A DNA stretch of 38,445 bases from a virus. The stretch is taken from the IMG/VR virus record IMGVR_UViG_3300036817_000309, positions 1 through 38,445 of that record. The stretch is one strand, 5' to 3'. A program made the translations under genes and the position numbers. Below are positions 1 through 38,445 of the stretch, piece after piece (position 1 is the first letter of the stretch; each line of letters opens with the position of its first letter). The notes under the pieces are model-generated. The model saw nothing but the letters and a program-made list of their open reading frames with translations, had not been told where the DNA came from and searched no databases.

Positions 1-46
1 GTCAACGTCTGGCCACCACTTGACACACAACCTGTGAGGAGGTTGC

Positions 47-520
47 ATGCCCGAATACGATGCTCGCAAAGCCAAGATCGTTGAGCAAGCTCTCGCCTAC
101 GAGGGCTACATCAAGAGAATGTATCGGTATACATTCCTGTCTTGGTATTGGATGCACGTTAGGTGCTATCGCCCGTCCAACCAGAGCTACAAGTATTACG
201 GCGCCCGTGGCATCACCGTATGCGAGCGCTGGTCTGACTTCGAGACTTTTTTGAGAGATATGGGTCCCCGTCCCAGCGGTCTCACACTTGGCCGCATCGA
301 CAATGATGGCAATTACGAACCTGCCAATTGTAGATGGGAGACGGACGTGGAGCAGGCAGCAAACAAGCGTCCGCCGTACTCTGTGACCCCAAGACCGCCG
401 GCTCCCAGCGTGGACCGCCATCGCGGGCACAATGTGCCTAAGAATCTTGAGGAACTCAAGGAGCATCTGGAGCGGAGTCTGGCTATGGAACTCGCTCGGC
501 GGGAAGATAAACAATCGTAA
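47..520 (+). CDS. HNH/AP2-associated phage protein
   Basis: A 157-residue protein started by ATG behind a strong ribosome site (gaggagg, bases 36-42). Residues about 30-110 carry the pattern W-x2-M-x2-RC, then YGARGI-V-ERW-F-FL-DMG-RP, then GRIDNDGNYEPANCRW. This arrangement is common in phage proteins annotated as HNH-like or AP2-associated, and the NCRW segment resembles the part of HNH endonucleases that follows the active site. I do not see a clear catalytic His-Asn-His triad, so nuclease activity is uncertain. The C-terminal third is charged and probably helical. It stands alone, converging with the leftward gene ending at 616. A TTGACA at 20-25 lies too close to the start to act as a normal -35 box for this gene. 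Confidence 0.75.
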   Translation: MPEYDARKAKIVEQALAYEGYIKRMYRYTFLSWYWMHVRCYRPSNQSYKYYGARGITVCERWSDFETFLRDMGPRPSGLTLGRIDNDGNYEPANCRWETDVEQAANKRPPYSVTPRPPAPSVDRHRGHNVPKNLEELKEHLERSLAMELARREDKQS

Positions 521-615
521 ACGGGCTTGGTATTCCTCTCTCCAGCAGGTGCCATCGGTGCTCGCGGGTTGCCAGCGATCGCCATGGAATGGTGAACGAG
601 TCGAATGCTGGCCAG

Positions 616-927
616 CTATCCCGCCCTCTTGAGAGGCGGACGGCCGCGCCGTGTCTCGTGAGCGATCTCATGCTCGACAGCTTCCTCGATGTTGGCCTGC
701 ATTTCCTTGAGGTTCTCGCTGGCCTGTGGTGTTGTCTCCTGATCTCTCATTGCGATGCCGACGGTGTCTGTGTCAAGCACTTGCATCATGTCGCGCGGCA
801 CCTGCGAGACAGGCGTATTCTCGATATGCACGATTTTCCTGTCCATGTCGATCCATACGCCGCGGATTACGCCGTCTGAGAAGGCCGCGTAACAATGGAT
901 AGCGAGGGGTTTGGCTTTAGTTTCCAT
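616..927 (-). CDS. hypothetical protein, last gene of fibre operon
   Basis: A 103-residue protein of unknown function. The start at 927 is chosen because an aggag ribosome site lies about 9 bases upstream; an in-frame ATG at 987 has no good site. The N-terminal half reads like a small beta domain (residues such as AIHCYAAFSDGVIRGVWIDM), the C-terminal half is helical and charged, ending in a basic RRGRPPLKR segment. It is the last gene of the leftward operon that begins with the 128-residue protein at 5737, so a role in fibre assembly, host attachment or late regulation is possible, but nothing in the sequence decides this. Confidence 0.6.
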   Translation of the reverse strand: METKAKPLAIHCYAAFSDGVIRGVWIDMDRKIVHIENTPVSQVPRDMMQVLDTDTVGIAMRDQETTPQASENLKEMQANIEEAVEHEIAHETRRGRPPLKRAG

Positions 928-961
928 ACCGTTATCTCCTAGTTTAACTGGTTTTCCGAAG

Positions 962-1093
962 TTATCGCCCCATATTGTCTGCTTCATCGCATAACCCTAT
1001 CTGATACCAGAAGCGACTGTGGCGCAGCCATTTCTCACCTACGACTCCGTGTCCTGCGGTTTCGTCGTCCACGGCGGGTCGCCCGGGCTTCAT
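962..1093 (-). CDS. small ORF overlapping fibre accessory gene
   Basis: A 43-residue ORF whose ATG overlaps the stop of the preceding 73-residue gene by four bases (ATGA). It fills most of the gap to the next leftward gene. No ribosome site is visible, so expression would depend on translational coupling. The product has charged and aromatic residues (HSRFWYQIGL) and no recognised domain. It is plausible because the operon is otherwise packed without gaps. Confidence 0.35.
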   Translation of the reverse strand: MKPGRPAVDDETAGHGVVGEKWLRHSRFWYQIGLCDEADNMGR

Positions 1094-1311
1094 TCAAACC
1101 GATCGCTATTGCCTGACGATGCGGGTAGCCCTCGTGATGCAGCCTCCTGATGTTCGCCGAGGCGTTGCCCTTGTTCTTCGGCATGGCCGTTGCCTTTCTG
1201 CGCTGCCAGCTGCGCCGTGATCTTGGCGATCAGCGGAATCTTGGAAATCACCGGAGCCGCCACCGCTGAGATGATGTAGCTCCATTCTGCTTCATCCAGA
1301 TCGATTTTCAT
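1090..1311 (-). CDS. hypothetical protein downstream of tail fibre
   Basis: A 73-residue protein. Its ATG (1311) overlaps the fibre stop codon by one base (TGATG), with gaggag about nine bases upstream, which supports this start over the longer reading frame. Residues 10-45 form an amphipathic to hydrophobic helix (SAVAAPVISKIPLIAKITAQLA); the tail is polar. It is too short for a typical fibre chaperone, but its position right after a large fibre gene fits a small fibre-assembly or attachment accessory. Function unknown. Confidence 0.6.
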   Translation of the reverse strand: MKIDLDEAEWSYIISAVAAPVISKIPLIAKITAQLAAQKGNGHAEEQGQRLGEHQEAASRGLPASSGNSDRFE

Positions 1312-4300
1312 CAGTAGTTCTCCTCGATGACGATGACGCCGGTTTGCCCAGGGAGTCCGGGTAAAATCGTATAAGCGACCGTTGCGCCACCGGCACCACC
1401 AGCTCCGACCGTCACAGTCGTAGTGGTTGGATTGGCGACCAGAAACTCGACGCTTTCGCCGGCTCCTCCGGAACCGCCACCGCCAATAAGACCGCCGGCG
1501 GCAGCAGCGGCGCCGCCGGGACCACCCGCGCCGGCCGCTGGCGCACTGCCCCACATGCTGGCGCCATTATAGGGTTGGTTGCTGATCGCGTAGGGACTAT
1601 CCTGGTTAAGACCACCGCCGCCGCTGCCGCCGTTCACTCGGATCACCAGCGTCCCGGTGCCGTTGGTGCCGCCGAGCCCGCCACTGCCGGCGCCGCCGCC
1701 AGCGGCGCCTGCCGGACTGCCGCCGCCGACGCCACCGTTCGCTGTCCAACTACCGAACGACGTGATGCCGCCCGTGCCACCGTTAGCGCCGGCACCGCCG
1801 CCGCCGCCGCCGCCGGTCATTCGGACCCTGATCCACCGCACCGCGCTCGACGTCGGCGTATAGGTGAATGTGCCTGGGGTGGCGAATATCTGAATCGTCG
1901 GCATCGGCGGAAATAAATCTTCGATCGGAACCGGTGCCGGAGCTGCGCTGCCGCCCGAGATGTTGCCGAGCACTGTGCCATCCGGGATCGGCTGCGGAGG
2001 CGGATTGCTCGGCACCCAGTCGTAGCCATCCCAGACGTAGAGCCGATCGTTCGCGGTGTTGAACCATAGATCGCCGGTATCGGGGGCCAACGGCGGCATT
2101 ACACCGACTGCGACCGGCGTCGGAGGCCCCGGCGGTCCTTCATCGCCCTGCGGCCCCTGGATGCCCTGGGGGATCGTGAAATTGAACACCGCCGCCGAAG
2201 ATGTCCCGACGTTGGAGACCGCGGCCGAGCTGCCCGGCGCGCCGGTGGTGGTCGAACCGACAGCGACGGTGGCTGCCAGTCCCGGCGGGCCGGTGTCGCC
2301 GGTGTAACCGCGAGGGCCAGGCGGGCCTTCGATGCCCTGCGGCCCGGGCGGACCCGGCACACCGACGAGCGATCCGATATTGAGCCAATCGGTGCCGTCC
2401 CAGACCCAGGCGTCGTTAGTGACGGTGTCCAGATAGACGTCGCCGATCTCTGCGGACGGCGGCAACTCGCTGGGGTCGGTGATGGTGCCGACGATGCGGA
2501 TGCCTTCGCCGGGCGGGCCGCGCTCGCCTTGCTCGCCGCGCTCGCCGCGCTCGCCAGTCGGACCGACCACGCGGCCCATGTCGACCCAGCGGAAGCCGTC
2601 CCAGATGAACGCGGTGCCGAACGGCTCTTCCCGTGTCACCCACAGATCACCGATCTCGTTCCCGAAGTATGGCAGGTCCCGGTAGTCGGTGACTTCTCCC
2701 TTGGCACGCAGCGGCGGTCCGGGGTCGCCCTTCTCGCCGCGGTAGCCGCGCGGGCCACGCTCGCCGGGCGGACCGCGCAGGTAGCCGATCGCGGACCAGT
2801 GGCATTCGGGTTCCTCGGGCTCGGGCGGGATCGGAGCGATGCGGCCGGAGCGGCCATGGTGGTCGTGTTCGCGTTCGTGCTCGCAGGTCCACACGTAGCC
2901 GATGCCGGAATCCTCGGCCATGCGGACGTCGCCTTCCTCGTTGCCGTGCTCGGGGAGGTCCTCCCAGCGCGGCACCGGGGACTTGAACCGGAACGAGGCC
3001 CCCATCGGCCCCCGCGGTCCAGGCGGTCCTGGCGGGCCTTCCCGGGGCAGATTCTTCTCAATCGCGGACCGGACGAACTCGGTCGTGGCAATGCGATCGC
3101 TGGCATCCCCCGCGGGCGGGGTCGGCGCGCGCGGATCGCCGATGAAATGCGGTGAATGGATGGGCGCGCCACCGGCGGCAATGATGTCATTGAGCAATAG
3201 CTCGACGTGGCCGCGGCGTCCGTTGAAGGTCACCACGGTGTCGGAGATCCAGTCCCGGATTTCCTCGAGATGCTCGCAGAACCAATGCGTATTCGGGATC
3301 GAGAAGTCGCACGACTCGAACGGCGGGGTCGGCGTCGACGGGCGGCCCTCGAACTCGGGGCTGAACAGCGGTGCTCCGCCCGCTTCGATGATGTCGTTCA
3401 GTTCGAGGATGATGTCGCCGTGGCGGCCATTGAAAGACCGCACGAGGTTTTGGAAATGGCGGTGCTCGAAATGCTCGTGCACCCACTCGGTGGTGGCCAG
3501 GCGATGACTGACGTCGTGGCGTGGCGGGTTGGGCGCGGTCGGCGTGCCGGTGAACTGCGGCGAGTGCAGCGGCGCTCCGCCGGCATCCAGAATATCGTCC
3601 AGGCGCAGGATGACGTGCCCCATACGGCCGTTGAATGTCGCGACGCCGGCAATGTTCTGACTGATGAAATGCTTGACGAATGCTGTGGTTGCGATGCTCG
3701 CGTCATCCGAGATCGGCGGCGGAGTCGGAGCAGTCGGGTGCCCGGTGAAATTGGGATCGTGGATGGGGGCCCCACCGACGTCGAGGATGTCGTCCAAGCG
3801 CAGCTCGACATGACCATGACGCCCGTTCCAGCTAATGACGCCCTCGTCGAGTGCCCACAGACGTATCCACTCGGTGGTGGCGAGTCGGGTCGAGTCATCG
3901 AACGGCGGCGGGGTCGGCGCGCGCGGATCGCCGATGAATTCCGGGTCGTGGATGGGCGCACCACCAGCGTCGGTGATGTCGTCGAGCCTGAGCTCGACGT
4001 GGCCGCGGCGTCCGTTGAAACTGTCGACGACGTCGGTCAGGCCCTCGGCGACCGCCGCGGCGATTGCGGCATTCACCCACTGCGTGTTGGGTATCCGGTC
4101 ACTGTCGTTGCCGAATGGCGGTGCCGGCGTGTGCGGAATGCCGGTGAAGTCCGGAGAGTCGATCGGAGCGCCGCCTGCCTCAAGTATGTCTGATAGGCGC
4201 AGCGTAACCACGCCGTGGCGGCCGTTGAAGGAGTGGACGGTGTCGTCCTCCCACAGGTCATGAAGGCGGTCGTAAATGGCGTCGGCGTAGCGCTTGGTGG

Positions 4301-4808
4301 CGACTTCGAGCGGCTCATGGGGATCACGGGCAACCTGCACGGTTTCATAGGGGACGAGCACCATGCCGTCGGGCAGGACCTGAAACTGCCCCCCGCGCGG
4401 CAGGAAGTCGTCGACGCCGATAGTGGGCAGCAGGCCGCCAGCAGGTCCCGGCGGATAGATCGCCAGCTGAAATACGCCCGACGGCTGATCAAGGCCCAGA
4501 AGAGCGGCAGCACCGGACGCTAGATAGCGCGGTCCGAATGCACTGTTGTAGACATTAAACCAGTAGTAGCCGGCGGACATCAGGATGGCGATGACGCCGC
4601 TGTTCTCGGCATCGCCGGGCAGCGGAATGCCGACACCGAGGTCGGCCCCCTGCCAGTCCAAGGCGCCCGTTACAAGCCCGTAGGAAGTCGAGAACTGGTA
4701 GGGACCTCCCAGACCATTGGCCTGGAGCAGAACCGCGTCAGTGGGCGCCGCAGCGGCCTTCAGCGGAAATTCACTTATTTGGCGTACGGAGAGTACAAAA
4801 TCATCCAT
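1311..4808 (-). CDS. tail fibre with FNGR repeats, collagen-like stalk and Gly-rich tip
   Basis: An 1165-residue receptor-binding fibre candidate. Residues 1-190 form an N-terminal attachment region ending in a DPHEPLEVATKRYAD motif typical of the junction to fibre repeats. Six tandem repeats of about 66 residues follow (roughly 193-590; DNA 4232-3040), each with FNGRxGHVxLxLDDI, AGGAPIxxPxFxGxPxAPTPP and RIATTEWV, as in many phage fibres. Residues about 590-970 alternate collagen-like Gly-X-Y blocks with modules containing GNEIGD and VWDG-x-W. The last 150 residues are glycine-rich (GGGGGGGAGANGG) and end in GVIVIEENY, like glycine-rich adhesin tips. It is in the leftward operon, apart from the other virion genes. 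Collagen-like trimerisation and tip-mediated host recognition are inferred from these families. Confidence 0.9.
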   Translation of the reverse strand: MDDFVLSVRQISEFPLKAAAAPTDAVLLQANGLGGPYQFSTSYGLVTGALDWQGADLGVGIPLPGDAENSGVIAILMSAGYYWFNVYNSAFGPRYLASGAAALLGLDQPSGVFQLAIYPPGPAGGLLPTIGVDDFLPRGGQFQVLPDGMVLVPYETVQVARDPHEPLEVATKRYADAIYDRLHDLWEDDTVHSFNGRHGVVTLRLSDILEAGGAPIDSPDFTGIPHTPAPPFGNDSDRIPNTQWVNAAIAAAVAEGLTDVVDSFNGRRGHVELRLDDITDAGGAPIHDPEFIGDPRAPTPPPFDDSTRLATTEWIRLWALDEGVISWNGRHGHVELRLDDILDVGGAPIHDPNFTGHPTAPTPPPISDDASIATTAFVKHFISQNIAGVATFNGRMGHVILRLDDILDAGGAPLHSPQFTGTPTAPNPPRHDVSHRLATTEWVHEHFEHRHFQNLVRSFNGRHGDIILELNDIIEAGGAPLFSPEFEGRPSTPTPPFESCDFSIPNTHWFCEHLEEIRDWISDTVVTFNGRRGHVELLLNDIIAAGGAPIHSPHFIGDPRAPTPPAGDASDRIATTEFVRSAIEKNLPREGPPGPPGPRGPMGASFRFKSPVPRWEDLPEHGNEEGDVRMAEDSGIGYVWTCEHEREHDHHGRSGRIAPIPPEPEEPECHWSAIGYLRGPPGERGPRGYRGEKGDPGPPLRAKGEVTDYRDLPYFGNEIGDLWVTREEPFGTAFIWDGFRWVDMGRVVGPTGERGERGEQGERGPPGEGIRIVGTITDPSELPPSAEIGDVYLDTVTNDAWVWDGTDWLNIGSLVGVPGPPGPQGIEGPPGPRGYTGDTGPPGLAATVAVGSTTTGAPGSSAAVSNVGTSSAAVFNFTIPQGIQGPQGDEGPPGPPTPVAVGVMPPLAPDTGDLWFNTANDRLYVWDGYDWVPSNPPPQPIPDGTVLGNISGGSAAPAPVPIEDLFPPMPTIQIFATPGTFTYTPTSSAVRWIRVRMTGGGGGGGAGANGGTGGITSFGSWTANGGVGGGSPAGAAGGGAGSGGLGGTNGTGTLVIRVNGGSGGGGLNQDSPYAISNQPYNGASMWGSAPAAGAGGPGGAAAAAGGLIGGGGSGGAGESVEFLVANPTTTTVTVGAGGAGGATVAYTILPGLPGQTGVIVIEENY

Positions 4809-4817
4809 GGGTTGTAC

Positions 4818-5138
4818 TCAGCTTGTCCAAGAGCACAGCACAGTGGTGTAGCGCGGCCAGGTGTTGCCGTCGGTGTCCACAGCGTACCAGCGCAGCTGGT
4901 AGTCGGTCCCGAGCACCCCGCCGGTCAGCAGGCAGTACAGCGCGCGGCCGCGGTGGAACACCTCGCCCTTCTGCCAGTCGGCGTTGGCGTCGACGACATT
5001 GCCGGGCGTGTTGGTCCAGATATCGAGGCTGCCGGACGCGATGCCGACCCCGGGCGGGATGATGAACGAGAAATCCGCCCCGAAAATGCTGGTCTCTTCG
5101 GGTGGCTTTTCAGGAACATATCGGCGGGTCAGAGGCAC
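4818..5138 (-). CDS. putative fibre-tail adaptor-like protein
   Basis: A 106-residue protein starting with GTG at 5138. It is rich in beta-forming and aromatic residues and reads like a beta sandwich (FGADFSFIIPPGVGIASGSL, later LRWYAVDTDGNTWPRY). Proteins of this size and pattern occur directly upstream of fibre genes in phages and prophages and are often called fibre-tail adaptors; I assign that name by resemblance and context only. The start is followed nine bases after its stop by the fibre gene. A TATAAT box lies just upstream, overlapping the previous stop codon, so this gene and the fibre may have their own promoter. Confidence 0.6.
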   Translation of the reverse strand: MPLTRRYVPEKPPEETSIFGADFSFIIPPGVGIASGSLDIWTNTPGNVVDANADWQKGEVFHRGRALYCLLTGGVLGTDYQLRWYAVDTDGNTWPRYTTVLCSWTS

Positions 5139-5143
5139 GCCGC

Positions 5144-5172
5144 ATTATAGCCGACGTGTGTCGTTTACCCAA
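5144..5172 (-). promoter_or_regulatory. candidate sigma70-type promoter for fibre genes
   Basis: Reading leftward: TTGGGT (5172-5167), 17-base spacer, then a perfect TATAAT (5149-5144). It lies inside the end of the 69-residue gene and just ahead of the GTG at 5138. The -35 is poor, so this is a moderate candidate; the spacing is ideal. Transcription would start at or just after the GTG, so it would serve the fibre gene better than the 106-residue gene. Confidence 0.4.
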
Positions 5173-5354
5173 TGGCTGCCCAACCAGCGGTGGCACCACA
5201 GCCCGGGACGGCCGACGACCTCGTTCGTGGTGGGGTCGCACAGCATGAAGCCCCACGGATCCGCGATCACGCGGTGCGGGTCGACCATCCTCGGCCCGGT
5301 GTCGTATTCGCCAAGCGGCAAAAGCGTCACAACGCGCTCGCGGCCGGTGCTCAT
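5145..5354 (-). CDS. hypothetical protein with DPWGF motif
   Basis: A 69-residue protein whose ATG overlaps the upstream gene stop by four bases. Its centre reads VIADPWGFMLCDPTTNEVVG, which closely matches the N-terminus of its upstream neighbour (IIIDPWGFDIIDPVTRDRVG). The two are therefore probably related through a shared short beta module, joined here to different flanks. The rest has several Trp residues and no recognised domain. As part of the fibre operon it is probably a small structural or assembly protein. Confidence 0.65.
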   Translation of the reverse strand: MSTGRERVVTLLPLGEYDTGPRMVDPHRVIADPWGFMLCDPTTNEVVGRPGLWCHRWLGSHWVNDTRRL

Positions 5355-5737
5355 GGCGCGATCAGCGTTTCAGTGATGACGCAGCTCCCTTCGCCGCTCG
5401 TGGTCACCAGCGTTCCGAAGTTGGTCACGCCGGCGCCGATCAGGACCGGCTGCGAGCGGCCAATGTCGGCAGCGCTCAACGTCGCGCTTTCGTAAGTGTC
5501 GCCGAACACTTCGACCTGCGCATTCAGGAGACGAGGCGGGGCGACGTACGGCCCGGTGGTCGTGAACGTCACGACGGCACCCGGGACGGTCGGTACCGGT
5601 GGCGACGGCGACACCTCGCCGGGTCGCAGCACCGGCTGGAAGCCGACGCGGTCGCGCGTCACCGGGTCGATGATGTCGAAGCCCCACGGGTCGATGATAA
5701 TCCACGGTCTATCGGAGAACGGGCGCAGCGGGCGCAT
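5351..5737 (-). CDS. hypothetical structural protein, first gene of fibre operon
   Basis: A 128-residue protein. Residues 10-35 carry the DPWGF-x3-DP module shared with the next gene; a proline-rich linker (SPSPPVPTVPG) follows, and residues 50-128 look like a beta-rich Ig-type domain (VVTFTTTGPYVAPP, TLVTTSGEGSCVITETLI). An agggt ribosome site precedes the ATG. It is the first gene of the leftward operon and faces the helicase gene across a 133-base divergent region containing a long inverted repeat. Function unknown; the Ig-like C-terminus would suit a virion decoration or fibre-linking role. Confidence 0.6.
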   Translation of the reverse strand: MRPLRPFSDRPWIIIDPWGFDIIDPVTRDRVGFQPVLRPGEVSPSPPVPTVPGAVVTFTTTGPYVAPPRLLNAQVEVFGDTYESATLSAADIGRSQPVLIGAGVTNFGTLVTTSGEGSCVITETLIAP

Positions 5738-5792
5738 GGGGATACCCTACCGCATTTCGGTGGACGTCGGGCACCGGACTGGAGCAAGATAA

Positions 5793-5833
5793 TAGGCGGT
5801 CCCCTTCGCTTGCTGGCTATCGGGGACCGCCTA
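5793..5833. promoter_or_regulatory. 12-bp perfect inverted repeat between divergent operons
   Basis: Arms TAGGCGGTCCCC (5793-5804) and its exact complement (5822-5833) flank 17 bases. It lies in the divergent region between the fibre operon and the helicase gene. On the minus strand a TATTAT (5794-5789) overlaps the left arm, so a DNA-binding operator is plausible; as RNA it would form a stable leader hairpin ahead of the helicase ribosome site (gggagg). It has no T-run on either side, so it is not a typical terminator. Confidence 0.5.
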
Positions 5834-5870
5834 GTCAACCTCAACCCGCGTTCGCAAGGGAGGCATTTGC

Positions 5871-7337
5871 ATGTCAAACATACCCTTATTGCACCCAGCA
5901 AAGCAATCATCAAATGGCATCGGTGGAGAGTGGGGAGAACCGCTCGCCGAGATCCCGTGGTGCGCTACGATCGACGCTTTTTTCGCGCATGCGCCCACCC
6001 GCAGATACATTCATCGCCTGAACGGCCAGACCTGGCCTGCCGCGACCATCGACAATCGCTTCGGTAAGATCGAGGGCATGAAGGCCTCCAAGTGGCTCGA
6101 CCGCTTCCAGCATGTCGAGCAGATGGTCTGGGACCCCGGAAAGCCAGAGGTTGTCAGGGACGAGCACTTCTCCGGCGGAGAGTGGGTCCCGGAAGAAGGA
6201 TGGGACTGCTACAATCTTTATCGCCCGCCCTATATCGATCCCCGCGATGGCGACCCGGAGGCCGCGAAATTCTGGCTCGCGCTGCTCCACAAAATCTACC
6301 CCAACGACGCCACCCATATCCTTCACTACTTAGCGCATCGTGTGCAGAAGCCGGGCGAGAAGATCAACCATGCCCTGGTTCTCGGCGGGCCTACCCGGAT
6401 CGGCAAGGATACGATCCTGGCACCGGTTCGCTACGCGGTCGGCACATCGAATTTCGCGAGCATCGAACCCGACAAGATCCTGACGCGTTTCAACAAGTTC
6501 TTCCAGTCGGTGATCCTTCGGATTTCCGAAGCCCGCGACATGGGGATCAACAAGTTTCAGTTCTACAGCAATATGAAGTCTTACGTGGCGGCGCCGCCGG
6601 AAATGCTGACGATCGACGAGAAGAACCTGCCAACCTACGAGATCCCCAACATCACATCGGTGATCATCACCACAAATCATCTGACGGACGGCATGTACCT
6701 GCCACCGGATGATGCTCGCTATTATGTGGCGTGGACCGATCAGAAGCGGGACGAAGAGATCGCCGACCGCTGCGACCGGTTGTGGATGTGGTACAAAAGG
6801 CCGGAAGCTCACGCGTGGGCTCACGTCGCCGCCTACCTGCACAGCATCGACATCTCGCAATGGAACTCCAAAGTGCCGCCGCCGCGAACGGAGGCTTGGT
6901 ACGACATGGTGGGCGGCGCGTTGGCCCACGAAGCTGGCGATCTCGCAGAGCTTCTCGATGGCATGGACAGTCCCGATGCGGTGACGCTGCGGGCGGTCGT
7001 CAATAACGCCACCGGAACGTTCCACCAGTTCCTCACTGACCGAGCCAACCGGAGGCTTATCGGGCACCGGTTCCGCGACTGCGGCATGACGCCGGTGAAG
7101 AACCCCGGAAGCAACAATCCCAAGACGAAGTGGCGGTGGTCGTTCGGCCGTGACCACAACGGCAGCTCCGTCACCGGACCAGTCTATGCCAAGGAAGACT
7201 TGACAGAGACCGAGCGGATCGCCGCGGCGCACGCCGCCAGCAAGGCTTCGGACGGCATCGGGCGACTGAACTCACACCCGTTCGAGAACCCCGTCGACAC
7301 CACCGACACGAGTGACATCGACAATCTTCCACTCTAA
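5871..7337 (+). CDS. primase-helicase family (DUF5906-like, superfamily 3) NTPase
   Basis: A 488-residue replication helicase candidate with a gggagg ribosome site. The Walker A motif is GGPTRIGKDT (172-181), Walker B is VILRISEARD (about 214-223), the sensor is VIITTNH (264-270) and an arginine-finger-like DDARYYV follows (280-286). The N-terminal 150 residues (KASKWLDRF, NLYRPP, LAHRVQKPGEKINHALVLGG) match the arrangement of the phage family usually annotated DUF5906 or primase-helicase. No primase catalytic domain is visible, so this appears to be the helicase half only. It should unwind DNA at the phage origin; a candidate origin lies directly downstream. No polymerase is in the window. 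Confidence 0.88.
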   Translation: MSNIPLLHPAKQSSNGIGGEWGEPLAEIPWCATIDAFFAHAPTRRYIHRLNGQTWPAATIDNRFGKIEGMKASKWLDRFQHVEQMVWDPGKPEVVRDEHFSGGEWVPEEGWDCYNLYRPPYIDPRDGDPEAAKFWLALLHKIYPNDATHILHYLAHRVQKPGEKINHALVLGGPTRIGKDTILAPVRYAVGTSNFASIEPDKILTRFNKFFQSVILRISEARDMGINKFQFYSNMKSYVAAPPEMLTIDEKNLPTYEIPNITSVIITTNHLTDGMYLPPDDARYYVAWTDQKRDEEIADRCDRLWMWYKRPEAHAWAHVAAYLHSIDISQWNSKVPPPRTEAWYDMVGGALAHEAGDLAELLDGMDSPDAVTLRAVVNNATGTFHQFLTDRANRRLIGHRFRDCGMTPVKNPGSNNPKTKWRWSFGRDHNGSSVTGPVYAKEDLTETERIAAAHAASKASDGIGRLNSHPFENPVDTTDTSDIDNLPL

Positions 7338-7343
7338 CCAAAA

Positions 7344-7507
7344 TGATGTGGTGATGTGGTCGTTGTGGTCATCCTTAAACTCCTAAATTTACTTCCTACC
7401 CTATGATACCTCTGTTCTCCCGCAAAAATACGCGCGAGGGGGTAACGCACTACCTCAAAATTACATAAGAGTTTATCCATGACCACATTGACCACATCAC
7501 CACATCA
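7344..7507. other. candidate replication origin: inverted GTGGT iterons around AT-rich core
   Basis: A 29-base arm at 7344-7372 and a 29-base arm at 7479-7507 are inverted copies with only two mismatches. Each arm contains the unit TGTGGT three times (GATGTGGT, GATGTGGT, then TTGTGGT or ATGTGGT), so iterons point toward each other. The 106 bases between are visibly AT-richer than the surroundings, with runs such as cctaaatttactt and caaaattacataag. It lies immediately after the helicase gene and no protein is encoded here. Iterons beside an AT-rich stretch next to a superfamily 3 helicase gene is a typical origin arrangement; the function is inferred. Confidence 0.5.
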
Positions 7508-7525
7508 CCAGCCAGGAGAGTCGAC

Positions 7526-7738
7526 ATGACGTCGCGAAGCATCAAAGCCGCGGTGCGGAGGGTGCACCAAAACCCCGAGCCAGCCCGGTCGCGTGCGAAA
7601 TACTTCATGAAGAAGCTCAAGGAGCGTGACCTGTCTCCCGAGGAGCGCGCTCGCTACGAGGAGTGGGTGGAGGACGCCAAAAAGGAGATCGCCCGCATTG
7701 AGGAAGAGCGGAAGATCTGGCCACCGCCCTGGTGGTGA
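7526..7738 (+). CDS. small charged helical protein
   Basis: A 70-residue protein with ribosome site aggaga and ATG at 7526. It is basic at the N-terminus (RSIKAAVRRVHQNP) and then alternates Lys/Arg and Glu in a long helix (LSPEERARYEEWVEDAKKEI), ending WPPPWW. It is cotranscribed with the helicase across the candidate origin, so a replication accessory or origin-binding role is possible. No family recognised. Confidence 0.6.
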   Translation: MTSRSIKAAVRRVHQNPEPARSRAKYFMKKLKERDLSPEERARYEEWVEDAKKEIARIEEERKIWPPPWW

Positions 7739-7937
7739 GTGCCTTGAGTGGTGATCCCAGATTCGAACAAACCATGGCCCCCCGGTTCGTTCCCCTACTG
7801 GTATACCACCAGAAAATTTTCCTATGGGAATATCGCATGGGGCTCGGAGCGCTGCGCGCACTGCAGTCCGAGAGACGTTAAGGGTCCTCTATGAGCCTTC
7901 TTTGCTAGATGCCCGCTGTGGGTGCATGGGGGTTGGT

Positions 7938-7986
7938 GGTTGCGTAGGTGCGTCTACTCACGGTGAGTAGGTTGGGTGACGCAACC
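7938..7986. promoter_or_regulatory. nested symmetric palindrome in control region
   Basis: Two inverted repeats share one centre at 7962. The inner pair is CTACTCAC (7954-7961) and GTGAGTAG (7963-7970) around a single G. The outer pair is GGTTGCGT (7938-7945) and ACGCAACC (7979-7986). The two 8-base segments between inner and outer arms do not pair. Such concentric dyads are typical of operators bound by two dimers, recombination sites or cruciforms. It lies between convergent genes (ends at 7738 and 8033). The rest of 7739-8032 shows no gene. Confidence 0.5.
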
Positions 7987-8008
7987 TTGTTTGTTTGGTG
8001 GGCGGCTT

Positions 8009-8025
8009 GGGGGCCCGTAGCCCCC
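8009..8025. terminator. terminator-like GC hairpin between convergent genes
   Basis: GGGGGC (8009-8014), loop CCGTA, GCCCCC (8020-8025), with CGGC/GCCG flanks extending the stem across a bulge. It sits just beyond the stop of the leftward gene at 8033 and would also stop rightward transcripts from the helicase side. Neither side has a strong T-run, so efficiency is uncertain. Confidence 0.4.
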
Positions 8026-8032
8026 GCCGGTG

Positions 8033-8239
8033 TCAGAGATAGTCAAGGCCGGATTGCTGGTAGCTGCTTGGCGACTTCCAGTCAGGCTCGTCGGTTGTGC
8101 GCACGAAGTATTCGCCGTCATTGTTGTCAGCTTGCATTTTCATGGCGACGAGCAGTGCGTCGAGGCGCGAGCGGCCGAGGTAGCTTGCGACTGGCGTGTA
8201 TTGGCTGAAGGCGCGGCGGACGATGACGAGATTTTTCAT
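8033..8239 (-). CDS. hypothetical small protein, leftward control-region gene
   Basis: A 68-residue protein. The start at 8239 has an aggaag ribosome site about 9 bases upstream; the longer frame from 8293 would run through the candidate promoter. It has a basic N-terminal half with LVIVRRAFSQYTPVASYLG and an acidic, tyrosine-containing C-terminus. No family is recognised. It is the only leftward gene between the helicase and the late operon, under its own promoter and opposite the gene at 8407, which is where a phage regulator would be expected. No helix-turn-helix is evident. Confidence 0.55.
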   Translation of the reverse strand: MKNLVIVRRAFSQYTPVASYLGRSRLDALLVAMKMQADNNDGEYFVRTTDEPDWKSPSSYQQSGLDYL

Positions 8240-8269
8240 GTCGGTGTCTTCCTTTGCTCTGATGACAAC

Positions 8270-8298
8270 AGAGTACCTGTTGCCTCTTGTCATGTCAA
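8270..8298 (-). promoter_or_regulatory. candidate leftward promoter with repeated TTGACAT box
   Basis: Reading leftward: TTGACA (8298-8293), 17-base spacer, TACTCT (8275-8270), leaving a leader of roughly 25 bases to the ATG at 8239. A second TTGACAT lies exactly 40 bases further upstream (8338-8333), and GTTGAC occurs on the opposite strand at 8349-8354. The -10 is weak, but the repeated box and ideal spacing make this a reasonable promoter/operator region. Confidence 0.4.
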
Positions 8299-8352
8299 CG
8301 GAGTATGTGTATGCTTTATGGCGTGGCTGCTATGTCAACATGGTGGTTGTTG

Positions 8353-8419
8353 ACTGGGAGTGGACATGCCAGTCTGGGAGACTGACCGCATAAAAGGGGA
8401 GATGAGATGACGGATGAAG
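8353..8419 (+). repeat. 67-bp inverted repeat, copy 1 (leader of coiled-coil gene)
   Basis: Bases 8353-8419 are identical to the reverse complement of 38379-38445. The repeat covers the untranslated leader, a hairpin (CAGTCT-GGG-AGACTG, 8370-8384), the ribosome site (aggggag) and the first four codons of the gene at 8407. The identity stops in codon 5. The second copy reaches the window end, so the true repeat may be longer. It probably carries a shared promoter or operator for the two opposing operons. Confidence 0.9.
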
Positions 8420-8712
8420 AACACACTCGGCGATTTGATGCGATCGATGCTCGCTTTGAAGCCGTTGACGCGCGCTTCGAAGCCGTTGACGTCCGCTTCG
8501 ACGCAATCGATCAGCGCTTCGATCGAATTGAAGAGCTATTCGATGAACACCGCCGTGAGATCGAAAACTTGCTACGTCAGCAACTTGCTCTCGGCGCCGC
8601 AAATGCGGCTACACTGGCCGCCATCAACACTACCAATGCGCAAACCAATACGATCTTGAGCGCGATCCAAACCCGCTTGGACGACATTGAAAATCGGATC
8701 GACCAGCCATGA
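8407..8712 (+). CDS. coiled-coil protein, Met-Thr-Asp family
   Basis: A 101-residue protein started inside the 67-bp repeat with ribosome site aggggag. Residues 8-45 are tandem seven-residue units (RFDAIDA, RFEAVDA, RFEAVDV, RFDAIDQ, RFDRIEE), a near-perfect heptad coiled coil. A polar stretch (about 55-85) and a final heptad (RLDDIENRIDQ) follow. It resembles the products at 8950, 33312, 37315, 37608 and 38107 in its start, size and heptads. No catalytic motif. It probably oligomerises with itself or its paralogues. It is the first gene of the long rightward transcription unit. Confidence 0.75.
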   Translation: MTDEEHTRRFDAIDARFEAVDARFEAVDVRFDAIDQRFDRIEELFDEHRREIENLLRQQLALGAANAATLAAINTTNAQTNTILSAIQTRLDDIENRIDQP

Positions 8713-8957
8713 CCCGAGACTTCGAGGAAGAACGCCGCTGGCAACTCATAATGGAAGAGATGGACCGCTTGCACGATCGCCTGTCGCCGGAAGTGCGCGC
8801 CATCACCAAAGAAATTTACAGCCAAAGCCCGCTATTCGCGATGATGTACGACCGGTCACCCGGCTACGCCAAGCGTCTCGCCGAGGTGCGCCGGCGGCAT
8901 CTGGAAGAAAACAAAGACAACATCCTTCCGCACAAACAGGGGAAATCAGATGACTGA
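8709..8957 (+). CDS. small charged helical protein
   Basis: An 82-residue protein overlapping the previous stop by four bases (ATGA). It is strongly charged and helical (EERRWQLIMEEMDRLHDRL), with a central SPLFAMMYDRSPGYAKRL segment and a basic C-terminal half. No domain recognised. Its place between two coiled-coil paralogues suggests it could be a partner, but this is only context. Confidence 0.65.
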   Translation: MTRDFEEERRWQLIMEEMDRLHDRLSPEVRAITKEIYSQSPLFAMMYDRSPGYAKRLAEVRRRHLEENKDNILPHKQGKSDD

Positions 8958-9231
8958 CGTCATATTTCCCGCCGAGGCGATGCGCATTCTCCGCGACATC
9001 CAGCGCAAGCTTGCCGATAACATCGGCCGATTCGATGCATTGACGGAAGAGCTTGGCCTCCTTCGCCACCAGATGCACACTGGATTCGGTGCGCTGAACG
9101 CCGACATCCAGACATTACGCGAGGAGGTGCGGCGCAGCTTGTACCGGCAGGACGCGATCCTCGTCAACAATTCCGTCCTGATAGACGAACAGGCCGAACG
9201 CATCGCTGCGATCGAGGTGGATCATGAGTGA
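8950..9231 (+). CDS. coiled-coil protein, Met-Thr-Asp family
   Basis: A 93-residue protein overlapping the previous gene by 8 bases, with ribosome site caggggaaa upstream. It begins MTD and has heptads over most of its length (ILRDIQRKLADNIGRFDALT, then TGFGALNADIQTLREEVRRS). The segment TGFGALNADIQ matches TGFNALNARFD of the protein at 38107, supporting common descent. No transmembrane or catalytic features. Likely oligomeric helical protein of unknown role. Confidence 0.7.
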   Translation: MTDVIFPAEAMRILRDIQRKLADNIGRFDALTEELGLLRHQMHTGFGALNADIQTLREEVRRSLYRQDAILVNNSVLIDEQAERIAAIEVDHE

Positions 9232-9577
9232 CGTGACATTGGAAGACCAAACAGAAGAAGATGCCGATATGGTTTCGCTGTCAAAAAGGCATACCGGAAT
9301 TGCCAACACGCTGTTCGCGAGCACCAAGGGCTATGTCAGCGAACGGCATGGTCCGCGCTTGAAGATCGCTATCGATCCGCCCGGGCGCTTCATAGCCGGC
9401 GGCAAGTCCTCGGTGATGACGATCCCTGATTATCGTATTGCCGGCGAGCCGATACCGTCGGCACTTGCCGAACAGGTTCGCCGTTTCATTGACGTCAATC
9501 ACGAGGCGCTGATGACGTACTGGAATGGCGATATCGACACCGCTGATTTCATCGCTCGAATCAGGCGGATCGACTGA
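9224..9577 (+). CDS. hypothetical protein, DUF4160-like C-terminus
   Basis: A 117-residue protein overlapping the previous gene by 8 bases. Residues 40-117 (RHGPRLKIAIDPPGRFIAGG, then IAGEPIPSALAEQVRRFIDV and YWNGDIDTADFIARIRRI) follow a layout seen in small bacterial proteins where a beta hairpin is followed by a helix with a conserved W-N-G/D-I-x-T segment, partly reminiscent of DUF4160. I cannot confirm the family. Probably a cytoplasmic early or middle protein. Confidence 0.65.
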   Translation: MSDVTLEDQTEEDADMVSLSKRHTGIANTLFASTKGYVSERHGPRLKIAIDPPGRFIAGGKSSVMTIPDYRIAGEPIPSALAEQVRRFIDVNHEALMTYWNGDIDTADFIARIRRID

Positions 9578-9780
9578 TGTTCGACACGCACGATGAAGTT
9601 GTGGAGATCAAAATCACCCGCGATCCGAAGCACGGCCATCGCGTGTGGATCCACGTGGGCCCGGAGCTCGCGGTGCGCGTCTATCGCGCGACGGTGATCC
9701 TCGACGGTGTGCGGCTGCCGAAAAAGCGCCGCGCTCGCGACAATGGTGACGACGGCGATGACAATGACGGAGAAACCTAA
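9577..9780 (+). CDS. hypothetical small protein
   Basis: A 67-residue protein; its ATG overlaps the previous stop by one base (TGATG). The N-terminal 50 residues alternate hydrophobic and charged residues as in a small beta sheet (VVEIKITRDPKHGHRVWIHV); the tail is basic and then acidic (RRARDNGDDGDDNDGE). No family recognised. Confidence 0.6.
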   Translation: MFDTHDEVVEIKITRDPKHGHRVWIHVGPELAVRVYRATVILDGVRLPKKRRARDNGDDGDDNDGET

Positions 9781-10012
9781 GCGCGAGCGCTGGGGCGTAT
9801 GGTGCGAGTGGCCGGAAAAGAGCGGTCCGCAATCAGGATGGCTGACCGGCGGCTGGCTGCCAATCGCTTATGGCTCCCGCGAGAAAGCTGAGGCGATCGC
9901 AAAAGAACAGCAGATGGTGCTCTACCGTTCCAAGTTGTTCCGCAAGGGCGCACACCGATGGCGTTTCACGGCACGCCTCATGCCTGGCAAAAAGAAAAAT
10001 GGCCCCACGTGA
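9764..10012 (+). CDS. hypothetical small basic protein
   Basis: An 82-residue protein. The start at 9764 (17-base overlap with the previous gene) is preferred because the sequence upstream in this frame is low quality; an ATG six bases earlier is also possible. It is basic and Trp-rich (RWGVWCEWPEKSGPQSGWL) with an ending GKKKNGPT. A terminator-like hairpin begins inside its final codons. Function unknown. Confidence 0.6.
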   Translation: MTEKPKRERWGVWCEWPEKSGPQSGWLTGGWLPIAYGSREKAEAIAKEQQMVLYRSKLFRKGAHRWRFTARLMPGKKKNGPT

Positions 10013-10027
10013 TTCGCCGTGGGGCCA
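10000..10027. terminator. strong hairpin terminator, T-run on the leftward side
   Basis: Perfect 10-bp stem TGGCCCCACG (10000-10009) and CGTGGGGCCA (10018-10027) with an 8-base loop that holds the stop codon of the preceding gene. Rightward, the stem is preceded by aaaaagaaaaa and followed by AAGTTCTCC. Read leftward the stem is followed by ATTTTTCTTTTT, an ideal intrinsic terminator. It may therefore work better against antisense transcription than for the rightward operon. Confidence 0.6.
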
Positions 10028-10049
10028 AGTTCTCCGAAGTACCGACAGA

Positions 10050-10084
10050 GCTGCCTAGCGCAAGGCAGCCGTCCGGGGTATAAT
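10050..10084 (+). promoter_or_regulatory. hairpin plus TATAAT promoter candidate before the packaging genes
   Basis: A 7-bp hairpin GCTGCCT-AGCGCA-AGGCAGC (10050-10069) is followed by a perfect TATAAT (10079-10084), 27 bases before the ATG at 10111. No TTGACA-like -35 lies at the right distance, so an activator or a phage-specific factor might be needed. The hairpin covers the expected -35 position, which would suit control by a DNA-binding protein. Confidence 0.45.
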
Positions 10085-10110
10085 ACGGGTGTTCCCTGGA
10101 GACCGCAACC

Positions 10111-10572
10111 ATGCAGACGCCTGTCGTCCAGTCCCTGAATCCGAACCAACCCCTTCCGCCCGTGCTCGCCAGTCCGCTGTGCCCGCCGCCGGTGTGGCCC
10201 AATAACCAGTGGGTTTCCCTGCCCGTCGTGCAGTTTGGCGCACCCATGGGGCCGTACGACACCACCACGGGCTGCTGCCAGGGCGGTTATACCGGCCCGG
10301 TCGGCACCGGGCTGTGGCCTGGCGATTCGTTCTGCCCCGGCTCCGGCCTTGGCGGCATCCCGCCCGAGGAGGAAGACGACACCGGCGGCACCAGTGCACC
10401 GCTCGTGCGGTACCGTCGCGAGCTCGGCCGCGAGGTCGAGCAGCGCCGCTTCGTCGAGGAGGAAAACGAGCGCATCGCCCGCGAGCGCCGCGAACGCGAA
10501 TACGACCGCCTGCGCGATCGAGACCGCGACCGGGATCGCGACCGTGACTGGAGAGACCGGCGTGATCGGTAA
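10111..10572 (+). CDS. proline-rich protein with Arg-Asp repeat tail
   Basis: A 153-residue protein with ribosome site tggaga. Residues 1-95 are proline- and glycine-rich with three cysteines (CPPPVWP, TGCCQGG) and probably disordered; residues 95-135 form a charged helix rich in Glu and Arg; the last 20 are nearly pure alternating Arg and Asp. A similar Arg/Asp tail ends the protein at 21285-22031. It is the first gene after the terminator/promoter pair and precedes the packaging genes. Such mixed-charge low-complexity tails often bind nucleic acid or phase-separate; its function here is unknown. Confidence 0.65.
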   Translation: MQTPVVQSLNPNQPLPPVLASPLCPPPVWPNNQWVSLPVVQFGAPMGPYDTTTGCCQGGYTGPVGTGLWPGDSFCPGSGLGGIPPEEEDDTGGTSAPLVRYRRELGREVEQRRFVEEENERIARERREREYDRLRDRDRDRDRDRDWRDRRDR

Positions 10573-10834
10573 CTGGTTTCCGACCTTGCGGGACTATACC
10601 CCGGTGCCAGAGCCGCTGAAGTACGCGCCGCCGCAAGCGCGCTCGGTGGCTGCGCTTGAGATCATCAGCGAGAACAAGCGCAAGGCGGTGCCGCCACCGA
10701 TCGGCCGGCTCGACGATATCGCGCTCGCGCTGCGCACCATGGATTACGGTTCATTCATGGAGTTCGCGGATGATGTGTGCTGCCGGCCGCAGCGCCTATG
10801 GCAATGGGCAAACGACCGCCGGGTGAAGGTGTGA
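10562..10834 (+). CDS. hypothetical protein upstream of terminase
   Basis: A 90-residue protein from a GTG at 10562, with ggagag six bases upstream and an 11-base overlap with the previous gene. The conserved-looking core is GRLDDIALALRTMDYGSFME followed by FADDVCCRPQRLWQWA, a pair of helices. Its position two genes before the large terminase makes a small terminase possible, but I see no clear helix-turn-helix, and that name is not assigned. Confidence 0.6.
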   Translation: MIGNWFPTLRDYTPVPEPLKYAPPQARSVAALEIISENKRKAVPPPIGRLDDIALALRTMDYGSFMEFADDVCCRPQRLWQWANDRRVKV

Positions 10835-11013
10835 GCAACGGCTACAGCGCGCCGCATCTTGAGTCGCTGGCCGCCAGCCTGCGGGCGATCGCCGCGAGCC
10901 TCGCGCGTATCGAGCAGACGCTCGCCCAGCAGCGCCAGCCGCGCAACCCGACGTACGTCCCCGGCGGCCAGTTCATGCGCCGGGACGGCGACCACATGCA
11001 GCCCCCGGAATGA
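10831..11013 (+). CDS. small helical protein upstream of terminase
   Basis: A 60-residue protein from GTG at 10831, overlapping the previous stop by four bases (GTGA), with gaagg just upstream. Residues 8-35 are a leucine/alanine-rich amphipathic helix (LESLAASLRAIAASLARIEQ), probably a coiled coil; the C-terminus is Pro/Arg-rich and polar. It overlaps the terminase start by four bases. Function unknown; a packaging accessory is possible. Confidence 0.6.
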   Translation: MSNGYSAPHLESLAASLRAIAASLARIEQTLAQQRQPRNPTYVPGGQFMRRDGDHMQPPE

Positions 11014-12857
11014 GCGCGATCCGCACGGCGATCTATGATCTTCTTGGCGCAGTCTCGATCACGACCAAGGAGGAAGGCAAGACCCGCGTCGAGCCGTGGC
11101 TGTCCCAGCGGATCGTCATCGACACGATTTGCAAAGGTCTTGAGGAAGACGTCCACGAATTTGTAATTCTTAAATGCAGACAGGTCGCGTGCACCACCGT
11201 ATGTTCTGTCATCGAATTGCTGTGGGCGCTGTCGATCCCCGGCACGCAAGGCGCAATCGTCGCAGATCGGACCGATAACCTCGAACGGCTCCGCCGGATC
11301 TTCGCCGACCTATTGGAAACATTGCCGCCGCAGTGGCGCGCTGCCGAGCACAAGCTACTCGTCAACAACAGAAACGGCATGGCGTTCGCTAATAGGAGCA
11401 CGATCGACCTGCTGGCAGCCGGCAGCAATCCCGACCTTGGTGCTAGCCGCGCACTTAACCTTCTTCATGCAACTGAGTGCTCGCTGTGGCGATCGCTGTC
11501 TGGTGTTGAATCGTTGCGCGCCTCACTGGCGCGGAAGAATCCAAATCGACTTTATATTTTCGAATCAATTTCGAATGGTTTCAATTGGTATTATAACGCA
11601 TGCCAACAGGCCAAGGTCGACCGGCACCAGCGTTTTATCTTCCTCGGCTTTTGGAGCAACCCGACCTACCGCATCGAGAAGAGCGATCCCGACTTCAAGA
11701 TTTATTGGGACGGCGGCACGCTGACCGAAGACGAGATCGCGCGCGCCAAGTTTGTTAAGCAGGAGTACAAACACACGATCGCGCCAGAAGCTATTGCCTG
11801 GTGGCGTCGTGAGGCCGAATTCAAGCCCGAAGAGTACATGCTGCGTCACTACCCTTGGCATGAGCGCGAGTGCTTCATCGCGTCCGGTTCGGGCTTCTTC
11901 CCTGCCAAGCGCACGTTGGAGATCGCCGAGACGCTCGCCGAAGGCCCGCCATACAAGGGCTACCGCTACGCGTTCGAGGAACGGTTCCTGTCGTCTCACA
12001 TCGAGCAGACCACCAATCGCGATGAAGTCAACCTGAAGGTCTGGGAGCCGCCGCAGAACGAAGCGATCCAGGAGCGCGACGGCAACGGCCAGTTCATTTC
12101 CAACGTCTCTCCCGGAAAGTACGTCATCGGCATCGACCCATCCGGCGGAGGCGGCGGGGACGCCGACGAGCATGCGATAGAGGTGTTCCGCTGCTACGCT
12201 GACCGGCTGGTGCAGGTGGCGGAGTTCAGTTCAAACAAGCCGCTGACCTACCAGCTGGCGTGGGTGCTGTCGCACCTCGGCGGCGCCTACAAAGATCACA
12301 TGGCCAATCTCGAAGTTACCGGCGTCGGTGCCGCGGTGATGCCGGAGGTCCGCAACCTGCGCCAGCTGGCCGAGCGCGGGATCCTGCAGGCCGATCCGGC
12401 CAAGGGCAACATTCTGGACATGATCGGGAATGTGCGCTGGTTTCTCTACAAGCGCGCCGACACCATGGGCGGCGCCGGATCGGTCATCAATTGGAAGACC
12501 AACTATGACAACAAACACCAGATTTATTCCGAGCTGCGCGACAGCTTGATGCTGCGCCGGATCGAGATCCGCTCGACCCGGCTGGTGCAGCAGATGCAGG
12601 CGATCGTATACGACGAGGGCCGCATCGGTGCCGGTCCCGACACCGGCGAGGGCGATGACCTCGTGTCAGCCATGGTACTGGCGCACCACGCATGGATCGA
12701 ATGGATCCGGCCCGGACTGGTGGCCCGCAATCTGACATGGGCGTCGGTGAACGAGGCGCCGCCGAAAGGCGACATCGGCACCGTGCTGAGTTATGCATTC
12801 AGCCAAGCGACGCAAAAGATGTACGCCCGGGGCCGCCAGCGCAAGGAGACATTCTGA
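11010..12857 (+). CDS. terL: terminase large subunit
   Basis: A 615-residue packaging motor. The ATPase has an adenine-binding-type KCRQVACTT Walker A (55-63), a little unusual in having Ala-Cys where most have Gly-x, and Walker B with catalytic Glu in LLHATE (about 151-156). The RNase H-fold nuclease has its metal-binding acids at IGIDPSGG (Asp about 376), ANLEVTG (Glu about 435) and GEGDDLVSAM (about 555). Length is normal. It pumps DNA through the portal encoded at 14397. It overlaps both neighbours by one to four bases, so it is translated in a coupled operon. Confidence 0.93.
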   Translation: MSAIRTAIYDLLGAVSITTKEEGKTRVEPWLSQRIVIDTICKGLEEDVHEFVILKCRQVACTTVCSVIELLWALSIPGTQGAIVADRTDNLERLRRIFADLLETLPPQWRAAEHKLLVNNRNGMAFANRSTIDLLAAGSNPDLGASRALNLLHATECSLWRSLSGVESLRASLARKNPNRLYIFESISNGFNWYYNACQQAKVDRHQRFIFLGFWSNPTYRIEKSDPDFKIYWDGGTLTEDEIARAKFVKQEYKHTIAPEAIAWWRREAEFKPEEYMLRHYPWHERECFIASGSGFFPAKRTLEIAETLAEGPPYKGYRYAFEERFLSSHIEQTTNRDEVNLKVWEPPQNEAIQERDGNGQFISNVSPGKYVIGIDPSGGGGGDADEHAIEVFRCYADRLVQVAEFSSNKPLTYQLAWVLSHLGGAYKDHMANLEVTGVGAAVMPEVRNLRQLAERGILQADPAKGNILDMIGNVRWFLYKRADTMGGAGSVINWKTNYDNKHQIYSELRDSLMLRRIEIRSTRLVQQMQAIVYDEGRIGAGPDTGEGDDLVSAMVLAHHAWIEWIRPGLVARNLTWASVNEAPPKGDIGTVLSYAFSQATQKMYARGRQRKETF

Positions 12858-13069
12858 TGCCAGAGGCGGAATACAATGCGAATGACGTTGCGGATATGGC
12901 CGATCGGATCGTAGCCACTGCTCCGGATCCTGAATCTGCCGTAGCACTGCTCGTGTGGATGTGTATCTGCATTTTCGAAAAGTGCTCGGATCTCTCCAGA
13001 GACGAAATAGCGGAGAAAATGAAACAGATGGCCCTCGGGTTGGAAGAGGAAGTCGGGAAAAGTCATTGA
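12857..13069 (+). CDS. hypothetical small helical protein
   Basis: A 70-residue protein; TGATG overlap with the terminase stop and aaggag nine bases upstream. It is acidic, with a hydrophobic centre (SAVALLVWMCICIFEKC) and two helical flanks. The centre could be a buried helix or a weak membrane segment. It lies between terminase and portal genes; no family recognised. Confidence 0.6.
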   Translation: MPEAEYNANDVADMADRIVATAPDPESAVALLVWMCICIFEKCSDLSRDEIAEKMKQMALGLEEEVGKSH

Positions 13070-13326
13070 TGCGACTCAGGCTCGTGCAGGCGTTGACAGA
13101 CGTTTTCAGGCAACCGAATATGTTGCCTATGAGACTTACCGACGCCATCAAGCTTGCGAACGAGTGGGCGGACGACTTGGCCAGGATGGATGCGCCGGCG
13201 GCAGTGATCAGTGACGCGTTGATGTGGGGATTTTCCGAAGTGGAGGGCGGCCGTCATCCGAAGGCCGTGCTCAGCGACGTGAAGGACCGCATCAATGTCC
13301 ATAAGAAGGACGTACGGCTGCAATAG
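13069..13326 (+). CDS. hypothetical small helical protein
   Basis: An 85-residue protein starting at the ATG that overlaps the previous stop by one base. The helical pattern (LRLVQALTDVFRQPNMLPMR, then ARMDAPAAVISDALMWGFSE) suggests a compact all-alpha protein. It overlaps the zinc-ribbon gene by 32 bases. No function recognised. Confidence 0.6.
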   Translation: MRLRLVQALTDVFRQPNMLPMRLTDAIKLANEWADDLARMDAPAAVISDALMWGFSEVEGGRHPKAVLSDVKDRINVHKKDVRLQ

Positions 13327-13744
13327 CTGTGGCAAATTCCTGCAAGTCACCCTTGAACTGAAAGACTACGACGCCCCGCCCCCGGAGTGCCCGCACTGCT
13401 CGGCGGTGACCGAACAGGAATTTCAGCCCATTGCAATCGGCGGCTCGGACCGCTCCAAGGCGGTCAAGATCGCCGAGGATATCATGGCCAAGGACTACGG
13501 CGTCGCCGACGCCAAGGTCGAGGGCAAGCAGGGCGGCACGCCCACGGTCCGCTATAAGGACCAGAGCCAAAACGGCAGCTTCTGGGGCATCGCCCAGGAC
13601 ACCATGGCGGCGGCGCTTACAGCCGGCCGTGCGTCGCGGCTCAAGCACGGTAACGGGCTGGATGTCCTGCATAGCAACATAAAGAACGGAGTTGAACCGG
13701 ACTTGATTGCGCTTTCTAAACGCAAGAGCCTTCGCGTTTATTGA
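13295..13744 (+). CDS. zinc-ribbon protein
   Basis: A 149-residue protein with aagga upstream of its ATG. Residues 8-35 form a zinc ribbon of the CxxC...CxxC type (YGCNSCGKF and ECPHCSAV). The middle (KAVKIAEDIMAKDYGVADA) and the GSFWGIAQDTMAAALTAGRA segment are helical. Proteins of this design precede portal genes in several phages; the role is unknown but metal binding is well supported. Its last seven bases overlap the antisense endonuclease gene. Confidence 0.7.
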   Translation: MSIRRTYGCNSCGKFLQVTLELKDYDAPPPECPHCSAVTEQEFQPIAIGGSDRSKAVKIAEDIMAKDYGVADAKVEGKQGGTPTVRYKDQSQNGSFWGIAQDTMAAALTAGRASRLKHGNGLDVLHSNIKNGVEPDLIALSKRKSLRVY

Positions 13745-14301
13745 AATTGCTCCAAGTACTCGATCATTTTTCTGAGGAGATCCGTGTTGTCTTTGACGAG
13801 ACCCAAAGCTTTGTTGCAGTTGCTGCAGATCCATCCGCGAAAGGCACCCGTTTTGTGACAGTGATCGAAAGCAATACGGTTTCCCTTGGTGCCTGTGGTA
13901 GCTCCGCGGCCGCTGTCCTTTACATTGCAAATTTCGCAGTGGGTGGCCCTAGGTCTTCCCGCTTTCGCTTCTTGCTGGCGCTGCAGAAGATCCCACGATC
14001 TTCCCGGATTTTTTGCAGTGTGTCTTCTCCCCGCTTCTCTATGCTTCTCCGGGTTCTTCGCCCGGTAGCCCTGGGCGTACAGGCGAGCTTTTTCTCGCAC
14101 CTCGTCAGTCCGCGGCTTGGCGTTTCTCTTTGCAAGAATTTCTTCCTTGTTTTTCTCCCAATAAAGTTTACCAGCCGCCCGGCGGCGCTCGCGCTCGTCT
14201 TCCTCAGAGCGCTTCGAGAGAATTTTTTCTCTGTTCTTGTGATAGTAGCGCCGCCATTGATCCTTACGGCGCTCGTGCTGTTCTTCCGTGGTAAAAGTCA
14301 T
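13738..14301 (-). CDS. endonuclease VII-family (recombination endonuclease) protein, antisense cassette
   Basis: A 187-residue protein on the strand opposite the packaging operon, with its own gaggag ribosome site. Residues 1-120 are a very basic helical region (RRKDQWRRYYHKNREKILSK) rich in Lys-Asn motifs. Residues 125-187 have the endonuclease VII zinc/active-site pattern: CEIC, then FDHCHKTGAFRGWICSNCN, then ALGLVKDN. Family members cut branched DNA, but free-standing copies with long basic leaders often behave as mobile HNH-type genes. Its insertion between coupled operon genes, just before the portal, fits such mobility. It could also debranch phage DNA before packaging. Confidence 0.85.
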   Translation of the reverse strand: MTFTTEEQHERRKDQWRRYYHKNREKILSKRSEEDERERRRAAGKLYWEKNKEEILAKRNAKPRTDEVREKARLYAQGYRAKNPEKHREAGRRHTAKNPGRSWDLLQRQQEAKAGRPRATHCEICNVKDSGRGATTGTKGNRIAFDHCHKTGAFRGWICSNCNKALGLVKDNTDLLRKMIEYLEQFQ

Positions 14302-14396
14302 CAGCCATGCTCCTCGGCAACAGGAGTTGTGGTTAGGGGCGGCGGCGGCTTTGAAGGAGCCGTTGCCGTCCCGCTTTATAGCACAAGAACAGTCCT

Positions 14397-16106
14397 ATGC
14401 TGAAGATCCCCAAACCAAAGGACATGACGGAGTGGTGCCGAGAACTCACAGATGAGTGCATGGCGTCCGCGAGCGATCGAGGGCTCGTGTATACAAGAGG
14501 TACGCAATATTATTTTATGGGGAGCTATGACGCGCGTGCAAGCATCTACAACAAATGCAAGCCATTCTGCGATAAGCTGGCTGGCTTCCTCATGCAGCCG
14601 ACTGATGTGCGCTTCAATGTCGTATTTGATAGCGGCGAGCCAACGGATGTCTTGGATCGCGCCCAGCTGGTCGGAGAAAAGCTGACAGCCGATTTCCGGC
14701 AGACCGACTCGGACATCACTTTCGCCGAAGCCGTGAAATGGAGTCTTGTGAACGGCATCCAACTGCTAAAAGTCAGGCCCCATGACTTTGGCTTCCGCAT
14801 GGCCGCGGTGCATCCCCAGAATTTCGGAGTTCTGTCCGAGACTGTGCTCAACATCGAAGAACAGGAGGCGTTCTGCCACGTCTCCTATCCCACCGTATCG
14901 CGGTTGCGTGCCACACTCGAACAGGACGAGCACCCGCGAGCCAAGGAGATCATCGCGCGGATCTCGGAGGCCCGCCAGCATGACCGCGATTCGGAAGAAC
15001 CCAATTATCTGCACCAAATGGTGGTCGGCGGTCTTCAGCCTCTGGGGAATGTCAATGACCCGCCGTCAGCGGCCGGCATCGTGTCCGTGTTCCCCGTCCC
15101 GACGCCGTGGCGACCGCAGCGCAAGTTCTCCCCGACCGTGAGGCTGTGCGAACTGTGGATCAAGGATCCCGACCGCGACGGCGATTACACGACGGTGCAG
15201 CTCGCCTATCCGGACATCGTGATCGAAGGCGACTACAAGCGGCGGAATCTCAGCCGCGTGCCCGGACGGTGTCCATTCATCAAAGTGCAGGCCGAGCCGA
15301 CCCCGGGATATTTTTTCGGCCGCAGCGTCATTGCCGATGTGCAGATGCTGCAGGACATTCTCAACAAACGGCTGCGCGACATCAAGGTGATGTGGGACCG
15401 CAACGTAGTCGCGCCGCAGGTGTTCTCGGGCTTCACCGGCGTGACCGAAGAAATGTATTTAAAGGTCATGTCGGAGGGCGGATTCCTGAACGACCCCAAC
15501 CCCAACGCCAAGGCCAGCAAGCTCGTCGATCCGCCGCCGCAGGGATACCTCGAAGAACTCGAATTCCTGTGGAAGATGTTCGATGAGGCGTCCGGGTTCT
15601 CCCCCATCATGGGCGGCCAGGGCGAACCCGGCGTGAGGGCCGGCGTTCACGCCCAGACCCTGGTGCGCACGTCGAGCCCACGGCTGATCGATCAGGCCGC
15701 CCGCATCGAGCGCCAGCTCGCCGAAACCGGCTACCTGTGCCTGCGCATCATGCAGGCGATGGACCCGACCATTTACCGTACCGACAACGGCCAGCAGTTT
15801 CTCGCCTCGGACTTGCCGGAGAACTATCAGGTGCAGGTCGACAGCCATTCGGCATCGCCGGCGTTCCAGGAGGACAACCGGCAGGTGGCGATCGCACTCG
15901 CCCGTGCCGGGGCCATCGACGGCCAGGATTTGATTCACATGCTCCACCCGCCGGGCGCCGAGTTGCTGCTCGCCCGGCTCAGGCAGCGCCAGAAAGCGGC
16001 GGGCGAGGCCGCCCAGCAGGAGAAAAAGGAAGAACTGGTCCGCGAGGTCATCGGGCTGCCGGAGCACCGCCAGCAGCGCGGCGGCCGCGGTGGTGGCAAG
16101 CGCTGA
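14397..16106 (+). CDS. portal protein
   Basis: A 569-residue podovirus-type portal. The N-terminal region (GSYDARASIYNKCKPFCDKL, LMQPTDVRFNV), the central stem/wing region (PGRCPFIKVQAEPTPGYFFG, then LQDILNKRLRDIKVMWDRNV) and the C-terminal barrel-like region (HAQTLVRTSSPRLIDQAARI) are typical of the head-to-tail connector. The size, and the position between terminase and scaffold/capsid genes, agree. Twelve copies are expected at one capsid vertex. No good ribosome site precedes the ATG. Confidence 0.88.
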   Translation: MLKIPKPKDMTEWCRELTDECMASASDRGLVYTRGTQYYFMGSYDARASIYNKCKPFCDKLAGFLMQPTDVRFNVVFDSGEPTDVLDRAQLVGEKLTADFRQTDSDITFAEAVKWSLVNGIQLLKVRPHDFGFRMAAVHPQNFGVLSETVLNIEEQEAFCHVSYPTVSRLRATLEQDEHPRAKEIIARISEARQHDRDSEEPNYLHQMVVGGLQPLGNVNDPPSAAGIVSVFPVPTPWRPQRKFSPTVRLCELWIKDPDRDGDYTTVQLAYPDIVIEGDYKRRNLSRVPGRCPFIKVQAEPTPGYFFGRSVIADVQMLQDILNKRLRDIKVMWDRNVVAPQVFSGFTGVTEEMYLKVMSEGGFLNDPNPNAKASKLVDPPPQGYLEELEFLWKMFDEASGFSPIMGGQGEPGVRAGVHAQTLVRTSSPRLIDQAARIERQLAETGYLCLRIMQAMDPTIYRTDNGQQFLASDLPENYQVQVDSHSASPAFQEDNRQVAIALARAGAIDGQDLIHMLHPPGAELLLARLRQRQKAAGEAAQQEKKEELVREVIGLPEHRQQRGGRGGGKR

Positions 16107-16247
16107 GTTGCAACCGGATGCGTTCAGCGCTAAGTTGTGCCACTTCGGCGGTTACCTCCCCACTCCCACCGAAGGCGTACGGCTGCCTCCGTCGCGTCCC
16201 CTACACCGCCCACACAGCGGCGGGGGCGGTCTTACTGGGCATGAGCC

Positions 16248-16736
16248 ATGTCTGACGTGAACGGCGCACAGGATGCCGCGCCAGACGCCGGAGCGGGGCC
16301 GGCAGAAGGCGGCGGCGGTCAGGACCAGGGCGGCATGCAGCCGGCCGGCGGGCCGGTATTGGCGGCGTTGCAGCGCGCCCGGCAGGCCCCCCAGCAATCG
16401 GCGCCCGGTCCCGGCAACCAGGCGGACGCACTGATGAAGATCAAGACGGCGATCGACCTGATCCAGCAGGCCTTGCCGGGACTGCAATCGGGCACGCCGA
16501 GCCATACCGCGGCGCTGCGGGCGGCGCAGCAGCTGTCGCGGCACATTCCGCAGGGCGCACCGACCGCGGGGGTACAGATGACGCAGGTCATGGATCTCTT
16601 GCGCGGCATTCAGCAGTCGCCGCTGATCCAGATGCTGCAGGGCGTCCGCGGCATAGGCCAGGGCCAAGGCGGCCAGCAGGGCGGCGGCGGGCAGCCACAG
16701 GCGCCGATGCCGTCAGCGCCGATGCCGGGGTCATGA
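16248..16736 (+). CDS. Gly/Gln/Pro-rich structural-region protein
   Basis: A 162-residue protein with disordered Gly/Ala/Gln-rich ends (AGPAEGGGGQDQGGMQPAGG; GQGQGGQQGGGGQPQ) around a helical core (ALMKIKTAIDLIQQALPGL; TAALRAAQQLSRHI). It lies between portal and scaffold/capsid genes. It has no strong ribosome site. It could be a minor scaffold or a capsid-interior protein; not recognised. The 141 bases before it show no gene. Confidence 0.55.
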   Translation: MSDVNGAQDAAPDAGAGPAEGGGGQDQGGMQPAGGPVLAALQRARQAPQQSAPGPGNQADALMKIKTAIDLIQQALPGLQSGTPSHTAALRAAQQLSRHIPQGAPTAGVQMTQVMDLLRGIQQSPLIQMLQGVRGIGQGQGGQQGGGGQPQAPMPSAPMPGS

Positions 16737-16764
16737 GTGACGGCGACCATAAAGGAGACTTAGA

Positions 16765-16950
16765 GTGGCCCAAAATCGGTCATATGATCCACCCATTACA
16801 GCCCCACCTGAGACACCACCTAGAACGATACTTCAGGTTGACACTCAATCAGAAGTTTCAGAATGGGGCGCAATCCCGAGCGTTGTGCCCCGTCCTGAGG
16901 GCGGCGTGCCTCTTCAGCCAAGGATCGTCGGCAAGTCAAATATGAACTAG
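16765..16950 (+). CDS. hypothetical proline-rich small protein
   Basis: A 61-residue protein from GTG at 16765, chosen because an aaaggag ribosome site lies about 9 bases upstream. A different frame starting at 16733 covers the same bases but lacks a ribosome site. The product is proline-rich and extended (YDPPITAPPETPPRTILQVD, then VVPRPEGGVPLQPRIVG). Function unknown; it may be a virion-associated peptide given its position. Confidence 0.5.
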   Translation: MAQNRSYDPPITAPPETPPRTILQVDTQSEVSEWGAIPSVVPRPEGGVPLQPRIVGKSNMN

Positions 16951-16961
16951 GAGTCAAAAGG

Positions 16962-17255
16962 ATGGCAGATTTCGTTCTGTTTAGGGGAGAACATGGCGAT
17001 TACGTTGCCATCAACCCCGATGAGGTCGCGTTCGTGCGGGCGCGCCGGCGCGATGATCCTTACACAATCATTGAATTTGAAGGCGGCAAGGAAGCGCAAG
17101 TCGTCGTGGAGGGCGAGTTCCACGAGATCATCCGCCGCATGCGCGAGCCTGAGAAGGAAAAGGACGAGATCGAGGAGCGCTTCGTGTCGCCGCGTGAGCC
17201 ACGTGAGCCGCGCGAGCGCCGTACCCGCGGAGAACGGTCGACGGAGTCGAGCTGA
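16962..17255 (+). CDS. small beta protein with FlbD-like pattern
   Basis: A 97-residue protein with a strong ribosome site (aggagtcaaaagg). Residues 15-65 follow I-N-P-D-E-V-x-F-V-R...TIIEFEGGKEAQVVVEGEFH, then an EIIRRM helix. This resembles the small beta fold of FlbD and matches the early protein at 36850 (VNPDHIVMIR...VTVTGTVDEILQMM). The C-terminal 35 residues are mixed-charge repeats (REPREPRERRTRGE). Function unknown; the similarity is my reading, not a search result. Confidence 0.6.
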   Translation: MADFVLFRGEHGDYVAINPDEVAFVRARRRDDPYTIIEFEGGKEAQVVVEGEFHEIIRRMREPEKEKDEIEERFVSPREPREPRERRTRGERSTESS

Positions 17256-17449
17256 TGGCCGGGCCGTTCTGCATCGACTGCAGCTACTACGTCAACAATG
17301 GCGTCGCGCACTGCAACAACCCGAAGGTCGCGCGCGCCGTTGAGATCATCGTCGGGACCGCGCCGGTGCACGAAATGCAGATCCATTTCATCCGGTTCAC
17401 CGATGACTTCTGCGGGATCAAGGGGCGCTGGTACGAGGAGCGAGACTGA
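17255..17449 (+). CDS. small cysteine-containing (zinc-binding?) protein
   Basis: A 64-residue protein, TGATG overlap with the previous gene. Four cysteines are placed as FCIDCSYY, then AHCNNP, then DFCGIKG, with aromatic residues around them, a plausible single zinc site. The early gene at 33490 has a similar spacing and ends its motif in the same way (CDDWE). Function unknown. Confidence 0.6.
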   Translation: MAGPFCIDCSYYVNNGVAHCNNPKVARAVEIIVGTAPVHEMQIHFIRFTDDFCGIKGRWYEERD

Positions 17450-18000
17450 TGCCACGGCAGATAGACGACGAGGAATACAATTTCCTGCAGCAGCGCCGGC
17501 AGGTCGCGGACTTCGTCGAGACGATTTACAATGATCCCTCGCTTTCCGGCGAGGCCAAAGCGCTGATCAAGAAGAAATATCCAACATTACAGATTCCTGA
17601 ATACGACATTGAACAAAAGGTGAACCAACGTTTCGACGAGGAGAAGCGCCAGCGTGACGAGGAGCGCGCCGCCGCCAAGCGCGCCGCCGAGGACGACGAA
17701 TACAAGGCGCAGCGCGAGCGCGTGAGGAAGGCCCACAATCTCGACGACGACGAGATGAAGGAGCTGGAAGACCTCATGATCGAAAAGAAGGTCGGCGATT
17801 ACGAGGTCGCGGCCGAATACCGGGCCGCCAAGAAGCCGCGGCCGACCGATCCCGGCGACGCCTATGCCAATCATCACTGGAACCACAGCAAGCAGCAGGG
17901 CTTTGCCGAAATCGCCAAGGATCCGGAGGCGTGGGCCCACAAGGAAATCCTCGGCGCGATCTATCGCGATGAAGCGAAAGCCAAAAATCAGGAATTCTGA
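17449..18000 (+). CDS. scaffold protein candidate
   Basis: A 183-residue, highly charged, mostly helical protein (EEKRQRDEERAAAKRAAEDD; LDDDEMKELEDLMIEKKVGD) directly upstream of the major capsid gene. Scaffolds of podoviruses are typically charged coiled coils in exactly this place. The N-terminus (YNFLQQRRQVADFVETIY) and C-terminus (WAHKEILGAIYRDEAKAKN) are helical too; the latter could bind the capsid protein. Assignment rests on composition and position. Confidence 0.65.
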   Translation: MPRQIDDEEYNFLQQRRQVADFVETIYNDPSLSGEAKALIKKKYPTLQIPEYDIEQKVNQRFDEEKRQRDEERAAAKRAAEDDEYKAQRERVRKAHNLDDDEMKELEDLMIEKKVGDYEVAAEYRAAKKPRPTDPGDAYANHHWNHSKQQGFAEIAKDPEAWAHKEILGAIYRDEAKAKNQEF

Positions 18001-18024
18001 AAAGGATTGTAAGGAGGTAGTATA

Positions 18025-19041
18025 ATGCCACTGCTCGGCTCTGGACTCATTCCCTCTGGACCGATCGGTCTTGAATTAGAGGCCACGGTTCGCCGTGTTT
18101 TCGCCCAAATGGTTGTGGTGTTAATTTACCGCCAGAACCCGCTTTTGGCACTATTGTTGAGAAACGCAATCCGGGCGAGCGGCGGCGTCAGCCCCTATAC
18201 CCAGCCGGTCCAGACCGGCCAGTACGTGCAGTCGTCTTGGATTGGGCCCGCAGGCCAGTTCAACATTCCACAGGACGTCGCCGCTACGGTGAATGCGGAG
18301 TTCAATCTATGCGCTTTAGCAACTCCGGTGACATCTTTCGGTTTGGAGCAGCTGGTCACTCAGGACGCGATCGCGGTCGCCTCCAGGCTGATGCTCAAGC
18401 TCAACGACCTCAAGAACTCGGCGCTGATGGCGCTGGCGGAGGCGCTGTTCACGACCAACGGCGGCAACGTCCTGAGGATGTTCGGGCTGTTGGACGCGTA
18501 CGGCAATGCGATCACTGCGCCCGTATACGGCGGGCTATCGCGCGAGGTCTATCCAATGTGGCAGGGCCTCGTCGTCAATAACGCGGGATCACGGCTGACG
18601 CGGGTGGGGTTCATTCCGCTCCTGTTGCAGGCCGCCAAGAATGCCGGCGGCGAGGCGATCGATTTCGTCGTGATGTCCGTGGAGGACTGGACGACCTTGA
18701 TGACCGATTTCATCAGCGTCGAGCGCTACAACAACGATCCCAGCACGCGATGGGGCAAGGACGACCCCGTCAACTCTGGGTTCCGCGGCCTTCTTTTGGG
18801 CGACACTCCGATATTTTTTGACCTCAATTGCCCTGTTGGCACCGCATTTTTCTTCAATTCCAAATATATAACACTAGTTATTCACGAAGATGCCAACTTC
18901 GCGTGGACCGGGTGGTACTCGACGATTCCACAAGGCCAGATTGCATCCGTGGGGTTAACTTTGACGGCGTTGAATCTTGTCGCCTCGAAACCGTCGACCG
19001 GAGCCATCGTCAACGGACTTATCGGCGGTCAGGCGTTCTGA
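18025..19041 (+). CDS. major capsid protein
   Basis: A 338-residue capsid protein with the best ribosome site in the window (taaggaggt), as expected for the most abundant virion protein. It is rich in hydrophobic and small residues with few charges, begins with a helix (LELEATVRRVFAQMVVVLIY), and has the HK97-like sequence of elements (SSWIGPAGQFNIP, then QDAIAVASRLMLKLNDLKNS, then VMSVEDWTTLMTDFISVERY, GLLLGDTPIFFDLNCP). The 3' 87 bases are also read on the other strand by an endonuclease gene. Assembly into the icosahedral shell is inferred from context. Confidence 0.85.
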   Translation: MPLLGSGLIPSGPIGLELEATVRRVFAQMVVVLIYRQNPLLALLLRNAIRASGGVSPYTQPVQTGQYVQSSWIGPAGQFNIPQDVAATVNAEFNLCALATPVTSFGLEQLVTQDAIAVASRLMLKLNDLKNSALMALAEALFTTNGGNVLRMFGLLDAYGNAITAPVYGGLSREVYPMWQGLVVNNAGSRLTRVGFIPLLLQAAKNAGGEAIDFVVMSVEDWTTLMTDFISVERYNNDPSTRWGKDDPVNSGFRGLLLGDTPIFFDLNCPVGTAFFFNSKYITLVIHEDANFAWTGWYSTIPQGQIASVGLTLTALNLVASKPSTGAIVNGLIGGQAF

Positions 19042-19578
19042 GGAAGCCCGGTGGAATTTGCCATGAATCTCTTTGGAGGCTTTTACGAACGCATCGTGAG
19101 CTTCCTGCTCGGTGGCAAAAAGGCCGAGGTAAGCCTTTTTGCCATCCTTGATGATATGGCTGAACCACATAGGCGACTTGGTCGACGCTCGATAAGCGCC
19201 TTTAAGCTTGTCCGGACGCACAATTCTGTTCGCTCCCTGCTGCGATCTGTTGGCCTCTCTCAAGTTGGACCACCGATTATCAAGCGTGTTCTGATTCGCA
19301 TGGTCCACTTCGGGATCAGGCCAAGCGCCGGTCATCCACAGCCACGCCAGTCGGTGCCCGTAGTGCTTCTCGTAAACACCAGGCGCGACCTTGATGCCGA
19401 TCACCACCATGGGATCTTCGCCGTGGCGGCCGCGAACTGCGATCGTGCCTGCAGGCCGGTCAAGGCGCCGCTTGGGGCCACGTTTGATCCACCAAAGTTT
19501 TCCGTCTTCGGGGTCATAGCGCATCTCTTCGCGCAGCATGTCAGCAGTGAGCTGCGACGGCTTGGCTCTTTTGGGCAT
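18955..19578 (-). CDS. HNH homing endonuclease with AP2 DNA-binding domain
   Basis: A 207-residue protein antisense to the late operon, with a ggggag ribosome site. Residues 75-120 form the HNH motif (HRLAWLWMTGAWPDPEVDHA, then NTLDNRWSNLREANRSQQGA), and residues 127-180 form an AP2 domain (KGAYRASTKSPMWFSHIIKD, then LGLFATEQEAHDAFVKASKE). This domain order is typical of free-standing homing endonucleases. The last 28 residues are encoded antisense to the end of the major capsid gene. It follows the 138-residue gene by three bases, so the two form one antisense cassette. Confidence 0.88.
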   Translation of the reverse strand: MPKRAKPSQLTADMLREEMRYDPEDGKLWWIKRGPKRRLDRPAGTIAVRGRHGEDPMVVIGIKVAPGVYEKHYGHRLAWLWMTGAWPDPEVDHANQNTLDNRWSNLREANRSQQGANRIVRPDKLKGAYRASTKSPMWFSHIIKDGKKAYLGLFATEQEAHDAFVKASKEIHGKFHRASSERLTADKSVDDGSGRRFRGDKIQRRQS

Positions 19579-19581
19579 GAC

Positions 19582-19998
19582 TCAGGTGCTCCCCGAGTCT
19601 TCCCAATCCGATCCGTGCACCCAGGCAAGCGCCATCATCTTGCCTTGAGTGATGCCCCACTCAACCTGATCGCCTGGACCAAGGAATTTCAGCCCGTATC
19701 TGTCTACGAGCGCACGTGCCGGATCGCAGCCGGGCTGCTCTCGCGGGCATTTATTGGGATCTCCGGTCGGACAGCGGGACATGTGGCGATTCCACCAGAC
19801 CTTGTCCCAAAGCCTCCGGTATTCCTCACTGATGGCCTTGTCGTTGCGGCGCATGATCATCGCCCACGGCTTGCCATCGTTCATTTCGTCGTCGTCAGGA
19901 ATCCACTCAACGTAGTCGCCATTGGCGTCGTACCCGACGGGATGCCCGTTGGGACCGGTTTCGTTTTCGACAATTTTGGGGTATTTGGAATCAGCCAT
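19582..19998 (-). CDS. hypothetical protein in antisense cassette
   Basis: A 138-residue protein with ribosome site aggag, upstream of the HNH gene in one leftward unit. The N-terminus has GPNGHPVGYDANGDYVEWIP, the middle is Trp-rich and charged (RRLWDKVWWNRHM), and a cysteine cluster follows (RCPTGDPNKCPREQPGCDP). Three closely spaced cysteines could bind metal. Not recognised. It may be a cargo gene carried with the homing endonuclease. Confidence 0.6.
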   Translation of the reverse strand: MADSKYPKIVENETGPNGHPVGYDANGDYVEWIPDDDEMNDGKPWAMIMRRNDKAISEEYRRLWDKVWWNRHMSRCPTGDPNKCPREQPGCDPARALVDRYGLKFLGPGDQVEWGITQGKMMALAWVHGSDWEDSGST

Positions 19999-20036
19999 CT
20001 CATTGCTCCTGTAAAGCAGTGGTTGGTCAGGTGCGG

Positions 20037-20057
20037 CAGACGGCTCGAACCCGTCTG
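20037..20057. promoter_or_regulatory. 7-bp hairpin ahead of the connector gene
   Basis: CAGACGG (20037-20043), 7-base loop, CCGTCTG (20051-20057). It lies between the divergent antisense cassette (start 19998) and the adaptor gene (20109). Rightward it is followed by gtatttgtatcatg, including a TATCAT box at 20072-20077 that could be a -10. It may be an operator or a leader hairpin for either side. Confidence 0.35.
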
Positions 20058-20108
20058 TCGTACCGTATTTGTATCATGCTCTCCGGCCTTGGCAAGCAGG
20101 TAAACGCC

Positions 20109-20801
20109 ATGCTCGCCCGCTACATCACAGACACGCAGACACTACTTAACGATGCAGGCGGCCAGTTCTTCACCATGCCGCAGGTGATAAATTTTGTTAA
20201 CAGATCGCGCCGTCGCATTGCATACGCGTCCGGGTGTCTTCGAGTCCTTCCTATGGGCACACGAACGCACGCCAAGCAGGAGGTATACCCTTTTTCTGAC
20301 TGGCGCTCTCTCGTCCAGCGGGCCGCCCCAGGGTGCGACACTATCCTCGCGGTACGTTCACTGGCGGTGGCGATCGGAGTCGGTGGTTGGAAGCCCACTT
20401 GGCGGCGGATACCGTGGACCGATTTCCAAGCTCGATTCAGGATTTTCAACGGCACGTTCTACGGGACGATTTCGGAGCCGGGATGGTACGCGCAGTACGG
20501 AGTGGGCGAACTCGGCGCTCTTTACCTCGCCCCCATTCCTGCCCAAGGCAATCCCATGGAGGTCGACTGCACGTGCGTCCCGCTCAACCTTCTGACCGAC
20601 AATGACCCCGAGCCGATCCCCCAGCCGTGGCAGGATGCGGTAAGCTATTGGGCCGCCGTGCTGCTTTTGATCCAGCAGCAGCGCGCTCAGGACGCCCAGG
20701 CCATGGCACAACTTTTCAACAGTGATCTTCCGTTTTGCGCGGCTGTGGTGTGCCCGCAGATGATCCAGACCCCGTACGGGGCCGCTCTGCGCAGTGCATA
20801 G
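20109..20801 (+). CDS. head-tail adaptor (tail tubular protein A-like)
   Basis: A 230-residue protein. The start at 20109 is chosen because the family begins with this kind of helix (YITDTQTLLNDAGGQFFTMP, VINFVNRSRRRIA) and caggt lies upstream. A helical bundle with a beta insertion (ARFRIFNGTFYGTISEPGWY) and a C-terminal helix (WQDAVSYWAAVLLLIQQQRA) match podovirus adaptor proteins that sit under the portal. Next to it on the genome are the nozzle and capsid genes. Twelve copies would extend the portal channel. Confidence 0.75.
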   Translation: MLARYITDTQTLLNDAGGQFFTMPQVINFVNRSRRRIAYASGCLRVLPMGTRTHAKQEVYPFSDWRSLVQRAAPGCDTILAVRSLAVAIGVGGWKPTWRRIPWTDFQARFRIFNGTFYGTISEPGWYAQYGVGELGALYLAPIPAQGNPMEVDCTCVPLNLLTDNDPEPIPQPWQDAVSYWAAVLLLIQQQRAQDAQAMAQLFNSDLPFCAAVVCPQMIQTPYGAALRSA

Positions 20802-20804
20802 CAA

Positions 20805-21206
20805 ATGGGCAACGTCGTTCACTTGCGCGATAACGCACCCCTCAGTAACGCCGAGCGCCAGCGCCGTTACCGCGAGCGCCAGCGTAACGCCAAGCGTAAC
20901 GAGGACCGTAACGGCGACCGTAACGAACCCGACGTAACGCGTAACGGGAACCGTAACGACGAGACCGTAACGCGTAACGACGAGACCGTAACGGGGGGCG
21001 TAACGGCGTACCTGGGCGTTACCGTAACGACGAAGCAGATGATTGAAATCGTTGCGAAATTCGAGATCGGTTACGTTACGCAGGCGGACGTGGCATTGGC
21101 GGCAAGGATCATCATGGCGTTCGTGCACACCGTAACGCCGGACGGCTCCGTTACGCTTCCGAGCCACGTAACGGGCAGCGTTACGGACGACGCCCAGGAA
21201 GCGTAA
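20805..21206 (+). CDS. low-complexity RN/VT protein encoded by CGTAACG repeats
   Basis: A 133-residue protein three bases after the adaptor stop. Residues 14-27 are a basic leader (SNAERQRRYRERQRNAK type) common in phage DNA-binding proteins. Residues 25-70 are runs of Arg-Asn and Thr-Val-Thr dictated by the underlying DNA heptamer. A helical segment follows (TTKQMIEIVAKFEIGYVTQA, then ALAARIIMAFVHTV). Because the heptamers change reading frame and run past the stop codon, the protein sequence looks secondary to the DNA repeat, though a repeat-binding function is possible. No ribosome site is evident. Confidence 0.55.
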   Translation: MGNVVHLRDNAPLSNAERQRRYRERQRNAKRNEDRNGDRNEPDVTRNGNRNDETVTRNDETVTGGVTAYLGVTVTTKQMIEIVAKFEIGYVTQADVALAARIIMAFVHTVTPDGSVTLPSHVTGSVTDDAQEA

Positions 21207-21219
21207 CGGGGGCGTAACG
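20883..21219. repeat. array of 19 CGTAACG heptamers (16 direct, 3 inverted)
   Basis: Perfect copies start at 20883, 20895, 20907, 20919, 20933, 20940, 20952, 20966, 20973, 20987, 20999, 21023, 21074(inv), 21131, 21149(inv), 21167, 21179(inv), 21202 and 21213. Near copies lie at 20844, 20865, 21017 and 21069. The usual spacing is 12 or 14, with abutting pairs (7). Copies fall in all three phases of the gene, one contains its stop codon and one lies beyond it. About 0.04 copies would be expected by chance. I found none elsewhere in the window. Confidence 0.95.
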
Positions 21220-21284
21220 GGACGCACAGTCATCATCCTGTTGCCGAGCCGCGACAGGATAGGACACAGCAGGAGGAACGGATT

Positions 21285-22031
21285 ATGGAACCTTTACATC
21301 GGGCTATGGAGCTTGCTGATCGCATGTACGACGACCACCGAGAGTTGCGGGATCACATCCGCACCGCGTGGGACTGGGGTGATCGCCGTTGGGGCCGCGA
21401 GTGGCGCGACGGCTGGGAGGGCCCCGGCTACGTGTGGAACCGCGGCGAGTGGGAGCGCGAGCGCGGCGGCCGGCTGCGCGGCAGCCCGGAGCGCGGCGAG
21501 TGGGTCGACCGCGATGACCGCCGCGACCGGGATGACCGCCGCGAGGGCCGCGAGGACGGCCGGCGCTGGTGGGGCGAGATGGACCGGGCGCACCGCAACG
21601 CGATCGAGCTGCAGCGCTCGGTGGCGGAGCTGCAGCGTCCGGGCCGGCGGCCGGAGGAGATGCGCGAGCGCTGGATGGACTTCGACCGGCGGGTGGGTGG
21701 CTTCCGCGACCACCTCATTGGGATGCGCCGCGATATCGACCCGATGTACCACTCCGACATCGACGGCATGATGCGCTACGCCGACGACTGGGGCCGCCGC
21801 ATGGGCGAGTGGCGCGAGCGCCCCCACGAGGAATCACGCGAGATCTTCCAGCGCATGCACCACGAGATCGCCGAGCTCAGCCGGCAGATCGAGGTCGTGA
21901 AACGGCGCATGGAGGAGCGCCGCGAGGAACTGCGCCGCGATACCGACCGTGACCGCCGGGAACTGCGCCGCGAGGAGCGCGAGGACTTCGGCCGGCGTGA
22001 TCGCGACGACCGCAGGCGGGATCGCTACTGA
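21285..22031 (+). CDS. highly charged Arg/Asp/Glu-rich helical protein
   Basis: A 248-residue protein with a strong ggagga ribosome site. Around half the residues are Arg, Asp or Glu, with many Trp (RTAWDWGDRRWGREWRDGWE). Blocks of RDRDD repeats (about 75-95 and 220-248) flank a long coiled-coil-like middle (EIAELSRQIEVVKRRMEERR). The Arg/Asp tail resembles the end of the protein at 10111. It lies between the adaptor and nozzle genes, so it is probably made late; a DNA-binding internal or assembly protein is possible. No family recognised. Confidence 0.65.
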   Translation: MEPLHRAMELADRMYDDHRELRDHIRTAWDWGDRRWGREWRDGWEGPGYVWNRGEWERERGGRLRGSPERGEWVDRDDRRDRDDRREGREDGRRWWGEMDRAHRNAIELQRSVAELQRPGRRPEEMRERWMDFDRRVGGFRDHLIGMRRDIDPMYHSDIDGMMRYADDWGRRMGEWRERPHEESREIFQRMHHEIAELSRQIEVVKRRMEERREELRRDTDRDRRELRREEREDFGRRDRDDRRRDRY

Positions 22032-22042
22032 GTTGAATCAGA

Positions 22043-23698
22043 GTGCCGATACAATCAACGAACCCGCCCGGCGTAATGATGCTGGAACAGTGGGCCGGGC
22101 TGAATCAGCTCGTCCCGCGGCACTCGATCGACGATCAGGAGCTATGGTGGAACGAAAACCTTTTTCCCATCGGGCCGGGCAGCCTGAGATCCTGCTGGGG
22201 CCATGGTCCAGTGCTATACACGGCGCCGGCCGGGACTACGATACTGCGTATCTTCTTCGGCTTTTACGGGAACAAGACGCCGCCGCTCGACTGGCCGCCT
22301 CCCGGCAGAAATGGCTGGATGTTTCTCTCCGACGGTACCGTCGACGAGGTCGATCTTGATACCCTGCAGGTCACCCATATCGGCCAGATCTGGGAGCCGC
22401 ACGCGCCGCAATATTGGGCCTCGGCCAAGGTGTGGCGGCCGCGGTGGATCGGCAATACGCCAGGCGAGGTCGGCGGGGTGCTGTTTGGCAGCCCCCAGGG
22501 CCTCTACGCCTGGGACGGCACCAATCTGTACAGCCCCGGCGATCCGGCCCCCGACTGGCTGACCAACGCCGACATTTCCGGGCTGGGGCCGTTCTACATG
22601 CCGGTCGGGCTGCCGGGCATCTTCACCATGGAGGTCTACCAGCAGCGGCTGTTCGTGGCCGGCAAGGACGTGATTGCCTACTCGGCGCCGCAGAACGGGG
22701 CGGATTTCTCGGCCTCGGGCGGCGGTGGCGCGTTCGGCTACTTCGGCGACAAGCTGGTGTACAGCTACATGGATCTGGCGGCCTCGGCGGGTTATCTGTT
22801 CTGCTTCGGCGACTCGTCGACCGACATGATCTCGAACGTCCAGCTGACCGGCGAGGGCACCGTCGCGAGCCCTTACTCAACGGTGTTCAATTATCAGAAT
22901 GTTGACCCCCAGATTGGCCACGCGTTTCCTCGTCCTGTCGGTCATTGGGGCCGTTATTTTGTCATGGGCAACGGGGCTCCCCTCCATCCACCTGATACCG
23001 ATCCTCTTGCTCATAGGGGTTCTGTATATCTTATGTTCGGTGGTGATGCTCAAGTGATCGGCGAGAAGATCACCCGGCTCTATACGACTCTGCAGAACGA
23101 CGAATTCCAGCCGACCATCTGCCCGGCGACCATCTTCGGGTTCCGGGTCATGCTGCTCAACGGCAGTTTCTTGGATCCGTTCGGCGTGCGGCGGCCGCTC
23201 TTGCTGATGTGGCACGGCAACCTGCGCGGCCGCGAAGTGTGGTCGATCGCGAGCCAAAACCTGCACCTGACGCATATCGCGAGCTACGAGCAGGACTCGG
23301 TCATCACGCCGTACGGCACCGATGGGACCAACCTGTATCAGCTGTTTGCCAACCCGGATCCGACCTTGCCGAAGCGGTTCGCGACCAAGGCCTACAAGGG
23401 ATCGGGGATCCAGGGGCTGACGATCAAAAATTGGAAACGGCTGTATCTGGAGGTAACCGACTACTCGGGTCAGGGAGCATCGTTCAATGGCCGCATCACG
23501 ACGACCGGCGGCGGCATCCCCAACGGCACGCAGGATGTGTCGTTTGAACTTGTGCCCGGACAGGTGTATAAGTTGGACCCGCAGATGATATCAGGCCAAG
23601 GACTTTCGGGCGAGCTTGATATGCTCAGTTACTCGCCCGACTTTACCATTGAACGCCTGTTCGTCGGTGCCGAGGAACGCACGCTTTTCGGAGCATAG
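22043..23698 (+). CDS. tail nozzle / tail tubular protein B-like beta-propeller
   Basis: A 551-residue protein from GTG at 22043, rich in beta strands with recurring Trp/Gly blades (GGVLFGSPQGLYAWDGTNLY, then FVAGKDVIAYSAPQNGADFS, then GYLFCFGDSSTDMISNVQLT). Opening residues (PPGVMMLEQWAGLNQLVPRH) and order after the adaptor fit nozzle or packaged-DNA-stabilisation proteins of podoviruses, which are six-bladed propellers. It would close and extend the short tail. No clear ribosome site precedes the GTG; an ATG pair at 22076 is an alternative start. Confidence 0.75.
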   Translation: MPIQSTNPPGVMMLEQWAGLNQLVPRHSIDDQELWWNENLFPIGPGSLRSCWGHGPVLYTAPAGTTILRIFFGFYGNKTPPLDWPPPGRNGWMFLSDGTVDEVDLDTLQVTHIGQIWEPHAPQYWASAKVWRPRWIGNTPGEVGGVLFGSPQGLYAWDGTNLYSPGDPAPDWLTNADISGLGPFYMPVGLPGIFTMEVYQQRLFVAGKDVIAYSAPQNGADFSASGGGGAFGYFGDKLVYSYMDLAASAGYLFCFGDSSTDMISNVQLTGEGTVASPYSTVFNYQNVDPQIGHAFPRPVGHWGRYFVMGNGAPLHPPDTDPLAHRGSVYLMFGGDAQVIGEKITRLYTTLQNDEFQPTICPATIFGFRVMLLNGSFLDPFGVRRPLLLMWHGNLRGREVWSIASQNLHLTHIASYEQDSVITPYGTDGTNLYQLFANPDPTLPKRFATKAYKGSGIQGLTIKNWKRLYLEVTDYSGQGASFNGRITTTGGGIPNGTQDVSFELVPGQVYKLDPQMISGQGLSGELDMLSYSPDFTIERLFVGAEERTLFGA

Positions 23699-23741
23699 CG
23701 TTCCTAGAACAAACAGAGACCCGATCAACGGAGGTTCGGAG

Positions 23742-23816
23742 ATGCCCAGACGACGCACACACCGATTGCGCATGACGCGCCGGGCCCGTCGCATCCGTGC
23801 CCGTCATTATCGCTGA
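23742..23816 (+). CDS. tiny protamine-like peptide (24 aa)
   Basis: A 24-residue ORF with a strong ribosome site (ggaggttcggag) right before its ATG. Twelve of its residues are Arg and two are His; there are no acidic residues (it begins MPRRRTHRLRMTRR). The strong ribosome site on so short a reading frame argues that it is real. It begins the cluster of tiny basic genes after the nozzle gene. Comparable sizes and charge are known for microvirus J proteins and adenovirus mu, which neutralise packaged DNA; a similar role is inference. Confidence 0.65.
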   Translation: MPRRRTHRLRMTRRARRIRARHYR

Positions 23817-23819
23817 CAG

Positions 23820-23975
23820 ATGGCGCGGATCCTGCGCCCCCAGAATATCGGGCGGCAGATCGGGCCGCAGTCGAAGATGCGCAACTATCGCACCCCGCAG
23901 TTCCGCGCCCGCACCAACGCGAGTTGGCGCTGGCCGCGCTATTCCACCGGGATGCGGCGTCTCAGGAGAATGTAA
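23820..23975 (+). CDS. small Arg-rich protein (51 aa)
   Basis: A 51-residue ORF starting three bases after the previous stop, without its own ribosome site, so probably translated by reinitiation. Thirteen Arg and one Lys, no acidic residues, with aromatic anchors (NASWRWPRYSTGMRRLRRM). The RQIGPQSKMRNYRTPQFRAR middle is polar and basic. Probable nucleic-acid-binding peptide; its exact role is unknown. Confidence 0.6.
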   Translation: MARILRPQNIGRQIGPQSKMRNYRTPQFRARTNASWRWPRYSTGMRRLRRM

Positions 23976-24166
23976 TGGCTAGGGGCGTCAACCTCGGTCC
24001 GCGCTCGCGCGTCGACCCTGCCGGCCGGTTCCCGACGCGCACGCCGCGCACGGTGGTGCAGGTGGTCCAGCGCGGCAAGCGCTACGAGCGGCCCGGCGGA
24101 CCGACCGGCAGCCACGGGAGAGGTCATGGCCGTCACAGGCGCACGCGGCGCGGCAGGGGCCATTAA
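23975..24166 (+). CDS. small Arg/Gly-rich protein (63 aa)
   Basis: A 63-residue ORF overlapping the previous stop by one base (TAATG) with aggag six bases upstream. Sixteen Arg and several His, only two acidic residues. It has a short beta-like patch (RTVVQVVQRGKRYERPGG) and an RG/RH-rich tail (GRGHGRHRRTRRGRGH) similar to RNA- or DNA-binding RGG regions. Part of the tiny basic gene cluster. Confidence 0.6.
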   Translation: MARGVNLGPRSRVDPAGRFPTRTPRTVVQVVQRGKRYERPGGPTGSHGRGHGRHRRTRRGRGH

Positions 24167-24336
24167 TGAGGTCGCGAAAACGCGCAAGCTTGTCCAGGCC
24201 GCGCGCCAACTTGGCCGGCGGATTTTCCCGCGCCTACAAAAGCCGGGTTCGCGGCGGCGGCGCGGACAGAGATGACCGCATCGGCTGGCGCGGCATCGGC
24301 CGCATGACCGGCTCGTCTCGGGTGGGGTCACGCTGA
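24166..24336 (+). CDS. small Arg-rich protein (56 aa)
   Basis: A 56-residue ORF, TAATG overlap with the previous gene. Fourteen Arg and two Lys; the N-terminus MRSRKRASLSRPRANL is strongly basic and a single acidic patch (ADRDD) lies in the middle. The end is Gly/Ser/Arg-rich. No family. Its overlap with both neighbours suggests coupled translation of the whole cluster. Confidence 0.55.
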   Translation: MRSRKRASLSRPRANLAGGFSRAYKSRVRGGGADRDDRIGWRGIGRMTGSSRVGSR

Positions 24337-24512
24337 TGCCGGCCGGCAAACGCGGCAATCGCGGACGCGTCAAGACCGAGCCGTGGGGCTTTGACGCCTT
24401 TCCGGACGACTGGCGCTCTGCGCGCGAGAGCGGCCGCGAGGAAAAGGTACGGCGGCGCTCGCCGCGGCCGGGAGGCCGTACCGGCCCGGCGCGACGGGAT
24501 CGCCGGCGATGA
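24336..24512 (+). CDS. small Arg-rich protein (58 aa)
   Basis: A 58-residue ORF, TGATG overlap with the previous gene and ATGA overlap with the nuclease gene. Sixteen Arg, with a central acidic/aromatic segment (TEPWGFDAFPDDWRSARESG) between basic ends. The C-terminus (PGGRTGPARRDRRR) is protamine-like. The middle could be a small protein-binding motif. Function unknown. Confidence 0.55.
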   Translation: MPAGKRGNRGRVKTEPWGFDAFPDDWRSARESGREEKVRRRSPRPGGRTGPARRDRRR

Positions 24513-24940
24513 GCAAGATGGAACGCAACAAGGGAGCTCGGATCGAGCGGGAAATTGTCGAACTCCATCGCGAGTTGGGCGTGCACGCTGAAAAGGTGCC
24601 GCTGTCGGGAGCAGCCAGCTATCAGGGCGCAGGCAATGACGTGGACGTCTATGCCTTCGGCCGAGATGCGGCAGCTTTCACTTGTGAGGTCAAGGCACGA
24701 AAGTCGGGCGAAGGGTTTGCTCTTTTGGAACGATGGCTGGCCGGCAATGATGTCCTGTTCCTGCGCCGGAATCGCGCTAAGCCGATGGTCGTGCTCTCCT
24801 GGGATGCCTATGAACAGCTGATATGCCACACTTCACAAAGCGACAGCCCAAATACCCGACCAAGCTCCAAAAGCGGGCCTCAAGAAAAAATCTCCGCAAA
24901 GCCCGCTACAAACGGAAGCCGACCCGAAAGGCTTGAATGA
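24509..24940 (+). CDS. PDDEXK nuclease, Holliday-junction-resolvase-like
   Basis: A 143-residue protein. The N-terminal helix has the conserved acid (NKGARIEREIVELHRELG), followed by LSGAASYQGAGNDVDVYAF (metal-binding Asp) and CEVKARKSGEGFALLERWLA (E-x-K). This is the pattern of small archaeal Hjc-like and phage resolvases. Residues past about 110 are low complexity, and the DNA there also encodes a Lys-rich ORF in another frame, so the tail may be shaped by that overlap. It could resolve branched DNA before packaging. It is embedded among the tiny basic genes. Confidence 0.8.
   Translation: MSKMERNKGARIEREIVELHRELGVHAEKVPLSGAASYQGAGNDVDVYAFGRDAAAFTCEVKARKSGEGFALLERWLAGNDVLFLRRNRAKPMVVLSWDAYEQLICHTSQSDSPNTRPSSKSGPQEKISAKPATNGSRPERLE
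24823..24936 (+). CDS. nested tiny Lys/Arg-rich ORF (37 aa)
   Basis: A 37-residue ORF lying entirely inside the end of the nuclease gene in another frame. Sixteen of its residues are Lys or Arg, none acidic (it begins MPHFTKRQPKYPTKLQKR). Its TGA is directly followed by ATGATG, the start of the next tiny gene, as elsewhere in the cluster. No ribosome site is clear. The composition and tight fit with the next start favour a real overlapping gene. Confidence 0.45.
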   Translation: MPHFTKRQPKYPTKLQKRASRKNLRKARYKRKPTRKA

Positions 24941-25014
24941 TGGCGCGGCGCGGCAATGCGATCGTTGTTCCCAGTCTCCGGCGGGGTGGCCGCCGCGGAA
25001 GCAGAAGGAGATAG
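24940..25014 (+). CDS. tiny protamine-like peptide (24 aa)
   Basis: A 24-residue ORF overlapping the nuclease stop by one base; an ATG three bases earlier would add one Met. Nine Arg and no acidic residue, with a short hydrophobic core (NAIVVPSL) and RRGGRRGSRRR end. Its last codons contain the ribosome site (aaggag) of the next tiny gene. Confidence 0.5.
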   Translation: MARRGNAIVVPSLRRGGRRGSRRR

Positions 25015-25018
25015 CACC

Positions 25019-25111
25019 ATGGTCGAATGGAAGAGCGAGGCCGAGAAGATCGAGGAGCAGGCCAAGCAGCGGCGTGGACGGCGGCGCTCCTACCGGCGGC
25101 GGTACCGCTGA
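25019..25111 (+). CDS. tiny bipartite acidic/Arg-rich peptide (30 aa)
   Basis: A 30-residue ORF with aaggag nine bases upstream, one of the clearest ribosome sites in the cluster. The first half is a Glu/Lys helix (VEWKSEAEKIEEQAK), the second half Arg-rich (QRRGRRRSYRRRYR). The split charge could let it fold back on itself or bridge a protein to nucleic acid. Not recognised. Confidence 0.55.
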   Translation: MVEWKSEAEKIEEQAKQRRGRRRSYRRRYR

Positions 25112-25200
25112 TGGCACGCCGCGGCAGACGCATGCATGTCACCCGCGGCGGCCGGGCGTTCTTCCCGGCGCGCGGGCGATTCCGCAGGAGCTACCGATAA
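25111..25200 (+). CDS. tiny protamine-like peptide (29 aa)
   Basis: A 29-residue ORF, TGATG overlap with the previous stop and TAATG overlap with the next start. Eleven Arg, no acidic residue, with an aromatic centre (GGRAFFPARGRFRR). It resembles, in size and composition, the J-type DNA-condensing peptides of microviruses; the resemblance is general, not an alignment. Confidence 0.55.
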   Translation: MARRGRRMHVTRGGRAFFPARGRFRRSYR

Positions 25201-25619
25201 TGGGATCCGGGCACAGAGGCCGTCAGGGCGAGTGGCCCAAGCTCAATCCCGAGACCGGTTCCGACGCCCGCAAAGACGGGCGCTGGGACGGCCATGGACA
25301 TTTCCTGGGCATGGATATGATTCAGATGGAGGGCCGACCGGTGGCCGGCCCTCTGCGCTACGGCACCGAGCCTCGTGTCGGACCGCGAGGCAAGGCCATC
25401 GAAGCCGCCGACTCGATGATGTCCGACATGGGGATGGACAGGATCTCTCCCAGAGGTTTTGATCCGGGCGGCTGGCCGGTCTGGGATCGGCAACCGCCGT
25501 CCGGACTGGTGTCGACGCACATCCGCGAGGGCACGCGGCAGGGCAGCGCCGAGTTCGACCGCAAGATGGACGCCAACATGCAGGATGCGGGGCGCAAGTC
25601 GCACAAGCGGCGGCCCTGA
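25200..25619 (+). CDS. hypothetical protein after basic-peptide cluster
   Basis: A 139-residue protein from the ATG at 25200, with aggag nine bases upstream. It is rich in Gly, Met, Asp and Arg and probably partly disordered (GHFLGMDMIQMEGRPVAGPL; AADSMMSDMGMDRISPRGFD). It ends in a basic KSHKRRP. No domain recognised. Late, probably virion-associated. Confidence 0.6.
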   Translation: MGSGHRGRQGEWPKLNPETGSDARKDGRWDGHGHFLGMDMIQMEGRPVAGPLRYGTEPRVGPRGKAIEAADSMMSDMGMDRISPRGFDPGGWPVWDRQPPSGLVSTHIREGTRQGSAEFDRKMDANMQDAGRKSHKRRP

Positions 25620-26080
25620 TGGCAATCGTTACCCTGCTGGTGCCGCCCTACGGCGAGATGTACGGGCAGGAGACCCGCAGCGCGCTGCCCGAGGTCAAGC
25701 GCCAGGTGTTCGCGTTCGAACACATGATGCAGCACAGACAACTTATGGGTGGTATGAACTCCGCAACCTATGGGCTGTCTGAGTTTTCCGTGCTACCGTA
25801 TATGCTCGACCCGGAGCAACACACATCGACGCAGGCTTCGCTATGGCACCTGAACCACGGCCAAGCGCATCAGGATGCGACGCAGAATCTACCGGGGTGG
25901 TTCGGATGGTGGGAACTGCCGACTCCCCGCCCATCGAGCCAGGTGGGATCATTCAAGGATTTTGCGGACAAGAATATGGCGACGAAGCAAGCGACAGCCT
26001 GGCTCACATTCGTGAATCACCAAGAGCATTACATCAAGAACCAAGTGCTGCCGGTGACGTTCCATTTTCCATTCTGGTAA
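25619..26080 (+). CDS. hypothetical late protein
   Basis: A 153-residue protein, TGATG overlap with its upstream gene. It is well folded by composition, with many aromatic residues (VLPYMLDPEQHTSTQASLWH, then LPGWFGWWELPTPRPS, then WLTFVNHQEHYIKNQVLPV). The His/Gln content in the middle is high. It resembles conserved hypothetical proteins next to a GNAT-like gene in podovirus clusters; function unknown. Confidence 0.65.
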   Translation: MAIVTLLVPPYGEMYGQETRSALPEVKRQVFAFEHMMQHRQLMGGMNSATYGLSEFSVLPYMLDPEQHTSTQASLWHLNHGQAHQDATQNLPGWFGWWELPTPRPSSQVGSFKDFADKNMATKQATAWLTFVNHQEHYIKNQVLPVTFHFPFW

Positions 26081-26490
26081 GGCACATCCGGTCGCCGGAG
26101 GATGACGACTGGCTGCGGTCGCTTCTGAAACGGCGTTACGGCGACAATTACGACAGCGTCAACACCGAGGCGTGGTTTCACCACGTTTGTTTGACCAACC
26201 CGCTGATCTACTATGCCATCCGTACCGACAATGCGTTCCTGATGTGCGGACTGCGGTGCTGCCCGTGGACGCCCACCGAATACGAGGTGGTCATCAACCT
26301 CGCGGTCGCCGAGGAGGGCCATGCCCATGAGCTGGTCAAGTTGTTCCGCGAGTCGATCGCATGGGGCAAGCGCCGCAACGCCACTACCTGGCTGTTCTAT
26401 TCCGACATCGACCGTGACTTTTCGCCATTGATGCGGCGTCTCGGCGCCCGCGAACAGCCGCGGTTCACCTTGCGGCTGAAGGAGGACTGA
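26074..26490 (+). CDS. GNAT-like acetyltransferase-fold protein, start uncertain
   Basis: About 138 residues from the first plausible position. The frame has no ATG, GTG or TTG near the previous stop; CTG at 26074 or ATT at 26071 are the nearest candidates, and the next upstream ATG lies deep in the neighbour. The body begins VRHIRSPEDDDWLRSLLKRR and has beta strands and helices in GNAT order (YYAIRTDNAFLMCGLRC, then EYEVVINLAVAEEGHAHELV, then TWLFYSDIDRDFSPLMRRLG). The usual acetyl-CoA R/Q-x-x-G-x-G/A loop is not clear. It may be a structural or modifying protein with this fold. Confidence 0.55.
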   Translation: MVRHIRSPEDDDWLRSLLKRRYGDNYDSVNTEAWFHHVCLTNPLIYYAIRTDNAFLMCGLRCCPWTPTEYEVVINLAVAEEGHAHELVKLFRESIAWGKRRNATTWLFYSDIDRDFSPLMRRLGAREQPRFTLRLKED

Positions 26491-26491
26491 C

Positions 26492-26836
26492 ATGTCAGGC
26501 GGCGGCGGCTCGACTCCGTTCGGCCCGGTGGGGCCCAACCCGCAGCAGTGGGGGCAGCAGGTCGCCGGCAACAGCGCTGCGCGCACACAAGCGGCCTACA
26601 GTGACCTCGGCATGTCGAGCCAGGGGCCGGGCAGCCCGGAGCAGACCGACATTCAGGCCGGCAATACCCGCGCCCAACTCGGCGCCGGACAGTTGGGTCT
26701 CGCCGAGGACCAGGCGGCGCTGCAGCAACAGCAGCAGTACCAGCAGATCAAAGGCCAGCAGGCGACCGGGCTCGGCGGCCTCGCCGGAGCGTTCTCCGGA
26801 GGCGGTGGCGGTGGTGGTGGTACAACGCTTTTCTGA
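26492..26836 (+). CDS. Gln/Gly-rich virion-type protein, copy 1
   Basis: A 114-residue protein starting MSGGGGS with many Gln and Gly, a helical Gln-rich middle (LAEDQAALQQQQQYQQIKGQ) and an end of LGGLAGAFSGGGG...TTLF. Its neighbour at 26848 has the same beginning and end, so the two arose by tandem duplication. Placed before the lysozyme and internal proteins, it is probably a small virion protein. Polyglutamine and polyglycine tracts make it largely disordered. Confidence 0.6.
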   Translation: MSGGGGSTPFGPVGPNPQQWGQQVAGNSAARTQAAYSDLGMSSQGPGSPEQTDIQAGNTRAQLGAGQLGLAEDQAALQQQQQYQQIKGQQATGLGGLAGAFSGGGGGGGGTTLF

Positions 26837-26847
26837 TGAGGTGACCC

Positions 26848-27171
26848 ATGTCAGGCGGCGGCAGCTACAGTGTTCCTTTTGCCGGTCCGGATCCGCAACA
26901 GGAATACCAGTATCTGAACCAGCAGGGCACGCTCGGCGCCATGGGGCAGTCAGCGCAGTTGGGCATGGGCCCGGGCACCGGCGAGGCGCTCCAGATCGGT
27001 GCTGCCGGCCAGCGCGCGGCGACTACAGCGGCCGGCACCGCGATGCAGGAGGACGCCCTGCAGAACCAGGCCAATGCTCTGAATGCCCAGCAGAAGGGCC
27101 AGCAGACATCGAGCCTCGGGGGTCTGGCCGGAGCGTTCTCCGGCGGTGGTGGCGGTACAACGCTTTTCTGA
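26848..27171 (+). CDS. Gln/Gly-rich virion-type protein, copy 2
   Basis: A 107-residue paralogue of the preceding gene. Shared elements are MSGGGS at the start and LGGLAGAFSGGGGGTTLF at the end; the middle (MGQSAQLGMGPGTGEALQIG, then TAMQEDALQNQANALNAQQK) has diverged. A gaggtg ribosome site lies nine bases upstream. The DNA at the two gene ends (about 26790-26845 and 27131-27180) is nearly repeated, including the downstream ribosome site. Confidence 0.6.
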   Translation: MSGGGSYSVPFAGPDPQQEYQYLNQQGTLGAMGQSAQLGMGPGTGEALQIGAAGQRAATTAAGTAMQEDALQNQANALNAQQKGQQTSSLGGLAGAFSGGGGGTTLF

Positions 27172-27182
27172 TGAGGTAAGCC

Positions 27183-29075
27183 ATGGCGCAGGTCGACGGC
27201 TCGATCGACACCAGCTATGGCGTCGGCACGCCGACCACGCAGGGCGGGACGCCTACGGTGTCCGGCGGATATCCGCTGATCAGCGACCCGAACATGGGCA
27301 TGGGCCTCTACGGCGGCGTCGGCGGTTATGATCCGAACGCCTTTGGCGGTCAGACCCCGCAGGCGACCTTCGCGCCGCAGCAGACGCAGTTCGATGCCAG
27401 CCAGCTCGGCGGCTACAGCGCCGGCCAGGATGGCGGCCAGCAGCAGGGCGGCCAGCAGCCAACCGGAATGAATCAACCGGCTGCTGATCGCTCGCAGAAC
27501 CTCGCCGAACAGCAGAACATTGCCCGGCTGCAGCAGCCGCCGGGACAGCAGCAGCAGCGCCAGCAGGGGTTCGGGCTTGAGAGCCTCGCCCGGCAGCAGC
27601 CGCAGCAGGGCGGTCGGCTGGATCTGTCGCGAGCGTTCGGGCAGGCTGACCAGACGCCAGGGCTGACCCCGGCGCAGCAGCGAACCATGATGCAGGGGCA
27701 CCCGATCCAGCCCCAGCAGCAGCCGGCGGCTCCGGTCAGCGGTGATCAGGCGGCGACCTTCAACGAGCGCTGGGGTGGCCTGCCGAGCGGCACCGGGCAG
27801 GCCAATCCGCTGTCCGCGCTGACGCAACCGCAGCAACAGCAGCCGGCGCCGCAGCAGCCGTTGACGGGCGGCGCGCAGCCCGGGGCGACGCCGGTCCAGA
27901 CGACGCGCGTTCAGCAGCAGGCGCAGCCAACGCCGCAGCAGACCGCCCCGGCCGCTGGCCGCACCGCCCAGCCGCAGGCGCGCACGCCGATGGAGCGGAT
28001 GTCGGCGCAGGCGGCCGGCATGCTGCACCAGATGGGCATCCCGTCGCCGCTCGCCGAGATCATCGCGGGCTTCCTCGGCCAGATGGTGGGCGGTGGCCAG
28101 CGCGGCCGCGGCGGCTTCCCGGGTGGAATGCCGTTCGGTGGCGGTCGGTTCAGACGCGGCCGCGGTGGGCGCTTCGGCGGTCGTCCATTCCAGGGCTTCA
28201 ACTGGCGCGGGCGAGGCGGCGGCGGCGGCTTTCCTGGCCTGCCGGGGATCGCACAGCAGTTCATGCAAGGCGCCGGCGACCAGCAGCAGGGGACTGACGA
28301 GAACGACAACCCGGTGCAGCAGCCGGATCAACAAGCGCCGGTGGATCAGCAACCGCCTGCCCAACAGCAGGATACCTCCGCGGCACCGTCTCCGGGACAA
28401 AATGACTCAGGTGCGCAGCAGCAACCGGCTGCGGGCAGCTGGGAGACGTGGAACCGGCAGACCGGACAGCCGGCAGGCGCAGTGCCATATATTCAGCGCA
28501 ACCGGCAGGGCGCACCGGGGGCGGCGACGGGCGTACAGCCAGCGGGACTGACGCCGCCGGGCCAGCAGCTGCCGGGCGTGCAGGCCGGACAGGGATTTCA
28601 GCCGATGGCCGCACAGGGAGGCCAACAGCAGCCGGGCCAGATCACGGCGCCGCTGTCGAATTTCGTGCGCACGCAGGAAGGTTTCAGCAACCGCGCCTAT
28701 CCGGACGGGCGGCAGTATTCGATCGGCTACGGCACCAAGGCGAATTCGCCGAACGAGGTGATCGACCGCAATGAGGCCGAGCGCCGGCTGCAGACCGAGC
28801 TCGGGCATGCCCAGCGCTACGTCAGTGCGGTGCTGCCGCAGAACGCCCCGCAGAATGTCCGCGATGCGCTGACGTCGTTCACCTATAACGTCGGTCCGGG
28901 CTGGACCCGCAACTCACGGCTCGCACAGGCGGTCCGCTCCGGCGACTACCGCAGCGCCGCACAGATCATGCAGTCGTATAATCACGCCGGCGGTGTCATT
29001 AATGCAGCGCTGGTGCGGCGGCGGCGGCAAGAGGCGGCGATGCTGCTCGGACAGACCCAGACGGCGCAGCTATGA
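27183..29075 (+). CDS. virion-associated lysozyme with long Gln/Pro/Gly-rich region
   Basis: A 630-residue protein. Residues 1-490 are mostly low complexity (Gln, Pro, Gly), with a Gly/Arg-rich basic segment about 300-350 (RFRRGRGGRFGGRPF). Residues 492-630 are a phage lysozyme domain (glycoside hydrolase 24): Glu in RTQEGFSNRAYPDG, Asp in PDG, then QYSIGYGTK, then FTYNVGPGWTRNSRLAQAV. The third catalytic position, usually Thr (WTIGYG), is Ser. It overlaps the next gene by four bases and is probably carried in the virion to open peptidoglycan, though a role in host lysis with the holin candidate is also possible. Confidence 0.85.
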   Translation: MAQVDGSIDTSYGVGTPTTQGGTPTVSGGYPLISDPNMGMGLYGGVGGYDPNAFGGQTPQATFAPQQTQFDASQLGGYSAGQDGGQQQGGQQPTGMNQPAADRSQNLAEQQNIARLQQPPGQQQQRQQGFGLESLARQQPQQGGRLDLSRAFGQADQTPGLTPAQQRTMMQGHPIQPQQQPAAPVSGDQAATFNERWGGLPSGTGQANPLSALTQPQQQQPAPQQPLTGGAQPGATPVQTTRVQQQAQPTPQQTAPAAGRTAQPQARTPMERMSAQAAGMLHQMGIPSPLAEIIAGFLGQMVGGGQRGRGGFPGGMPFGGGRFRRGRGGRFGGRPFQGFNWRGRGGGGGFPGLPGIAQQFMQGAGDQQQGTDENDNPVQQPDQQAPVDQQPPAQQQDTSAAPSPGQNDSGAQQQPAAGSWETWNRQTGQPAGAVPYIQRNRQGAPGAATGVQPAGLTPPGQQLPGVQAGQGFQPMAAQGGQQQPGQITAPLSNFVRTQEGFSNRAYPDGRQYSIGYGTKANSPNEVIDRNEAERRLQTELGHAQRYVSAVLPQNAPQNVRDALTSFTYNVGPGWTRNSRLAQAVRSGDYRSAAQIMQSYNHAGGVINAALVRRRRQEAAMLLGQTQTAQL

Positions 29076-31462
29076 GCGATGGCTTTACCAATTACTCCCC
29101 GTTCGGCACGCCGCGGCCGCAGCCCGAAGGCGAGGCGATGGGCGAGGGCGGCGATCCCAATGCGCTGCCGCCGGGCGAGCCGAACGCGCCCTACATGTTC
29201 AGTGAGCGGCCATGGGGACCCAGCAATTGGGGCAAATTCGAGAACGATTTCATAAATGAAGGCGCTAAGAGGTATCCCGGTATAGCGCCGGGGCCGTGGA
29301 TGCCGCAACAGCGCGACGCCAACGCCATCTATCAGCGCTCAGGCGGATTTTTGGCGCAGAACGGATCGCTGCCGGTGCAGCGGTTGGCGCGCGGCATGCT
29401 GGCGTCGCGCGGCAATTTCCTGAGCAATTTTCAGAAGGGTTTCGCTCAGAGCGCCAAACAGCATTACGAACAGATGAAATATCAGCAGGAGGAAATGGTA
29501 GGACTGCTCGGGCGCGAATTGTTTTCCTACAGTGATGCCGTGCGGGCATGGGGACCGGGAGGCGCCCATCCCGATGTCGAGCGCATGCATCGGGAACTGG
29601 ATGAAATCGCGCAGCGCAATGAAGATCCGCGACTGCGGGAAATTCTCGCCAACAATGGTTACGACGCGGCGGAAAAATTCCTCGACAAGCGCATGAATGA
29701 TGCCGCCCACATTAATAGATTGCTGACGCAGCGGGGCAAAGCCGAGTCGACGGAGGGCGATAGGACCGACCAGCGCTACGGCAAGAACACCGAGGATGAC
29801 ACCGCGGCTCCAAGCCGGCCGGCGGACGAGCCTGCTCGACGGGAGACGACCGAAGGCGGCGCACCGCAAGCGCCTACTCCGGGGCAAACAGCGCAAGGGC
29901 AAGCACCCAACCAAGATGACGGACCGCAGCGCGACCAGGAGTTGGAAAATATCCTACCAGGCCAGCAGGGCGCGGCAGAGGCGGCACAGCCACAGCAGAC
30001 CGCGGCCGGCGCAGCACCGCAGGCACAAGCCCCGGGACAGCAAGTCGCTGCGGCTCCGGAGGCCGAGGAGCCGACGGAGGCGTCAGCTGCTCCGCTGGGC
30101 CCGGGAGAAGGCCCGTCCCCTGGCGCATTGCCTGGAATGTTCTCCCCGCAGCCTGTCGGTCAATGGGGCGGCCAAACCCCATCGGCAGGGCCTGGAGCAG
30201 CACCACCCGCAGGCGCGCCTGCCCCTGCTCAGGCGCCGCCGGGCGCACCAGCGCCTTCGCCAGCTCCGTTTCGAACTGCTCCGGTACAACAGCCCGCTCC
30301 GCCACCGACGGAGAGCGTCAATCCTAACGTCGATCGCATCGCCAAACGGCTGCTGCGGGGCGAAAAGCTCGACGACGCCACCAGGATCGACATGCGGCGG
30401 GAGTATGTGCGCGGTCAGGTAGAACTGCGCCAGAACCAGCTCGAAGACCGCTTCAATCGTATCGTGGCGACAACGCCCGGTCCGCAGGTCGCCGCCGAGA
30501 TCAAGCGCCAGATCGATCCACAACTCGGCGCCGACATTGAGGGCTATGTCGCCGGCGTGATTCCGGTTCCGCGGGGCACGGCTTTGAACAACCCACGCTG
30601 GGCACGGATTTTTGCGGCGGCGCACAAGATCGACCCGACAATGAACGCGAATACGTTCGCGAGCCGTTATGCGACCCAGAAGTCATTCCTGACTGGGCCC
30701 GATGGCCGCAACGTCACCTCGATCGCCACCGGCAAGGCTCACCTTGAAACTGCGCGGCAGACACTGGATGATCTCTGGAAGGAACTTGAAAGCAATCCCG
30801 AGGGGATGACCTTTCTGGACTGGGCAGCACGCCAGGCTTCCGATACGCCGTTCGGCGCTGACATCGCCCGCCAGTATTACGACCGCTTCCGCAGCAGTCA
30901 CAACGAAAATGCGGTGCGCGTTGCCGGATTGCTGCGCAAATACGACACCGAAATCGGCATGGTGGCGACCGAGGTTGCGCGCGCCGCCAAGGGCGGCATG
31001 CCGACCCAGCGCGAGGCCGCCGAGGAACTGCACAAATTTGATTTCTCCGCCGGCCGGGAGGTCGTCGGCAAAGCATTCGACGGTGCCGACAAGCTGTTGA
31101 GCGACCGCCTCGGCAAGCTCGAAACCCGCTATAACGCCGGGGTAGGTACAGACGCCAACGGCAATCCGCGCATCTCGTTCCGCTCGCTGTATGAGAAGCG
31201 GCCGCAGATGGTGTCGTCGACGTCCGGGTCCGCGGAGGATCCGATTCCCGGCGGCAGTGGGTTCGTGCCCAATGCCGCGGACGCACCCGAGCAGCCGGCC
31301 GCACCGATGACCGGAACCGGCTTCAACACTCCCGGAGAAGCGTTCCAGCATTATTACGGCATGCCGGTTCCACGGGGGTTCAACCCCAAGCCCGACGTGG
31401 ACTATCAAATCAACGGCCGCCTCTATCGTGCCCAGGGCGGCTTCATGGTTCCGGTGCGCTGA
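29072..31462 (+). CDS. large internal virion (ejection-type) protein
   Basis: A 796-residue protein. Residues 1-230 are a folded, helical region (ASRGNFLSNFQKGFAQSAKQ, then HYEQMKYQQEEMVGLLGREL), residues 230-415 are an Ala/Pro/Gln-rich disordered linker, and residues 415-730 are again helical (VNPNVDRIAKRLLRGEKLDD, then VRVAGLLRKYDTEIGMVATE). The end has GEAFQHYYGMPVPRGFNPKP. No transmembrane segment. Its size and place between virion lysozyme and the next large gene suggest an ejection or channel-forming protein. It overlaps neighbours by 1-4 bases. Confidence 0.65.
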   Translation: MSDGFTNYSPFGTPRPQPEGEAMGEGGDPNALPPGEPNAPYMFSERPWGPSNWGKFENDFINEGAKRYPGIAPGPWMPQQRDANAIYQRSGGFLAQNGSLPVQRLARGMLASRGNFLSNFQKGFAQSAKQHYEQMKYQQEEMVGLLGRELFSYSDAVRAWGPGGAHPDVERMHRELDEIAQRNEDPRLREILANNGYDAAEKFLDKRMNDAAHINRLLTQRGKAESTEGDRTDQRYGKNTEDDTAAPSRPADEPARRETTEGGAPQAPTPGQTAQGQAPNQDDGPQRDQELENILPGQQGAAEAAQPQQTAAGAAPQAQAPGQQVAAAPEAEEPTEASAAPLGPGEGPSPGALPGMFSPQPVGQWGGQTPSAGPGAAPPAGAPAPAQAPPGAPAPSPAPFRTAPVQQPAPPPTESVNPNVDRIAKRLLRGEKLDDATRIDMRREYVRGQVELRQNQLEDRFNRIVATTPGPQVAAEIKRQIDPQLGADIEGYVAGVIPVPRGTALNNPRWARIFAAAHKIDPTMNANTFASRYATQKSFLTGPDGRNVTSIATGKAHLETARQTLDDLWKELESNPEGMTFLDWAARQASDTPFGADIARQYYDRFRSSHNENAVRVAGLLRKYDTEIGMVATEVARAAKGGMPTQREAAEELHKFDFSAGREVVGKAFDGADKLLSDRLGKLETRYNAGVGTDANGNPRISFRSLYEKRPQMVSSTSGSAEDPIPGGSGFVPNAADAPEQPAAPMTGTGFNTPGEAFQHYYGMPVPRGFNPKPDVDYQINGRLYRAQGGFMVPVR

Positions 31463-32775
31463 TGGTCGACAACCTACCCTTAGGATGGCAAGAGGTACCG
31501 CGATCGGGGGCCTCGACAAGCCCGTCAGGACGCTCAGGAGACGATTTGCCGTCCGGGTGGGTAGAAGTACCGCGAGACCGCCAAACCGCGCCAGCGGCCT
31601 CTACAGCCCCGCAGCGGGCTATCCGGCCTAGCATGGGTGAAGACGTCGAGCGCAGCGCCGAAGCAGGTGCGCTCCGCGTGCCTTTGACGCCATTCGGCGC
31701 AGTTGGCGATATCCAGGCTACCGGGGAACGACTCGGGGAAGGGCTTGTCAGCCACTTGCCGGAAGGGTTCCAGCGGTGGGTACGCGAGACCCGGGAAAGT
31801 CTGCCCAAACGCCAGGACTGGCTCGGACGTTTAGCGCGCACGCCCGGGATTGGCGTCACCGGAGCGCCGACCACGCTCGACATTGCCCGCGGCGTCGAAG
31901 CCCGCAGCGGCGGACGCTATCCGGCCGGCTACGTCGGACAGACCTTTCCGGGCCGCCTCGCCGGCGCAGCCACCGAAGTAGCGCTCAATCCGGTGAATCT
32001 GGCCGCGGGACCAGGCGGGATCGGCGAGCGGTTCGTGCAGGGCCTCGCGGCCGGCGCGGGTGGTGAAGCGGGCAGCGAGGCGTTCGGCCCGATCGGCGGC
32101 TTTCTTGGCGGCGGTCTCGGCAGTCTGCTCCGGCAGTCGGCGATCGCTCGCACCGCTCAGCGCGCTGCCAACCTAGAGAATCAGCCAACCGCCGCCCAGG
32201 TCCGCATGGCCGGCAGCGTCGGTTCGACCGGCAGAGCCAATGCCGCTGCTGATCTTGGAGCTGCTAATTTCGCTGACTCACTCGACCAAGCAATCGATCG
32301 ATCCGCCCGCGATGCGCAGGCCGGGGGTGGCAACGTCGCCCGCGGTTTACGTACGCGCCTCAATCGGATGATTAACGAGAGCCAAGACGCGCGGGAACGC
32401 GGTGATACGCGCGGCGTCCTGCCGCCGGAATACGAACGCGGCTTGCGCAAGATCGTTTCATCCGACGACATGTTACGCAAGTTTACCGATCACTGGCATC
32501 ACGGGCACGGGCTCGCCGCTCTATGGGCGCTCGGTACCGGGCACTGGGCTGCACTGCCGGCAATCGGCGTCTCGATGGCGGCACGTGGCGTTCCGCGGTT
32601 TTTTGCGAATCGGCGCGTTGTCAGCCAAGCCAGACGGCTGCGTGATGAAGCCCTCCGCAGTGCGCCATCAGGGCCTGGTCCGGCGACGATGCCGCTGTGG
32701 CCAAACCCGAACCAGATCCCGGGAGCTGCCCTCCGCGGCAGCCTTAGCGATCTCGCAACGCAGCAACAGCAATGA
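31462..32775 (+). CDS. internal virion protein with LPxGWxEVPR repeat
   Basis: A 437-residue protein. The N-terminus has two copies of LPLGWQEVPRS / LPSGWVEVPRD, a motif type seen at the start of phage ejection proteins. Residues 170-240 are Gly/Ala-rich (LAAGPGGIGERFVQGLAAGA, then GPIGGFLGGGLGSLL) and could insert into membranes; further hydrophobic helices occur near 350 (HGLAALWALGTGHWAALPAI). It overlaps its upstream gene by one base (TGATG). The pattern fits a protein released into the envelope with DNA, but this is inferred. Confidence 0.65.
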   Translation: MVDNLPLGWQEVPRSGASTSPSGRSGDDLPSGWVEVPRDRQTAPAASTAPQRAIRPSMGEDVERSAEAGALRVPLTPFGAVGDIQATGERLGEGLVSHLPEGFQRWVRETRESLPKRQDWLGRLARTPGIGVTGAPTTLDIARGVEARSGGRYPAGYVGQTFPGRLAGAATEVALNPVNLAAGPGGIGERFVQGLAAGAGGEAGSEAFGPIGGFLGGGLGSLLRQSAIARTAQRAANLENQPTAAQVRMAGSVGSTGRANAAADLGAANFADSLDQAIDRSARDAQAGGGNVARGLRTRLNRMINESQDARERGDTRGVLPPEYERGLRKIVSSDDMLRKFTDHWHHGHGLAALWALGTGHWAALPAIGVSMAARGVPRFFANRRVVSQARRLRDEALRSAPSGPGPATMPLWPNPNQIPGAALRGSLSDLATQQQQ

Positions 32776-33086
32776 AATTCTCCGACGATCTCGGCATCAA
32801 CGACCGCCTGTCGGCGCAGTTCTCGGAGCTGCTCAAGGACATCGAGGAAGGCCGCGGCAAGTTGACTCTGAGTCAGAAGATCACAGCCCTGACGGCGATC
32901 GACCGCCATATCGAGCGCCGCATGCGCAAGGAGGCGCAAGACGATGACGCTGGATCCGCAGTCAGGCAAGCAGCCGCGGCGTTCGCCAGCAATGCAGCTG
33001 GTCAGCGAGGTCAACATCGAAGGGCCAACGGCAAGACCGGAAACACCGGCACCCGCGCCCGCTCCCGCACACCGACCGCCTCCTAA
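32772..33086 (+). CDS. small charged protein, overlaps holin candidate
   Basis: A 104-residue ORF; ATGA overlap with the preceding stop. Residues 1-60 form charged helices (INDRLSAQFSELLKDIEEGR, then SQKITALTAIDRHIERRMRK) and look like a real protein. The last 45 residues are Ala/Arg/Thr low complexity and overlap the next gene by 143 bases in another frame, so the true functional part is probably the first half. Confidence 0.6.
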   Translation: MKFSDDLGINDRLSAQFSELLKDIEEGRGKLTLSQKITALTAIDRHIERRMRKEAQDDDAGSAVRQAAAAFASNAAGQRGQHRRANGKTGNTGTRARSRTPTAS

Positions 33087-33315
33087 TTTCCGTCAGGAGT
33101 ACATCGAGCGCGCGGTTTGGAAGCAGGGCCTGCTCGGCGCGCTCAATGCCATGACGGCCGTGCTGGCGCAGCGGCTGATCGTCCTAGTCAGCGTCTCCGG
33201 CGGCATCTGGCTGACGTTCCTGGCGCTCCACGAACCGGACATCTTCAAGCTCGGGGCCCTGCTGATCTATGCGATCGGGATTGTGGGGAGTTCCATCTGG
33301 CTGGCTGGCCGTTAG
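32944..33315 (+). CDS. two-transmembrane-segment holin candidate
   Basis: A 123-residue protein with a clear aaggagg ribosome site. Residues 1-55 are polar and proline-rich (ETPAPAPAPAHRPPPN). Residues about 68-92 (AMTAVLAQRLIVLVSVSGGI) and 98-121 (LGALLIYAIGIVGSSIWLAG) are two hydrophobic segments, the usual shape of small holins. It is the last rightward late gene, after the lysozyme and internal proteins, and converges with the leftward early operon with a four-base overlap. Holin role is inferred from topology and place. Confidence 0.6.
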   Translation: MTLDPQSGKQPRRSPAMQLVSEVNIEGPTARPETPAPAPAPAHRPPPNFRQEYIERAVWKQGLLGALNAMTAVLAQRLIVLVSVSGGIWLTFLALHEPDIFKLGALLIYAIGIVGSSIWLAGR

Positions 33316-33554
33316 GTGCGTGTGAGCCGGTTCTCAACGTCCTCCACACGCTGAAATAGTGCATCCAGGCGAGACAGAATGCGCTCGGAGAAAACTACAT
33401 GCTGAGCGAGTGCGGCATTCATGCCGCCAAGCGCTACGTCGTAATGCCCCATCCGTTCGTGCATCAAGTCGAATGACTTACTGTGCGAATCAAGAACTTT
33501 TTCCTGCTTGCCCAGCAATTCCAGAATGAGATCCAGTTTGTCGGTGTCGGTCAT
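33312..33554 (-). CDS. coiled-coil protein, Met-Thr-Asp family
   Basis: An 80-residue protein starting MTDTDKLDLILELLGKQEK with gggaag upstream. Heptads fill its length (SHSKSFDLMHERMGHYDVAL, then ERILSRLDALFQRVEDVENR). The end resembles that of the protein at 37608 (AHRMEDMDNRI) and at 8407 (LDDIENRI). It is the last gene of the leftward operon and converges with the holin candidate, overlapping by four bases. Confidence 0.7.
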   Translation of the reverse strand: MTDTDKLDLILELLGKQEKVLDSHSKSFDLMHERMGHYDVALGGMNAALAQHVVFSERILSRLDALFQRVEDVENRLTRT

Positions 33555-33753
33555 CGGTCTTCCCGTTTTTTGATTCCCAGTCGTCGCAGCCGTCCAGGCC
33601 GCTGACGCTGCGGTAGCCCTTGCGGCAGGTCTCCCCCAGCGGCAGCCCCTGGCTCCAGCCGCGCTTGTAGTGCCAGCACGTGCTGCACACATGCCCGCGG
33701 TATTCATCGATGTCGAAGAAAATCGTTAACAGATCGGCATATAGGGTCGCCAT
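33490..33753 (-). CDS. small cysteine-rich (zinc-binding?) protein
   Basis: An 87-residue ORF with ggag eight bases before its ATG, overlapping the exonuclease gene by 50 bases and the coiled-coil gene by 65. Cysteines are placed as HVCSTCWHYKRG, then GETCRKGY, then DGCDDWES, a plausible zinc site. The last 25 residues lie in the overlap and look unstructured. Short proteins with this CxxC...C...C-D-W pattern are common in phage early regions; the function is unknown. Confidence 0.6.
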   Translation of the reverse strand: MATLYADLLTIFFDIDEYRGHVCSTCWHYKRGWSQGLPLGETCRKGYRSVSGLDGCDDWESKNGKTDDRHRQTGSHSGIAGQAGKSS

Positions 33754-34429
33754 CGTCTGGCTCCGCTAGTGTCAGCTCCCCCTCTTGCCGTTTTACGACC
33801 GGTCCGTACTTGAGCACCGCGACTGTGCACCTGTCTAGTTCCTCGCAGAAATCGAGCAGCCAGCGCTCAAGCTTCTTGATGTAGACATCGTCGCGCTCGC
33901 GTTTCTTCCATACCGGTGTGGCTCTGCTGTCAGGGAACCACGAGAAGAAATGCACTTGCGTCCATCCACCGATCAGCATCTGGCCCTGGCACTGCTCGCG
34001 ATAAGCCTCGCCGGGGCCGTTGACTATGTAACCGATGTGCGTGGTCAGTTTGGGGCACTTGATTTCGAGGACGGCATTCTGATCGGGAATGATCCGGTCT
34101 GGTGAGCAGCCGATTTGGCAGATGTGCTTTCTCTCCCACGTCTCGACGAAACCGCCCGGTTTGAGTTCCCATTTCGTCAGCCTGCTGAAGGCCTCGGCCG
34201 CATACGGCTCGCGCTCGATGCCGTCGATCATCTCCTGCGTAGGCTTGATGGGATCCACCTCGGCGTCCGTAAGCCGCTCGCCGATCAGCCGGTACATCAG
34301 TTGCTTGCCTTCCGCACGCCAGCCGCCGTCTTTCAGCGGCACCACCTTGTGGAACTCGGAAGCGGTCACCTTGCCGAGCCGCAGTTTTTTCCAGGCGTCC
34401 GAGCCTTGGTCGACCTTGTGAATACGCAT
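33704..34429 (-). CDS. YqaJ/lambda-type exonuclease
   Basis: A 241-residue nuclease. It has the opening motif QGSDAWKKLRLGKVTASEF, then GIEREPYAAEAF, the metal-binding GCSPDRIIPDQNAVLEIKCP (Asp, and E-x-K) and the following REQCQGQMLIGG helix, all typical of YqaJ-family viral recombinases related to lambda exonuclease. It would resect double-stranded ends to leave single strands for the ERF annealing protein encoded at 35352. No strong ribosome site; its start lies one base beyond the stop of the small hydrophobic ORF upstream. Confidence 0.9.
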   Translation of the reverse strand: MRIHKVDQGSDAWKKLRLGKVTASEFHKVVPLKDGGWRAEGKQLMYRLIGERLTDAEVDPIKPTQEMIDGIEREPYAAEAFSRLTKWELKPGGFVETWERKHICQIGCSPDRIIPDQNAVLEIKCPKLTTHIGYIVNGPGEAYREQCQGQMLIGGWTQVHFFSWFPDSRATPVWKKRERDDVYIKKLERWLLDFCEELDRCTVAVLKYGPVVKRQEGELTLAEPDDGDPICRSVNDFLRHR

Positions 34430-34430
34430 G

Positions 34431-34493
34431 TCAGTCGTCCAACATCAATATCAGTACGAGAAGCGTTATCATGAACATTTCCTCCGTGCTCAT
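34431..34493 (-). CDS. tiny hydrophobic micro-ORF (20 aa)
   Basis: A 20-residue ORF one base after the stop of the secreted-peptide gene and one base before the exonuclease ATG. Its centre is a hydrophobic run (MFMITLLVLILML) flanked by acidic residues, a potential single membrane segment. An internal ATG with ggagga upstream would give 13 residues. It could be a leader peptide coupling translation of the exonuclease, or a membrane micropeptide. Confidence 0.35.
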   Translation of the reverse strand: MSTEEMFMITLLVLILMLDD

Positions 34494-34494
34494 G

Positions 34495-34698
34495 TCAGAT
34501 GCAGAACCAGTGACACACGTTTTGACAGCACTGATTGTTCCAGCCGCACGATTGACACCGGTTCTCGCAAATGTACTGGCAGGACGCCGTCACGATAGGA
34601 CGCGGCGTTGCACGGTGCAGCGCGCTCCACTGGCCCGGGGTCAATGCTATCGCTTGCGTTGCCGCGAACATGCTGGCGATAATGATAAGTTTCTTCAC
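34495..34698 (-). CDS. secreted eight-cysteine peptide
   Basis: A 67-residue protein from GTG with ggagag upstream. Residues 1-18 are a signal peptide (MKKLIIIASMFAATQAIA, with an A-x-A-type cleavage site). The mature part of about 49 residues has eight cysteines in its last 30, spaced SC-x3-C-x3-C-x2-C-x5-CC-x3-C-x3-C, suggesting four disulfides in the periplasm. No family recognised. In an early operon an exported disulfide-rich peptide could modify the host envelope, for example block superinfection or inhibit an enzyme. Confidence 0.6.
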   Translation of the reverse strand: MKKLIIIASMFAATQAIALTPGQWSALHRATPRPIVTASCQYICENRCQSCGWNNQCCQNVCHWFCI

Positions 34699-34856
34699 TT
34701 CGGTCTCTCCGGTTTCTGTGGCGGTCTTTTTGAAAAACCCGTGATGACGTCCGCCTTGGTCATCGACAGGTATTCCTCGATTTGTTGGAGACTGAGCAGC
34801 GACCGCCGGGGTAGGGGCCGGCGGCGCTTGGTTATGGTGCGGCGGTCGATCACCAT
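34695..34856 (-). CDS. small basic helix-turn-helix-like protein
   Basis: A 53-residue ORF, GTGA overlap with the secreted-peptide gene and 7-base overlap with the GcrA-like gene. The N-terminus is very basic (RRTITKRRRPLPRRS), followed by LLSLQQIEEYLSMTKADVIT, which could be a short helix-turn-helix as in excisionase-like proteins, and a basic tail. The overlaps on both sides favour a real gene. Function is inferred only. Confidence 0.5.
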   Translation of the reverse strand: MVIDRRTITKRRRPLPRRSLLSLQQIEEYLSMTKADVITGFSKRPPQKPERPK

Positions 34857-35107
34857 GACCACCTGCGATCGCGCTTGGCCATGTATTCGCGGAACTGCGG
34901 CACGGTCATCGGGTCGGACGGCCGGTTGCGCTTCGGCCTCCGGCCGCGCCCGAAGTAGACGCCGCCGGACTTCACGCCCATGCGGTTGAGCTTGGCGAGC
35001 ACCGCACAGCGCGTCATGCGCAACGTCTTGGCGATCTCCTCGCCGGTGTGATCAGGAGCCAACGCAATGAGACGCCTGACCATGTCCGGTGTCCACGGGT
35101 TGGTCAT
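34850..35107 (-). CDS. GcrA-like DNA-binding regulator
   Basis: An 85-residue protein. The N-terminus has the GcrA-type helix-turn-helix (WTPDMVRRLIALAPDHTGEE, then IAKTLRMTRCAVLAKLNRMG), followed by a basic segment (RGRRPKRNRPSD) and a short C-terminal helix. GcrA is a cell-cycle transcription factor of Alphaproteobacteria that works with sigma70 RNA polymerase and DNA methylation. A phage version could redirect host transcription or control early genes. It overlaps the Arc-like gene by four bases. Confidence 0.7.
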   Translation of the reverse strand: MTNPWTPDMVRRLIALAPDHTGEEIAKTLRMTRCAVLAKLNRMGVKSGGVYFGRGRRPKRNRPSDPMTVPQFREYMAKRDRRWSW

Positions 35108-35355
35108 TCTGCAGCTCTGCAGTGTTTTTGGTACCACGCCCACATTTCGTCGATGCGGCTGGCACCTGCGAGGTGTTTCTCGATCGCATCGACGATCTCG
35201 GTGTTGAGGGAGCGGCCGCTCTCGTTGGCCCGTTCTTGCAGGCGCTCCCGCAGTCCAGGCGGCAGCCGCAGCATGTACTGAGAATCCCACTTGTGACCTC
35301 GGGGGCCGACCCTGGCCGGCCTCCCGGTCACTCGACTTTTGGGTTTCGCAGTCAC
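35104..35355 (-). CDS. Arc-type ribbon-helix-helix DNA-binding protein
   Basis: An 83-residue protein from GTG, four-base overlap with the ERF gene stop. Residues 27-65 have the Arc pattern: short strand QYMLRLPPG, helix LRERLQERANESG, then RSLNTEIVDAIEKHL. The N-terminal 25 residues are basic (KPKSRVTGRPARVGPRGHKW). Such proteins bind operators as dimers of dimers. It probably represses or tunes this early operon. Confidence 0.8.
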   Translation of the reverse strand: MTAKPKSRVTGRPARVGPRGHKWDSQYMLRLPPGLRERLQERANESGRSLNTEIVDAIEKHLAGASRIDEMWAWYQKHCRAAE

Positions 35356-36101
35356 TCGACCGTCTGATCGGCTCGCCGCCGGTCAGCCTCCTCGGCGATC
35401 GCCCGGATCTCCGCACGGGTCTCGGCGTTGGTCTGCACCACCGCGAGGATCTTGCGCGGCAGGGAGTTGGCCATCTTGTTGAGCGCGTCGACGCCATTGG
35501 TGGCTGCCCCGCGCAGCCGCTCCTCGGCCTCGAATACCTGCGCGGTGATCTCGGTCTCGCCGCGCGCTCCCTCGCCGTCGTCATCATCGGGATTGTTCGA
35601 CGGGATCAAGTTCAGCGCCATCCGCATCGCGTAGCGCATGTAGTACGTCAGCGAGCTGCCGATCGTCTGCGGGCCGGACCGTGCCCGGTTGCCGGCGTCG
35701 AGCGGCCCCGACACTTGGCTGACCTGCGAGTGACCGGACCGGTGCGATATCGTCAGCTCCACCGTGGTCCACTCCGGCCGCGCGTGCGCCTTGTTGCTGA
35801 ACGACAGCCCGAACCCGAACCGCGTATAGATCGGCCGCGCACTGGCGTCGAGATCTTCCAGGGTCGCGTACGACGACCGGAAGGTCGGGTTTTTGCCGCG
35901 GCTGACGACGCGGGTCATCTCGGCTTGCATGGCGGCAAACTCCGCATGAAAGATGGTCTCGCGGGCCTCACGGTCCCATTTCTCCTGCCGCTCGACCAAT
36001 ATCGTGAACTTGTCGATATCGAACTTCTCGTCCCGGGCGAGCCGCTCGATGACTGCGAGCAGCCCGCTCGATGCAGGGGTGACTTGCGCTAGTTGGTTCA
36101 T
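35352..36101 (-). CDS. ERF-family single-strand annealing protein
   Basis: A 249-residue protein with ggag eight bases upstream of its ATG. The ERF core is visible: FHAEFAAMQAEMTRVVSRGK, then SSYATLEDLDASARPIYTRF, FGLSFSNKA, and the helical GSSLTYYMRYAMRMALNLIP. The C-terminus is an acidic linker (NNPDDDDGEG) and a helical tail. ERF rings anneal complementary single strands; with the YqaJ exonuclease it makes a RecET-like system for replication-linked recombination or genome circularisation. Confidence 0.88.
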   Translation of the reverse strand: MNQLAQVTPASSGLLAVIERLARDEKFDIDKFTILVERQEKWDREARETIFHAEFAAMQAEMTRVVSRGKNPTFRSSYATLEDLDASARPIYTRFGFGLSFSNKAHARPEWTTVELTISHRSGHSQVSQVSGPLDAGNRARSGPQTIGSSLTYYMRYAMRMALNLIPSNNPDDDDGEGARGETEITAQVFEAEERLRGAATNGVDALNKMANSLPRKILAVVQTNAETRAEIRAIAEEADRRRADQTVE

Positions 36102-36107
36102 CTGTCG

Positions 36108-36416
36108 TTACTCCGGTTCACCACGTATTATTTTTATCGAGACGCCTGTCAGTTCTGATATTCGCGCGGCCAGCGCCTCACTTGGCCGAGCAGTTCCGTT
36201 GAGCCAGCGGACTATTGCCTGTTTGCTGACCCCGAGGTATTCGGCGCGCGCGCTCCATGTGCTGCCGGGCACCTTGAGGATGATCTCACGCAATGGCTGC
36301 TGGTTGAGCTTGCGCCGCATGCGCTTGGCGGCGTAGGTGATCACTTTGTCTCCGGTGAACTTTGCCACCTTCTCGGCGAGCTGTACCGCCTCGCGCTCGG
36401 TCATCTTCTTCGCCAT
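36108..36416 (-). CDS. Cro/CI-type helix-turn-helix protein
   Basis: A 102-residue protein. The C-terminal half is a phage-type helix-turn-helix (GSTWSARAEYLGVSKQAIVR, WLNGTARPSEALAARISELT). The N-terminal half is basic and helical (AVQLAEKVAKFTGDKVITYA, then KRMRRKLNQQP). There is no protease-cleavable C-terminal domain, so it would be a Cro-like or small repressor. It stands between early genes, so it may control the early operon or the divergent sites at 8260-8400. Confidence 0.75.
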   Translation of the reverse strand: MAKKMTEREAVQLAEKVAKFTGDKVITYAAKRMRRKLNQQPLREIILKVPGSTWSARAEYLGVSKQAIVRWLNGTARPSEALAARISELTGVSIKIIRGEPE

Positions 36417-36866
36417 TTACCGCGTCATCCCCCTCTCGATGTCGATCACGACGTCGCGCATCTGCACACCGCGATGCGCAGCCCACGGCCTCAGTTCGCG
36501 TTGAAATCGCAGTAGCGTATGCCCAACAATGTCGGGTTGAAGGTATTGCGTCCGATAAGGCGGGCCGCCGGGCTCGAATAGCCTGAACCAAAGCGCCCAG
36601 TTCCACCAATCAAACCATAACCATAAGTCGATATTCCACCAGTAAACCCGGTGGTGTAGCCATTGCGGGTAGCGGTGGCCCAGCAGGTACGGGTACGGCA
36701 TACGGGGCCAGACGTAGGGACCTGCTGGTAGAAATCGCCAAGGCGGATAAGAGTAGCTATCGAAACCGCGCGCATGTTGTGTCGCTGCCTCCCGGTATTC
36801 GCGGTCGTACCGCGGCCTTATGCTGGCCTCGCGCTCCTGCGCGAACGGCTCAGGTGCGTAGGGCAT
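36417..36866 (-). CDS. tryptophan/tyrosine-rich protein
   Basis: A 149-residue protein with ggagg six bases upstream. The region about 42-103 is extremely aromatic: WPRMPYPYLLGHRYPQWLHH, then VYWWNIDLWLWFDWW, then NWALWFRLFEPGGPPY, with nine Trp in about 28 residues. The N-terminus is polar and charged, and the C-terminus helical (HTLLRFQRELRPWAAHRGVQ). Trp/Tyr belts of this density favour membrane interfaces or tight packing. Function unknown; no family recognised. Confidence 0.6.
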   Translation of the reverse strand: MPYAPEPFAQEREASIRPRYDREYREAATQHARGFDSYSYPPWRFLPAGPYVWPRMPYPYLLGHRYPQWLHHRVYWWNIDLWLWFDWWNWALWFRLFEPGGPPYRTQYLQPDIVGHTLLRFQRELRPWAAHRGVQMRDVVIDIERGMTR

Positions 36867-37083
36867 ACTTGTCCTCCATCATTTGCAGGATTTCGTCGAC
36901 AGTCCCGGTGACGGTCACTGTGTAGTCGTCGATCAGCTCGACCTTGCACCAATGCGCGTGGCGCTCGTGGGGTCTGATCATTACGATGTGATCAGGGTTC
37001 ACCAACATCGGCAGCTGCGGGCACACCTCAAGATAGTTGCCGTCGTCGTCGACCTCGCCCACGATAAAGGTGAATTTAATCAT
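36850..37083 (-). CDS. small beta protein with FlbD-like pattern
   Basis: A 77-residue protein with gggag five bases before its ATG. The pattern VNPDHIVMIRPHERHAHWCK, VELIDDYTVTVTGTVDEILQ then MM matches the late protein at 16962 in order and spacing, and resembles FlbD-type small beta proteins (NPD, loop, strand, turn, DE-helix). It has a short acidic N-terminus. Function unknown. Confidence 0.6.
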   Translation of the reverse strand: MIKFTFIVGEVDDDGNYLEVCPQLPMLVNPDHIVMIRPHERHAHWCKVELIDDYTVTVTGTVDEILQMMEDKYALRT

Positions 37084-37318
37084 CGAACTCCCCGTTCAAG
37101 CCGTCGTCTGTCAACGTACCACATGTAGCACGTTGGTCAACGTCTTTGTGCGCCAAGCGCGTCAGGGTCGTCGCCAGCTGGGACGCCGCCGCAGCTCGCA
37201 GCAGGATGGTCTCGCGACCCTGCTTCACGATGATCACGTCGTCGATCGCGTACAGCGTCAGCGGCTCCAGGCCGTCGAGCGCGACAATCGCCTCGCGGCA
37301 GTCGGTGCCTTTCTTCAT
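37076..37318 (-). CDS. hypothetical small protein
   Basis: An 80-residue protein with ggaga before its ATG and an 8-base overlap with its downstream neighbour. The first 60 residues form strands and a helix (DGLEPLTLYAIDDVIIVKQG, then TILLRAAAASQLATTLTRLA) that partly follow the same strand order as the FlbD-like protein next to it. The tail is acidic (TLTDDGLNGEFDD). Unrecognised. Confidence 0.55.
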   Translation of the reverse strand: MKKGTDCREAIVALDGLEPLTLYAIDDVIIVKQGRETILLRAAAASQLATTLTRLAHKDVDQRATCGTLTDDGLNGEFDD

Positions 37319-37611
37319 GACGGGATCTCCCGCATAAGCCGCTCAAGGGTGGCGACGCGCGTTTCGAGACTGAGGCTGTCACCTTGGACCGCGTCGACGT
37401 CAGTGTGCAGGGCGGCGATCTCGCCGGCCGTCGGATGCTCGCGAGCGAGATCATTTACGGCAGCCTTGATCATGCGGAGATCGGTCTGGATCGCCGTGAG
37501 CCGACGATGCACAATCGGCATGCCGTCGAGCTGAGCGCGCACAGCTCCGATGTCGGTGCGGAGCGCTTCGAGGTCGCGGATAATGCGATCCAGTTTTTGT
37601 TCATCCGTCAT
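37315..37611 (-). CDS. coiled-coil protein, Met-Thr-Asp family
   Basis: A 98-residue protein starting MTDEQKLDRIIRDLEALRTD with aaagg upstream. Heptads run through most of it (IQTDLRMIKAAVNDLA, then DAVQGDSLSLETRVATLERL). The first 10 residues match the protein at 37608 (MTDEQKFERIL). It overlaps its downstream neighbour by four bases. Likely forms oligomers with itself or its paralogues. Confidence 0.7.
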   Translation of the reverse strand: MTDEQKLDRIIRDLEALRTDIGAVRAQLDGMPIVHRRLTAIQTDLRMIKAAVNDLAREHPTAGEIAALHTDVDAVQGDSLSLETRVATLERLMREIPS

Positions 37612-37859
37612 GGCGTGCGCCTTTCAGCAATGCGGTTGTCCATGTCTTCCATGCGGTGAGCCATGGCGTCGAGTTGAGCGAAAATCCGCCCAAACGACTC
37701 TGAGTGGTGGCGCAACATCATGTATATCTGATTGAACTGGCCATCGTGGTCTGCAAGCTTACGGTCAATCCCCGTCAGCTGGCGGTCGATGTTGTCAAAC
37801 CTGCCGCTGAAATCGGTAAGCACCTGCAGGATGCGCTCGAATTTCTGTTCGTCTGTCAT
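37608..37859 (-). CDS. coiled-coil protein, Met-Thr-Asp family
   Basis: An 83-residue protein starting MTDEQKFERILQVLTDFSGR, ATGA overlap with its upstream neighbour. The heptads are RFDNIDRQLTGIDRKLADHD, then FAQLDAMAHRMEDMDNRIAE. The RFDNIDRQL unit recalls RFDAIDQRF in the protein at 8407. It is directly followed by a second family member, a tandem pair. Confidence 0.7.
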   Translation of the reverse strand: MTDEQKFERILQVLTDFSGRFDNIDRQLTGIDRKLADHDGQFNQIYMMLRHHSESFGRIFAQLDAMAHRMEDMDNRIAERRTP

Positions 37860-38110
37860 AGTTCGTCCCCTTCGCGGGCGATCACCCGCAGGTAATACGC
37901 AAGCCGGCGTGCCTCGGTGGGAGTCAGCTCGCAGTAGACGTTCGAGTTGCCCCATCCTTGGTCGATAGTGAGGGCCACCACGCAGCCGTCAGTAAGCGGA
38001 GCACGGTCGTGCTTGACCCTGATCGTGCGGCGATTGTTGAAACGCTGCTCGTCATTTTCGGGCTGCGTCACGCTGAACGAGCGCGGCTCCTGCTCGTCCC
38101 CATCGGTCAT
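37856..38110 (-). CDS. hypothetical early protein
   Basis: An 84-residue protein with ggaggg seven bases before its ATG. It has an acidic N-terminus (MTDGDEQEPRSFSVTQPEND) followed by strands (RRTIRVKHDRAPL; CVVALTIDQGWGNSNVYCEL) and a helix (TPTEARRLAYYLRVIAREGD). It looks like a small alpha/beta domain; function unknown. It lies between two coiled-coil paralogues, overlapping each by four bases. Confidence 0.6.
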   Translation of the reverse strand: MTDGDEQEPRSFSVTQPENDEQRFNNRRTIRVKHDRAPLTDGCVVALTIDQGWGNSNVYCELTPTEARRLAYYLRVIAREGDEL

Positions 38111-38391
38111 GCCGTGCCCTCCGGATGCGGCAGCAGCCTCACGAGCTCCTGAACGGCGCGCGACTGTGATTCAAGGCGCGCCGTCATGTAGCTGTTCTGA
38201 TCCCTAAGCAGCCCGATCTCCATTTTGAGGCTCGCGATGTCGCTTTTGATGACAGAGATGTCGCCTTCGATTTTGTCGAGACGTTCGTCTTGGCTGTCGA
38301 AACGGGCGTTCAATGCGTTAAAACCCGTCTCCATCAGGGAACGCAATTCGCGCAACTGCACCGTCACTAGGTTGGTCACTTCATCCGTCAT
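38107..38391 (-). CDS. coiled-coil protein, Met-Thr-Asp family, first early gene
   Basis: A 94-residue protein started inside the 67-bp repeat, so it shares leader, ribosome site and first four codons with the gene at 8407. Coiled-coil segments are TGFNALNARFDSQDERLDKI, then EGDISVIKSDIASLKMEIGL and LESQSRAVQELVRLLPH. The TGFNALN unit also occurs in the product of 8950. It is the first gene of the leftward early operon. Confidence 0.75.
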   Translation of the reverse strand: MTDEVTNLVTVQLRELRSLMETGFNALNARFDSQDERLDKIEGDISVIKSDIASLKMEIGLLRDQNSYMTARLESQSRAVQELVRLLPHPEGTA

Positions 38392-38445
38392 CTCATCTCC
38401 CCTTTTATGCGGTCAGTCTCCCAGACTGGCATGTCCACTCCCAGT
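38379..38445 (-). repeat. 67-bp inverted repeat, copy 2, at window end
   Basis: Exact reverse complement of 8353-8419. It holds the leader, hairpin and ribosome site of the gene at 38391. The window stops inside it, so its outer limit is not seen. Joining the window end to its start with a two-base overlap would give cccagtcaac, which also occurs in the internal copy; this weakly suggests a circular or circularly permuted genome. Confidence 0.9.

Follow-up and report, generated by a model that had tools for sequence, protein, structure and literature searches.

A CGTWACG iteron array of the replication-initiator type in a viral genome is probably bound by the small protein whose gene contains it

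Which function can be assigned to a cluster of short, identical DNA sites that is packed into a small gene among the structural genes of a phage? The question is raised by the window, i.e. the whole 38,445-nt stretch of viral DNA analysed here, for which the initial annotation had reported 19 perfect CGTAACG heptamers placed without regard to the reading frame. An exact-match search agrees with this count: 20 matches to CGTAACG/CGTTACG occur in the window, 19 of them in the array (Table 1; 16 on the plus and three on the minus strand) and one at 26134. Under a first-order Markov model 0.030 copies are expected in 337 bp, and the Poisson probability of at least 19 is about 1e-46. The independence from the reading frame was confirmed as well, because seven copies are in phase 0 and ten in phase 2 of the open reading frame (ORF) for a 133-aa protein, the heptamer at 21202 spans its stop codon and that at 21213 lies beyond the gene. 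As in lambda gene O, short repeats are thus found inside a reading frame far above chance and regardless of codon phase. The annotated numbers of direct and inverted copies are correct, however, the distinction itself does not hold, since CGTTACG is the reverse complement of CGTAACG and the element is a 7-bp pseudo-palindrome, CGTWACG. The spacings are, in order, 12, 12, 12, 14, 7, 12, 14, 7, 14, 12, 24, 51, 57, 18, 18, 12, 23 and 11. Spacers and flanks are not repeated, and four near-copies with a GTNAC core lie nearby (AGTAACG at 20844, CGTTACC at 20865 and 21017, GGTTACG at 21069). The array is the sole iteron-like cluster in the 38-kb window. The GC skew of the window gave no clear origin signal, and no promoter or terminator patterns were found near the gene.

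Table 1. Features of the array locus and its surroundings (positions in the window).
Feature	Position	Strand	Basis or remark
SU10-type adaptor gene, left border of the insertion spot	20019..20801	+	PF24175
133-aa ORF made up of a basic helix, a middle encoded by the array and a small C-terminal tail	20805..21206	+	non-array codons dN/dS 0.29 vs L371
Two degenerate copies (AGTAACG, CGTTACC) overlapping the helix codons	20844..20871	.	
Helix-motif codons N15-A-E-R-Q-R-R-Y-R-E-R-Q-R27, proposed CGTWACG reader	20847..20885	+	motif; helical in models, one of them of low confidence
Array of 19 CGTWACG sites	20883..21219	.	exact matches
C-terminal part with two helices of low confidence; conserved in L371	21030..21125	+	
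ORF of 248 aa within the insertion spot, poorly conserved	21285..22031	+	
Conserved 551-aa gene, right border of the insertion spot	22043..23698	+	3-9 bp from adaptor in eight relatives

The 133-aa protein consists of the canonical helix NAERQRRYRERQR, the array-encoded part and a small tail, hence a canonical RQxx[YFW]R helix is encoded directly upstream of a CGTWACG array. Its structure model is of low confidence, with the motif being helical. Pfam gave no match for the protein and PHROGs just a weak one, and neither a winged helix nor a recognisable loader-binding domain was found in it, so that it does not qualify as an initiator. A helicase loader or helicase gene does not adjoin the array, the neighbours being the SU10-type adaptor gene and conserved genes of the structural region; the phage itself encodes a DUF5906 primase-helicase. 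Searches in viral contigs, phage records and 289 genomes from the class to which a Bradyrhizobium belongs returned no relatives, their reach being limited by the compositionally odd query. The idea that its C-terminal hairpin corresponds to the N-terminal hairpin of short initiators gained no support from a comparison of the two.

More information came from other phages. A scan of viral contigs identified at least 120 stretches with clustered CGTAACG (three or more copies). Among the matches listed, ORFs over such clusters matched the PHROG replication-initiation families 9474 (23 members), 2509 and 10469 (15 each), 3992 (13) and 1408 (12), and the Pfam families Phage_rep_org_N, DUF1376 and DnaT. 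Mixed orientation was observed, again among the matches listed, for 70 of 136 CGTAACG clusters compared with 8 of 134 clusters of the control heptamer GCAATGC, and mixed codon phases for 97 of 136 compared with 59 of 134, while the raw cluster counts are uninformative, both totals being lower bounds. In these arrays the exact heptamer was read 497 times and any one-base variant at most 25 times, a sharpness that is partly biased because the arrays were found through exact matches; no flank is fixed. The arrays usually encode a VT/RN/LR-rich linker straight after a basic stretch, for example NAERQRRYRERKR, and the motif RQxx[YFWH]R adjoins 45 of the 76 multi-phase arrays with at least four sites; in the DUF1376 initiators L010 and L012, CGTWACG follows a different basic stretch. 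The single plausible motif in 1.43 Mb of sequence not selected for arrays or initiators was that of L371, a relative of the window, which carries the array. Taken together, most of the recurrent CGTWACG arrays lie within replication-initiator genes, where they occupy the disordered linker that directly follows a short basic helix AERQxx[YFW]RxR. Neither these iterons nor this helix were found described in the literature searched, mostly outside subscription journals. The initiators of Rac (YdaU) and of the Lactococcus phages TP901-1 and Tuc2009 have no CGTWACG cluster and carry other linker repeats instead.

A sizeable minority of arrays lies outside recognisable initiators. Dense arrays of 8-12 sites in such positions were noted in the viral contigs L030, L049, L093 and L094. 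Heptamer density is unequal across genomes, hence the equal density in host and phage genomes that the initial annotation had named as an argument against its reading was not seen. Clusters in bacterial genome contigs turned out to be mostly coding repeats, chance occurrences or tandem CGTTACGC-type repeats. Short tandem repeats of the latter type were present in varied contexts in the bacterial chromosomes L267, L321, L330 and L356, apparently unrelated to the phage arrays.

The relation between helix and repeat was analysed in initiators of the MAGDWIKMR family, which were fetched by their N-terminal domain only and dereplicated to 81 proteins. At least three CGTWACG sites occur in the genes of 38 of the 40 proteins with RQxx[YFW]R and in none of the 41 without it (Fisher 4e-21, a value inflated by the shared ancestry of the sequences); after clustering of the N-terminal domain at 50% identity the ratio is 6/7 versus 0/8 (p 0.0014). 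Other helices have other partners: KQxxYR pairs with CGTTACC, R[AM]xx[YF]R with CGTSACG and AKRRA with TGCGGAC. Salmonella phage epsilon15 and Pseudomonas phage phiPSA1 belong to this last group. The relation has exceptions, as the ERMRRYR and ERNRRYR proteins (L048, L072, L076) also pair with CGTWACG, and some RQxxYR genes mix CGTWACG with CGTSACG. A strict rule according to which Gln5 sets the central A/T was rejected, because CGTWACG is likewise found with helices that have Met5 or Asn5. In an AF2 model of the initiator L466 the motif forms a helix, which is preceded by an N-terminal domain modelled with confidence and followed by the disordered linker that the array encodes. The conserved R, Q, aromatic residue and R share one helix face. 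A PDB fold search with the initiator model gave nothing significant. The short basic helix RQxx[YFW]R probably reads CGTWACG, and the suggestion that the window protein binds its own array through a basic leader is backed by this co-variation. As proof of contact the correlation is weakened, because an adjoining helix and array move together by recombination. A search for the initiator family in genomes of the gammaproteobacterial class yielded too few initiators to be useful.

TGCGGAC forms a second iteron class in its own right, usually with 3-6 copies and an AKRRA(Q/N)(D/E)xxRKR helix in epsilon15-type initiators (L504, L598, L599 and about 25 related loci). L684, from the same initiator family, combines a helix VERCQEWREK with eight CGACGCG copies and might represent a further helix-repeat pair.

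Similar pairings exist among Phage_rep_org_N initiators. Two to four CGTWACG sites are present in the genes for the RQQRYR proteins of phi11, StB12, StB20 and a PinkBerry phage, with four in the linker of phi11 gp15, and phi11-like genes carry 1-4 sites. The repeat GTCACGTGAC accompanies the helix RKQKQR in Staphylococcus genes whose N-terminal domain shares about 96% identity with that of phi11, and it also occurs in an Oenococcus phage with about 53% identity in this domain and the helix RKQRQR. In four Streptococcus initiators and one from Listeria the helix RVxx[YH]R goes along with NGTAACG repeats, and CGTWACG is missing. PhiEf11, with the helix RQAKYR, departs in part from the pattern, as its repeats are mostly NGTAACG and CGTWACG occurs once. 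In 80alpha, the sister phage of phi11, ORF20 and ORF21 are enough for autonomous replication, and the origin has been placed inside the initiator gene ORF20 (PMC5499656). The 80alpha record annotates the origin in the linker part of this gene, where the repeats differ and CGTWACG is absent. By analogy, an origin role of the linker arrays in initiator genes of this kind is likely.

The window protein can be compared with several known systems. Lambda O likewise has in-frame repeats in the linker between its DNA-binding and C-terminal parts, for which self-binding has been proposed (PMC3349717 and general knowledge), however, its repeat differs and the window protein has neither an initiator domain nor a neighbouring P-type loader gene. 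Phi11 gp15 shares the helix class and the CGTWACG sites in the linker, but gp15 and 80alpha ORF20 are full-length initiators with a winged-helix domain. Epsilon15 and phiPSA1 share the MAGDWIKMR type of N-terminal domain with many CGTWACG initiators and have iterons inside the gene, but with an AKRRA... helix and the TGCGGAC repeat. As an analogy from general knowledge, the basic region of eukaryotic bZIP proteins (GCN4 type) resembles the motif in its conserved positions i, i+1, i+4 and i+5 of one helix and its 7-bp pseudo-palindromic site. Even the N-x7-R spacing is present from N15 to R23, with N being replaced in some relatives. In contrast to bZIP proteins, there is no leucine zipper, as heptad leucines are missing after residue 28 of the window protein and the L466 model has a disordered linker there, and there is no evidence of homology.

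How the array came to its position can be approached from related contigs. In eight relatives 3-9 bp separate the adaptor gene from the 551-aa gene, and in others the interval measures 28-1701 bp, which marks this site as a variable insertion spot. The same protein together with 22 sites is found in L371 and L106, the only relatives and possibly one sequence. The array occurs in one of 28 whole contigs of adaptor-containing relatives, some of which are fragments, namely that of L371; it is missing from 27 relatives that retain the surrounding structural genes. These data indicate that helix and array of the window form a free-standing, recently acquired cassette between two structural genes. 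The cassette is confined to one close lineage, and the array therefore does not belong to the core sites for packaging or replication. Codons outside the heptamers show a dN/dS of 0.29 and a synonymous divergence of 0.48 between window and L371, whereas synonymous divergence is 0.21 in array codons. Twelve sites are common to both, the others having been gained or lost. Hence, DNA sites and protein both appear to be under selection, with the estimates coming from this single pair and small counts. Selection at the DNA level had been proposed in the initial annotation, and relatives that keep the protein and lose the heptamers, which would have contradicted it, were not encountered.

Collectively, these findings favour with good probability an origin-type iteron array that is bound by the helix of its own 133-aa protein, consistent with the early suggestion of a protein-binding array of the replication-site type. 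It would be of the kind that many phages carry inside the initiator gene, as in lambda gene O. In the initiators, the RQxx[YFW]R helix follows a winged-helix domain and precedes the disordered array-encoded linker, so that the protein would bind within its own gene and the helicase loader would be brought there. CGTWACG would be read by the basic helix encoded just upstream, presumably in a dimeric manner. The window harbours a minimal form (helix, array and small tail), gained as a cassette in the variable spot, with the 133-aa protein most likely coating its own array. The phage need not use the array as origin, because the protein is devoid of a winged helix and a loader domain and the phage has its own DUF5906 primase-helicase; relatives without the array evidently replicate. 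A role as accessory origin is only tentatively proposed, and an autoregulatory or other nucleoprotein function appears possible at a lower level of expectation, followed at a slightly lower level by interference with the initiators of other phages.

Some alternatives ascribe another task to the locus. It is unlikely, for example, that array and 133-aa mini-initiator start the replication of this phage as its true origin: the array is the sole iteron-like cluster in 38 kb and homologous arrays are located where initiators and known origins are, but 27 relatives do without it, and winged helix, nearby loader partner and GC-skew signal are all missing. Also rather unlikely is an interference cassette, in which the array, alone or together with the protein, would sequester or divert CGTWACG-reading initiators of co-infecting phages to the benefit of its carrier. 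Such initiators are widespread among phages, the cassette is a free-standing acquired insert without an initiator domain of its own, and plasmid-borne lambda iterons together with oop have been reported to exclude rep-lambda phages (PMC3349717). However, the non-array codons are under purifying selection, although a conserved protein would be dispensable for a pure decoy, and the cassette is located among late structural genes.

The sites themselves might also have nothing to do with initiators. The initial annotation had considered a packaging or partition site and a host-factor decoy. Dense, helically spaced palindromic sites in a region of structural genes would fit packaging, partition or binding of a host protein, but this is highly improbable, because relatives with the same structural module are without the array, the terminase gene does not adjoin it, and 3-copy clusters are rare in the one bacterial family tested (6 of 296 genomes), the arrays tracking phage initiators instead. 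Similarly, a self-spreading or slippage-born repeat without function, its correlation with the helix resulting from co-inheritance of adjoining sequence, is very unlikely. Sites were indeed gained and lost between window and L371, and helix and array adjoin, but helices of this class are followed by the identical 7-mer in AT-rich and in GC-rich phages and in N-terminal contexts that are unrelated, array codons show reduced synonymous change, and spacers and flanks are not repeated.

Returning to the self-bound iteron array, origins inside initiator genes are already known. The co-variation points to a helix of about 12 residues, not to the winged-helix domain, as the repeat reader and links helix residues to the repeat sequence. 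If true, origin specificity, and hence the replication compatibility of co-resident phages, might be predictable from sequence. The free-standing copy in an insertion spot of structural genes suggests that, in addition, the module is exchanged as an accessory cassette. A doubtful extension is that phage initiators across phyla owe their origin specificity to a portable module of helix and iterons whose residue-to-base code can be read, and that the stripped-down copy of the window acts in trans on the replication of other phages.

Two further observations concern other parts of the window. About 1.1 kb between the major capsid gene and the adaptor (19041-20108) is missing in L106, where the flanks are contiguous; an HNH/AP2-like homing-endonuclease ORF (18955-19578, minus strand) belongs to this stretch. 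Finally, repeated modules of the form FNGRxGHVxLxLxDI, together with collagen-like GPP repeats, are encoded by a tail-fibre-like gene at positions 1311-4808 (minus strand).
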